DNA of 57,697 nt, taken from Hondaea fermentalgiana (taxonomy: Eukaryota; Sar; Bigyra; Thraustochytrida; Thraustochytriidae). A program made the position numbers and the translations under genes. Position 1 is the stretch's first letter. Each line of letters opens with the position of its first letter. The notes under the pieces are model-generated. The model was not told the DNA's origin. It ran no database searches and was given only the letters and a program-made list of their open reading frames with translations. This document shows positions 1 to 57,697 of this stretch, one piece after another. Location of the stretch: assembly GCA_014084085.1 (NCBI GenBank), contig NPFB01000030.1:92645-150341 (forward strand), read 5' to 3'.

Positions 1-3000
1 CGATGGGGGCGCTGACAAGCTCGGCGAGGGATTGGGCAAGAGCAAATCGCTCTTAAAACTTCAGTAAGTTTGATGTTGCGTTGATCATATTGGATGCTCG
101 AATGCGAGAGTGGAGATTGGCGATAGCCGCAGAAAGCACGATGGGTACGGGAACACGCGCTTAGACACTTACAATGTACAATCATCGCGATAATTTTCAA
201 CAGTCTTTCTGGCAACAAGATTGGCGACAAGGGCGCTGCTGGGCTCGGCAGAGGGTTGGGCAAGAGCGAATCGCTCACAGTACTCAAGTAAGTTGCGTAT
301 TGCGTTGTCCGTGTACTTTGCATACGAATGATAAAGCAAATGAGCTGCAAAGAAAACATGGCAGAGACAACGGCGACATGCGCGTGGACACTGACGATGC
401 AGTCTCATCGCAATCATCTTCAGTCTTCAGGAAAACAACATCAACGACGACGGTGCTGCTCAGCTCGGCCAAGGTCTGGGCAAGAGCAAGTCGCTCACAG
501 GACTCGAGTGAGTTAAGACCTAAGATTGCCCGATTTCTAAGCTGGGACTCGTGTGAGAAATTTATATATGCGGCTAGTATGCAGACTCGAAAGTGATTGC
601 ATTCTAGACGTAGGGCCTTCGGGCGAATACTGACTCAATGCGTTTAATGCCGCAATTGTCGTGCACAGTATCGGGTACAATAGATTTGGTGCTTCTGGTG
701 CTAAAGGGCTCAGCGAAGGATTGAGCGAGAACGATTCGCTTACCAGTCTCGAGTAAGTTTTGTGTTGCGAGCCGTCGCTTTGTCAAGTGAGAGCAAAATG
801 GTGGCGTGCCTGCGTAGATGCATGTGAGCTGCCTTCATCGGAGCTGAGCAAATCAAGTTCACAAAAGGAAAGATGGTGGCACGAAGATCAAATTTATTGA
901 CATTGACTGCGAATCTCTTCGACTATCATGCTCAGTCTTTCGGAGAACAACCTAGGCAATGATGGCGCGGTACTACTTGGGGAGGCGTTAGAAGAGAACA
1001 CTGTGCTCACGGAGCTCAAGTAAGTTGTTTATGGCCTCTTTGCGCTATTGCATGAGATGTATTTGGCGTGTGCGCAAGAAACGCGTGCAATAGGACAGAT
1101 TTACATTCAGAAGGAAAAGCAAAAGACAGGGAAGTGCTGGAGGGCAACTTTCCAGGTTATTTGTGAGCGATCACTAACAACACAACTCACACAGTCTTGC
1201 AAGAAATGGAATTAGAGCAGCAGGCGGAAGTGCGCTTGGGAAAGCTCTCAGCAAAAACGGCACTCTTATGAAATTTGAGTAGGTCGCGTACGAGAGAATA
1301 AGCTCCGGATTGCAAACTCTCCTCTGTGCAAAGGTCGAAAGATATTTTGTCATTTGAGAGGGGCGAATCACTTCCAAGAGCGGCGCATTTTATCTAACAC
1401 TTTTCATCGACAACGATTGCACAGCCTGTCAAGCAACCCCCTGGGACCCGAGGGAGGGTCTGCGATCGAAGAAGCGTTTCGCTTGAACAATACGCTCACA
1501 TCGCTAGAGTAAGTTCGAACGAACTTCGAACAACTTCGAGAGGCTTTATTCCGAGCTGACTTTTGCTCATGTTTTTAATGACAATTCAGTCTTCAGGCCT
1601 GCGATCTTGGGGATGGAGGCGCTTCATCAATTGCAGAGGCGTTGAGTCAAAACGAAAACTCCGCACTTGCAACGCTTCGGTGAGTTTACTCGAGAAAGAA
1701 AAACTTGGTCCTGAATATAAGATGACAAGTTGATAAGGTGTGAGAGTGTGGCTGAGGTCAGATTTCCGGTGTATTCCTCGTTCTGTGAAGTAATGGTGCA
1801 GTGCCTTCAGGCGAATACTAACGTGCTATACTTCTCCACACTTTCCACAGTCTTGGTGGAAACGAAATCGGCGACGACGGCGCTGGAGCGCTTGCGAAAG
1901 CGTTGGAAACCAACATTTCCCTCATCAGCCTCAAGTAAGTTGCAGAGACATATCGTCAAAGCATCGGACGCGCTAGCTCGAGCTCTGGGGCACTCGCATT
2001 CGTAAAGAAAGCGAATGACAATTTTTATCGCGCTAAGGCACTGTAAACCTGACGGTTCCGATTCGTGAATGGCTCGTAGTCTCGGACGCGGAGTGATATA
2101 CAGCAGCCCGCATAGTGGCATAGTTATCAGCAACAACATCAGCGAGATTGGATTTACTCGGCTTGCAGAGATGCTGCACCACAACAAAACTCTACGAGAG
2201 CTCGAGTGAGTTTTACACACCAGGCGAAGCACACGTCATGGTCGAAAGTTTCACGGAATCGCGTGTGGTCGAAGTAGTGGCGAATATGCGTGGAACTCTG
2301 GGACTAACATCCATGCTACGGCTGCAAATTGAAATTAAGTCTGACTTGTAACAAGCCTGGAGGCGATGGAGGCGATGGGATCGTAAAATTGGCGGAAGCG
2401 CTAAGCCAAAACGTCGGTCTCCATGACTTAGAGTAAGTTTAGCCCCTCTTTCTATGTATCTCTTCGCGATCAACAGCATGAATATATGTGCGACCAAGAG
2501 AAATTTTACGGATACACATAACAAAGACATGAAGGAAAATCTTGGCGATAAAGCTCCAGAACTTGAACATTGACGCTGATCATCGCTTTGACCGGTTATA
2601 GTTTAAATGATTGCGTCATCAGCGACCAAGATGTCGCCGCACTGGGAAAAGCGCTTGCTACAAACAGCTCGCTCACAGAACTCAAGTAAGTCGATAGCAT
2701 TGATCTCTGAAATCTTGAGTGAAACGCAAAAATTGAGACATAAAGGAAATGTAGCGGCAGCGATGAAAAGGAAGGGCGATTGAGGCGACACAGAAAGGCT
2801 GAGAGCGGACAAAGCCACAATGGCGTTAGATTCACACAATTTGACACTAACAGTGGCCATCATCGCGATTTAAAAAACAAGTCTTCTGGGAAGCGATATC
2901 GGCAACGTGGGCGCTGATGGGCTTGCAGAAGGCTTGGCGAAAAACTCGTCGCTTGCACGACTCACGTAAGTTAGATCTCGGTTGGCCTCAAATATGCAAA

Positions 3001-3176
3001 ACAAAGGGGCCGCAGACGCGCAAAGTCGACAGTTGCCTAATTACGAACACTAACGATCCTTTTACTACTATATTTAGCATTTGGACTGGTCAGTACCGCG
3101 AAGAGCTTCCTCCAAACGCTGTGGAAATACTACTGGAAAGCATTCTCTCAGAGAATGAGGGTTTGGCTGATGTTCA
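1..3176 (+). repeat. Tandem one-LRR exon/intron units
   Basis: About fourteen successive exons, mostly exactly 84 bp (28 codons), each encode one LRR and are all flanked by phase-2 introns. Most donors are GTAAGT or GTGAGT, with one GTAGGT near 1279. Exons 1-63, 204-287 and 424-507 are nearly alike in DNA. Introns starting at 64, 288 and 753 share a GTAAGTT...TTGCG beginning, so whole exon-plus-intron units appear to have been duplicated. Departures from 84 bp are 90 (1590), 93 (2340), 99 (3078) and the uncertain exon near 2131. Any unit can be gained or lost without a frameshift. Confidence 0.85.
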
Positions 3177-6164
3177 GTAAGTCTTTATGGCAAACAATTT
3201 TTTCTGAGTTCTCTGCTGACCATCGGATCTGTCATCAGAGGCTTCCCTGAGCTTCCTGAATGCTTCGAATGGCCATACTTGCTGACTGCAGCAAAGGGTA
3301 TGGCACGAGCAGATCGAATCCGCAAGTACCTGTTCGACGTCGAAGCGAAAAAGTGGACCCCCGCAGCGTACGAGCTGGCTGGAAAGTACGCACACATCTT
3401 TCAAGTCTTTGTCTTCATCCTCGCCCAGAACGATCCAGAGATGCAAAATCTCTTCAGCGACCCCAAAGTCTGGCTGCAAACGGAAGGAGAAGATGAAGAC
3501 AAAAGTGCCGAGGATGAGGACAAGCTGCCTTTGATTCATGCACTTTTTGACTGTCACGCGACGACCACTGAGTTTGCTCTCCAGGAGAGCTTTTGCACAG
3601 AGATCATCGCGAAACACCTGAAACTCGAAGACGGACTGCTTCTCATGAAGGCCGAGGACGGCGGTGGTCGCACTCTTCGTTCGCTCGCACTTACCAACAA
3701 AAATACAAAAGAATGGGCTAAAAAATATGGCACATACCTCAATCGCTATAATGTCGTGGAAGGTCCGCCAGTTCACGAATCCAAGACATGTGCAGTCCAC
3801 TATGCCACCGACATCAAGACAAACAAGCTCGTGGCACTCAAGATCATGCGAGACAAACACCAGTATGAACGCGAGATTTCTGCACGCGAAGTCACAGTTG
3901 ATGGAGAAGATTTGCTCAAAGGCTGCATGAAACTTCTCGATCGCGATGACCCTGCGTTTGCCACGCTTCTGGACAGGGAACGGTGCTTGGTGATGCCGCA
4001 AGGCTCGCGCTCGCTCTTTGAGGCCATCAACACGGAGAGATTCGCTGGACGAGATTTTCTGAAGATCCGCGCGATCGCGCACAAGATCGCTCTGGCAATC
4101 AAAAACCTCCACGACAGCGGCCGTATCCATGGCGACATCAAGCCTCGCAACGTTGTGCGTGTGAATCCTTCGGTGCAGCACACGTTCTCGCTTGATGGCA
4201 AGGGCGGTCGCCTTGAGGTGCCCAAAGCCTGGCGAGACGACGTGACTGGAGAATTGCAAAGTTCACGAAGTAATGCGAATGATGAGGAATGGAAGCTCAT
4301 CGACCTTGACGCCTCAGCATCATTGCTGAATGACACGCGAGTCACAGAAAAGGTGAGCACCGGCTACGCTGCACCCGAACTGGCCCGATGGCACTTTTCT
4401 GATCATGCCAAACCGGAAGAGGCCCCTCTCACGAGCGAGGCCATAGATGTGTGGGGCTTTGGTGTCGTCCTCTACCAGATGCTGTCCGGGACCAAGCTTT
4501 TCATGGTCGACGAATCGGATGACAATCTGGTGCATGACGAAGACAAGTTAAAGCTTATGACCTGGCTTGCGCTGGACGACAAACGTCTCAATCGTATCAG
4601 AAAACGTGAGAACAGTAATGGAATCGAAGGCAAGAATGCTGCCGTAGGAGATGGCCTGCAGGAAGAGAGAAGCGACGATATCGAGGCCGCCCGCGATCTT
4701 GTTCGGCTTTGCTTACGGGGAGATCCGTCGGAGCGTATCACACTGACGTACATTCTCGAGAAGCATCCCTTCTTTGAGTCTTTGCGGGAAGACGCATCTT
4801 GCGCGGTTCAGGATGACGACGTGGATCTTGCTTCAAGCAAGGTCGCGCGCAAACGCAGCAGCAAGAAGAACATGAAGGATCGGATTTCGCGTCAGTTGTT
4901 AGGCCTTCACTTTCGTATGATCCCGAGGCGCTTTAGTCTTTTTGGTCACACGACGACTCCAGAACTCCGGCGGAACGCAAGTCTGAGCAGGTTTTACGCG
5001 GACAAGGCGCATCACGAGCTCATCGAGCTGCCAACTTACCACTTTTTCCTCTCTCATGTGCAGTCACAAGCGGCAGGCATCGCCAAGGATCTTGCTTTCG
5101 GGCTTGAGCGTCACCAGTTATCGGCTTGGGTTGACATGCGTGCTGCTGATATAACGCTTGAAGGCATGCACCGTGGCATACTTTTCTCGCGATGTTTCCT
5201 CATGGTTCTTACTCAGGATGTTTTCTTCCGGCCTTATTGTCTCATCGAGCTCAAGTATGCTGTGGATCACTTTCTAAGTACCCCAGGTGGATTAGAAGAG
5301 CACATCTTCTTCATTGTCGAAGAAGACGAGAGGTTCTATCCTTGGACGGCCGAGAACGATGGGCCGTGGGAGTCGGAGCTTTGGGAGAACGGGGATGCTG
5401 ATGACCTGAATGAGAACACCGACGATACTGATGACCTGGATGAGAACGCCGACGATGCTGAAGATTACTTCGACATGTGTGAGGGGTCTGTCCTGGAGCG
5501 CCCAAGGTCGAAACGGAAGGATGACGCACGGCATCATCCTCGCGATGAGCTCAAAAAGCTTGGTTTCAATGACACAGAGGTTTTCACTGCCGCACGGGAT
5601 GCTTTGTCTGTCTGCAAGCGCATTCCGTATCGTCGACGCGAGTTCGAAGAGGACGCCATGATCCGAGCTCTCGCTTCTCATGCTGGATTTCAAAAGAGCT
5701 CTCCCTTTTCGTTTCCGAGTAAAGATTCTCTGTCCCTCACCGTCGTCGGGAAAGCAGGCTCGACCATCGCGAGAGAGCTCGTCGCCAAGCTCGAGGCGAA
5801 AAGAAACATTGAAGTGAAGGCAGCCTTATTCCCGAGTCTCGCTAGCGACACGTCAGTGGCTATCGTCGTTTTGGAGCAGGGTTGTCGCGACGACGTAGAA
5901 TTTGCGCTGAGGGAAGGGGAGCTTGCCGAGCTGCCCATTTTGGCAGTCGCAGTCGCAGACGACAAGACTCGGAACCTGGATGGAGTGCACAAGGAAGACT
6001 TTAGTGAGGATGTCCGGATCAGGCTCTTTGACCATCTCGAGGTCTTGACGTGGAGACCAAGTAACGTCGATAGAGAAGAACTGTACGTTGTTGACCACGA
6101 GCAGCCCGCGCTTATCGACGAGCTTTGCTCTCGCGCGGCGAAGCTGTCACGACAATCGGCTTGA
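1..6164 (+). CDS. LRR - protein kinase - TIR protein (5' partial, multi-exon)
   Basis: This looks like a cytosolic immune-type receptor. The exons I can place are 1-63 (partial), 204-287, 424-507, 669-752, 936-1019, 1195-1278, 1425-1508, 1590-1679, 1851-1934, about 2131-2205 (its acceptor is ambiguous and could be 2080), 2340-2432, 2602-2685, 2882-2965, 3078-3176 and 3239-6164. Small exons each encode one RNI/NOD-type LRR (for example LSGNKIGDKGAAGLG). The last exon holds a protein kinase at about 3725-4785, with VALK at 3830, HGDIKPRN near 4124 (non-RD), DLD in place of DFG near 4303, and AAPEL. It is followed by a TIR domain at about 5032-5330 with SHVQ, a W-D pair and RPYCLIEL; the Glu codon is 5247-5249, the position of the catalytic Glu in plant TIRs. 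A further alpha/beta-like region ends the protein. No transmembrane segment is visible. The start lies upstream of the window. Domain calls are strong; the immune role is inferred. Confidence 0.85.
5393..5462 (+). repeat. Acidic 30-bp tandem repeat after the TIR domain
   Basis: About two imperfect copies of a 30-bp unit encode an Asp/Glu/Asn-rich linker (units like DDLNENTDDT and DDLDENADDA). The linker lies directly behind the TIR domain of the receptor and keeps the reading frame. Confidence 0.7.
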
Positions 6165-6624
6165 GATAAATCGATATATATCTTGTTTGTTTACATTTCT
6201 CCGAACCACACATGCTCGCACGGTAAATGAATCTCTTTCCCCCAAATCCAGACATTGCATGCGATTTCCGTACGCGACCCCAGTGCCCCCAACAATCGAG
6301 GGCTTTCGCCGTCACCACGTTAGCTTTCTGCACAGCCAGGCGCGTCGCATTCCCTCATCCATCCGCCCTTCGCGTCCGGTCCTCTACGCGTGACACGGAT
6401 GCCGTCGACTACGAGATGAAACGGTTACGTTGAGAACTCCGTCCGCGCCGCGAGACCGAGCAGCCAAAGCGGCAAGACACGACCTGCGGCGAGGGCCCGC
6501 GCCGCGGCGGCCAGCAGGCGCAGAGCGGAGGCGGAGCGGAGAACGCCGCGCGGGCGCCCGGGCTCGCGCTCGCGCGCGCAGCGGCTGGCCCGGTGGATCG
6601 AGCGAGCACGCGGACGAGGGCGCG
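6165..6624 (+). other. Intergenic: 3' end of TIR gene and upstream region of Rho GEF
   Basis: The 460 bp between the receptor stop and the first ATG of the Rho GEF hold no recognisable gene. The GEF frame stays open upstream to about 6430, but that stretch has no ATG and is Arg/Ala/Gly-rich, so it is read here as 5' UTR. No clear TATA box was seen. Confidence 0.6.
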
Positions 6625-9600
6625 ATGGAGGGCGTGTTGAACGATGTCATCGGCGGCAGGGACCCGCGCAAGGTGCGGTGGCTGAGCCTGGGGCGCGCGG
6701 CGGAGACCTTTGGCGTGGAGGAGCGACTCACGGACGTCCGGGGCCTGGAAGCGTGCGAGTCTCTTGTGAGCCTGGACCTCAGCGGTCATGCGCTGTCGAA
6801 TGCGGACAGACTGCGGCTCCTCCGCAAGCTGCAGGAACTCGACGTGTCTCGCAACCGTCTGCGCCATCTCGAGGGTCTCGGTCGACTCACGAACCTGCGC
6901 GTCCTTAATCTGAGCGGAAATCTCGTGGAGCGTATCCCTGAGCAAATGGGTCTGCTCGTGGAACTGCAGTGGCTTGACCTGAGTGCAAACAAGCTCGGGG
7001 ACCCAAGCGAATTTTCGCACCTGGCTCCGTGCGGCAAACTCTTTCGACTTTTTATCAAGGGCAACCCATTGTGCGGTCTCCCGACCGTGGGCGATCTTGT
7101 CCTCAAGCATTGTGCTAGTCTTGTGTGGCTGGATGGGACAGAGGTGACGCGAGACGGGCGCGCGGGGCGCGCGCTCCCTGCGTCAGCCACAGCATCTGCC
7201 AAACAACTTGACGAGGAACGCGAAGCCAAGGACAAGATCCTGCGGCTCGAGAGGCAGATTGCCACGGAGCGTGCCTCTGTGCAGACCCTTGAGGCTCAAA
7301 ATCATGACCTGAAAAGCGAGCTCGAGGCCACAGCGCAGCTTTTGGCGAGAAAGACATCCGAGTGGGCCGTGGCTGAGGAGCAAGCAAGCAGACTGCAACA
7401 GGAGCTTGCATTCCTGCGCATTGACGCCAGTGGCACCAATCATGCACCAGTGGATGATGCCGTGGCTGAGCCGAGCTCGGCCGGCATGGATGCCTCGCTC
7501 CTCTCTGTTGCACATTTGGAAGACGTGTCCATTGCTGAGTCCGAACAGCGAACTGGTATGGACGGAGAAGGCACCGGACTTCGGGATCGTGCAGATCCAA
7601 TTGCAGAGCTATGGGGCCTCGTGAGCCGGTCGCCGTTGAATGGACCGGTGTTTCCGAGCGGGGACCTTGCCGTTGCCTTGCGCGAGGTGGAGCAAGACAT
7701 TGCGGACAATGCCCAGGAAGCAACTTTACAGCTGCGTGCGCTCAATATGGAATTTGCTGACGCCAAGGCAGATCTTGCTGATTCCCAGAACGATCTCGAT
7801 GAATTTTTGCACGATCTGACCCGACAGAGGTTTCTGCAGCAACAGCAGCAGCAGCAACAAGTCGGTCAACCGGGTCAGAGCATGATTTCGCCGGCCAAGA
7901 TGGCCCGGTCGCCCGAACGTAGCTCGCTGGATCTCAAGGACGCAGCGCTCGATTTGCAAGCGAAGCAGCGCGAAGTACGGGACATGACAAAGATTAGGCG
8001 ACATGTCGAGCTTTTGCATAAGGCATTGCGCAAAAAGCTGGAATGCGCGCAGGATCTCTTGGTGCTCCACACGGAGCGCTTAATGGCAGACAAGGATGAG
8101 ACACCTGACAGCGATTCGCACGTAAGTCAGCTTGCGTCGCTGGAGGAGCGCATTGCAAGCATGAAAAGTCAGCTGCGTGAGTCAGCAATGCACGTTTCGA
8201 TGGCATGGACCGAGCTGAGCGAAGTGCTTTCGGGCTGCAGCGAAAGCATGAGAAATCGATTTCCCGACCTCGTGGAGCTCGAAGGCCTGGAAGAGCTCGA
8301 CGAAGACGCGGTACAAAAGTACTTTGAAGCCGGGTCCGGGTTCCAGCGCACCTCTACTTTCTTTGATTCGAGCGTGGCAGCGCTGTCGGAGCAGGTAATG
8401 AAGATCAAAGAGTATGAATCGTCGGTGCAGGGTAGTTTGCAAGGGTGCGACGTGCGCTTGCAGCAAGTTCGGCGCGTGATCGAGGGTCTAGTAAGCTCGA
8501 CTCGCGTGGATAGGGCGAACTCGTCGCCGCAAACCTCGCCGCTTCCCCCGCAAAGCGCAGGGAGCTCGTCGCCGCCGATTCAACGCGCAGATGGGATGGC
8601 CTCGGAGGCGGGCGTGTCGCAAGTGCTGCGCGACGAGGAAGAGGTTCTGCAGGCCAATGTGCGGAACGCTCAGGCTCGTATTCGCGAGCTGCAGGCGGAA
8701 ATTTTGCAGCTCAAGTGTGAGGCTTGGCGCGTTGAGGCAAATCTCCGCACACGACAGTGCTCGATCATGTGCGCAGCGCTGGAGGAGAAGGAGGCGGCAG
8801 TGCAAGCCTGTAGCAAAACGATGCGTCGGCTTCAGACAAGTGGGGCCCTTGCAGAACAGGAGAGTAAGACTGGTGTGTGGGATGAGGATGCGATGGGTAA
8901 TGCAAGCTATGCTGGCGGATCGACATGCGAAGGCGATGAGGTCTCGCTTGGAAGTCAGGCTGTGGACGCTGCGGCCTTGCAGCATCAGCGGCAGCAGCAA
9001 CAACAGCAGCATCAGCGGCAGCAGCAGAGACGACAACAGCGAGGCGATGGAGGAGGAGGAGGAGGAGGAGGAGCACAGAGTGCAGACACTTTCGAGGCGG
9101 CAACGGCCGCATCGGCGGCCCTTATGGTCGCATCTGAGCAAAAGGCGCGCGAATTCAGACGAAAAGTTGTGGACGATCTCGTCGAGAGCGAGGCACAGTA
9201 TCTCGAGGCGCTGCGGCAACTCGTGAACAGCTTTTTGGTACCAATGCGACGTCGCTGTTTGCTTCCTCCACGAGATTTACAGGCAATTTGCCTGAACGCG
9301 GAGGACATTTTTCGCGCGCATGAGTCGATTGGCAATGCTCTGGAGCGGTGCCATGAACCAATGGAGATTCTGGGTGTCTATGCAAAGCGCGCAGAGCGCT
9401 TCGAAGCGTACATAAACTTTGGTGTAAATTGCTCGTTGTCCATGGCCATTGTGGAGGTACGTCAGCGCGAAGTGGCAGGCTTTGCGAACTTTGTGCGCGT
9501 GACGCCGCAAGGCGAGGACGGGTGCGAGGTGTTGCGCGGTCTGCTATTGCGGCCGCTGCAGCAACTGTGCGTGTACGAGCAGACATTTCACCGACTTTTG

Positions 9601-11277
9601 GATCTTAACAAGGCTGGCGGAAATGCCGCAATGCAAAATCGTTTGGAGGGTCTGGCGTCAATGGTTACAGATCTTTTGAATCGAATTGACTGCAATGTGG
9701 AGGAAGCCAAGCGACGCGCGGAGGCGCTTGCGCACGTGACTGGCGTCATTCCTACACACAGCGCCATGGACCGTCGGTTAGTGACCTGGCTAACGACACC
9801 AAGTCTTCGTGCACGTCGTCGCACGTTTCACATGGAGGCGCGCTGCTCGGACCTTTTGCTGTTAGTGCCAGGTCGCAAGGCTTTGGGCCTGCGAAGGTGC
9901 GTTTTGCTTGCGTTCTCGGATTGTGTATTGCTGGCCACCTCGGGCGCGCCTTCGTCAAAGTGGAGACCCTCGTTTCCTGAAGAGCGTCCGCGTCGGCGCG
10001 CGATTTGGGTCTTTCGCGCCTCGGATGGCCTGACGTGCAGTCGACCGTTCTTGGTGTCGACCTCGTCCTCCTCTTCTTCTTCTTCCTCGGCCAGCAACGC
10101 AGAACAGCGAAGTCCGGCGGTACGTATCTGTGCGAATGCTCCATGGGTCAATTCTGCATCACTTTCGCCTCACGGCGCAGAAAGAGGCAGTGGCGATGAC
10201 GTCGCTGTCGTGGAAGCCGTGGTGGCGTTGTCGGGCGATGGCGAAGCGGAAAAGGTGTACAGTGTAGTGGAGAAGATCATTGGCGAATATCGCGTGGAGC
10301 ATGGCGACAAAGATGAAGGAGGGCGAGGACGAGGACGATCGCGACGACCTTCACGGGATGTTAGCTCCTCGCAAGAGAGCGGCGTCTTGCGATTGCAGTT
10401 GCCCGGAGTCATTGGCGCAAACGCAAATGGTGGCATGAACGACAAGGGCGAGTCTGCGGTTGCCAGTATGGCGGATGTGGATCCGAGCGATGACTCGAAG
10501 CTCTCGTATGTACCCAAGTATCCGGGCACGGACATGGCGAAGCGTCGTGAGCTTGCGCGACGCCGAAGAGAGGCCCGCACGCAGTGGAAACCGCCCGAGT
10601 TGGAAAATGTGAACGCTGTGATTGCCTTGGAGCGAATCCGAAAGCGTGACGGAACTCCGCTGGCTGATGCGCACCGTCCACCGGAGAGCGTGCAAGCGCT
10701 CTTTCGCGCGTATCCTCGTCCTTCGAGTGAGAATGGGCGTGGGTCCAAGTCCGGTGGTGGCAGTAGCGGTGGCAGTAGCGGCGGGGGAGGCGGCAGTGGC
10801 GGGGCTATTTTCATGACGCCAATCAAGGCCGAGGCTGCGCCGAGTCGCGGATCATCGCGACGGTCGCAGACGGGGTCGAAAGGTGGAATCGGTTTCGGTT
10901 CGGCGGCCAAGCTTGCGCGTAACGAGCCTCTGCCCTTTCGCAAGAGCGCAATCAAGATGCGGAGTCCACGTCGTGTCCGCGAGGGTGAAGACCGAGACGG
11001 AAGGCTGCAAGAAGGCGTCAATGAAGAGGATGACGAGGACGAGGAGATCAACTTTGACCCGACGAGCCCTTATGCCAAGCTGGCACGGCAGCGACGGCGA
11101 CAGCATCCGACGCCGGACATGTCCATCTTCAAGGCTCCCTTTCGAGGGCCCGACGCAACTGAGGCGCCGGATGTAGGGTACCGTTCAAAGCGGCTGATCG
11201 GTGTGCCAACAGACACGAGCAACGTGGTCAAGGAATTCCACGATGCCGAACAAAAGTTTTACCACCAAAAGAAGTAG
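6625..11277 (+). CDS. LRR - coiled-coil - DH/PH Rho guanine nucleotide exchange factor
   Basis: A 1550-residue single-exon protein. Residues about 45-180 form an SDS22-like LRR block (LDLSGHAL, LDVSRNRL, LNLSGNLV, LDLSANKL) closed by an LRR-cap motif ending VWLDG. Residues about 190-735 are mostly coiled coil with a Gln run near 7840. A Gln- and Gly-rich linker (8980-9075) leads to a DH domain at about 840-1045, beginning RRKVVDDLVESEAQYLEAL and including LLLRPLQQLCVYE, typical of Rho GEFs. A PH-like region follows (about 1050-1220). The C-terminus is basic and disordered with Ser and Gly runs. DH domains load GTP onto Rho-family GTPases. The LRR-coiled-coil half resembles centrosomal or cytoskeletal scaffolds, so a localised GEF is inferred. 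The start is the first ATG in the frame. DH is confident; PH is less so. Confidence 0.82.
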   Translation: MEGVLNDVIGGRDPRKVRWLSLGRAAETFGVEERLTDVRGLEACESLVSLDLSGHALSNADRLRLLRKLQELDVSRNRLRHLEGLGRLTNLRVLNLSGNLVERIPEQMGLLVELQWLDLSANKLGDPSEFSHLAPCGKLFRLFIKGNPLCGLPTVGDLVLKHCASLVWLDGTEVTRDGRAGRALPASATASAKQLDEEREAKDKILRLERQIATERASVQTLEAQNHDLKSELEATAQLLARKTSEWAVAEEQASRLQQELAFLRIDASGTNHAPVDDAVAEPSSAGMDASLLSVAHLEDVSIAESEQRTGMDGEGTGLRDRADPIAELWGLVSRSPLNGPVFPSGDLAVALREVEQDIADNAQEATLQLRALNMEFADAKADLADSQNDLDEFLHDLTRQRFLQQQQQQQQVGQPGQSMISPAKMARSPERSSLDLKDAALDLQAKQREVRDMTKIRRHVELLHKALRKKLECAQDLLVLHTERLMADKDETPDSDSHVSQLASLEERIASMKSQLRESAMHVSMAWTELSEVLSGCSESMRNRFPDLVELEGLEELDEDAVQKYFEAGSGFQRTSTFFDSSVAALSEQVMKIKEYESSVQGSLQGCDVRLQQVRRVIEGLVSSTRVDRANSSPQTSPLPPQSAGSSSPPIQRADGMASEAGVSQVLRDEEEVLQANVRNAQARIRELQAEILQLKCEAWRVEANLRTRQCSIMCAALEEKEAAVQACSKTMRRLQTSGALAEQESKTGVWDEDAMGNASYAGGSTCEGDEVSLGSQAVDAAALQHQRQQQQQQHQRQQQRRQQRGDGGGGGGGGAQSADTFEAATAASAALMVASEQKAREFRRKVVDDLVESEAQYLEALRQLVNSFLVPMRRRCLLPPRDLQAICLNAEDIFRAHESIGNALERCHEPMEILGVYAKRAERFEAYINFGVNCSLSMAIVEVRQREVAGFANFVRVTPQGEDGCEVLRGLLLRPLQQLCVYEQTFHRLLDLNKAGGNAAMQNRLEGLASMVTDLLNRIDCNVEEAKRRAEALAHVTGVIPTHSAMDRRLVTWLTTPSLRARRRTFHMEARCSDLLLLVPGRKALGLRRCVLLAFSDCVLLATSGAPSSKWRPSFPEERPRRRAIWVFRASDGLTCSRPFLVSTSSSSSSSSSASNAEQRSPAVRICANAPWVNSASLSPHGAERGSGDDVAVVEAVVALSGDGEAEKVYSVVEKIIGEYRVEHGDKDEGGRGRGRSRRPSRDVSSSQESGVLRLQLPGVIGANANGGMNDKGESAVASMADVDPSDDSKLSYVPKYPGTDMAKRRELARRRREARTQWKPPELENVNAVIALERIRKRDGTPLADAHRPPESVQALFRAYPRPSSENGRGSKSGGGSSGGSSGGGGGSGGAIFMTPIKAEAAPSRGSSRRSQTGSKGGIGFGSAAKLARNEPLPFRKSAIKMRSPRRVREGEDRDGRLQEGVNEEDDEDEEINFDPTSPYAKLARQRRRQHPTPDMSIFKAPFRGPDATEAPDVGYRSKRLIGVPTDTSNVVKEFHDAEQKFYHQKK

Positions 11278-11588
11278 GCGCCTAGCCTCGCTACTTAACT
11301 TACTAACCATATAAGGCCCTTCAAGCCATGCCTGCGATGATGATGAGATCATCATCAGTGTGGTCTCTGTCGCCTTTGCCTGTTCGGTCAGGTCGGTCGG
11401 TCGGTGGTCTGTCGGTTGGTCAGCCAGCCATCTGTGCTGCCCGAGAACCGTGACACCACAAAGCTTGCCTGTTCGGACCCCTTCCCGTGCTGTGTGTCGG
11501 GCGAGATCCGCGCCGTAGAAAAGATCGGAGTTGGCCACCCACACCATGGCCAGTCACCCAGCCACCCCACTCGCTCCAGGCACCACGG

Positions 11589-11622
<34 letters not shown>

Positions 11623-12055
11623 CAGTGCAGCGGAGCCAGCCTGCGTCACCAGCCACCACGGCCACTCCCAGTCAAGCAAGCCGCTGCCGCTCGCTCGCCC
11701 GCTCGCGCGCCCATCAAGCCACAGCAGCAGCGACACGTGCACGCACCAGCACCAAACCTTGCAGGTTTCCCAAAGATCGCGAGCTCGTCATCGCTTGTGA
11801 AGACGGCCCGGCCGCTGGCCTCGCAAGCGTTGCAGACTCGGAGGCCGCGGTCCGCCGCCGCGCGTCCTTCCCGGGGAGCTTAGCTGGCAAGCTAGCTCGC
11901 GTGCGGCTGGGACAAGCTGCAGCTGCAGTTGCGCGTGCGCGTGTGCGTGTGCGTGTGCGCATGAGCTTGTGCAGGATGCAGATGAGACGAGCGCGCGAGA
12001 CAGAAGGTGAGAAAGAAAAGAAGAAAAGAAGAACAACAACTCGAGAAGTGAGAGA

Positions 12056-12132
12056 AGGAGGGAAAGGAAAGGAAAGGAAAGAAAAGAAAAGAAAGAAAAG
12101 AAAGAAAAGAAAAGAAAAGGAAAGAAAAGAAA
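12056..12132. repeat. Homopurine GGAAA/GAAAA tract
   Basis: About 75 bases of almost pure A and G arranged as GGAAA and AAAAG units on the + strand. Confidence 0.8.
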
Positions 12133-12293
12133 TTTTCAAATTTGTGGGGATGCCGCAGCCGCCACCGACGCCGCCACATCTGTGGGGGCGGGGCGGGCGA
12201 GTCACTGCGGATGATGAACGATCGAACGAGAGAATGAACGAGAGAGAGTGAATGAGCGATCGAATGGATGAATGAATGGATGAAAGAATGACA

Positions 12294-12295
<2 letters not shown>

Positions 12296-12333
<38 letters not shown>
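12296..12333. repeat. (GGCT)n microsatellite
   Basis: Roughly nine perfect GGCT units. A similar array occurs at 22750-22780, near the other end of the gene-poor block. Confidence 0.9.
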
Positions 12334-12334
<1 letters not shown>

Positions 12335-14532
12335 CGTTTCTAGGCTTCCCCAGACCAGGCCCAGGTAGCCGGAGAGAGAGCCTGCTATGGCCAGCTCCCG
12401 CGCGGCGCGGCGCTGTGCTGTGCTGTGCTGTGCTGCTGCGACGGAGCTCACTGTCTCTCGCTCGCTCTCGCTGGCCGCTTTGTCCAACCAGCCCATCTCG
12501 TTCCGCCTCCAGAGGCCGAACAAGCGCAGGTGCAACTTGGCTGCAGCCGTAGCTTTTGAAGCCTCGTGTCTTGACGGCTTTCTCTGCGCCGTGCAGGCCG
12601 GTCGGGGTCGGGGCGGTCGGAGACGCGGCGCCGGTCCCGCGTCCTCGTCATCGATCCTTGCGCGGCCATTTATTCGTGCATCCATTTTAGCTATCATCAT
12701 CTTCTCGGCCATGAATCCTTCCGTCGCAGGGCATTCATCGCAGGGGGCATCCTCGCCGGTCGATGCGATGCGCTCGAGCCGGTCAGGCCGCGGAAGCGTC
12801 GCCTCGCGGCGTGGCGTGCCGAGGGTCTTGTGCGGGGAGCTGACTTCTGTGGAAGCCGCCGCGGGGGCTTCGTGGCGGCGGCTCGGGCAAAAGTCTGGGC
12901 CCCGCGGTCTCGGAGGGCGCAACAACTAACTGCAGTAAGCACTGCACACGAGGCAAGCCTGGAGTGCCGCCGCGAAACTCGGGCGCGGCGATTTTTCTGG
13001 CCTTTTCGCGAGCAAGTGAGGGGACAAAGCAAAGCGGCAGCGTGGCGGAGGAAGAGGATAAGGATGCCAATGGAGCGTGTTAAAGGCGGAGTGGCTCGTG
13101 GCGCGTGAGATGCACGAGAGAGAGGTGCGAGAGAAAAGGTTTCAATTTTTGTTCCACGTTTTGTTATTTGTTTGTTTGTTTGTCTGTTGGGTTCCCTCAC
13201 TACGGTGCGGGCGCATCATGCATTCACAGTCACAGCAGCAGGAGGAGCTTGCTATCAGTGAGTGAGTGTGACCGGCAGCACGTGATGTCATCACCGGCAT
13301 CCTCGCCCGCACCAACGCCGCAGCAGCCGCAGCCGCACCTGCGCCGCCCGCGGCTGCGGCCGTTTCTCTGGCTCCGCTCCGCTTCGCTCGACCGAAACGC
13401 GCGCGAGCGCGTGCGCGAGCGGCTGCGGCTGCGGAGAGGACCCTGCGCCAGCCCGGTCATTCCTCCCTCCCCCCTCCCTCCCTCCCTCCCTCCCTGCCTG
13501 GCTCCGATCGACGAATCGATCGACGCGGCGGCACGGCCGCGGAGGCAGACCTGGGAGGCGCGGGACCGGCCGCCGGTCCAGCCGCCCCCACTGTGGGCGC
13601 ACACCAACACCTGGTTCGCGCCGCGTTGGCTGGCAGTCCGTCGCCCTGGCTGGCTCGCACTCGTGCCGCGCGGGGCGCCTCCTGCTTTGTCCAGATCGAG
13701 CGATCCTCGCCAGCATCATCAGCGCTGCAGCAGCTGCAGCGTTATCCAGCAGTGCAGACAGGATCTCATGATCATGCTGCCGTCAGCGAGTCGCGGTCGC
13801 TGCTGCCGGCACCGAGGCGTGGCCCGGGGGAGGCTCCGTCGACGCGTCGGCAACGCTCCGCTCCGCGCCATCCGAAAGTTTAGTTTGAATGTACTACGCG
13901 GTACGAATCTTGGAGTGGAGTGAAATTCCGATCGATGGTCTCTGCCAATAGGCGCTCGCTCGTCCTCTCGTTCGCTCTACTGCGAACTTGGAGCGTTCGC
14001 CTCCTTTGTTTTGTCCGTCTCTAGTCCTATTCTTCATACACACTCACTCTCTCACTCACTCACACAATCAACCAACAACACACGGGCCGCTTCCTCTCGC
14101 TCGACGACCCGACCCTCTATCCGTCCATCGATCGACTCTCTCTCGCTCCCTCCCTCGCTCGCTCAATCCCTCTCGCGGCCAACCTGCGCGTGCACAGGAC
14201 CGCAAGGAGCACGCGCCGTCTCCGAGTCATCCGGACGCTGCGAATCAGCGGCTTGGGGAAGCTGCCTTGGCCACTGAATGATTCGATGAATGAACGAATT
14301 GATGTGAATGAATGAATGAATCAAAATGAACGAGCGACAGAAAGAAGTTGATTGAAAGAAACCAAAAGACAGTGACCATGGTGAATGAACGAATAAAAGA
14401 AAGATCACCTCTGCGGTTGACCGAACACCGCTCGCAAATCGATCGGCCCTGCGCTTTCGCGCTCCTCTTCCAGTCTATCCGTCCTCGGTCATCATTGTGT
14501 GTGTAATGAATCATGCTTTTATCTCTTTTCAA

Positions 14533-14632
14533 NNNNNNNNNNNNNNNNNNNNNNNNNNNNNNNNNNNNNNNNNNNNNNNNNNNNNNNNNNNNNNNNNNNN
14601 NNNNNNNNNNNNNNNNNNNNNNNNNNNNNNNN
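14533..14632. other. Assembly gap (100 N)
   Basis: Exactly 100 N. This is a scaffold placeholder, so the true distance across it is unknown. Confidence 0.99.
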
Positions 14633-17600
14633 GCCGCCTGCCGCCTCTGGCCCCGCAGTAAGCAGCTTCTTTTGCCCCCACACCCTCGGGCGGCGGCGGC
14701 GGCGGGTCTTTAGCCAAGCCGGGCCGGGCCGCTGGCCGCCAACCAACGCGCGGGCCTCGAATGCTCGCTCGCGCCGGAGCCGCCAGGCTGGCCCGCGAGG
14801 TCGATCGATCGCCCCGGCCGGCGGTAGCTGCGGCGCGGAACCTCCCAAAGGCGCCAAACGGACGGACCCCTCAGCGTCTCCAGGCCTGCCGCGCAAGTCG
14901 GTTGGCTTCGCCTGTGGCTTTCCTGGTCCTGCTTGCCTTATTGGCTTGCTGGGCTCTCTGTTATGATGATAAATAAGTCGGGTCTTTCTTTTTTCTTTCT
15001 TTCTTTTTTTTGTTGCTCTCTCTCTCGTTGAGGTTATAAAAGCCGCTAGGGGAGACTCGGCATGGGGCCTGGCCGCTAAGCCAGGACTCACGGCGCGCTG
15101 GTCGCTTCGCTTCGCTCGCTTCTGGACTGGCGACGGAGAGATCGCAGCCGAGCGCGGCCTCGAGGCTGACGCAAGGTCGCGGCAGCGAGCAAGTCAACTC
15201 GCCACAAGCCAAGGCCAAGACAGGATTTCTTTCGAAATTTTCAAGCGGAACGTCAAGAATTCTGGCTGCTGGCTGCTGGCAGTGGCTGCTGCATGTTGGT
15301 CGCAGTCGGTCGCATTTGGTCGGTCGACCGGCCGGCGTCCTTCCCAAGCTTCTCTCAGACTCTCTCTGTCGATCTGTCCACAAGTTATCTTTCCCAAAGG
15401 CTGCCGCCGCGGAGCCTGCCGGAGCAGCAGCCATCGCGCCAGCGAGACCTGGAGAAGAAAAACTCGATCGCCGTCTTGTCTTCTCTTTTCTTTTCTTTTC
15501 TTTTCTTCTGCTACCCAATCTTCAACCAACTCGAGCAAGCAAGCAAATTGGCCAGCTTTCTCCATCACGGCATCCCAGCACGCCTCGCCAACCCACTCGC
15601 CGCTTCCTTCCCTCGCTCACTCGCGCGCCCCGTCCATCGCGACGCGTACCTCGACTCGGCCGCGTCCTCGGGAAGAAGATATCGCCCGCCCGTTCAGGTT
15701 GTTAGGCCTCGGCAACCTTTTTGCCAACAAAAAACCGCGCTAAGCGAACCAGGCCGCCATCACGCCGCGCTCTGCGTCGAATCCCTCGCCAAGCCTCGCC
15801 GCGTCGCGGCCTTGCGAGACCGAACGAAGGCCCCGACCGTGCTGCGATGGCGCCCGAGCAATATCCCGCCGAAGGGTGTCGAAGGTAGCTGAAGGTCGTC
15901 GCAAAGATTGTTGAAGCAAAAGCTGCCTTGAACGGCCTGGCCTTGCCTTCGCTTGTCGAGCCTCGCCGTGGAGGCCTCGAGGCCGCCGCCAGCCACCGTT
16001 CCGGTCCCGTCCGCGCGACCGCGGCAGCCCAGGTGGCCGCCGCTGCCGCCCGGCGCCGCGCGCGCTCGCGAGGGTTTTGAGGGACGCCATGGGATGTGGA
16101 TAATGGCGCACAAGTTGGTGAAGATGATTGATGATGTTGCCCTCGCCATGAACGACGGGGTCTCCGCCGCGTCGATGGACGCGAGCACGGACCCGCGCGC
16201 CCGCCGAGGCCGCGGGCGAGGAGAGGGAGGCACGAGACGCCGCGCTGTCGTCGCTGGCGTCGCTGGCGGGGCGGAGCGGGTCAAGCCGGGTCAAGTCGGG
16301 TCTCGCACGGCGCGCTCGGACGATCAACCGATTGACCATTCGATTGATCGAACCCGCGGCACTCGGGCCGCCTGCCGAGGCATGGCAGCGGCTGCCGTCC
16401 CGGCGACGCCCGGAGCGGCGTGTCGATGGCGCGGCGGAAGTCGCGGCGGGGCTCGATCGCCCGCGCGCGATTCCAGCGAGGCCGGGCTCGGAAGTCTCGC
16501 TCGGGCAGAACTTGGAATCGACGAATGAATCAATGAACGAAGGTTTTGGAGGAAAAAGAAAATGATCGATCCTGTTTGTTAGGAAGCAATCTAGGCCTGG
16601 GCAGGCCTATCCGGAGCAGCTGCAGCTGCAGCTGCAGCAAGCATACATGTTCACTGCCCGTGCAATGGAAGCTGGCGTGGCTGCCCTCGTCGGTCATGCA
16701 AATTCGCGCCGATACTCGGATCGGGCAAGGACCGGCACACAGAAGAAGGCGTGCGTGCGTGCGAGCGAGCGTGCGTGAATGTATGGCCGGCTTGTGCGAA
16801 CGCTTCCCCAAAGCCCGGAGCAAGATCGATCTATCCGGCGATTCATTTTCCTTTCCTCGACACAGGACGAGTCGTGTGGCGTGGCTTGCAAAATCGAAGA
16901 AAAAAAAAAACTCTTTTCCAGGCACGCTTGATTTGCTGCTGCGCGTCGACCACGGTCGCAAAGCCGGCGTATATCATTGTTTACGCAAAAATTTTGACCT
17001 GCGAACGAGGGAGCGAGTGAGCGTGCGTGCAGTTCAGCTACGCCGCGGAACCGTGCGAAGGTGCTTCGTCTACTACACAAGCCAACCTCATTCACAGCTC
17101 AACCTCGCTGCTTCTTATCAATTATCACCTCCAAACTAACAGTAAAGGATAAACGAAACGACTCACTCACTCATCCGTCGCGCACACTCTCTCTCAGTTC
17201 CTCTCTCCCTCTTACACCGACCCTACCCAACCCCACACAATCCCCACACAACCCCCCGCGATTCACTAGTCAACCCGCCGGTCAGCCAGCCGGTTTTCCC
17301 ACATCTCGTATCCCACAGCGGAGGCAGGAGCTCCCCCTGGACGGCGGACGGTCCACTTTTCGAGGCCTCCCGGTTCAAGCCTTCGAACCAGGTCTCCCTC
17401 GCTCACCACGCCGCGCTTTGCGATCGGTCTTCCTCGGGAGGCTGGCCGATCGCATGGCGCTCGCTTGTTCTCTTGCCCCGCCCGCCACCGTCCGCGCCCC
17501 GGCCTCGCGACCTGGCTGCCTGGACGGGCGCCCGATCGGTCGGCCGGTCGGTCGGTCGGTCGTGAAGCCAAAGATCTTGACGCACCCTCGCTCCCTTTTA

Positions 17601-19899
17601 GGCGGGGGCGGCACGGCTGGCTGCTGCTCGATTTTTGGTGGATGTTTTCAAATCGCGTCGGGAAGAAGGGAAATTCGATTGTAACAGCAACCATGGCAAG
17701 TTGCCAGCCGCTCTCAAGACCTTCTTCTTCTTCTTCTTTTTCTTCTTCTCCGAGCTCTTCCGCCGCGTTCTTCGTCATTCTCGGACGGCGCGTATCCGCG
17801 ACCGCAACTCGAGTGCTTCTCGAGACCGACATCAATTTCAATTTTGGCCGCGCCTCGGACGAGCGATCGAAATCTTCTTCGCTCAAGGCTTCGATCTAAA
17901 GCTTCGAAAACTTGTGCATGCCACGCCACCACTGCGACCGAGCGCGACGATCCGTGCCGCTGCCATCAGTTGTTTGTTGCTTGTTTCACTCTTGCTTGCT
18001 TGTTTCCGCACAGGCGCTCTCGCACTTCCTCCCTCGATCATTCGGACCGTCGACCGATCGTCGCTCGGGCGGTTCTTGGGACCTGGCTGCCCCTGGCCGA
18101 CGCCTCTGACGCGCTCGGGCTCGGGCGCTCCACCGGCCGCGGCGGCGCGCGTTCATTCAAGAGGCCGGGCGGCGTTGGGCCACTCGCGCTCGAGGCGGGA
18201 CGAGGCCTGCCTTGCGGTCGTGCGGTAGGCGGCGACATGGGCGGCAGCTTCTTCGAATCCAAGAGGCCTCGTCGAAATGCTGCAGCGTGCGCGCGAGCGT
18301 GCGTGCATCGCTTGACCAGGCACTGGCTGACGTGCGGTATGCACCGAAAGCTTGCGAAGAGGGATCGGATGAGCGAATCATAACCAGGCTCTCAGGTATG
18401 CGTGCATGCATGGCAGGCAAGCGGGCGTCCGAACCACGGAACTTGAAAATGAAAGCAAGACAAAGCAAAGCGAAGGATTCAGGAACCCTGGGAGGCAAGG
18501 ATCGACCATACAAGCCCGAGCGACGCTTACCCAGAACTCTTGTGCCGTTGCTCTTATTTTCATTTATTTTCCCCGTTTTTGTTCCTTCCTTCTCCCACCC
18601 CTTTCTCTCTAGGCCTATTTTCTTTCTAATTTCTTTCTATTTTCTTTTTTCCTTCATTTTACTTTTTATCGTGAATGAGGGAGGCCAAACGCCCGAAGCG
18701 CCGGCAGATCCGGATCTCGGCTGCGGGAGGCCGTGAAGGGGACGACCGGTGCCCGTCCTGCTCACTCGGGCAAATTGCTTTATGGGTGTGGGAAAGGCCA
18801 TGGCGCAGTTTCCGATACGGCTGTGGGCTGTAGTTCCGTGAACGTGAAGATTGCCCCCACAGAGATGGACAGTGTGAAGGTGAGGGAAGACGTATATGCT
18901 GTGGGTTGATGTGGAGCAGCGACTGCCACAGCTATGAGGGTCTCTGTGGGCTGAGAGAACGTTTAAGGTGGATTTCACGGCTTGACAATGCATGTCTCAC
19001 TCATCGCGTATGCCCACGATTTAAGGCGCCACAGCGCGCACCTGTCCCGACTTTCTCTCGGGTCATGGAAAACCGTCCTTCGCATGCCGCTCGAACTTCG
19101 ACCGATCGATCGACCGACGAATCCATCCATCCCGACAAACGCGGCCTCCCGGCACAGCTGCAGCCGCGTGCAAACCCATCCGCGTTGCAGCGCGTCCCCC
19201 GCCACCAGCCAGCCAACCCGCCTCGCCTGCCTGCCGCGGCCCCAAGAACCGCGCCCGCCCCGCGTTCGCTCGAGTTCGCAGAGCAGGCAGGCCTCTTCAA
19301 TTTTTCTCGGAGAGCGAGCTTTTCTTCATCATCTTCTTCTCCGCGTTCTCTCCCTTCGACCCGCGTCAGGCCAGGGCTTGCATGACGAGGCCGGGCTGAG
19401 CTAACGTCATGCACGCACCGCGGCAGCGCCGGGAGGCCCCGGACCGGCGGCACCTGCCACGCTTTCTCGGTCGCGTTCGTTCGATCATGATGCTCGCTCT
19501 CGAGCTGCCTAGCCTCGACCATGGCGAGTTTATCTTCAAGTTCAACTTGCGATGTTTGATTCACTTGTGGGTGGTCTTGCTCCTGGCTGTTCGGCGCGGC
19601 TGCTGCTGCGGCTAGTAGTAGTCGGGCAGAGCGGCGGCTGCTGTCCGCGCGCGGTGCGAGCGCTGGCACCGGCGTCCCGGCGTCCCGCGGGCGGGCGTCC
19701 GGCAGACCGGCGCGGCGCGGCACCAGGCTCGCGCGCTGCGGTCGGCCGCCGGACACTGCCTGCAGGGTGCCGCGCGGCCCACCCGGGCCCGCCGCGGGCC
19801 TGGCGGCCGGCAATCTGCGGCGCGCGAGGCCAGGTCCGCGGTCCCATCGCGATGGTCGATCGATGCCGGCAACGCGGGAAACGAAGGAAAGAATAGTAT

Positions 19900-19998
19900 A
19901 AAATAAAAACAAAAAAGCAGAAAAAGAAAAAGAAAAAGAAAAAGAAAAAGAAAAGAATGGAAAGGATGGAAAGAAAAAGAAAAGAACAGAAAGAAAAT
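19900..19998. repeat. A-rich GAAAAA tract
   Basis: About 100 bases dominated by AAAAAG and AAAGG units on the + strand. Confidence 0.8.
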
Positions 19999-20100
19999 TG
20001 AACCGTCGCGCGCTCGCTCGCGGGCGAGCGGGCGTAAAGGTGTGCGCGCGGGCTCTCGTCCTTCTCCCCGAGCTCGAACCGGCGAGGGCGCCGAGGTCGA

Positions 20101-20138
20101 GGTCGCGGTCGCGGTCGCGGTCGCGGTCGCGGTCGCGG
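20101..20138. repeat. (GGTCGC)n hexamer repeat
   Basis: About six units of GGTCGC. It is one of several hexamer arrays in the window; another is at 32738. Confidence 0.85.
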
Positions 20139-20950
20139 GTCCTGACGCTGCGTCAGCGAGCAGCGGCTGCGTCAGCCAACAGCGCGACGCACGGGGACGG
20201 AGCGAGAGAGCGGCAGCGAGGAGAAAGAAGCGGCTGCGGCAAGGGGGGAGCGAGCGAGCGACACGCACGCCGAGTTCCAGCGGCTCGTCACGGCCCGGGT
20301 GACCATCGGCGACGGCGACAAAAGCGGCCTCGACGCTTCGGCACCCGGTCACGTTTACTCTCAGCAGGTAGCTGGCAGCTGGCTGGCCGATGACCGCATG
20401 CCGCTGCCACCCGGAGAGAGGCAACCATCGAAAGTCGCGCGACATCGCCAAGCTGCAGAGTGAGCGAGCGAAAAGAAAGCATCATCCACCATCACAACTG
20501 GCGCCCAAGAACCGCGAGCGAGCCTGCGAATCAATGCCCCGCCCCACTCGAGAGGTCGAGGATGGAGCTCGATCGCTCGGTCGCTTCGGGTCCCGCGAGT
20601 CCGTCTGTGTCTGTCGGTCGATCGAATCGATCTATCGAATCATCGATGAATCCAGGGAGAGGGCGATGTGACGCGCGTTTTGGAGGCAGCGCATGCCAGC
20701 TAGCTCCAGCTGGACGGAGCTAGACCTGCTCGCGGACCGGCCTGCAGAGGCCGCCGCGAAGGCGTCGCTGCAAGGCGTCGCTGCGAGACGTCCGTCGACG
20801 CGCGCTCCTCTTTGTTTGTTGTTGGAGTCCGAGTTCGAGTTCGAGTTCGAGTCGAGTTGGCGAGTCGAGCCGAGCCGAGCCGAGCCGTGCCGTGATGTGA
20901 TGGATGTATCTGCGCCACGCGCGGTCGCCACGCGTCGAGCCGAGCGGAAT

Positions 20951-20979
20951 GGAGTGGAGTGGAGTGGAGTGGAGTGGGG
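20951..20979. repeat. (GGAGT)n pentamer repeat
   Basis: About six GGAGT units on the + strand. Confidence 0.85.
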
Positions 20980-22013
20980 TCGCGGCGCAGGCGCAGCTGC
21001 AGTGGCAGGCAGGCAGACGGGCGGGCAGGCGAAGGAGCTAGCTAGGGCCCGAGCTAGGCGTGGCTAGGACCGCGCGAGGTGGCTACTGCAGGTGCCTAAG
21101 ATTTTGAATCGCCCGCGAAGCGCGGCAGGCGACGCGGCTCGCGTTGGGCAGGCTCGCAGAGGCCGTGCACGCTCGTCCGCCCGCCCAACCGCCCGCAGCC
21201 GCTCGCTCTCGGCGCGGCGTTGCAGCGCTCGGCTCGCGGCCGCGCGCGAGTCGCGGGATTTGATTTGAAAACGTCGAAGGACAAGCAGCAGGCAGCGCTC
21301 GGCGCGAATTTGAATTTTTCAGTCTCTCCCATGCGAGGTCCGACGAAGCCGCCGTGCAGCGAGCGAGCTTGCATGCAGCTGCAGCTGCAGCCGCCACCGC
21401 GTGCAGCCGCGTCCGGCGCGGCGCATCACCGCCTGCTCCCCTCTACCGCACCGCACCGCGTCGCCTCGCAGGCAGGCTGGCAGGCAGGCCCAGCCAGGCC
21501 GGTCCTCAATGAAAACTCCTGTGACGCATCCCGAGGTGCCGCCCGCGCTCACTGATCAGCCGCCGCGGCCGAGCCCGGCGACCCGAGCCAGCCCGAGCCG
21601 CGCGAGCCAAGCCGAGACGGCCGGTGGCGGACCGCACGGGAGGGCGCTTTGGATGCGTTTCTTCTTGACGAAATTCGAACGAGATCCTCGAGCGGAGGCG
21701 CCCGCGATGCGATGCGATGCGAAGCGACGGCAAGGCAAGGCGAGGGGCGGAGCGCAGCTGACGCGCGCGATGCGCGGAGCGGGCGAGCTTCTGCTTCTAC
21801 CTCGGGCCGAGGCAGCTAAAGCTAGCTGCCGGCAGCGAGACGAACTGGCGAAGAGGAGACTGATGGTATCCGGAATTTGAAAAACCTGGCTGCGCGGAGC
21901 CTCGAGCCTGGCGGGGGTAGAGCGGCGAGGCCTGCACGCTCGCGAGCGGCCGGACGCCTGGCGGCACGCAGAGAGCCAGGGGGCCTGGCGGGCGCGGCTC
22001 GCGGGCAAGGCTC

Positions 22014-22116
22014 GCTTTGCTTTGCTTTGCTTTTCTTTGCTTCGCTATGCTTTGCTTTGCTTTGCTCTGCTCTGCTCTGCTTTACTCCACTTGGCTTCGC
22101 TTTGCTTTGCTTTGTC
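22014..22116. repeat. (CTTTG)n pentamer tract
   Basis: About 100 bases of imperfect CTTTG/CTCTG/CTTCG units, pyrimidine-rich on the + strand. Confidence 0.85.
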
Positions 22117-22678
22117 AATCAATCGGTGGTTTTTTTGTTGTAGTGATGGACGGTGAGTCCCTGTCCCAGTGCGGCAGCAGCTCTATTTGTTTTTGAAAAG
22201 TTTGACAGTATCCGCACGCAAAGTTCCATTTGCGGAGTCCGCAGCGATCTTTCTTTTTCCTCTGTCTTTTCAATCAAATCTTTCTTGCTTTTTCCCTTTT
22301 CCCTCCTGTCCCTCCTGTTCAAGTTCCCTCCTTCCACTTATGTTCTTTTCCGTTCCTCCCCCACATGCTCCGTTCCCCACCAGCCCACACCCCCGCACCG
22401 CCCCCCCTCGCAACGGCGCGCCCGGCACCGAACCTGCGCCCGCAGCGGCACCCCGCTGCGGGGCCGGCGCCGCGCGCGGGCGTGATCTGGCGCAGCGGCG
22501 GCGGCCAGGGGGGACGGCGCGCGGGCGTCCCGCAGAGGGACAGCAGGAAGGAAGAAAGGAAAGAAAGGAAGAAAGGAAGGAAGGAGGGGAAGGAGGGAGA
22601 CGCGCCCCGCCCCGCCCGGCGCAGGCAGTTAGTTCTATTTAGGTAGTTGCTCCGGCGCTGACGTGGGCAGGCGGAGGG

Positions 22679-22749
22679 AGAGAGAGAGAGAGAGAGGGAG
22701 AGAGGGAGCGAGGGAGAGGCCTTTGGCCAGCCGCCAGAGACCCAGAAGT

Positions 22750-22780
<31 letters not shown>

Positions 22781-22806
22781 CCGGTCGGCCGGCCGGCCGG
22801 CTGGCT
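22679..22806. repeat. GA tract followed by (GGCT)n and (GGCC)n
   Basis: A GA dinucleotide tract at 22679-22719 is followed by a GGCT array at 22750-22780 and GGCC/GGTC units to about 22806. It lies about 500 bp upstream of the preferred bZIP start. Confidence 0.85.
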
Positions 22807-23294
22807 TTGGGCGGGGAGAGGGACGCGGGTAGAGGAGGAAGCGTGCTCGTGATCGACGGCCTGATCGATCGGGCGAGTCGGAGGGCGGCGGGCCAGCCCG
22901 GCGCAAGTTTGGATTCGGATAGGAAAGAAAAGTTTTTCATTTTCTTTTTTTATCATTCAAGATGAATAAAAGGGAGAGAAAAAGGGGTTTGAAAGGGGAA
23001 AATCGAAAAGTAAAAAGGAATAAAAGAGTTTGCACGGGCGCGAGGCCGGCGGCAGCAAACTCGGAAAGCGCCTCCGCCAGCCACGCCACGCACGCCGCCA
23101 GCGCGGGGAAGAAGAAGAAGAAGAAGAAGAAGAAGGAGGAGGAGAGGGACGAGGGCGACGGCGACGAAGAAGACCGCGGAGGGAGCGGCGCAGCAGCAGC
23201 GCGCGAGCAGGAACAGCAGCGGCAGCGGCAGCGGCAAAAGCGGCATCGCAGCTCGTCGCGGAAAAAGAAGAGCGGAGCGAGAAGGAGAAGAAGC

Positions 23295-24764
23295 ATGGAC
23301 AGCGAAAGCGCACTCAACTTTGTGGCCGGAGAGTCCGCAGGGATGAGCGGCGCGGACAGCGACCTCGCGTCGTGGATGCTCATGAGCGGGGACCTCCTCG
23401 GGTCCTCCGGCGTGCACGGCCTCGGCGACGAGAGCTTCGGCATGGACCCGCTCATGCCGGGCGCCATGATGCCCCACCCGCCCCAGCCCGGCCAGCCGCA
23501 GGAACAGGGCCTGCAGCAGGCCGTGCCGCCGACGCGGGGCGCGCGCCGCACGCGCAAGGCCGCCAACCCCAACGCCGCCTTTGCAGCGCCCCACCAACAC
23601 GCGGCCATGATGCAGCAGCAGCAGCAACAACAACAACAGCAGCACGCCGCCCTCGGCTCGCCCATGGGCATGCCCCAGCCACAACAAGATGCGGTCCTGA
23701 GCCCGCCGCCCTCTGTGGTCGCCAACAACAACAACAACAACAACAACAACGGCGTCAAGCGAAAGCTCGACCGCGTCTCCTCCGTCGCGTCGTCCACGAC
23801 CTCCGGCAACACCACATCCAACAACAAACCCGCCGACCCGACCCAAAAGCGCCAGCGCAGGCTCGAGAAGAACCGCGAGATCGCGCGCAACTGCCGCCGC
23901 CGCAAGCGCGAGAAATACCAAAAGCTGGAGGAGGAGGTTGACCGTCTTCGCCAGTGGAATAAACAGCTCGAGACCCAGCTCAACCAGGGCAAGGACGGCA
24001 GCGCCAAGGAGGCCGCTCGCAAACAGGAAATGACGCGCATGCGCAAGCACGTCGAGAACGCAGGCAACGTCGACGAACTCAAGTCCATGCTCAAACAATA
24101 CAAGGAGCTCTACTCGGACTTTGGCCGCGAACGCAACGCTGCCATCACCTACCACCTCAGCAAGCTCAAGGGCCTCCTCATCCCCACCACCGTCAGCAAA
24201 ATGACCATGTGGTCTCTCCAGCAGAACGACGAGTTCTACGACGAAAAGAAGAACCAAAAGACCTTTGGCGGCGGCATCTGGAACATGCTCTGTGGCGAGC
24301 TCGAGCTTAGCGCCGAGCAAAAGGCCACGCTCATGTCCATGCGCGGCGGTATTCGCCAGCAGCGCCGCAACATTGCCGAGTGCCTTCGCATTCTCACCGA
24401 GCTCGACAGCCGCGTAAAGTCCAACTTTGAGTCCATGGCTAAACAGATGGACCAGGTCATGGAGTCTATCTCGCCCAGTCAGCAGGCCAAGTTCCTCCTC
24501 TGGATTGAGCGCAACCAGGCCTGCACTTTCATGCTCAACAACATGTGGAACAAGGCCACCGACGACGATCCCACCGCCTACCCGGGCACGGACGAGGAGT
24601 TCGCCGATTCTGCCAGCACGATGGGTCTCAGCGATGACGCAAACTCGGCATCAACTCCGCGCCACGACCATGTGCGAAAGTCGCACTCTTCTGCCAGCCG
24701 TGCTTCGTCCACATCCAGCACGAGCCATTCCCCCCTCGACGTCAAGGACGAGAGCTCCAAGTAA
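23295..24764 (+). CDS. bZIP transcription factor
   Basis: A nuclear DNA-binding protein of 489 residues from this start. The basic region NREIARNCRRRKREKYQK (about 23871-23925) matches the N-x3-A-x2-C-R-x-R-K pattern of bZIP proteins. The leucine zipper follows (LEEEVDRLRQWNKQLETQL). The N-terminal part has Gln runs near 23611 and an Asn run near 23728. The C-terminal 250 residues are helical and include SPSQQAKFLLWIERN near 24472, reminiscent of a conserved C-terminal domain in other protist bZIPs that I cannot name. An in-frame ATG at 22962 would add 111 Lys/Arg/Glu-rich residues. I prefer 23295 because it has A at -3 and G at +4 and ordinary protein sequence follows. The target genes are unknown. 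Confidence 0.85.
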   Translation: MDSESALNFVAGESAGMSGADSDLASWMLMSGDLLGSSGVHGLGDESFGMDPLMPGAMMPHPPQPGQPQEQGLQQAVPPTRGARRTRKAANPNAAFAAPHQHAAMMQQQQQQQQQQHAALGSPMGMPQPQQDAVLSPPPSVVANNNNNNNNNGVKRKLDRVSSVASSTTSGNTTSNNKPADPTQKRQRRLEKNREIARNCRRRKREKYQKLEEEVDRLRQWNKQLETQLNQGKDGSAKEAARKQEMTRMRKHVENAGNVDELKSMLKQYKELYSDFGRERNAAITYHLSKLKGLLIPTTVSKMTMWSLQQNDEFYDEKKNQKTFGGGIWNMLCGELELSAEQKATLMSMRGGIRQQRRNIAECLRILTELDSRVKSNFESMAKQMDQVMESISPSQQAKFLLWIERNQACTFMLNNMWNKATDDDPTAYPGTDEEFADSASTMGLSDDANSASTPRHDHVRKSHSSASRASSTSSTSHSPLDVKDESSK

Positions 24765-26099
24765 GCAAGCAAAACTTGAGCCTGACATACAGACAGACAA
24801 ACAGACATGCAAGAGAGCGAGCAGTCGAGCGAGCGACCATCAATCCATTCGCATGCAATGCAATGCAAATGCAAGCAACACCTCGTTTCTCTCTTTCTCT
24901 CTCTCTTGCTCTCCTCCATTGTTCGTTCTCCCTCTCTCCCCCAAAATACATTTTCACACACCAAGTTGCCTTCGCAAGACGCTGACGTCAGCTCTTGCCG
25001 GCATTTTAGGGCCATTTTCCAAAAGTAAACTATTCTGCGGCTCTTTCTCTCCCTGTTTCTCCCCCTGCACCATCACAGGTTTGCATTACATCAGCACAGC
25101 CAACCAACCAACCAACAGACCGACTCAACTCAGCTCAGCTCGGCTCGGGTCCGTCAAGCCACGCGAGCAAAGGTTGACGAGCCCACGGACCACAAGACAA
25201 AGAGCGCTTGCATTTGCCGCAGGCTGCACAGCAGTCTCGCGTGCATTGTTCGGAGATCCGTCTTTCCAGAAGTATGGAATGGATGGATGCAGGAAAGGTG
25301 CGGTGGCCGCGCTGCGGCTTGTGTGCACGACGGCTTACGTACAGTATGCCGTGGCGAGAACACTTCTGTTGTGGTTTGGCTTGTGCATGCATGGGTCCGT
25401 ACGGGGCGCGAGCGACACTTTTTCTGCATACAGTACTCCACGAGAGACCGTCTGCCAGAGGGAAAAAAAAATAAAATAAAAAACGCAGAGAGTGCCATGG
25501 CGAAGCGCCACGTGGAAGTACCGCGAGACCTAACAGAGATTTCTCTTGTGTTGTCCAACGCTCATTGGCAGGTCCAAGACCCGTCGTGGCAGTGCACTGC
25601 ACTGCAGAGCAGTGCAGTACAGAGCAGTGCAGGTATGGCGGCGACCCGCAGTTTTTTTTTTTCCTTAGAGAAAGCGCTCGTGTCGTTGTTGTGCTCGCTG
25701 TTGGTCGGTCAAGGCAGCGGCATGCGATGATTCGGACCCGCAGTCTACTTCAGATGTGGCAATGTAATTGACATGCACACCTTTCGTTTCAACCACCTTG
25801 CATCAAATTGACTTGCCCCTTGACATCGCGGTGGCGCCCACAGCGCGAAAGAGGTACTTTGACTGTTCTTTTCGAGATGAACATGCTTCAGATTTTACTT
25901 TTGCAACGTTGCTCATTCTCTGCTGCTTTCTTTGAGGCTTACGATTGACCTCAATTGACATTGAAAAAAAAAAAAAAGCCTACAGCCGCATCGGTCCGGG
26001 GGGAAAAGATAGGGGACAGCGGGCAAAAAGTACAATCATTCAATTTTCTTCTTCTTCTATTTTTTGGGGGAGTATGCTACTTCAACTCAATGGTTGATC
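24765..26099. other. Convergent intergenic region
   Basis: About 1.3 kb between the 3' ends of the bZIP gene and the eIF3g-like gene. It holds AGCTC units near 25128-25150, a set of GCAGTG/CACTGC units near 25592-25630 and short poly(A) and poly(T) runs. No gene, RNA gene or RRM-coding exon was seen on either strand. Confidence 0.6.
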
Positions 26100-26948
26100 T
26101 TACCGGCTCATAAATGCACCATGCTGGTTCTGGCCATGCTTTTGCCCGCCATGGTATCGTGGGTTTGACCCGCCGCCACCGCCGCCACCGTTCCCGCCAG
26201 GACCACCTCCATGGCGAGGGTTCGAAGAATTGCCAGGCCGGTACCGTCCTGGAGATGGACCCTGCCCATACCGAGAGCGCGCAGGAGAAGGTCCCTGCCC
26301 GCCAGGCCCGCCACCTGCTCCGCTTCCACCAGGACCATTGCCCCGAAATCGACCTGGGCTGCTACTGCTGCTGCCGCCACCGCCGCCATTTGGATTGCCG
26401 TATCGAGATGTTGATTGAGGCCTTCGCGAGTTAGAGTTGCCCCCACCACCCGAAGTCGCAGAGGATCGGGAGCTCACATACGTGTCATAGTCGTAGGCGG
26501 CCTCTTGTTCGGCCCGGTGAGCGCCCTTGTTCTTCACAGTGGCCTTGATCTTCTCAATCATGCGCTCCTCGCCCGTCTTGTTCGCGTCCTCGCTCAACGG
26601 GTCCTCAATCGTCACCTCGTCATGAGAAACCATCGACACGCCACGTTCCATGCCTTGCGCGCCTTTGGGCGCGCCAAAGCGCTCGAGCTTTTGCCGCCGT
26701 TCAATCGCATCTGTCGCCGCGCGCGTCCTGCGAAACAGCTTGTACTTGGCTACGCTCCTCTCGAACCCGCCGGAAGCCTTCGGTTTGTACGCAATGTCAA
26801 ACACCACGTCATTTTCGTCTGGGACCGACCTTCGGTGCACGGTTTGCTCGTCCTCCGCCGCCTCCTCGCCGCCGTGCGCGCTCGTGCCCACGTAGTTCGT
26901 TGTGCGCAGCGTCGCTGGCAAGGCCGCCACCGCCGCCATCTGCGTCAT
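26100..26948 (-). CDS. eIF3g N-terminal-like protein with Gly/Arg/Ser-rich tail
   Basis: A 282-residue protein. Residues about 40-110 resemble the N-terminal region of eIF3 subunit g: a Y/F-rich stretch, then RRTRAATDAIERRQKLERFG, then VSHDEVTIED, matching the human order of an R-x-E strand, the A-x-A-R-R-x-x-W-x-x-F-G helix and the V-S-D-D segment. eIF3g helps the 43S ribosome scan mRNA. Human eIF3g then has a zinc knuckle and an RRM; neither is visible here. Instead residues about 155-282 are low-complexity Gly/Ser/Asn/Pro with scattered Arg, like an RNA-binding RGG-type tail. The start is the first ATG; the frame upstream opens only on TTG. A GTAAGA overlaps the stop codon, so a further exon is possible, but none with an RRM was found downstream. 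Family call is moderate. Confidence 0.5.
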   Translation of the reverse strand: MTQMAAVAALPATLRTTNYVGTSAHGGEEAAEDEQTVHRRSVPDENDVVFDIAYKPKASGGFERSVAKYKLFRRTRAATDAIERRQKLERFGAPKGAQGMERGVSMVSHDEVTIEDPLSEDANKTGEERMIEKIKATVKNKGAHRAEQEAAYDYDTYVSSRSSATSGGGGNSNSRRPQSTSRYGNPNGGGGGSSSSSPGRFRGNGPGGSGAGGGPGGQGPSPARSRYGQGPSPGRYRPGNSSNPRHGGGPGGNGGGGGGGSNPRYHGGQKHGQNQHGAFMSR

Positions 26949-27422
26949 CTTCAACGACCCTCGCGAGTCTCACACGCGCGAGACTGCAGCGCCGTCTACC
27001 TTTCCCTCGCACCTCTCCGCTCGCTCGCGCTCGCGCGCCCGCGCGCCTCGCACGCAACGCCACGCAACGCAACGCAACGCAACGCCACGCACGCACGCAG
27101 CGCACGAAAGCCAACAACAGATACTGCTTGCTTTGTTGGAGAAGGCAAAAGAACGAGAAAAAGAAGCCAAGACTCGAGCGACCAAGAAAAAGCGTTGCGA
27201 CCGGCCATCGACGCGGAGAAGGACATCACTGTCAGCCAGAGCGCATGAGTGTTGCTTTGATAAATTTTCGCTCTTGTGCTTTCATGCAGAAGACGATAAA
27301 GCACGCCTTCTTGATACGTTTCCCGCTGCATTGATCAAAACACGCGGGATCAAAATGAAGAATGGAACAAAGGCAGACTCGCCTGCAAATAAAGAAAACT
27401 GAGCTGTATAGAAAGAGATTCT
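26949..27422. other. Intergenic: eIF3g-like promoter and ABC transporter 3' end
   Basis: Both neighbours are on the - strand, so this 474-bp stretch should carry the transporter's 3' UTR and the promoter of the eIF3g-like gene. It contains CGCAACGCAACG-type units near 27055-27085. No further gene was seen. Confidence 0.55.
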
Positions 27423-30400
27423 TTAAAGAGCATTCTCGCTCGCCTCGGTGGCAGCCACCATAGAGGAAAAAGTAGAGTTCGGGTCGGCAAGAAGCGTGTC
27501 AGGATGGTCAAACTCGACCATGTTGCCATCATCCATGACAAGAATGCGCTCGCAATGCCGAATCGTATTGATACGATGCGCGATCATCATGACTGTGCTT
27601 TGCGCAAAGGCAGTCTGCACGACCTTTTGGATCTGCTCATCACTCCGCATATCCAGCGAAGAAGTCGGCTCATCGAGAACGACCACCTTGAGTGACTTGC
27701 GTAAAATCGCGCGCGCCAGTGACAAGAGTTGACGCTCGCCAATGGAAAGCGCCAGCGCCTCCTCCGCGTCCTCACCATTCGCCTTTGGCTTGAGCAGATC
27801 CCGGCTCAGACCAACGCGATCCATAGCAGCGAGCAGATCAGAGTCCGAGTGCTCATCAAAGGGGTCCAAATTGCCTCGCAGGCCACGAGACTTGAGCAAA
27901 AGCGGCTGCTGCGGAATAATCGTCAGCGACGACCGCAACAGCTGCAACCCAATTCTCGAAATGTCCTGCCCGTCCAGCATAATGCGCCCCGACGTAAGTT
28001 CGTGCACACGAAAGAGCGCAATCGTCGCTAGCGTCGACTTGCCCGACCCAGATCGACCCACGACGCCCACCTTTTGCCCACCCTCGATCGAAAAGGTCAC
28101 ATCCTTCAAGGCGGGCGGAAGGTCCGGACGATACTGCAAAACGACACGTTCAAAGTCGAGACGGCCATGCGTTGGCCAAGCGCGCTCTGCAACGGGAACA
28201 CTCCCCAGCACCTCGGCGTCGATGAGTCGAGGCGCCGACGGCTCCCCCGTCTCGGGGTCGAGCTCATTCGCCGCCCAAGATTTAGCGTGTCCGTCAACAA
28301 GTTCCATGTCGGCTTCCAAATACCAAGCGGGCTCCTGCGATACTTGGTCGCTCTTGAGCTCGACGATGCGCTCCAGACTCGTCAGCGCCGCGAACCCAAT
28401 GGGAAGAGCGTTCGAGAGAATGGCCAAAAAGTAAGGCAAGAGCAAACTGTACGAGACCGCGAGACCCACCAGGGCAGGATCATACTTTTCGCGCCGCAGC
28501 ATGACCACCATCGCTGCGCCCAGCGACAGCATAAACGAGACAATGCCACTTACCAGCGTGCTAAAGTTCACCAGCGTGTAGCTAAAGTACAAGTTCGTTG
28601 TGTACCGGTCCACGTGTGAATAGTGGCGCAGCTTGAAAAAGTTCTCGAGCTGCATGCACCGAATCAGCTCGCGGGCGTCAATCGTCTCCGAAATGTTGGT
28701 CAGAATCGGCGACAAGGACTGGTTCGAGTATCGCTTCACCTCGCGGTTCGTGCGGTCGACGGCCACCACCTGCCAAATGAATAGGGCCAAGCCCACAAAA
28801 ATGACTGGCACCAGCTCGGGAACAATGTAGCACACCACCACTGCGAGTGAGAGCAACAAAAACACAAACTGAAAAACGTCGTCAAAAATGAAGGCGAGCT
28901 GACGGTCCACCATGGAGAGATCACCCGAAAAGCGAGAGACAATGCGGCCAGAGGGCGTCTTTTCGTACCACGTAATTGGGGCGTGCAAAATGTGGTCAAT
29001 GCAGCCGCCATGCACATTCTTTGACGCAGCCACTGACGAACCAGTATTGTGCAGCGAGAGGATCTCGATGCCAATCACGTTGCACACGCCGAGAGCAATG
29101 TAGATTGCTGCGTGGTGCAAGTGCTCGCTTTGGTCCTCAATCGAAGCTGCCTTACTGGTCCAGCTGGCTAGATACATGTCACTTGCGCCCATAAAGGCAT
29201 AAGCAACAAGCGCAAAGAGAAAGGAAAACGGCAAGCGCCCTCGACCCATGGCGGTCAGGTACTCTTGCAGAATTCTCGACGAGACAGCGCCCTTCTCACC
29301 CTTTTCCTTGTCCACCAGCACGTGATGTCGCACAAAGTCGCTCTCCTTGGTGCCCTGAACGGACTCCATTTCCGACGACATAAGACGCGGCTCGTGCATC
29401 TCGACACCCATCTTGGCATCGTCCATGTCCTCTTCTTCCTCCGCCTCCTCCTCGACCTTGAGCGCAGCCTCTTCCGAGATAGCGCCACCAGCGGTTGTAG
29501 CAGTGGCTCCAGCGGCATCTGTGGCCGAAATAGGGTCACCCTTGGCGCTCGTTGCTGGGTTGTTCGCCTCCTCGAGACCAGCCTTGACATCGTCTTCATC
29601 TACCTCTTCGTCTTCCGTCACACTTCCCGCATCCGCCGGGGCATCGTCAGCCTTGACCTTGACTTCGCCGTGCATCATTCGCCACAGAGGACCACCATGC
29701 CGCGACATGAGCTCCGCGTAGGCGCCTTGCTCGGCAATGCGGCCTGTGCAGGCATCGTCCATGACAATAATGTGGTCAAAGTACTGCAGCAAGTGAAGCT
29801 GGTTGAGTGTCATGAGCACAGACCGACGACCTCCACGTTCTACACGCAGACTCGAAGACCGACCCATGAAGCCGAGAACCGTGCGCCGGAACAAATTGTT
29901 GGCAACCTCGGGATCCACGGCAGCGAGAATGTCGTCCATGAGCAAGAGTTCCGCGTCGTGGTACAGAGCTCGCGCGATTGACAGACGTGCGGCCTGGCCG
30001 CCCGAAAACGTCTGCCCACGCTCGCCAATTTCCGTCTCCGCGCCATCCGGCATGTGCGCCAGGTCTACATCAAGCGCGGACGCGTGCAAGATACGATTGA
30101 ACTTTTCTTCCTCAAAAGGATGGCCCATGAGCACGTTTTCTCTCGCCGTGCCGCTCATGATAAAAGGTTTTTGAGGAATGTATGCAATCTTGTTGGTCAA
30201 GCGCACCGAGCCCTCGTCGAGAAACATGGAACCGAGAATGGAACTCAGCAGACTGGACTTGCCGCTGCCAACCTTGCCCACAATGGCCACGAGATGGTCG
30301 CGGCTTCGCACGGAAAAGTCAATGTCGTGCAGGCCAAATTCACCAGTCTGTGACATGGACGCGACGGGCTCCACCGTCGCTTTCTGGGCCTCGGTCGTCT

Positions 30401-31733
30401 CGCTCTCAGGGGATGCCGACGGGGGACTGCCTGTTGCTGCAGGATTGCGTCGCGACCAGCTAAACGAGGCGCCGGAAACCTCGACGGCGAGCGGGCTGTT
30501 CTCCGGCAGGGCGTCAGCAGGCGGCGCATCGTCGAGCAAGAGGTATTTGCGCAAGCGACCAAAGGACACCAGCGAGTTCGCCAGCATTGTTGTTTGCTGC
30601 GGGACGGCAATCAGTGGCAGTCGGAGGCCCTGGAACGAACTAATGGCCACAAAAATTGTCGCCGCGTTGAGACTATCCGGGTCTGTGACGGCCAGCGTGA
30701 GAATGGAAAAGCAGGCTGCGAGAATCGGCGACGCGCGGCCGAGATTGATCGAAGTCACCGTGAGCGTGCGGAACCGCTTAATGTACCACGTTTCGTCGGT
30801 GCGTGCCTTGGTAATGAGTTTCTGAAAGGGAATCTCCCAGGCCATCATCTTGATGGCCTTGACGCCGTCGAGAATTTCGCGCAGAATGCTGATACGTTGG
30901 TCGCCCAGGGCAAAGTCCTTTTCCTCGACGCGTTTGACCAGTTTGGTGATGCGAAAGTTGGCAAAGGCAATCGAAAACATAATCACAAAGCCCACAATGC
31001 TAGCGCGACGCAACACGTACGCAAGAATGACAACGCCGCCAATGAGCGCTGTAAAAACGTAGGGAAGCATGCACATCCAGCGCCAATCTTCCACCATGCG
31101 CGTCACATCGCTGCCAATAAGCGATTGCTCTTGCAGACCAGCCTTGCTGACGGCAGCGGTCGACACTGTCGTCGACTTGCGATGCACAAGGCTCGACATC
31201 CAGGCAATGTAGCGAATGCCCAGCTGGCACGAAAGTAGCTGCTTGACCTGCGCCTGCAGAAAGCCTTCAAGCATAATTACGATAGCAAAGCAGATGGCCA
31301 CAGCTACGCCCAAGGCGTCCGTGGTGGCCGGGTCGGAGACCATGTTGATGATTTTACGGAGGAGGAGCGGTCGCGCTACGGAGAACAACACGCCTTGCAA
31401 GACAGACAGCAACAAGCCCATGTAGAACTCGAACCCCTGGAGGCTGAGCATGAGGCGCACCAGCGAGGTTTTCTCGCGCGGCAGCTTCTCGAGCTGTTCG
31501 GCCCAAAGTTCCTCGGCGCGGGCCGTCAAGAAGTCGGCCTCTTCCCGACGGTTGTGCATGGGCACCTCTTCCTCGTCCAGAGGCGTGCGGTATCCCTTGA
31601 GCACCCATGGCAACACCCACGCCAAGCTCAGGTCGACCCACTTTCCGGGTCTGTGCGAGCGCTGTTGCTTCTTCTTGTCGCCGCCGCTTTCAAGGTCCGC
31701 CAGCTGCGCCGCGGACCCAGACACCGCCGCCAT
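27423..31733 (-). CDS. ABC transporter, ABCC/MRP type
   Basis: A 1436-residue full transporter without an N-terminal TMD0. The order is first membrane domain (about 95-380), NBD1 (about 455-700), a Glu/Asp-rich linker, second membrane domain (about 815-1110) and NBD2 (about 1190-1420). NBD1 has Walker A GKVGSGKSS (about 485), signature FSGGQAARLSIARA (about 574), Walker B LLLMDD and TLNQLH where most ABCC proteins have a switch His. NBD2 has Walker A GRSGSGKST (about 1225), signature LSIGERQ (about 1325), Walker B VVVLDEPTSSLD and the switch MIAHRINTI, so it looks fully catalytic. An asymmetric pair, with ATP hydrolysis mainly in NBD2, is usual for this family. Members export organic anions, conjugates or drugs; the substrate here cannot be told. 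No introns are needed. Confidence 0.92.
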   Translation of the reverse strand: MAAVSGSAAQLADLESGGDKKKQQRSHRPGKWVDLSLAWVLPWVLKGYRTPLDEEEVPMHNRREEADFLTARAEELWAEQLEKLPREKTSLVRLMLSLQGFEFYMGLLLSVLQGVLFSVARPLLLRKIINMVSDPATTDALGVAVAICFAIVIMLEGFLQAQVKQLLSCQLGIRYIAWMSSLVHRKSTTVSTAAVSKAGLQEQSLIGSDVTRMVEDWRWMCMLPYVFTALIGGVVILAYVLRRASIVGFVIMFSIAFANFRITKLVKRVEEKDFALGDQRISILREILDGVKAIKMMAWEIPFQKLITKARTDETWYIKRFRTLTVTSINLGRASPILAACFSILTLAVTDPDSLNAATIFVAISSFQGLRLPLIAVPQQTTMLANSLVSFGRLRKYLLLDDAPPADALPENSPLAVEVSGASFSWSRRNPAATGSPPSASPESETTEAQKATVEPVASMSQTGEFGLHDIDFSVRSRDHLVAIVGKVGSGKSSLLSSILGSMFLDEGSVRLTNKIAYIPQKPFIMSGTARENVLMGHPFEEEKFNRILHASALDVDLAHMPDGAETEIGERGQTFSGGQAARLSIARALYHDAELLLMDDILAAVDPEVANNLFRRTVLGFMGRSSSLRVERGGRRSVLMTLNQLHLLQYFDHIIVMDDACTGRIAEQGAYAELMSRHGGPLWRMMHGEVKVKADDAPADAGSVTEDEEVDEDDVKAGLEEANNPATSAKGDPISATDAAGATATTAGGAISEEAALKVEEEAEEEEDMDDAKMGVEMHEPRLMSSEMESVQGTKESDFVRHHVLVDKEKGEKGAVSSRILQEYLTAMGRGRLPFSFLFALVAYAFMGASDMYLASWTSKAASIEDQSEHLHHAAIYIALGVCNVIGIEILSLHNTGSSVAASKNVHGGCIDHILHAPITWYEKTPSGRIVSRFSGDLSMVDRQLAFIFDDVFQFVFLLLSLAVVVCYIVPELVPVIFVGLALFIWQVVAVDRTNREVKRYSNQSLSPILTNISETIDARELIRCMQLENFFKLRHYSHVDRYTTNLYFSYTLVNFSTLVSGIVSFMLSLGAAMVVMLRREKYDPALVGLAVSYSLLLPYFLAILSNALPIGFAALTSLERIVELKSDQVSQEPAWYLEADMELVDGHAKSWAANELDPETGEPSAPRLIDAEVLGSVPVAERAWPTHGRLDFERVVLQYRPDLPPALKDVTFSIEGGQKVGVVGRSGSGKSTLATIALFRVHELTSGRIMLDGQDISRIGLQLLRSSLTIIPQQPLLLKSRGLRGNLDPFDEHSDSDLLAAMDRVGLSRDLLKPKANGEDAEEALALSIGERQLLSLARAILRKSLKVVVLDEPTSSLDMRSDEQIQKVVQTAFAQSTVMMIAHRINTIRHCERILVMDDGNMVEFDHPDTLLADPNSTFSSMVAATEASENAL

Positions 31734-32394
31734 GGTCTTGAAACCCTGCGAGGTTCACGGTCTGCTCCCCAAGGCCTGAGGCCTGTCGCGCGAGAGCTCA
31801 CGAGGCGCGGCTGCGGCTGCGGCTGCGGCTGCGGCTACTACTTCACCTTCGAGTCCGCCGTCGCCGCCGGCACCAACAGCAAGTTCTCGTCGCTGCCCTT
31901 CTTCTTCAAGATGGGAGAGAGGGGAAAAGGGAGGGACTTTCGGAGTTTGGCAGCGTGCCGAATTCGCTTTCTCACCCGTCGCCCTGCTTGCTGTGCTACC
32001 TGCAGTGACTGGAGCGCGAGCGAGCCACTTTTGCCTCGGGGTTCCGGGTCCGTGCCTCGTTCCCCACTTGCGCGACCGTCACCGCGGCCGCCACGACCAC
32101 GACGATGAGGGGCAGCTAGCTAGCTGCAGCTGCAGCTACAGCGAGCGCGAGGATGCTCACTGGCGGATCGGACGCAGACGGAGCAGGTTGATGGTTTGGA
32201 TGCTTCAACCAGCCCAGCCAGCGCAACAAGTCGGTCGTCAAGCGAGGCTAGCGCAGGATGCACGCGCGCGCGCCGCCAAGGTCTTGCGCAAACCAGAAAG
32301 ACTCGGCCTCGAGCACGTCTTCCGCTCTTAAAAAATAAAAACCGGTCTCGAACCCCTTGGGGCCGTTCACCTCGAGCGTGGCGAGCGAGCCGCT

Positions 32395-32530
32395 GCCGGC
32401 CACGGCGAGCAAGCAAGCGAGCAAGCGAGCGAGCAAGCGAGCGTGCGTGCGTGCGTGCGTGCTGCAGCCAGCTGCAAGCACGCGAGCTGCAAGCAACACA
32501 AGCAAGCAAGCAAGCAAGCAAGGAAGCAAG
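32395..32530. repeat. GCAA/GCGA/GTGC tetranucleotide tract
   Basis: Mixed tetranucleotides GCAA, GCGA, GTGC and GGAA run almost without a break for about 135 bases. Confidence 0.8.
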
Positions 32531-32737
32531 GAAGTTCGCGCGTGGTCTCCCGCAGCGCTGGCCCGGGAGCCTTTTCAGCCCCTGCACGCACGACAGCGAC
32601 GGCCCGTGCCAGCTCGCTCGCTCGCTCGCTCGACGCCCGCGCGCCTCCCGACCTCCCTCCGCCGAGCTCTGCGCCCGCGGCCGTCGCCGTCGCCGTCCTC
32701 GCGCTCGTCCTCGTCCTCGTCCTCGTCCTCGGCGCGG

Positions 32738-32773
32738 ATTTGAATTTGAATTTGAACTTGAATTTGAATTTGA
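32738..32773. repeat. (TTTGAA)n hexamer repeat
   Basis: Six units of TTTGAA with one variant, directly after a GTCCTC hexamer array at 32705-32731. Confidence 0.85.
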
Positions 32774-33274
32774 CGGGCTCGCGCTGCCAGGCTGCCGCCG
32801 GCCCTCGCCGCAAGTCGCGCAAACGCGCGCGCGAACACGAGCAAACCCGGCGCGAAGTGGGCGGGCCGGAGCGCGCCAGTGCGCAAAAGGGAGGCGCGGA
32901 AAGAGCGCGGGGAGGGAGGGAGGGAGCGATTTTCAAAACCGATTGTCGTGTGCGCGGGCGGACGGACTGGTGACGCCGGCCGCGGATCCAGGATCATCGA
33001 GCCCGAAAACGGCAACAGCGGCGGCGAGGCCGTTGCCAATGAGCGCTGCGCCGGCGGCACCGGGGAGCTGGCGCACGACGACACGCATTCGTGCCAAGGT
33101 GGAGGAAGGAAAGGCTTTTCCGTGTTGAAGGCCGGGCAAGAGCACGGGATGGATGTTGGAGGAAGAGACCCGGCGAAGGGGGTAGCAAAGCCAAGGCATG
33201 CCAAGGCAAGCCAGGGCAAGCCAAGCAAAGAGTAAAGCGAGGAATAAAGCGTTAGCGCGAGGCCTTCTTATGAA

Positions 33275-34738
33275 CTAGTCGTCCTTCTTGGAGGTCGCGG
33301 CGGCCGCGGCGTCGGCGTCGCCGGTAATGTCGATGAGGGTGTCTTCGACGACATAGCTGTTCAGCTGCGAGAACTCGCCCTTGGCGAGCGCAAAGCCGAA
33401 AGAAGCCACGAGAATGTACGGCACAATGTACAGCAGGGCTGGCTGCGCGTGGTTAAAAACGAGCATGACGAGCACCGTGGTGATGAGGCTCAGCGTGTAA
33501 GCCACCATGGTTACGTTGAGAAAGGAGTACGTCTGCGAAGCGGCAAAGGCCGGCCGACTCACGTCATACTTTGCCAAAAAGGCAATGGTGAGCCCAGGCA
33601 CGACAATGTCTCCAAGCCCCAGCATCGAGAACATCATGTTGCCGCAACCATCCTGGCCCCGTGGGAACATGAGCTTGATGGGCGCCTCCACGCCCGTGGC
33701 CACCGTCACCATGACGTTGCTGCCAAAGACCGACGTGCTGCCAAAAACCCAAAAGCAGTCGTACAAAAAGAGGCCCAAAAGCATGATGACACCCGTCCTG
33801 TACGAGGAAATGCCAATGTGCTTGATGCCCAACAGGCAAAATGACAGACCCATCATGTTGTTCACAATCCAGTTCTTGGTCTGCATGTAAAAGACGCCAA
33901 GCAGCGCCGAAATAATGTAGGCAACAATGTCGATCCACGTTACGTCAACGTCAAAGTACGGCACGCGAAAGAGCGTGCGGAACTGACCGAGACCACGACT
34001 GTTGTACCAGAGAGCCACAAACTGACCGAGATTGATGCCAAGACCGTTCGTGCACATGACCACCACGTAGCAGCTAAAGAGATACTTGATGAGGTCCGAG
34101 TCAATGTACTTGTAAATCACAAAGAGACCAAAGAGGACGGCCGATCCAATAACGGGGAAAAGGTATGCGTCCCCGTCCTGAAGGGCCGACTGGCCGACGT
34201 CTTCGTCGTTCTCTTCGTCCTCAACGTCGTTGGCATCGGGCCGGCAAAACAGCCACACCGAGTGCTTGCTCGCGAGATATACGCAAATGACCGAGAGAAT
34301 TAGCAAATGAATTGACGGCTGAAGCGCTTGCATCGAAAGCTTGCTCTCGTTCGCCTTGGCGTCACGTCGCTTGATCCATGCCGCGTTCTTGGGATGACCC
34401 ACCGGATACATGATGCTTTCGGGGTCCACGCCCTCGGGGACCTCAATCGCCGAATTCGAAATCCACTTGGATCCATCCGCGGAAAGGTGCTCGCCAAAGT
34501 GCGGGTGGCATTTCGGAAACGGGCCCAGCTCCACGGGGTCAAAGTCCTCCACGTGGATGAGCGAGCCGTCTTCCTTCTCGAAATACCCGGCCGGGACCTT
34601 GTGCGTCATGACCAGCGAGAGTCCTGCGAAAAACGCCAAGACGCCTCCCAGCAGAGCGTACAGCACGAGCAGCTGCGACCGCAGCGCCCGCGGCCTCACT
34701 GCGCGCTCGACCTCCGCGCTTTCGTCGTTGCTCGCCAT
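33275..34738 (-). CDS. Signal peptide peptidase (intramembrane aspartyl protease)
   Basis: A 487-residue multi-pass protein of the SPP/presenilin family, which cleaves leftover signal peptides and tail anchors inside the ER membrane. The catalytic motifs are present: FLYDCFW (YD, about residue 326), MLGLGDIVVPG (GxGD, about 374) and QPALLYIVP (PAL, about 433). The first membrane segment is at about 20-45. It is followed by an unusually long loop of about 90 residues that would face the lumen in the usual SPP topology. The protein ends KKDD, which fits the dilysine ER-retrieval signal KKXX. The start is the first ATG; upstream codons open only on TTG. It lies head-to-head with PEX14, and the two start codons are 622 bp apart. 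Confidence 0.93.
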   Translation of the reverse strand: MASNDESAEVERAVRPRALRSQLLVLYALLGGVLAFFAGLSLVMTHKVPAGYFEKEDGSLIHVEDFDPVELGPFPKCHPHFGEHLSADGSKWISNSAIEVPEGVDPESIMYPVGHPKNAAWIKRRDAKANESKLSMQALQPSIHLLILSVICVYLASKHSVWLFCRPDANDVEDEENDEDVGQSALQDGDAYLFPVIGSAVLFGLFVIYKYIDSDLIKYLFSCYVVVMCTNGLGINLGQFVALWYNSRGLGQFRTLFRVPYFDVDVTWIDIVAYIISALLGVFYMQTKNWIVNNMMGLSFCLLGIKHIGISSYRTGVIMLLGLFLYDCFWVFGSTSVFGSNVMVTVATGVEAPIKLMFPRGQDGCGNMMFSMLGLGDIVVPGLTIAFLAKYDVSRPAFAASQTYSFLNVTMVAYTLSLITTVLVMLVFNHAQPALLYIVPYILVASFGFALAKGEFSQLNSYVVEDTLIDITGDADAAAAATSKKDD

Positions 34739-35360
34739 GATGTTCTCCTTTTCGTTGCCTTCGTATCTTGCTTGCCCGCCCCCCAGTTTTTTCTCTCCTT
34801 CTTCGTCAGGCCAAGCCAGCGCGCAGGCGGGCGCGAGCACGAGGGCCAAGCAGAAGGCGCGCGCGCGCGACGCTGCGGCACGTGCAAAGGCCTCGTGACT
34901 GCGAGACTGTCTGAGCCCGGCGCGGTCCGGTGATTCTTTTTCTTCTTCTTCTTCTTCTTCTTCTTCTTCTTTCCTTCTTTCGTGGTCCTACAAAAAAAAA
35001 AGAAAAAAAAAAGAGAGAAAATGAAAAGAAAAAAGTGGCCCGAGCACGCGAGCGACGTCATAAGGCTCGCTCAAGAGCGGAAGATGTTCTTTCCCAAGAG
35101 CGCCGGCCGAGACGATGCTCGATACACGCAAGCTCTGTAAAAGCCTTAGCCGCACGAAGAGCAAAGCAAAACCCCTTGGCCTGGGCCTGGAAAGCTCGAC
35201 TTCCCGCGCTTGCTTGCTTGCTTGCTTGCTTGTTTGCTTGCTCACTCGGTCGCTCGCTCGCTCGCTCGACGGAGGAGACGAGCAGACGAGACTGCGCAGC
35301 ACCGCGCAGGGTGACCCGCGACCGCGCGAAGGAAAGGTGGTGTGGATTGAGGAGGTGAAT
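34739..35360. promoter_or_regulatory. Divergent promoter region between SPP and PEX14
   Basis: 622 bp separate the two start codons. It contains a TTC tract (34938-34977), A-rich runs (34990-35034), and GCTT then GCTC tetranucleotides (35205-35269). These repeat tracts may mark open chromatin, but no specific factor site can be named. An ATG at 35115 is in frame with PEX14, but its product would be Leu/Ala/Arg-rich repeat sequence and is treated as untranslated. Confidence 0.45.
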
Positions 35361-37805
35361 ATGAGGGAGGACCAGGTGTCCAATGGCGTCAGTTTCCTGA
35401 CGCACCCCAAGGTCCAACAGGCCCCGCTCGAAGAGCGACTCACCTTTCTGCGCAACAAGGGCCTCACCGAAGAAGAAATCGAAGAAGCCGTGCGCAGGTC
35501 TGAGAACCCAGATGGTGAAAGCGGCGAAAAAAGTGGCGCCGCCGCTGACCAAAATGCCGCGCAAGGGGGCCACGACCCCACCAGCGGCAACAGCAGCAAT
35601 GGCCAGGCCAAGGGAAACGGACAGCCACTTCCGCCTCACGCCAATGGCGGCCCGCCACGTTTCCAGGGCCTGCCCCCGCCTTCCGTGGACCAGTCTTCTT
35701 CATGGGTCTCCAAGTACCTGGTCCCAGGAACGTTGGCGCTCTCTGCAGGCGCAGGCATGGCGTTTCTTTACAAGACCATGGTTCTCAAGGAGAACATGGG
35801 TGGCCCACGACAGTGGTTTGGCCCCGGTCCTCCGCCACCCGGCGTGTATCCGGGTGTGCCTGTACAACAGCAGCAGCAACAACAGCAGCTTCAGGGACAG
35901 CCCATGCCTGGACAAAATCAGGCTCTCACTCAGCCCCAACAGCAACTGCAACAGCAAAGGTCGTCCTCGTCTCTGCCAGGTGCACCCGGCGCCATGGAGG
36001 CGCTTTTGAGCCAAGGCAAGAGCATCCCCAGTCTCGAGCAACTCGAAAAGGACCGCTCCTACAACAAGGATGACCATCAGTCCACCGCCATGACCACCTA
36101 CGATCCGTCCTCGTCCATGTTTGGAAGCGCCCCATATGGATCCGCGCAGGGACTCGGATCCGACCTCATGGCGCCCGGGTTCGATCCATCGGGCAGCGGA
36201 ACGGGTGCCTTGGGCGAAGTCGTGAAAAAGCAAACCGAGCTTCTTCAGGACGTGAGCAGCACTCTTAAATCTGTCACAAGCCAACTCGCCGACATCAAGG
36301 CGGACCGTGGAAATGGTGGCTTCGGCATTAGCACTTCGGGCGGCACGCAAGCCATGATTGCCAATCTCTCGCAGACCACGAGCGACCTCAAATCCGAACT
36401 CAACACGCTGAAAATGCTCATCCTCTCGGGCAAGCTCGGCGGTAGCGGCAATAGTAGTGATGGTGACGGCGCCCTGAGCGAGGAGGCAGTGCGCAAGCTC
36501 ATTGGCCCAATTGACGAAAAGCTCTCGCAACAGCAGCAAAACAAGAACCAGCTGGATCAGCTCATCAAAGCGACCTCCGGCGCTGCAACGGATGCCAGTG
36601 ACACCGCGTCTGCAAGCGGGGCTAATCAAGACGACGCGCAGGTTAGCGAGACTCCCGAGGCCAAGACCGACGACGATATTGCTCAGGAAAAGATGCATGC
36701 ATCACGCACGGCCTTGGCACAGCTTGTCGAGGCATGTCCCTCCGACAAGCTTCGCGTAGCCGTCAATGTCTTGCTGCTCTACCTGCGCAACCTGGTCAAG
36801 GATCCGGACGTGCCCCGCTACGGCCGTATTGCGCGTACGAATCAGAGTTATGTCAACAACCTTAGCAAGGTGGAGCACCACATGGATCTTCTCAAGGCTA
36901 ATGGTTTCGAGGAGCGTAACTCGGGAAGCCTCAGTCGAGCGCCGACGCTTGAGTGGTCCGAGGAGTGGCGAGAGAAAAAGGATGAGTGGGCCCTTCGCGT
37001 GCTCAAGGACACCATCGAGAATCTCGAAACTGTTCAAAAGCAGGGCGCTGCAGCGGCGCCCAAGCCTGCACCCGTCGAAGAAGCCGCGACGGAACAGCCG
37101 CCTGCGCCAGCAGAGGAAGCCCCCAAGCCCTCTCCTGCCCCTGCCGCCGCCAAGCCGGGTTTTGTTGCGCCTCCCTTCACCATTCCCGGTGTTTCACAGC
37201 CACCTGCTCAGCAAGCCGCCGCGCAGCAGCCCCAGCAGCAGCAGACTCCTGCTCAACAACCGCAGCAGCAAGCACCTGCGCCGCAGGAGGACAAGGACGC
37301 AGGGGCGGCAAATGGGGCACCAGAAGCCGCAAATGATCAGATTGCCGGCTCGTACCCTCTCTCGTACAAGGAGATCCTGGGATATGTTCAGCGGGACGAA
37401 AAGCCACCCGGTGTCCAGGATATTCCCAACAACCTTTCCAGTGATGAACCCACACCCTCATCCATGGCGCCCCCTCGCAAACCCTGGGAGAACCCTGCAA
37501 GCGAGGCAAGCAAGCAAGACCCTTCTGCAGCAGGCTCCATGGAGGGGAACCCATTCACTGCCTTCGCCAACGGCAATGGCAACGGCACGGACTACGCCGA
37601 GGACGTGTCATATCCAGGCTACATGGGTCGCTCCACGGCAACGATTGAAGAAATCAACGACGACGAGCCAGAAACTGAAACTGTTCCGCCACCGCAGAAC
37701 ACGTCTTCTGCAGAGAATGGTGTGCCATCGTCAGCATCAGCGCTCCCATTCCCAGAGGTCGGCTCTGCGAGCGAGGTTGCATCCGCCGCGCCCTCAGGTC
37801 CTTGA
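35361..37805 (+). CDS. PEX14: Peroxin-14 with an internal PUB domain
   Basis: PEX14 is the peroxisomal membrane docking protein for the PEX5-cargo complex. Residues 1-48 match the PEX14 N-terminal domain (REDQVSNGVSFLTHPKVQ, then RNKGLTEEEIEEA), with the Phe residues that bind PEX5 WxxxF/Y motifs. A membrane segment lies at about 113-138 (YLVPGTLALSAGAGMAFLY). A Gln-rich and coiled-coil part follows (about 170-400). Residues about 445-530 match a PUB domain (VNVLLLYLRNLVKDPDVPRY, then GRIARTNQSYVNNL, then LLKANGF), aligning with the PNGase PUB. A Pro/Ala/Gln linker leads to YPLSYKEILGYVQRDEKPPG (about 668), the conserved C-terminal motif of plant-type PEX14. The 814 residues are about twice the human length. 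The start is placed at the first residues of the domain, with A at -3. Confidence 0.9.
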   Translation: MREDQVSNGVSFLTHPKVQQAPLEERLTFLRNKGLTEEEIEEAVRRSENPDGESGEKSGAAADQNAAQGGHDPTSGNSSNGQAKGNGQPLPPHANGGPPRFQGLPPPSVDQSSSWVSKYLVPGTLALSAGAGMAFLYKTMVLKENMGGPRQWFGPGPPPPGVYPGVPVQQQQQQQQLQGQPMPGQNQALTQPQQQLQQQRSSSSLPGAPGAMEALLSQGKSIPSLEQLEKDRSYNKDDHQSTAMTTYDPSSSMFGSAPYGSAQGLGSDLMAPGFDPSGSGTGALGEVVKKQTELLQDVSSTLKSVTSQLADIKADRGNGGFGISTSGGTQAMIANLSQTTSDLKSELNTLKMLILSGKLGGSGNSSDGDGALSEEAVRKLIGPIDEKLSQQQQNKNQLDQLIKATSGAATDASDTASASGANQDDAQVSETPEAKTDDDIAQEKMHASRTALAQLVEACPSDKLRVAVNVLLLYLRNLVKDPDVPRYGRIARTNQSYVNNLSKVEHHMDLLKANGFEERNSGSLSRAPTLEWSEEWREKKDEWALRVLKDTIENLETVQKQGAAAAPKPAPVEEAATEQPPAPAEEAPKPSPAPAAAKPGFVAPPFTIPGVSQPPAQQAAAQQPQQQQTPAQQPQQQAPAPQEDKDAGAANGAPEAANDQIAGSYPLSYKEILGYVQRDEKPPGVQDIPNNLSSDEPTPSSMAPPRKPWENPASEASKQDPSAAGSMEGNPFTAFANGNGNGTDYAEDVSYPGYMGRSTATIEEINDDEPETETVPPPQNTSSAENGVPSSASALPFPEVGSASEVASAAPSGP

Positions 37806-38020
37806 TTGTCCATTCTTGCGTATTGCTAAGCTTTTAACTTATACCGTCAGACATGCTCATCGTCATTGTTGCTTCTCGTTCGCTTGCTTGCTTGCTTGTT
37901 TTGACTGCAGCAGCAAAAGACAATGGTGTTGTGGTCCTCTCAACCCGCGTCATCTCCTTCACAGGCTGTTGCAAAAGAAGAAACACTTCAAACAAAGCAG
38001 TTCTCGTTCTTTTGGCGAGC

Positions 38021-40942
38021 ATGCCAGGAGGCTTCGAGTCTGGGCCAGGCGCCAGTGACATCCTTGGCGCCTCCGATGTGCGCGCAAAGCACGAAGAGCG
38101 GGCCGAAGCTCCTGACGCTGCGCATGACACCGTAAGGGCCTCGTCCTCAAGCGCAACGTCGGCGTCCATGGCAGCATCAGCACCAGCGGTCGTGGACCTC
38201 GTGAGTGATGAGGAGAGCCTAGTGGGCGACAGGAACAACGAAAACGGCGACAAAAGCGACGAGAAAGAGCAGCATAGAGCTCACGTCAACGACTGCGATG
38301 GACCTTTGGAAGGTACCGCTTCAGATCAGACGGCTCAACGCGGATTGGACAGCCCTCAGCCTTCAAATCGTGCGAAATCACAACCCAATGTGGTGGTGGA
38401 CCTTGATCTCACCAACTCTCCACGGCGCTTGTCCAAAGGAACTCATGCAAAAGCCAAAGGCAAGCGCCAGCAGCATGCCAGTGCACAATGGGGCGCCTTG
38501 CTCACAGGATCTGCCAAGAAGAAACCTACTGGAATCAAGGACGACTCGCTCCTCACCGCTGTCGCTCCCGTCGACACCTGGGGAATGGTGGTGGACGCCA
38601 AGTGGCGTGCAGATTTTCAGAGCTTGACACCAATGGAGCGGAATATCCAGCAGACACTCAAGTACATGAGTTTGGAAACAGGCGGACCCTACACGCCAGC
38701 CTTTGCACTCGCCGACGGCATTTCGGAGCAGGCTTTTCGTCCTCCAGGTAGTGGATCCTACGCCTTTGACAGATTACGCAGCGCCCGTAGCCAGCACATC
38801 GCCGCACCTACCTGGCAACTCTGTGCCCCAAACCTACACGTGGCTATTCTCGCATATCTTGACATGACGGCGCGCTCACTCCAAGGTCACCTCGATCCAA
38901 GCGTTGACGAACTGTACCAGGGCTTGGCGGCAATGGTCCAGCACGAGACGCATCGTGCAGAATCACTTGGCTTCCGAATTCTCGCTGCACTCTTTTACTC
39001 GCGGACGCGCTGGGTTTCAGAGGACCAGCTCGTTGAGCGATGGCGGCTTGCACCTCTTGATGAAGAATCAAACCTTGCAGACACCGTGCGTGAATTGTGT
39101 CGTGCGGGTCATGTCCGCTCCACACCATCTAATCTTGCAGATTGCCTGGACATGCTTCAATCTTGCACTCGAGGTCTACTTTTGCAGCTTGCGCCGCTGC
39201 AGCGATGCGGTCTGAGCAGCGCAACCAAGGGTCAAGTGATGGCATTCATTGCTGAAAAGGGAATCAACTTTGCTCGTAAACTCTGTTCCTCCATTTCTTC
39301 TCGTCTCGTGCGCCTCTCTGATGGGACGCGAGGTCACTTACGTCGGTGCATGGTGCATCTCTTTGCTCACACGGGCTACAGCAGCGAAGAGACACGGTAT
39401 CTCTTGCGACACGTTTCGCTCGCCGATCTTTCCTTTGCAGGTTCTCCACCTTCTGCGGTCGCCTTTGGCAATCTTGCAGCCAATTTGCCTTCAAAGCAAG
39501 AACAAGAGCAAAAGCAGGTCGGGAATGCCGAAGCAACCTCCCGCTGTCTACAAAGAATCCAGCAACGTGAAGATTATTTCAGAGCTGTCGATTTTTCAGG
39601 GAAACTTTCGCTCTACGCTGCACAAGGAGACGCCGGGCGCGCGTACCGTGTCTTACACGAGGCCTCGAGTCGACTGATGCGTATGCTTGATGGTGCTGAA
39701 ACGTTCCAGCTTCGCGAGCTACATGCGCTGGCTCGAGTTTGCTTGACGGGGTGTCAATTGCTAGAACGCGAGCGACGGTACGCGGACACAGAGCATTATC
39801 TGCGCATGATTATTCAGAGTACGGGTCATCACAAGGAACTCGTCATGGTTCACTGCGAGGCGCTCCTTCGCTTAGTTCAAGATCTGATTCATCGGAATGC
39901 CAGAACAGCTGCGCTAAAGCTCGTGGAAGAGGCTTTGCGTCAAGACGCGTGGGTGCTGGGGTGTGCCTTGCATCCGGCCAACGAGTCGCCAAATCGTCTT
40001 GGGGGAACTGGGGCTGCGCTAATGGGACGTTGCGTCCGCTTGAGCGTTCCACCGCGTCGCTGGCGTTTGGCCATTCAAGATGCAGCGCGTCTCAACGCCC
40101 CACGTCTCGTCCATATTTCTGCTGAGCGCGCCAACCAAGCGATTGGGAGGCAGTCCTCTGGGGGCAGTGCTGGAGGTGGGTCGCAGACTGGGAAACCTGT
40201 CAAGGCGAGTTGGGAGACCGCATCCACGGTGGAAGGGGTGGTCCTGGAGCACTTTCAACGCCACGGCGGCTGGTCCGGGATTCATTGCGAAAACGGATTC
40301 GGCATTACTGTATACACGCTCATATTTTGGGACATCATCTTCGATCTCAACGCCCCGCACGCTGAGCGCCACAGTGCCTTTGTCGAAATGCCTCGCGCTG
40401 CTGCAGATGGGACGTGGTTACGATACCCGGCGACGCGTCAAGCTGTGGAAGCGCGCCTTGCCGCCATCGCAGACGAAGGAATGGGACGAGGTCTCATTCG
40501 CGAACGCGTCGAGGCCGCATGGGACCGCGCGACTGCAACGCATGCTCGCGGTGTAAATCTCGATCGTTTGTCACTGCAGGACACTTTGTTTGTTCTGACG
40601 GGTATTTCGCTTCATGCGATTGCCATGATATGCTCCCTCTTCGCAGAGAACTACAAGGCCTGGAATGGCGGACTTCCCGATCTTATGCTTTGGCGAACAC
40701 AAACCAACGTCGTCGTTATCGCAAAAGACGAAGTCGAAGAAATCTCGGCCAGCTCAGATGGGGAGCCTCAGCGACAAGAACAACAGCAAGAGGTTGCAGA
40801 AACGTGTTTCATCGAGGTCAAGGGTCCAGGCGACAGTCTGAGTGATCGTCAACGCGCTTGGATCGACAAGCTGACCCAGGCAGGAGCTGACGTATCTGTG
40901 TGTCACGTCAAGGCTGTTGCAGTTTCCTCGGCACCCACCTGA
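38021..40942 (+). CDS. FAN1: FAN1-type structure-specific nuclease (VRR-NUC)
   Basis: FAN1 is a 5' flap endonuclease and 5'-3' exonuclease for interstrand crosslink repair. The 973-residue frame has a disordered N-terminus, then SAP/TPR-like helical regions, then VRR-NUC. Near 40235 it reads VVLEHFQRHGGWSGIHCENG followed by FWDIIF, matching FAN1 proteins. The nuclease centre is GLPDLMLW (about 40670) and CFIEVKGPGDSLSDRQ (about 40805), giving the P-D and E-V-K residues of a PD-(D/E)XK site, and it ends DVSVCHVKAVAV. An acidic insertion of about 25 residues lies between them. No UBZ zinc finger is visible; instead two SUMO-interaction-like motifs occur (VVDLVSDEE about 56, VVVDLDL about 122). 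An earlier in-frame ATG at 37853 is possible, but I prefer 38021, which has A at -3. Confidence 0.9.
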   Translation: MPGGFESGPGASDILGASDVRAKHEERAEAPDAAHDTVRASSSSATSASMAASAPAVVDLVSDEESLVGDRNNENGDKSDEKEQHRAHVNDCDGPLEGTASDQTAQRGLDSPQPSNRAKSQPNVVVDLDLTNSPRRLSKGTHAKAKGKRQQHASAQWGALLTGSAKKKPTGIKDDSLLTAVAPVDTWGMVVDAKWRADFQSLTPMERNIQQTLKYMSLETGGPYTPAFALADGISEQAFRPPGSGSYAFDRLRSARSQHIAAPTWQLCAPNLHVAILAYLDMTARSLQGHLDPSVDELYQGLAAMVQHETHRAESLGFRILAALFYSRTRWVSEDQLVERWRLAPLDEESNLADTVRELCRAGHVRSTPSNLADCLDMLQSCTRGLLLQLAPLQRCGLSSATKGQVMAFIAEKGINFARKLCSSISSRLVRLSDGTRGHLRRCMVHLFAHTGYSSEETRYLLRHVSLADLSFAGSPPSAVAFGNLAANLPSKQEQEQKQVGNAEATSRCLQRIQQREDYFRAVDFSGKLSLYAAQGDAGRAYRVLHEASSRLMRMLDGAETFQLRELHALARVCLTGCQLLERERRYADTEHYLRMIIQSTGHHKELVMVHCEALLRLVQDLIHRNARTAALKLVEEALRQDAWVLGCALHPANESPNRLGGTGAALMGRCVRLSVPPRRWRLAIQDAARLNAPRLVHISAERANQAIGRQSSGGSAGGGSQTGKPVKASWETASTVEGVVLEHFQRHGGWSGIHCENGFGITVYTLIFWDIIFDLNAPHAERHSAFVEMPRAAADGTWLRYPATRQAVEARLAAIADEGMGRGLIRERVEAAWDRATATHARGVNLDRLSLQDTLFVLTGISLHAIAMICSLFAENYKAWNGGLPDLMLWRTQTNVVVIAKDEVEEISASSDGEPQRQEQQQEVAETCFIEVKGPGDSLSDRQRAWIDKLTQAGADVSVCHVKAVAVSSAPT

Positions 40943-41436
40943 TCCTCCCCAATTCTGTAAAAGATAGCCGGTCACCCGTGTATAAAAAACACTCCAAAAG
41001 TCAACTCCCTCGGATGGCGTCGCTACTTACTTCCCAGCCCCCTTCCCCGACTCCACGCGCCCATCTCTCCATCCCTCCTTGGCCCCGACACCAAGCCGTC
41101 TCTCCTCGCAGCCTGGGTCGTATTATGGACAGCGCCGCACCAGAGTGGACATCCCGTCGGAGAGGCCTTGTGCACGCGACGCGAGCGCAGTCCAGTCCCT
41201 GGAGTTGCCAGGATGCGCAACGGATAGGGCGCGGGAAGGTATGGGTGCTGCAGCTCCTCGCAAGATTGCACTGCCTGCACAGTGGAAACAGCAGAATAGG
41301 ATGGCACGTCCAAATCAAAGGAAGCAGAGCGCCTTGCCAATTTGACAGCGAGCTCGGCAGAGCCGCACGCGACCTGGCTGCGAGCGCGGGCGCGGCAGAG
41401 CCCGAGCCGGCAGCGGGCGGGCGCGCGGGCGGGCGC
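40943..41436. other. Region upstream of the GH38 gene
   Basis: Holds a TATAAAAAA at about 40981, 39 bp after the FAN1 stop, then GC-rich sequence running into a gap. The promoter and N-terminal codons of the GH38 gene should lie here or in the gap, but the join cannot be seen. Confidence 0.4.
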
Positions 41437-41536
41437 NNNNNNNNNNNNNNNNNNNNNNNNNNNNNNNNNNNNNNNNNNNNNNNNNNNNNNNNNNNNNNNN
41501 NNNNNNNNNNNNNNNNNNNNNNNNNNNNNNNNNNNN
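41437..41536. other. Assembly gap (100 N)
   Basis: Exactly 100 N. It removes the 5' end of the GH38 coding sequence and probably its signal sequence. Confidence 0.99.
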
Positions 41537-41537
41537 G

Positions 41538-44500
41538 CGGCTTGTGGTGGAACGCATTGACGAGGGCGAGGGCCAAGACGGCGGCGGCGACTTTGGCGGC
41601 GGCGGCGGCGGTGGCATGGGCATGGGCGGCCTCAACGACTTTGACGAGGCCGAAGTGAACCTCGTCATCCATGTCGTGCCGCACTCACATGTGGACGCCG
41701 GCTGGCTCGACACCGCCGACGTGGCTTATGAGTCTTCGGTGTCTGTCATTCTGAGCAAAGTCCTCGAGCAGCTCGAGAACTCACCCGACCGCCGATTCGT
41801 CTGGGCTGAGACCTATTTCTTTCGACGATGGTACGCCGCTCTGGGCCAGGGCGACAAAATGCGGGTGCGAAAACTGGTAGGCAGTGGTCGTTTCGAGTTC
41901 GTCAGTGGAGGCATGGTGGAACATGACGAGGCGCTCAACTCATGGGACGCCGTGGTGGACCAAATGACTGCGGGCCACGAGTGGCTGGAGCAACATCTCG
42001 GCGTGCGTCCCACTGTGGCATGGCAGGCCGATGCTGCGGGCCATAGCGATGCCACGCCCGCGTTACTTTCGCAAATGGGCTTCGAGGCGCTCTTTCTGGG
42101 ACGCGTGCACTTTCGCGTCAAACAGCAATTTAGCAACCAGAGACACCTTGAATTCATCTGGCGAGGCAAGGACCTTAGCGGCGCCCGCGAGCGCGGATCA
42201 GGGGCATGGCGGCCAGGAGATGTATTCACGCACGTCATGTACAATGGGCTTTCTGCGCCCGAGGGCTACGACTTTGAAAGCGGCAAGGGCGTGCGCCAGG
42301 TGACCAACGCCAAACGCCGGGCCGAACGCCTCGTCGACGACCTTCGTAAATGGGCCATCAGCTACCGAACACACCACCTCTTTGTACCCTTTGGCGATAC
42401 AATGCGCTTTATCGAAGCCGACAAGCAGTTCACGAACATGGAAAAACTGATGGGCTTTATCAACAAAAACATTCGCGACGTGCAGATTCGCTTCTCAACG
42501 GCATCCGAGTATTTACGCAGCGTGCGCGAAACTGCGGCGGTGACGGCGCTTGAATTTCCTCAATACATTGGGGACTTTTTCCCATACGCTGATCACAAAG
42601 ACTCGTACTGGTCTGGGCTCTTTTCTACGCGGATGCGCTTCAAAGAAAAGTGTAGGGATGTGCAAGCGCTTGCACGGTCTGCTGAGGTGTTTTTCGCTCT
42701 GGCAAGAGCGCGTGCCACAGCCCTTGGCGATGCGCCGCGGATTGGGTCCGTAAATAACGGCCAGGTTGATGCAGAACCCATGCATGGTCCACTGGAATGG
42801 GACACGAAACTCTTTCAGCGCCTTGGCCACCTCAGAGAGGTGGCGACCTGGATGACGCATCACCACGCCATTACGGGTGCCAGCCGTGCGCAGGTGATTC
42901 AGAACTTCAACATCAATATTGACGACGCCCAAGAGAGCGGTAGCAGCGTGCTCGAGGCTGCAATATCTCAATTGCTGACCAAGCGAAGCGCGGACTTTAA
43001 AGCGCAGGGTCCTCGCGTTCGCCCAACGCTAACGAGCGTCCCTTTCAACCTTGAACAAGACCTTATTGCGCTCGCCGAGGACACGGGCGCCGCAAGTGCC
43101 ATCGAGCATCCGATTATCCTCACAAATCCTGACGCGGTGGAACGTGTGGAAGTCGTGCACATATATGTGGGAAATGACTGGGCAGCTTTGCGGCATGTCC
43201 ACGTTGTCGATCACGAGGGCGCAGCAGTCGACGCGCAACTGTACCATTTCATGGCGTCTTCGCCCAAAAAAGCGCGTGGTGGGGCTGGCGGAGGAGGCAT
43301 GGGTCAGCCATTCGGGGGCCGTGGTGGCTACCCGGGCGGCGTCGGTGGTGTTGGCGGAGGAGGAGGAGCTTTTGCCGGGGGTGGCATGAATTCTGGGGGT
43401 GCAGGGGGCTTTGCAGGAGGTGGTGGGGCTGGCATGGGTGGCATGGGTCAAGGCCAACCCATGCGCGGAAATCAAGGAGGTTTTGCGCGTGGACAAGGCC
43501 AATTTGGAGGCAATTTTGACCCTTATCAGCAAGCTTTTCCCAATGATGCTTATGGAGGTGGATTTAACGACCGCACGGGCGGTGGCGGCCGAATGAGCGG
43601 TGGGTTCAACAACAACAACAACAATGACGGCTTCGGAGGCGGAGCTGGCAATGGATTTGGTGGATCTCCCGCCGCAAACGCCGGCATGGGCGGCAATATG
43701 GGCAACCCGAATGGTCGCATGCGTGGCGGTGGAGACAACTATGCCGCCAATGACTTTTACGGAGCTGGTGGCAATTTCAACAATCGCATGCAAGGGCGGC
43801 GTTTACAGTCGATGCAAATGCCCATGGGCGTCGGTCAACAGCAACAACAGCAACAGCAAAAGGTTCAAACCCGCATCTTTTTGTCCTTTGTCGCTCGTGT
43901 GCCGCCTTTGGGCGTTACTACCTTTTTCTGCTACACGTCGTCGCCTCGCGATCGTATGAAAAACGCACAACTTGTCGGAGCCGCAACGCCCGTCACCCAA
44001 GTGTACGAGCTTGCCAATGGCAAGATTCTCGGGTCGCGCGCGCAGCAAGGTGCTCGCGGAGCGGCCAGAAACATGTATGGTGGTGGGCTTGGCGGAGGGG
44101 CAAGGGGAGTTGGGGGCGACCCATATGGTGGCGGCTTTCGACAACAAACGCAACAACAAATGCGCCAGCCAATGCAAGGTCAATCACAACAACAACTACG
44201 CATGAGAGGTGGCGGCGGTGTGCAAAATGCTGGTGCTGGTGGTGGCGCCGCAGACAAGGGTGCAAACGCGGACAATGCCGCGGACGGTCTCGAGTATGTC
44301 TCAGAATTGACTGGAGCGGACCGAACGATCTCGGTCGAAAACGCGCTCGTTCAGGTGCACATCAACACCGCAACGGGTATGCTGCAATCTATTCTGGACA
44401 AGCGAACAAAGCGAAACACACTCTTGAACCAACGCTTCCTTCAATATCCAGGGTCCCGTAGTGGCACTCACCTTTTTCGTCCGGAACCAGTGCGCGCGGT

Positions 44501-46370
44501 GGATTTTGGAAACAAAATCACGCTCGGCGTCACCAAAGGTCCGATTTTCGAGCAGGTTCAAGTCATTGGTAGCAACGGACTCGGCCAGACCATCCGCGTG
44601 TACAAGGAGGTCAGCGGAAGTGATGCCTCTTCGCAAATGCGGGGCGGGGGTGATCCTCAAGATGGAGAAGAGGTGGACCCGGCTCAAGACTTGCTTTCTG
44701 GGGTGGAACTCGCCATTATGGTCGGCTTTGAGGTCGGTATGGACACGGTCATGCGTCTGGAAACGAGCATGGACACGGATGGCGTCTTTTATTCCGACAA
44801 TGCCCTTGGCGAGCTCATCAAACGAACAACACATCGGGAGGCGCCTCTTGCAAGCAATGTGTTTCCCGCTACCTCGACGGTAGCACTGCGAGATAATCAA
44901 GCCACGGCAGTGACACGCATGGGCCAAATCTTGGCTCTTGTGAGCAAGACTCCATTCGCCGCAAGCAGCCCCTTTGCAGACTCGGGGACTGGGACCTTGG
45001 AAACCATGTTGCACCGCAACCACGAGGACGACGATGGGCGCGGGCTGGACGAGCCTCTGAACGACTTTTCCACGACTCATTTCGCCTGTACACTCTTGGT
45101 GGGCACGCCCGGCGAGGTATTGGAGCGGCTTCCGCACGTTCAGCGGCGAATGGTGCGCCCAGCGCGGCCACTCTATGCTCTTGAGCGCCCGGAGCTCTCC
45201 AAGTTGCTTCGGCGCGAAAACTGGGCCTCGCGCTTCAGCACAAGAGTGAGCTTTGCAGCGGACGTTTTGCCTCGCCAGGTTGAGCTGGAGACCGCTCGCG
45301 TGCGGGGGCCGTCAGGGGACCAAGTGCTGCTGCGCTTTCGTAATTTAGGGACTGGCTCGCGCGTGACGTTTGATCTTGTGGGAAGGTTCTTTCAAGAGGA
45401 ATTTCGCGTGCAGAGCCTTCAGGAGACAAGTCTTGCAGGCGGAGCTCTTGCGCACAAACGCTTTGGCGCGCCGTTTCATGGATCAAGCTTTGCTTCGCTT
45501 GCATCGCACGCCTCCTTCGAGTACATGATACCCCCGCGTGCGTCCACGGGCATCGACAACAATGGGGAGGACGGTGACGTGGGTGCTGATTTAAACACTC
45601 AGGTTGTCCTAAACCCGGGCGAGATCCGCACCTTCATCGTTTCACTCTCGGTCCTTGAGGATGCGGAGCGCGTTGTGTCCATTTACGGATCAGCAACGAA
45701 AGGCCCAGTGCCGAAAATGCGAGGAGGCGGCAGTGGTGGCGGCGGCAAGACGTTGCCGGGAAAAGCAGCCCCGGGAAGCGGAAGTTATAACAGCGGCAGC
45801 ACTGCACGCACCGGAGGCGGCGGTAGCGGCGGTATCAGCAGCGGAAGCGGCAGTTCCAGTGACAGCGTCGCCAAAGAGAAGAGAAAGGCCGAACTGGAAA
45901 AGATTGCCAAGAGCCACAAGACGAACATTGAGTTTCTGCAACAACGGGTGGAGACGTACAAGTCGAGCATTGACGTCTTGTTGGCGCACATTCAGAACAT
46001 TGACGCTCAGGGCAAAGTTGATGATGACACTGTGAGTGAGCTCAAGACGCAAGAGCGAAATTTGGACAAGGCCAAGGCTTCACTGCAGTCCGCTCACCAG
46101 GAACTTCGCGACGTGGAGATGCAGATTCAGTCGATCGACTCTTCGTATCAGATTGGCGCAGTCTTTGAGATAGAAGACGAGATTCGTCTCCGCACGGCAG
46201 AGGCCACGGTGCACGGTGCGGTTGCGGGCGCTGCAGCGATGCTGCTCCTCCTTGTTGCCGGCAACTGGATCTTTGCGGGAGGCTTTCGCCTCGTTCGATC
46301 CTATGTGCCCATAAGCATTCGCTTTCACAGCGAAAGCTCGAACCTTGATGAAGAGTCCAAATTAAATTGA
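41538..46370 (+). CDS. GH38 alpha-mannosidase-like membrane protein (5' partial)
   Basis: About 1610 residues remain. GH38 enzymes trim mannose from N-glycans in Golgi, ER or lysosome. The catalytic domain starts at HSHVDAGWLDT (about 41686), with EFVSGGMVEHDEA (about 41896), WQADAAGHS (nucleophile Asp, about 42020), RVHFRVKQQF and HHHAITGAS (about 42858). Two family positions look changed: GDTMRF (about 42390) where GDDFRY or GSDFQY is usual, and HHHA where HHDA is usual. The beta-rich middle domain is split by a large Gly/Asn/Gln insertion (about 43262-43860) and a second one (about 44030-44290), between which FLSFVARVPPLGVTTFF continues the fold. The C-terminus has a Gly/Ser linker, a coiled coil (about 45885-46140), one membrane segment (about 46215-46285) and a short tail. 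Fold is confident; activity is doubtful. Confidence 0.85.
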   Translation, partial: RLVVERIDEGEGQDGGGDFGGGGGGGMGMGGLNDFDEAEVNLVIHVVPHSHVDAGWLDTADVAYESSVSVILSKVLEQLENSPDRRFVWAETYFFRRWYAALGQGDKMRVRKLVGSGRFEFVSGGMVEHDEALNSWDAVVDQMTAGHEWLEQHLGVRPTVAWQADAAGHSDATPALLSQMGFEALFLGRVHFRVKQQFSNQRHLEFIWRGKDLSGARERGSGAWRPGDVFTHVMYNGLSAPEGYDFESGKGVRQVTNAKRRAERLVDDLRKWAISYRTHHLFVPFGDTMRFIEADKQFTNMEKLMGFINKNIRDVQIRFSTASEYLRSVRETAAVTALEFPQYIGDFFPYADHKDSYWSGLFSTRMRFKEKCRDVQALARSAEVFFALARARATALGDAPRIGSVNNGQVDAEPMHGPLEWDTKLFQRLGHLREVATWMTHHHAITGASRAQVIQNFNINIDDAQESGSSVLEAAISQLLTKRSADFKAQGPRVRPTLTSVPFNLEQDLIALAEDTGAASAIEHPIILTNPDAVERVEVVHIYVGNDWAALRHVHVVDHEGAAVDAQLYHFMASSPKKARGGAGGGGMGQPFGGRGGYPGGVGGVGGGGGAFAGGGMNSGGAGGFAGGGGAGMGGMGQGQPMRGNQGGFARGQGQFGGNFDPYQQAFPNDAYGGGFNDRTGGGGRMSGGFNNNNNNDGFGGGAGNGFGGSPAANAGMGGNMGNPNGRMRGGGDNYAANDFYGAGGNFNNRMQGRRLQSMQMPMGVGQQQQQQQQKVQTRIFLSFVARVPPLGVTTFFCYTSSPRDRMKNAQLVGAATPVTQVYELANGKILGSRAQQGARGAARNMYGGGLGGGARGVGGDPYGGGFRQQTQQQMRQPMQGQSQQQLRMRGGGGVQNAGAGGGAADKGANADNAADGLEYVSELTGADRTISVENALVQVHINTATGMLQSILDKRTKRNTLLNQRFLQYPGSRSGTHLFRPEPVRAVDFGNKITLGVTKGPIFEQVQVIGSNGLGQTIRVYKEVSGSDASSQMRGGGDPQDGEEVDPAQDLLSGVELAIMVGFEVGMDTVMRLETSMDTDGVFYSDNALGELIKRTTHREAPLASNVFPATSTVALRDNQATAVTRMGQILALVSKTPFAASSPFADSGTGTLETMLHRNHEDDDGRGLDEPLNDFSTTHFACTLLVGTPGEVLERLPHVQRRMVRPARPLYALERPELSKLLRRENWASRFSTRVSFAADVLPRQVELETARVRGPSGDQVLLRFRNLGTGSRVTFDLVGRFFQEEFRVQSLQETSLAGGALAHKRFGAPFHGSSFASLASHASFEYMIPPRASTGIDNNGEDGDVGADLNTQVVLNPGEIRTFIVSLSVLEDAERVVSIYGSATKGPVPKMRGGGSGGGGKTLPGKAAPGSGSYNSGSTARTGGGGSGGISSGSGSSSDSVAKEKRKAELEKIAKSHKTNIEFLQQRVETYKSSIDVLLAHIQNIDAQGKVDDDTVSELKTQERNLDKAKASLQSAHQELRDVEMQIQSIDSSYQIGAVFEIEDEIRLRTAEATVHGAVAGAAAMLLLLVAGNWIFAGGFRLVRSYVPISIRFHSESSNLDEESKLN
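43262..44290 (+). repeat. Gly/Asn/Gln-rich low-complexity insertions in the GH38 gene
   Basis: Two in-frame blocks (about 43262-43860 and 44030-44290) encode GGxGG, FNNNNNN, QQQQ and MRGGG units of prion-like composition. Conserved GH38 sequence lies between and on both sides, so they are insertions and not a terminal tail. Confidence 0.8.
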
Positions 46371-46860
46371 CTTGTGGTTTATGACATAGTGGGACAGGGG
46401 CCTGTATTTTGCAAAAGAAGAAGAAGATAGAAATGCAGACATAATAGTGTTTGGTTGCCATGGCGCAGATGAGATGCATTCCGGCCTTGCACCAATCAGG
46501 AGGGGAGATAACGTATAATTTGCGAGCGGAAGATGTATCGAACAAAAGGTGCCTTGGCTTGACATGGGATTTGGCATTCGGCACGGTTGGTGGTTCTGAT
46601 GTGCGCGAAAGATCGATGAATGAGGATCGATCACTGTGGGTTGAAACTTAATTGGAGGATGAGCGGATGGACGATAGCTCTGACTAAATACAAAGACAAC
46701 AAAGAAATGAAATGACGGCGGCGGACGGCGGTCGGTCGGTCGGTCGATGGATGCGTTGAGTTGGTCGATGTGTTGATCGATCTGTAAAATTCCCAGTCAG
46801 AGAAAGAGACGAAGAGCGCGCGAGCGCGAGAAAACGTTTCGGCGATCTCCCTCCATTCGT
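46371..46860. other. Convergent intergenic region
   Basis: 490 bp between the 3' ends of the GH38 gene and the AGC-like kinase. It holds a GGTC microsatellite at about 46729-46746 and AT-richer sequence. No gene was seen. Confidence 0.6.
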
Positions 46861-48174
46861 TCAGTCTTCGCCTGAATCAGAAACGAGAAATGGTGGCTGA
46901 TATCCCTGAATCTCCAAGATATTCCAGTCGACCCATGAGAAAAAGGGGTGATTTTGAAGTTCTGCGAGACCGGCGGCAAAGCCAAGACGGTGTCGGCGGT
47001 CTTTATGTAAAAGGCAGCTCGTGAGATGGCAGACAGCGTCAGAAGCTTCTACATCGCTTGGGAATGCAATTGGCACAGTGCAAATGTCAACAGCACAAGC
47101 TTCGCGGTCTGGGTTGGTGAAGGGTACGTCTCCAAAGATCATCTCGTAGAGTACGACTCCCAGACTCCACCAGTCGGCCTCGAAGGAATGCAGCATGCGC
47201 ATAATTTGCTCTGGGCTGGCATAGTCGAGCGTTCCCGAGGAAGTCACGACGAGCCGCTTGCCTCTCTCGACGAACTGCAGGTCGTCGTCGGGCGACGCGT
47301 CAAGTATGCGGGAGGATACGCCGAAGTCGATGAGCCGTATGTGGCCATTAGCGGCGATGCAGACGTTTTCTGGCTTGAGATCACCATGCACAATGCCATG
47401 GGCGTGGACGTATTCCAACGCGACGGCGATTTCGGCGACGTAGAAGGCGATGTCAACCTCGGAGAGGTCTTGCTCGCGGATGAGCGTGAAGAGATCGCCG
47501 GCAGGGCAGAACTCGAGTCCGAAGCGGAGAGGCGCGTGTGGTCCTTCATCGTTTACGAAGAGAAGCTTGATGACAAAGACCCCAATGCTTTCCTCGCCGT
47601 TGCCGTTACTGTTGTTGTTGCTATTGTTGGAAAGATTCCCTCCCCACAGAATTTGGAGAGCTTCGAGTTCCCGGCGGGACTCTTCACGAGCTTGAGGAGT
47701 GTTTTTGAACTCTTTAATGGCGATGAGGTCAGCGCCTTCGAGAGAGTTGGGCGCATGCGCGACGAAGATGCGCGCATATGCGCCTTCTTGGAGGGCGTGG
47801 ACCGCGCATCCGTCTGGAGTCTGGTCGTCGCCGTCGAGCCCTTCGCAAAAGGGCTCGGCGGAGTCTGTTGAGGGTGACAGCGCCTGCGCGATTTGGCCAG
47901 CGCCGTTCGCCGCCTCGGTTCCGCTCGGCGTGGCGCTGTCGCCGTCGCCGCTCGCATCGCTCTCCGCGTTGCTCAACTCCTGCTGGAGTTGCTGCTGCTG
48001 GAGCTGCTGCTGAAGCGTCGAGGAAGACGATTCCCTCTTGCGCAGCATTTCTTTCTCCGCGTTCTCCGCCGGGGCGCTCGCCGCCCCCGTCTTCGCCATC
48101 GTCGTTGGCCTCAACGGAGCCAGCGCCGCCGCCGCCGCCGCCGCCACCACCACGCTCTTCAAGTTCATCAGCAT
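46861..48174 (-). CDS. AGC-like Ser/Thr protein kinase
   Basis: A 437-residue kinase. The catalytic motifs are AIKEFKN (ATP-anchoring Lys), a helix-C Glu in ESRRELEAL, HGDLKPENV (catalytic loop with Gly for Arg, so non-RD), LIDFGVS (DFG), SGTLDYASPEQ (activation segment and APE), DWWSLGVVLYEM, and a C-terminal HPFFSWVDW...PPF stretch like the AGC tail. No FxxF hydrophobic motif follows. The glycine loop is reduced (GAYARIF). An Asn run sits in the N-lobe, and the N-terminus has Ala and Gln runs. The frame opens upstream only on TTG, so the first ATG at 48174 is used; further Met codons follow closely. The pathway cannot be told. Confidence 0.85.
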   Translation of the reverse strand: MLMNLKSVVVAAAAAAALAPLRPTTMAKTGAASAPAENAEKEMLRKRESSSSTLQQQLQQQQLQQELSNAESDASGDGDSATPSGTEAANGAGQIAQALSPSTDSAEPFCEGLDGDDQTPDGCAVHALQEGAYARIFVAHAPNSLEGADLIAIKEFKNTPQAREESRRELEALQILWGGNLSNNSNNNSNGNGEESIGVFVIKLLFVNDEGPHAPLRFGLEFCPAGDLFTLIREQDLSEVDIAFYVAEIAVALEYVHAHGIVHGDLKPENVCIAANGHIRLIDFGVSSRILDASPDDDLQFVERGKRLVVTSSGTLDYASPEQIMRMLHSFEADWWSLGVVLYEMIFGDVPFTNPDREACAVDICTVPIAFPSDVEASDAVCHLTSCLLHKDRRHRLGFAAGLAELQNHPFFSWVDWNILEIQGYQPPFLVSDSGED

Positions 48175-49091
48175 GCTCAACGTCGCGGAGCGTAAAGTAA
48201 GTAAGGTCTCTCGTTCGAAGTCTGGAAGCGGCCCTAGGATCTTTTTGCACACGCCGCCTCGCGCCGTTGGATTTTCTTCCTCCGACCAAAGATCGAGACC
48301 CTGTATAACCGTGGCCAATGAAAGCCACAGCCACCCCTGCCAGTGGTACAGGCAGCCAGGGTCTCACGTGGTTGCTGCACCCGCGATCGTTGGCAACGGC
48401 GGTCGGTTGGTTGATCTGTCACGCCTGACAGCGTGTGTGGCCCAGCCGGAGTAGATGCGTGGACGGTGAAAGGGCGAATGTGCGCGCGTCCACTTGTTCC
48501 TTTTCTTCTTTCTTCGCGGTACCGGGCCAACTAGATCCCTGTAATTTACCGTAGATATGTGCTAGGCCCTAGGGCCGGTCTGAGTTGGTGAAGAGAAAAA
48601 AAGGGGGAGGGGGGCAGGGTGTGTCTTCGCGCGGCCGGTATTTTCCGCCTCGTTTGTGTTGTCCGGATAGCATGGTTGTAAAAAGGGTGAGGAGAAGCTC
48701 GATGATGAGCCTATTAATAATAAGTTCGCAATCCGAACAGCCTTTACAAAATCAACCCTATACTTCGACACGAGGATTGATGATTGCAAAAGTCCAAGCA
48801 TGGTGCGCCTCGCCCTTGCGCGTTGTGCGGTTGGCTCTCCCTAGCATCAACTTCTTCTTTTTCTACAAGAATGTCGAGGAGGCAGTGCGTTTGCCTCACT
48901 TGCACCTGCAAGTCATGTTTACAGGAAATTTGTGGACCACAGACTTGACAGAGGTTGACAAGTCGATTAGATAGTCTGACATCACTGTAAAGTTGACAAG
49001 CATCCGAAAGAGGAAAGAGGGGGGCAAGCAAGTAACAAGTAACAAGAGAAGAAGCAACAAAAGAAAAGCGTGTGCTGCTTTGTAAATAAAT
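48175..49091. other. Intergenic: kinase promoter and NMO 3' end
   Basis: About 0.9 kb between two - strand genes. It holds a perfect 12-bp palindrome GGCCCTAGGGCC at 48565-48576. No gene is supported. The end near the NMO stop is AT-richer, as expected for a 3' UTR. Confidence 0.55.
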
Positions 49092-50081
49092 CTACAGCTT
49101 GGACGAAACAACCTTGGAGGAAGCGCGCTTGACGGCCTGCTCGGCATCGGCAACCATACGCTTGAGGAGCTCCTTGCAGGTCGGGATATCGTGGATGAGC
49201 GCCATGCTCAGACCGCAGCTCCAGCAAGAGCTGGTGGTGTCACCAGTCTCCTGAAAGGACTTGCGGTAGTTCTCGCCAAGGACGTAGGGGCGAATCGCGG
49301 GAAAGTCGCCAGGCTTTTCTGCCTCAATGCTGCGGACCTTCATTGCGGTCTCGTTCTTGTAGACGCGCTCGGTGTTGTTGAGCGTGCGGAAAATGTGCGT
49401 GGTGGAGCGCTCGTCGCCCTCGACGAGAGCCTTCTTGATGTTCTCGTGGATGGGTGCCTCCTTGGTGCACATAAAGAGGGTGCCGGCGTTGACGCCGTCG
49501 GCGCCCATGGCAAAGGCGGCAGCGAGCTGCATGCCGTTGGCGACGCCGCCCGAAACGACAAAAGGCACGGTGAGCTTCTCGGCGCCGAGGGGCGCAAGAA
49601 CAAAGTTGCCTACGTCTTCCTCGCCGGGGTGGCCACCGCACTCGAAGCCATCGAGAGAGATGGCGTCGACGCCCTTCTTCTCGGCGCTCAGCGCGTGGCG
49701 CACAGAGACGCACTTGTGAATGACCTTGATGTTGTGCTCCTTGAACTGGCTGATGAACTCATCGGGAGCGCGTCCGGCCGTCTCGACGACCTTGACACCC
49801 TCGGTAATGATGACGTTCACGTAGTCGCCATAGTTGGGCGGCGCGAGCATGGGCAGGAGCGTCAGGTTAACGCCAAAGGGCTTCGAGGTCATCTTCTTGC
49901 ACTTTTGGATCTCCTCGCGGAGCTTCTCTGGCGACGGCTGCGTGAGCGCCGTGATAATGCCGAGACCGCCGGCCTCGCTCACGGCCGCCGCCATCTCCGC
50001 GTACCCGACGTAGTGCATGCCGCCCTGGAGCACGGGGATCTCAATCCCAAAGAGCTCCGTAATCCGCGTCTTGAGCACCAT
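49092..50081 (-). CDS. Nitronate monooxygenase, peroxisomal (PTS1)
   Basis: A 329-residue TIM-barrel FMN enzyme of the nitronate monooxygenase / 2-nitropropane dioxygenase family, which oxidises toxic alkyl nitronates such as propionate-3-nitronate. The family motifs are in order: PVLQGGMHYVG, GVNLTLLP, ISLDGFECGGHPGE (with the conserved His near the flavin), VVSGGVANGMQLAAAFAMGA and DGVNAGTLFMCTKEA. Length is normal for the family. The last three residues are SKL, a canonical type 1 peroxisomal targeting signal, so a peroxisomal location is likely. The start is the first ATG and sits directly before the conserved N-terminal strand. A GCA/GGAGCA repeat lies just upstream. Confidence 0.93.
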   Translation of the reverse strand: MVLKTRITELFGIEIPVLQGGMHYVGYAEMAAAVSEAGGLGIITALTQPSPEKLREEIQKCKKMTSKPFGVNLTLLPMLAPPNYGDYVNVIITEGVKVVETAGRAPDEFISQFKEHNIKVIHKCVSVRHALSAEKKGVDAISLDGFECGGHPGEEDVGNFVLAPLGAEKLTVPFVVSGGVANGMQLAAAFAMGADGVNAGTLFMCTKEAPIHENIKKALVEGDERSTTHIFRTLNNTERVYKNETAMKVRSIEAEKPGDFPAIRPYVLGENYRKSFQETGDTTSSCWSCGLSMALIHDIPTCKELLKRMVADAEQAVKRASSKVVSSKL

Positions 50082-50096
50082 CTTTCCGCCGTCGCT

Positions 50097-50176
50097 CCTG
50101 ATCTCGCTCCTGCTCCTGCTGCTCCTGCTGCTGCTCCTGCTGCTGCTCCTGCTGCTGCTGCCGCTGCTGCTCTCTC
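50097..50176. repeat. CTG/CTCCTG tract upstream of NMO
   Basis: Imperfect CTG and CTCCTG units, read as CAG/CAGGAG on the NMO sense strand, begin about 16 bases before its ATG. Confidence 0.85.
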
Positions 50177-51239
50177 GGATCGGGTTTGCTCGCCCGCGCG
50201 CTGCCGCCAGATCACGATGCGCGTCTGCCGGAGCGTAGCGGCGGACTGCGCCCGGCGCTGGTCGGACCGTGCGGGTGCGCTCCCTATCCTCCTGCTCTTG
50301 CTACTATCTATAGAATTATGGCACGACGGGACCGGCCAAGCCAGAGCTTGGGCTGGCCTAAAACTCTGCTCACCTGGCCCTGGCCCCGCACGCCACGGCA
50401 CGACACGGACCGCGCGTCTTCCGACCGCCGCGCGCGAAGCTTGGGACTCAGAGCCGCAGCCGCAGAGCGAGCCAAGGAGCTTGGGCTTGTGGCCGCGTCG
50501 CGCTCATGGAGCAGTTTGGATATGGGATGACGGGTCACGTGCCAGGCCTTCCTGGCCAGGCCAAGCCAGGCCGTGCAAGGCCGAGGGATCCATCTGGCTT
50601 CGAGAGCGCTGCCGTCGCGGACGCCGAGGAGCGCGGGGCTGCCAGGCCCGGGCGCGGCCGCAGCGTGAAGGCGCGTGAGGGCGAGGGCTCCCTGGGCGTG
50701 GATGCGCGGAGCGTGGCAGAGCGTGCCGGAGGAGAGGGACGCGAGGCACTAAAAAGAGGATCGGAAGCAAATTGGGGGCTGCGCGAGCGAGCTGCGGCGA
50801 AAAGACGGGCAAGTCAAGCCAAGCCAAGCGTGCAGCCGAGGGTGGGAAGGTTTATGGAGCGAGGGTAGATGGCAGGTCTAGGGGCCTCTAGACCTGGCTT
50901 GAGGTCAACGGATCGAGTGTCGTGGATCTTCACGAATTGCGAGGAAGGTTGTTCGCAGCGGGATGCTTCGATGAACATGGACTGTCGTGCATGGAGCTGC
51001 TCAGCTGTGTCGAGACCTTTTTATGATTCGAAGTTATTCGAAACTAGGTGTGGGCCTAGACTTAGGCCTAGTGCTGACGGAATAATCGTGTGCGTTAGCC
51101 GTGAAATTCTCGGCTGTCGAGCATGCATGAGCTGAGCATTTTTTCCAACCATGGAGAAATGCACTACTTGTCGCTGTTGCAGGAATCCGTATCCCTTGAA
51201 GATGACTGCCCAGACCTGGTTAAGGAGATCAAAAACAAA

Positions 51240-51770
51240 AACCTTGAGCTTGTCTCCCAGCGACTCTCCACCTTTTCGGGCCTGGCATGGACGGCTCTTC
51301 CTCTTCACTCAACAAAAAGGCGAACATAAATTGACGATCATCACCATTGCTTGTCTTGTTCATCAGAAGACGATGAACGACGTCCGTCACGCTCACAAAC
51401 AAAACGAAAAGCTTGAGCTTGTCTCCCAGCGACTCACCATCGTTTCGGGCCTGACACGGACGGTTCCCTTTTTCCACGGCTCTTGGTCTTCACTCAACAA
51501 AAAGGCGAACATAAACTGACCATCATCATTACTTGCTTGTCTTGTTCATCAAAAGACGATGAACGACGTCCGTCACGCTCACAAACAAAACAAAAAGCAT
51601 GAGCTTGTCTCCCAGCGACTCTCCATCGTTTCGGGCCTGACACGGACGGTTCCCTTTTTCCACGGCTCTTGCTCTTCACTCAACAAAATGGCGAACATAA
51701 ACCGACAATTTTCTCTTCTTGCTTGTCTTGTTCATCAAAAGACGATGAACGACGTCCGTCGCCCACGTGC
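51240..51770. repeat. Minisatellite with 169-186 bp period
   Basis: Three copies start at about 51246, 51415 and 51601 with GAGCTTGTCTCCCAGCGACT, with part of a fourth up to about 51770. Each unit carries a TTTCGGGCCTG segment, a CACTCAACAAAA segment and a GACGATGAACGACGTCCGTC segment. The distances are 169 and 186 bp, so units vary by small indels. Copies two and three are closest to each other. Confidence 0.85.
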
Positions 51771-52086
51771 TCGAAGTGGCCAGGCAGACGTCCTCCTCGT
51801 TCGTTCGTTCGTTCGTTTCGTTCGGGGTTGTCAATGCGCCCCATCAACTTGAAGATTTGATGCGTGAATATCTTGCTATCTTGGACCCACTGTTGATCGT
51901 GGTTACGACCAAGTTGGCAAACAAACGGCGAAGACGAAGGAGAAGAAGAAAGAAGTGCCGCGTGCGCAGGGCCGAGCGCGTGCGAACGGCGGGCGGCGCG
52001 AGGGCTCGACCCGCGCCGAGCCGCGTGCGCGGAAGCGGCTTCGCTGAGGCCAGAAGAACTCCGGAGAGAGCTCAGGAGCAACGGGG

Positions 52087-53775
52087 ATGAAGAAGACGAT
52101 GGCCGAGGCGACGACACCCTCCAGGAGGGCCAGCGCCGTTGGCGTCCTGGTCGCCGTGGCGCTAGTCGCTAGCGGCACGCCGGCAGCCGCCTTGGAGATG
52201 GAGCTCGGAAGAGATGCGTGGGCGTCAAGGGACCTGATGCCCAAGTACAGCCTAGGCCCAGCACCCTTTCCCAAAGACATGCACATGGACTGGGAGCTCT
52301 TTGGGAGCTGCTTCTCCAAGGACGATGCCATCCATGTCACGGACGACAAACCGGGTCAGAAGGGAGCGACCTGGGCGCGCCGCCCCCTCAATACCAAAGA
52401 CGACTGGCAAGTCGATCTCACGTTCCGTGTGGGCGGCCAGGAAGGTGACTTTTTTGGCGATGGTTTCGGCTTTTGGCTAGCCGAAGAGAGAGGCGTCGGC
52501 GGCGATGCGCTCGGCGGACCTGATCGCTGGCGTGGTCTCGGCGTCTTCTTTGACACTTACAAAAACAAAGAGTTCCGCGGCAAGCGCCATCCTTACGTGT
52601 ACGCCATCGCCAACGACCACAACGTCAACTATGGCAAGATCAAGCCGCGCGACATCAACAACGGCTGCCACATTCCCTTTCGGGAAAAGGATAGCAAGGA
52701 GATGGCCACTACAGTGGCTCGCATCACCTACCGCAAGAACGAGCTCACCGTGATCATGCAGCCCAAGGGCGCCGTGGACTGGATTCAGTGCGTCTCCATG
52801 CCCGATCTCAAAATTCCAGGTGAAAAACTGTACTTTGGTGTCAGTGCCATGACTGGCCAGCTTGTGGATAAGCACCACATGGTGGAGATCAAGGCGTACA
52901 CTAACATCGAAATGGATCCCTACGAGTACGCTGCGCCCAACGATCCGCTCGAGATGCCTGGCATGTGGGAGGCCATGATGGCCTCTGGCGATGTGGCTAG
53001 GGAGTTTGAGACCTGGGAAAAGAAGATTATCGAAGAGACCGAATTTGACCCCGAGCGCTATGACGACCAGGACACTTACGACGACTACTACGGTGGTTAT
53101 GGCTACCTTCACCGCTACGCGAACGATCGAAAGGGCAAAGACGACGAGTACGAAGACTATGACCCAGCGCTCTTCAAAGACGAAGACTACGACGACGATG
53201 ACGACGATGATGACGACGATGATGATGATGATGACGACGATGACGAGGAAGACCCTTCAAAAAGGGCCCCGCATGATCGTAGATTTTCGAAAATGACCCA
53301 GGCCGAGCGCGTAGCAAAGGTCCGCGAGGCGTACGAGCGCCGCAAGGCAGAACGCGCTGGCAAGAGCAGCAGCGACAAAGACAAGAAATCTCGCAAGTTG
53401 TCGCGTGCCGAACTTGCGTCCATTAGTGAGATTCTCGAAAGCACGAAGATTGGCAGGGACATCAAGGACCTCCAGGAAAAGCAGCGCGAAAAAATGAAGT
53501 CGATTCGCAACCATCTCGAGGCCGAGATCTCCGAGACGGTTGATCAGCTGACCAACATGGTCCGCGACATCCGTGTCAAGGAGCACCACATGAATCAGCG
53601 CATTGTTCGTCTTGCCGAGCGGCTCAAGGTCGCCATCGAACCCCTCGAAGAGGCTGAGGAGACCGCCAGTGGTTCCTGGCTTTGGCCCTTTCTCTTTATG
53701 CTTGCCTTTATGGGAGTTTTTGCTTCGGTTGGATACCAAAAGTACCGTTCCTTCATGAAGACGCATCTCCTTTGA
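52087..53775 (+). CDS. L-type lectin cargo receptor (VIP36/ERGIC-53-like)
   Basis: A 562-residue type I membrane protein that should bind high-mannose glycans on cargo in the early secretory pathway. A signal peptide occupies about 1-36. The lectin domain (about 55-285) matches VIP36: WELFGSC, WARRPLNTKDDWQVDLTF, FFGDGFGFWLAEE (carbohydrate-site Asp), GLGVFFDTYKNKE (calcium-site Asp and Asn) and LYFGVSAMTGQLVDKHH. Then come a Tyr/Asp-rich stretch, a run of 18 Asp (53188-53244), a coiled coil (about 430-530), one membrane segment near the C-terminus and the short tail YQKYRSFMKTHLL. The tail lacks a KKXX retrieval signal but ends in LL, which can act as an ER-export signal. The start is the first ATG and gives a good signal peptide. 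Confidence 0.9.
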   Translation: MKKTMAEATTPSRRASAVGVLVAVALVASGTPAAALEMELGRDAWASRDLMPKYSLGPAPFPKDMHMDWELFGSCFSKDDAIHVTDDKPGQKGATWARRPLNTKDDWQVDLTFRVGGQEGDFFGDGFGFWLAEERGVGGDALGGPDRWRGLGVFFDTYKNKEFRGKRHPYVYAIANDHNVNYGKIKPRDINNGCHIPFREKDSKEMATTVARITYRKNELTVIMQPKGAVDWIQCVSMPDLKIPGEKLYFGVSAMTGQLVDKHHMVEIKAYTNIEMDPYEYAAPNDPLEMPGMWEAMMASGDVAREFETWEKKIIEETEFDPERYDDQDTYDDYYGGYGYLHRYANDRKGKDDEYEDYDPALFKDEDYDDDDDDDDDDDDDDDDDDEEDPSKRAPHDRRFSKMTQAERVAKVREAYERRKAERAGKSSSDKDKKSRKLSRAELASISEILESTKIGRDIKDLQEKQREKMKSIRNHLEAEISETVDQLTNMVRDIRVKEHHMNQRIVRLAERLKVAIEPLEEAEETASGSWLWPFLFMLAFMGVFASVGYQKYRSFMKTHLL

Positions 53776-54072
53776 TTTTACCAAAACCAGACCATCAAGT
53801 AGTAGAGACAACCATAGATTCTAAAAAGACTAAGCTCGTGAGCACCCTTTATCACTCATTCTTCCCTTTGTCTCTTCAATCACGCGCTCAGCGTATTATC
53901 TCGGTCTGCAGAATATGCATGTGAACTTTGGCCTCCATACGTTCTCGTTGACTTTTATCGACTTGGGAGCTAGCTACTGTTGGCAAGCAGGCACGCCGAC
54001 AATGATTTTCCAAATGGTGGCAAATAAGACTTGCGTTGCAGGAGAATAACACTTTCTTCTTTCTTCTTATTC
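53776..54072. other. Convergent intergenic region
   Basis: 297 bp between the lectin stop and the LIM gene stop. The sequence is AT-richer and fits two 3' UTRs; nothing else was seen. Confidence 0.6.
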
Positions 54073-54420
54073 CTAGATCGAAAGCCACATGATCACGATC
54101 AAAAGAACGATCATGAACAAGATCGCTTGAAACGTGCTCGGCTCGTCGGACTTCTTCTTCTTCTTGCGCTTCGGCTTCTTTCCTGTGGGCGTGTATCGGC
54201 AATGCATGTGAGCATGATAAAATCGTCAGTCTCTCTGGTTTGTTCGTGTGCACAGTGTTGTTCATGACTGCAAGGGTTCTACTGTCTCACATTGCACGTG
54301 TTATCGCCGCCGCCGCCGTTGTGAATGCTGTGGCGATTGCTGCAAAAGGTTTCGGGGAGATTCAATATCTTGCTGCCATTGCTCTTGCTGGCGAGACTGG
54401 TGTCGTCGACTTCGTTGTTG

Positions 54421-54461
<41 letters not shown>

Positions 54462-57400
54462 GCTGACGCTGACGCTGCTCCTGCGGATGTCTGCGGTGAT
54501 TGTGGTGCAGCGGCGGCGGCGACGGCAGTTGTGTTTGACGAGAACGATATTGTACCCGTACAATAGACTTACCCTTTGTGTGAGGACACTTGCCGTATGG
54601 CATTGTGCAAATGTTGCAACGGCGCTTCTCGCCACCAGCCTCGCTCGAGGCGTCCGAATCCGAGTCCGAGTCCGAGTCCGAGTCCGAATCCGACGTTGAG
54701 TCGTCTTTCTTGCCACGAGCCTTGCGAGACCGCGCAGAAGCAGTCGAGAGTGCGGCAGATCTGCGGCTCGCGTGCGAGGTCCCAGATACCGGGCTCTTCT
54801 TTACCGCTGAGGTTGAGCTTCTGCGCCGCATCATCGCCGCTTGCGCCTGCTGTGCCTTGGGTGAAGCTTGCGCTTGTTGCACCTTGTTCGGGGAAGCGGC
54901 GGCGGCCTGCTTCGACACCTGCTGCTGTGGCTGCTTGCCAGCCTTTGCAGCCTGGGCTGCCGGCGACGACTTCATCTTGGCTACAGGTTCATCCTCCTCG
55001 GAAGAGCTCTCTTCTTCCGAAGACGCGTCCGCTTCGCGACGAGCTCGTTGACTCTGCTGTTTCTGCTGATCCAACTGTCGTTGACGAAGAAGCTCTTGCT
55101 GCTCCTGCGCCGGCGATTTGCTAGACTTGCGCACAGCAGATGCAGAAGAAGCAGACATGGGCTGTGAAGCGCCACGAATGCGGGGCGTCACTCTTGGCGA
55201 AGAGGGCGAAGACCCACCCGTGCTGGCGCTGAGAGGCGAAGTGCGGACACGAAGCGCCGGTCTTCCGGACCGAGTTGAAGCGAACGACGCACCTCGCGAC
55301 CGGGCCGGGGGAGCACGGATCTCTACATCGCTATCATCATCCCCATACTCGTAAGCCTCCCTCTCCAAATTGGGAGAGGAGCGAGAACGAGCCTTGTTGG
55401 TGGAGCCCGTTGCGACCGCGCGAGGGCTCGGCCGGCTTGCGCGGGCTCGGTGAAGGTTCTCATTCTTGTGGGAAAGAGCGACAGCGCGCGCCTCGGCATC
55501 TTCCACTTGGCTTGTGAGATCTTGGACCTTGCGCTCGAGACCAGTACTCTTTGAACGAAAGCTAATGACTGACTTTTCGAGCTCTTCAATGGCGAGCTGC
55601 GCTTCCTCACGCTCATGCTCGGCGTTGTCCTTGACCCGTCGTAGATCTTCCATCGAATTTGCCAGCTTGTCCATCTTGGCGCCCTGTCGAGCCAGCTCAT
55701 CAGTTGCGTCTTCAAGTCGGTTCACGACATCAGAGTACTTGCCCTGAAGCGTCGCCACTTCATCCTCCTTTGCCTGCAAGAGCTCGCGGACGCGATCGAG
55801 CTGCGATTCAAGTTGAAACGCCTTCGTCACGCTTCCGTTCGTGATGGCAGATCCAGTGCTGCTTTTGCGAGACATGGTGCGCTGTCTTCCTGCCGACGTT
55901 GGAGGAGTCTTTGGAGATCGCCGCCTTGACTGCGCTGATGGGGCATCCACAGGGAGATCGTCCTCTTCAAGGTCGTCCTGGTAAAAGCCTTCACTGTCTT
56001 CGAGCTCATAGGGGTCAACATCGGCGCGTGAGGCTTTGCTTCGCCTCGACTTCGCGGACTGCGCTGTGCGCGCGGTCTTGGTCGACTTTGCGCTCGCCTT
56101 ACTGGATCGGGACATGCGACGTTCACCGTATGCCCTTGGATGCGCCTGGTATTCCTCCTCTTCCTCCTCTTCCTCTTCCTCCTCCACTTCGTCTTCGACG
56201 GTGCGCCTGCGGCCTGGCTTTCCTCGGTTGACAGTGTACGCGATTTCCTCTTCTTCTTCATCTTCTTCCTCATCGTCATATTCGGCAGCGGGCGGGGCAG
56301 TCTTGGGCGTTTTCCGGGGAGACTTGCGCTTGTTTTCAACAAGTCTACGGAGCTTGCGATCCTCTTGCGCGCGAGACGCGCGACGAGGTCTCGAATCCGG
56401 GGCGGCTCTAGCAGCTGCCGAGGAGGGAGGGCTGTCTACTCCATAGTCTTCCTCTTCCCCTTGGTCCTCGACTTCATCCTCGTAAAGATCGTCATCTTCT
56501 GTAAACTGGGAGCGCCTGCTGCTCGCGCGACTCCGGGCACTTGGCGGGCCACCGTTCGACACGCGCGGCGAGCGAGCGCTCGTAGAAGAGGGTCGCGCCT
56601 GCGGAATTTTGGGTGACGCCTTGGATGGTTTCACAGCCTTGCTGGGGGGCAATTTGGTTTTCTTCTTCTTTTTCGATTCAGCAGGAGGCGCAGGCTCTTC
56701 GTACGCGACTTCTACGCCGTCATCGTCGTAGACCATGTCTGCATCCTCGTCAAAGTCTTGCTCGCCTTCGTAATACTCCATGTTCGCCTCGAGAATATCA
56801 TCATCATCGTAAGCGCGGTTGCGAGGCGACACTTTGTCAACCGCACCTTTTTTCTTCTTTGACATTTTCACGCTTGTGCTTCCCGAACGTCCGTTGCGTG
56901 CGGATCGGGGAGCCGGCGCTTCATCATAGGCTTGATCTTGCGGGTAATCTTCCGATTCATGCTGCTCCTCCTCGCCCTCAAAGGCGTTGTGCGCGTACCC
57001 GTTCGCCTTGCTCGATCTGCGCGAGCGACCGCCGCCTCGACGAGCACGCTGATCTTCGACCTCGTCCACTACGGCTTCGACCTCTTCTTCTTCTTCTTCT
57101 TCTTCATATTCCTCTTCGTGAGCGAGGTCATTGACGCCTTCCTCTTCCGGAAGACTACGACCGGACTGCTGCGCGTACAGACGGAGACGTTCCTTGAGCG
57201 TACCCGGATGCACGGGCTCGCTGCGGCTGCTCTTGCCGGACCGGTTCGATCTTGCCGACGTCGGGCGCGACTCCGCCCTGCGCGGAGCCGGCGACGGCGA
57301 GCGGCTTTCACTGGGCCGAATGTTCGCAGCACGTTTGTGGTGTTGCCCACAGAAGATCCTGTCGTCCACAATGCCAAAGTCCGCCAGACTCAGCGGCTTG

Positions 57401-57531
57401 TTGCACGTAAAGCACCTGAAGCACCCTTTATGCATGGCCTTGTCGCCGATGGCCACCTGCTCCAAATGGTACACGGTCTTGTTGCACACGCAGCATCGCG
57501 TCGTCGTGCCGCCGTACCTCGGGGAGCTCAT
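54073..57531 (-). CDS. Tail-anchored LIM domain / coiled-coil protein (two exons)
   Basis: Exon 1 is 57531-54573 and exon 2 is 54182-54073. The N-terminus is a complete LIM zinc finger: C-x2-C, 17 residues, H-x2-C-x2-C-x2-C, 17 residues, C-x2-H, starting at RCCVCNKTVYH. LIM domains bind partner proteins, often at the cytoskeleton. A long disordered part follows with many Glu/Asp and Ser/Arg runs, then a coiled coil (about 55850-55450), then a second Cys motif RRCNICTMPYGKCPHTKG at the exon end. Exon 1 ends at a GTAAGT donor. Splicing to the ACAG acceptor gives GKKPKRKKKKKSDEPSTFQA, then the hydrophobic stretch ILFMIVLLIVIMWLSI and a stop, which is a basic-flanked tail anchor. Reading through the donor instead gives a Gln/Arg repeat from the intron. 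The ATG at 57531 replaces a GTG two codons earlier. Confidence 0.8.
54183..54572 (-). other. Intron of the LIM gene
   Basis: A 390-bp phase-1 intron with a GTAAGT donor at 54572 and an ACAG acceptor ending at 54183. Support comes from the protein it joins: the frame continues exactly into a Lys-rich stretch, a membrane segment and a stop. Confidence 0.75.
54413..54470. repeat. GTT/CTG trinucleotide run inside the LIM intron
   Basis: GTT units followed by about ten CTG units on the + strand (CAG on the gene's sense strand), inside the proposed intron. An unspliced transcript would read them as a Gln run. Confidence 0.85.
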
Positions 57532-57577
57532 CCTCACGACCTCCTCCTGCTGCTCCTTCTTCTTCTTCTTCTGCTTC

Positions 57578-57691
57578 TTATCCTACTACTTCCTCTCGCG
57601 CTTCTCGTGCTTCTCCTTTCCTGCCACCTCTCTCCCGCTCGCCTTCGCGCTCGTTCTTCAGCAGTCGGTTCACGAGACCAAAGAGCTGCAT
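57578..57691 (-). other. Possible upstream ORF of the LIM gene
   Basis: An ATG at 57691 opens a 37-codon frame (MQLFGLVNRLLKNERE...) that stops at 57578, 46 bp before the LIM start. It could be an upstream ORF if the transcript starts above it. The product becomes Glu/Arg-rich and is not recognised. Confidence 0.25.
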
Positions 57692-57697
57692 GACACG

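Follow-up and report, generated by a model that had tools for sequence, protein, structure and literature searches.

A PUB domain within PEX14 of Hondaea fermentalgiana and its possible role as a docking site for CDC48

The DNA analyzed here, referred to as the window, is a stretch of 57,697 nucleotides from Hondaea fermentalgiana, in which one open frame encodes a peroxin PEX14 that also carries a PUB domain (PEX14-PUB). The features of this frame are as follows:

35361-37805, forward strand: coding sequence of PEX14-PUB, a single open frame of 814 aa and a terminal stop codon, without internal stop
35364-35495, forward strand: Pex14_N domain, aa 2-45 (PF04695, E 1.8e-12, 47.1 bits, over the cut-off)
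35712-35786, forward strand: presumed membrane segment, moderately hydrophobic, about aa 118-142 (Kyte-Doolittle hydropathy)
36702-37040, forward strand: likely full PUB domain, aa 448-560 (alignments with the PNGase PUB and with 12 PUB matches of the same genome)
36744-36923, forward strand: PUB domain as matched by Pfam, aa 462-521 (PF09409, E 8.3e-10, 38.9 bits)
36780-36842, forward strand: ligand pocket residues Y474, N477, Y487, A491 and N494 (published pocket rule)
37350-37490, forward strand: PEX14-like KPWE_dom, aa 664-710 (PF17733, E 5.3e-16, over the cut-off)

Upstream and divergent to PEX14-PUB lies a gene for signal peptide peptidase, an ER protease (frame 33275-34987, opposite strand; PF04258, E 2.9e-68), and downstream lies a gene for a VRR-NUC protein (frame 37838-40942). 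An Rfam search of the whole window gave 0 matches.

The N-terminal Pex14_N is the PEX5-docking domain of PEX14. It is followed by the stretch at aa 118-142, which we take to be the membrane segment, presumably placed after Pex14_N as it is in other PEX14 proteins. The initial annotation had named a membrane segment; the hydrophobicity of this stretch is moderate, with a weak best 19-residue Kyte-Doolittle mean of 1.32 at aa 124. The KPWE_dom holds YPLSYKEILGYVQ...KPPG as well as KPWE, and the PUB domain is placed between Pex14_N and KPWE_dom, with all three in one frame. The uninterrupted frame combining PEX14 parts with a PUB, as first described, is correct in its extent, domain order and coordinates, and the box originally drawn at 36690-36930 encloses the PUB match. 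The KPWE_dom has a single match genome-wide, and a 1101-base query (36300-37400) finds itself as its sole DNA match in the 36.0-Mb genome. One PEX14 with both Pex14_N and KPWE was found in the genome, and its PUB lies C-terminal to the presumed membrane segment.

Pex14_N, KPWE_dom and, presumably, the membrane segment are shared with PEX14 of plants, animals and fungi; in contrast to these proteins, a PUB here lies between Pex14_N and KPWE_dom. In a survey of peroxins that includes two stramenopiles, the main-text table gives PEX14 only the Pex14_N domain (PMC8172628), and a PEX14 ortholog is named in the stramenopile Nannochloropsis, with no domain given in the part of that source bearing on it (PMC7710942). 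The KPWE motif of PEX39 and PEX13 is reported to bind PEX7, and of the proteins known to interact with PEX7 in yeast and humans, these two alone are described as carrying it (PMC12339391). PEX14-PUB itself carries KPWE, within 37350-37490.

The identity of the PUB segment was assessed with two profiles. Against the Pfam cut-off of 34.3 bits, the PUB scores 38.9 bits within the whole protein and 42.6 bits as an excised piece, both above the cut-off; this match spans profile positions 2-61 of 82, and because it ends at position 61, the domain probably continues to about aa 560. As a control, the genome's remaining 12 PUB matches were realigned without PEX14 into a profile of their own, which scores 36.9 bits on PEX14-PUB, compared with 4.4 bits for the best of 2000 shuffled versions of PEX14 and 6.1 bits for the best window frame besides PEX14 (529 frames of at least 60 codons and with no more than 20 unknown residues, PEX14's included). 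Given the Pfam score and an independent profile far above its controls, the PUB domain inside PEX14 is established at the level of sequence. Searching the sequences of solved structures with the segment brings up the PNGase PUB first (E 0.018), HOIP next, and UBXD1 at E 0.7. The alignment with the human PNGase PUB put forward in the initial annotation is upheld over 72 query residues, but it contains one gap, having been described as gap-free, and E 0.018 is weak when taken alone.

Two single-sequence structure models were of poor quality (pLDDT 62.9 and 53.1). Helices are seen across aa 448-560 in a low-confidence model, and the likely domain takes in a last helix past the end of the Pfam match. 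Structure searches with the first model (pLDDT 62.9) gave uninformative matches, to helical bundles, with no PUB among the 50 matches listed per aligner. This result would suit a segment that resembles PUB by chance, or two genes joined by an assembly error; such an artefact is very improbable, as it is opposed by the Pfam and independent profile scores with their controls, by the presence of three domains in one open frame with the PUB flanked by both PEX14 domains, and by a GC content at third codon positions of 0.68 in the PUB segment, inside the 0.56 to 0.74 of the remaining segments.

How a PUB domain holds its ligand has been described in a study of the UBXD1 PUB. UBXD1 and PNGase have the pocket core, YxxN(x)9Y, in common, whereas the K/RxxN motif is also present in HOIP; the two tyrosines and the first asparagine grip the tyrosine of the p97 tail, and K/RxxN grips its free C-terminus, with the cornerstone asparagine being N58 in PNGase, N201 in UBXD1 and N102 in HOIP (as given in PMC6995525). 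The pocket sequence of PEX14-PUB is LLLYLRNLVKDPDVPRYGRIARTN, which contains YxxN(x)9Y in exact spacing (Y474, N477 and Y487) and the cornerstone asparagine (N494), so that PEX14-PUB keeps four of the rule's five residues. The tyrosine and asparagine of the PNGase block, noted from the outset as conserved, correspond to Y487 and N494, and the first pocket tyrosine and asparagine, Y474 and N477, had escaped notice and are kept too. Among the 13 PUB matches of the genome, aligned with the columns of one row (L039) possibly shifted by an insertion, the full YxxN(x)9Y occurs in PEX14-PUB only, and PEX14-PUB alone retains both pocket tyrosines and both asparagines. In essence, PEX14-PUB shares the cornerstone asparagine with the PUBs of PNGase (NGLY1), UBXD1 (UBXN6) and HOIP (RNF31), and YxxN(x)9Y with those of UBXD1 and PNGase; it differs from all three in that the Arg/Lys clamp is replaced by Ala491 and the carrier is a peroxin.

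The missing fifth residue is the Arg or Lys three positions ahead of the cornerstone asparagine, where Ala491 occupies the position of PNGase Arg55. Arg492 adjoins it, one place later, and may or may not take over the clamp role. Across the 13 PUB matches, the Arg55 column holds Arg or Lys in seven, Asn in four and Ala in two. Because of Ala491 at the clamp site, we file the segment as a PUB domain and not as a proven tail-binding PUB. Changing Arg55 abolished the binding of p97 by PNGase, as told in PMC6995525, and the lost Arg clamp is the main doubt on a simple p97 reading.

A tail that would match a tail-binding PUB is encoded in this genome. The CDC48 gene (contig C29) encodes CDC48_N, CDC48_2 and two AAA stretches, and its product ends in DDDDEEDLYS, of which EEDLYS is a canonical PUB ligand. 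Scanning the genome for tails of the form [DE][DE]D-(F/L/I/M/V)-Y-x-stop, gave nine hits. Two of them have TGG in place of a stop, five close short frames (10 to 154 codons), and the other two close frames of more than 400 codons. As the scan took no account of introns, one of the short frames could belong to a spliced gene. The two long frames are CDC48 and a frame of 410 codons on contig C206 (L056:289-1518:+), which has no Pfam match, an acidic region and, by eye, a hydrophobic stretch. Its tail, EEDLYF, is a second PUB-ligand-like tail beside that of CDC48.

The tails of PEX1 and PEX6 were compared as well, as the initial annotation had proposed, and neither fits as a PUB ligand. PEX1 (C40; PEX-1N, E 1.1e-23) has the C-terminus GYPDGKQRTALK and is ruled out by its tail, GKQRTALK. 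PEX6 (C234, L035:1168-4335:+; PEX6_4th, E 4.2e-12) has the C-terminus WSWEKDGESARA and is ruled out by its zinc-finger-like end, its two [DE][LMF]Y strings lying within the AAA and lid domains. This end of PEX6, RLCPHCKTPTLKEGGCDAMVCPVCTKEWSWE, resembles a zinc finger of the IBR kind (IBR_2, E 2.1e-5; its 25.0 bits fall slightly short of the cut-off, 27), and a finger of the IBR type, if that is what the match represents, is unexpected on PEX6.

With the Arg clamp missing, the pocket could be open to an internal or different PUB-interacting motif, in the style of HOIP and OTULIN, which would link PEX14 to a deubiquitinase or another peroxisomal protein. PNGase R55A, altered at the site occupied here by Ala491, is reported to gain binding to the internal motif of OTULIN (PMC4017264), and the EEDLYF tail may offer a different ligand of similar type. 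However, loss of the clamp is unnecessary for such binding, since HOIP retains K/RxxN and takes both internal motifs and the p97 tail (PMC6995525), and the link from clamp to ligand type is therefore not strict. Also opposing an internal motif, in a check that covered PEX1, PEX6, PEX14 and a protein of this genome with 11 Pex14_N domains, the string [DE][LMF]Y is absent from all but PEX6, whose two strings sit where noted above. Frames of 654 and 358 aa encode RING peroxins in this genome. On this evidence, we consider an internal or different motif unlikely.

A further alternative is that the PUB serves as a structural or protein-protein module that takes no PUB-interacting peptide, or binds ubiquitin or a ubiquitin-like domain by another face. 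There are precedents for both, as the SPATA2 PUB binds the USP domain of CYLD and the PNGase PUB contacts the UBL of HR23 (PMC6995525). The genome itself also lends this some weight, as 12 of its 13 PUB matches lack the full YxxN(x)9Y, and such PUBs are common here. PEX14-PUB, however, keeps all of the pocket tyrosines and asparagines, where SPATA2 has lost the first tyrosine (PMC6995525), and we regard this alternative as rather unlikely. Counting PEX14, 12 of the 13 matches exceed the cut-off, and one of the 12 does so only when its neighbors are taken with it. The others lie on 10 further PUB-bearing frames, five of which have domains of the ubiquitin or CDC48 pathways (UBA; OTU; C97 with ubiquitin; TUG-UBL with UBX; and WLM, a class that we count among these pathways), so PUB in this genome does occur on proteins of those pathways. 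In one of the ten, a frame of 6469 codons on C147, the 2499-codon part that was scanned (L038:3-7499:-) contains three PUB domains amid EF-hands and Tudor-like domains.

The explanation we prefer is that the PUB of PEX14 would keep CDC48 at the docking complex by its C-terminal tail, which, as a whole, we place just short of an even chance; that PEX14-PUB binds CDC48 at all is about an even proposition. The p97 tether suggested in the initial annotation is plausible; it gains from the DDDDEEDLYS tail and the four pocket residues, and loses from Ala491 in place of Arg55. Human PEX14 is described as having its N-terminus inside and its C-terminus outside, and yeast PEX14 with PEX17 as forming a cytosol-exposed rod of about 20 nm (PMC8172628). 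If the human topology is valid here, the PUB-bearing part would face the cytosol. The pocket would then take the Leu-Tyr of the CDC48 tail EEDLYS, weakly for any single tail, although PEX14 oligomers and the six tails of CDC48 could together provide avidity. Held at the docking complex, CDC48 would extract or unfold ubiquitinated PEX5 beyond the recycling by PEX1-PEX6, or might alternatively serve in the turnover of docking components. Since a PUB grips CDC48 on its C-terminal side (D2, the exit), the long flexible flanks would need to leave the entry side free to approach the membrane; another option is that the PUB may act after extraction. This geometry calls for caution, as it counts against a CDC48 tether.

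A close counterpart is PUX10 of Arabidopsis chloroplasts and peroxisomes, which holds CDC48 at organelle import machinery, as PEX14-PUB would (PMC11410653, PMC13411790); CDC48A and PUX10 are reported to mediate the breakdown of peroxisomal PEX5 and CAT3 (PMC13411790). PEX14-PUB would thus be a membrane-anchored CDC48 adaptor resembling PUX10 but gripping the opposite end of CDC48, as PUX10 has a UBA and binds the CDC48 N-domain through its UBX, whereas PEX14-PUB is predicted to bind the C-terminal tail and is itself import machinery. In Leishmania, the VCP tail DDLYS is the modeled ligand of PUB1, and pull-downs of the VCP cofactor FAF2 contain PEX2, PEX10 and PEX11 (PMC7403338). There, PUB1 and FAF2 are separate cofactors, whereas in PEX14-PUB the PUB sits on the peroxin. 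Of two p97 inhibitors applied to mammalian cells, NMS-873 strongly exposes the N-domain of PEX14 and CB-5083 barely does so, and the authors attribute the change in PEX14 topology to Pex6 (PMC12925559). The near-null effect of CB-5083 would count against a CDC48 tether. The Arabidopsis, Leishmania and mammalian data lend mixed support to p97 at peroxisomes in general, and not to PEX14-PUB. VCP is also reported to extract MITOL from mitochondria before MITOL arrives at peroxisomes, with no evident bearing on PEX14 (PMC6893362), and PMC5447069 makes no mention of Pex14.

PEX14-PUB is a new domain combination by its sequence, with an unexpected and functionally suggestive domain on a familiar peroxin. 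The initial annotation was aware of no earlier account of a PUB in PEX14, which agrees with the open-access literature, where no paper was found under both "PEX14" and "PUB domain" (the names searched, and not the older "PUG domain"); the fusion may nevertheless be known already or common in other species. It bears on the question of the route by which CDC48/p97 arrives at peroxisomes and of a possible division of labor with PEX1-PEX6; among the points yet to be examined, a 2026 commentary lists what CDC48 does to PEX13 and PEX14 (PMC13411790). PEX14-PUB makes this question a peptide-pocket test with single residues to mutate. That the docking complex of this lineage has its own CDC48 receptor in PEX14, placing an ERAD-type motor beside PEX1-PEX6 and perhaps a second extraction route, is a tentative and somewhat doubtful proposal; if true, it would be a present-day instance of the kinship that has been proposed for ERAD and import into peroxisomes.

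Eleven more matches to Pex14_N occur in this genome, all on one frame of 1933 codons (C182:258153-263951; L030:1154-6952:-), whose whole-protein E is 2.3e-93 and in which no further Pfam family passes its cut-off. This protein ends in SSSCRL, and its CRL is similar to a PTS1 signal. One possible role is that of a soluble series of domains for docking PEX5, perhaps within the peroxisome.
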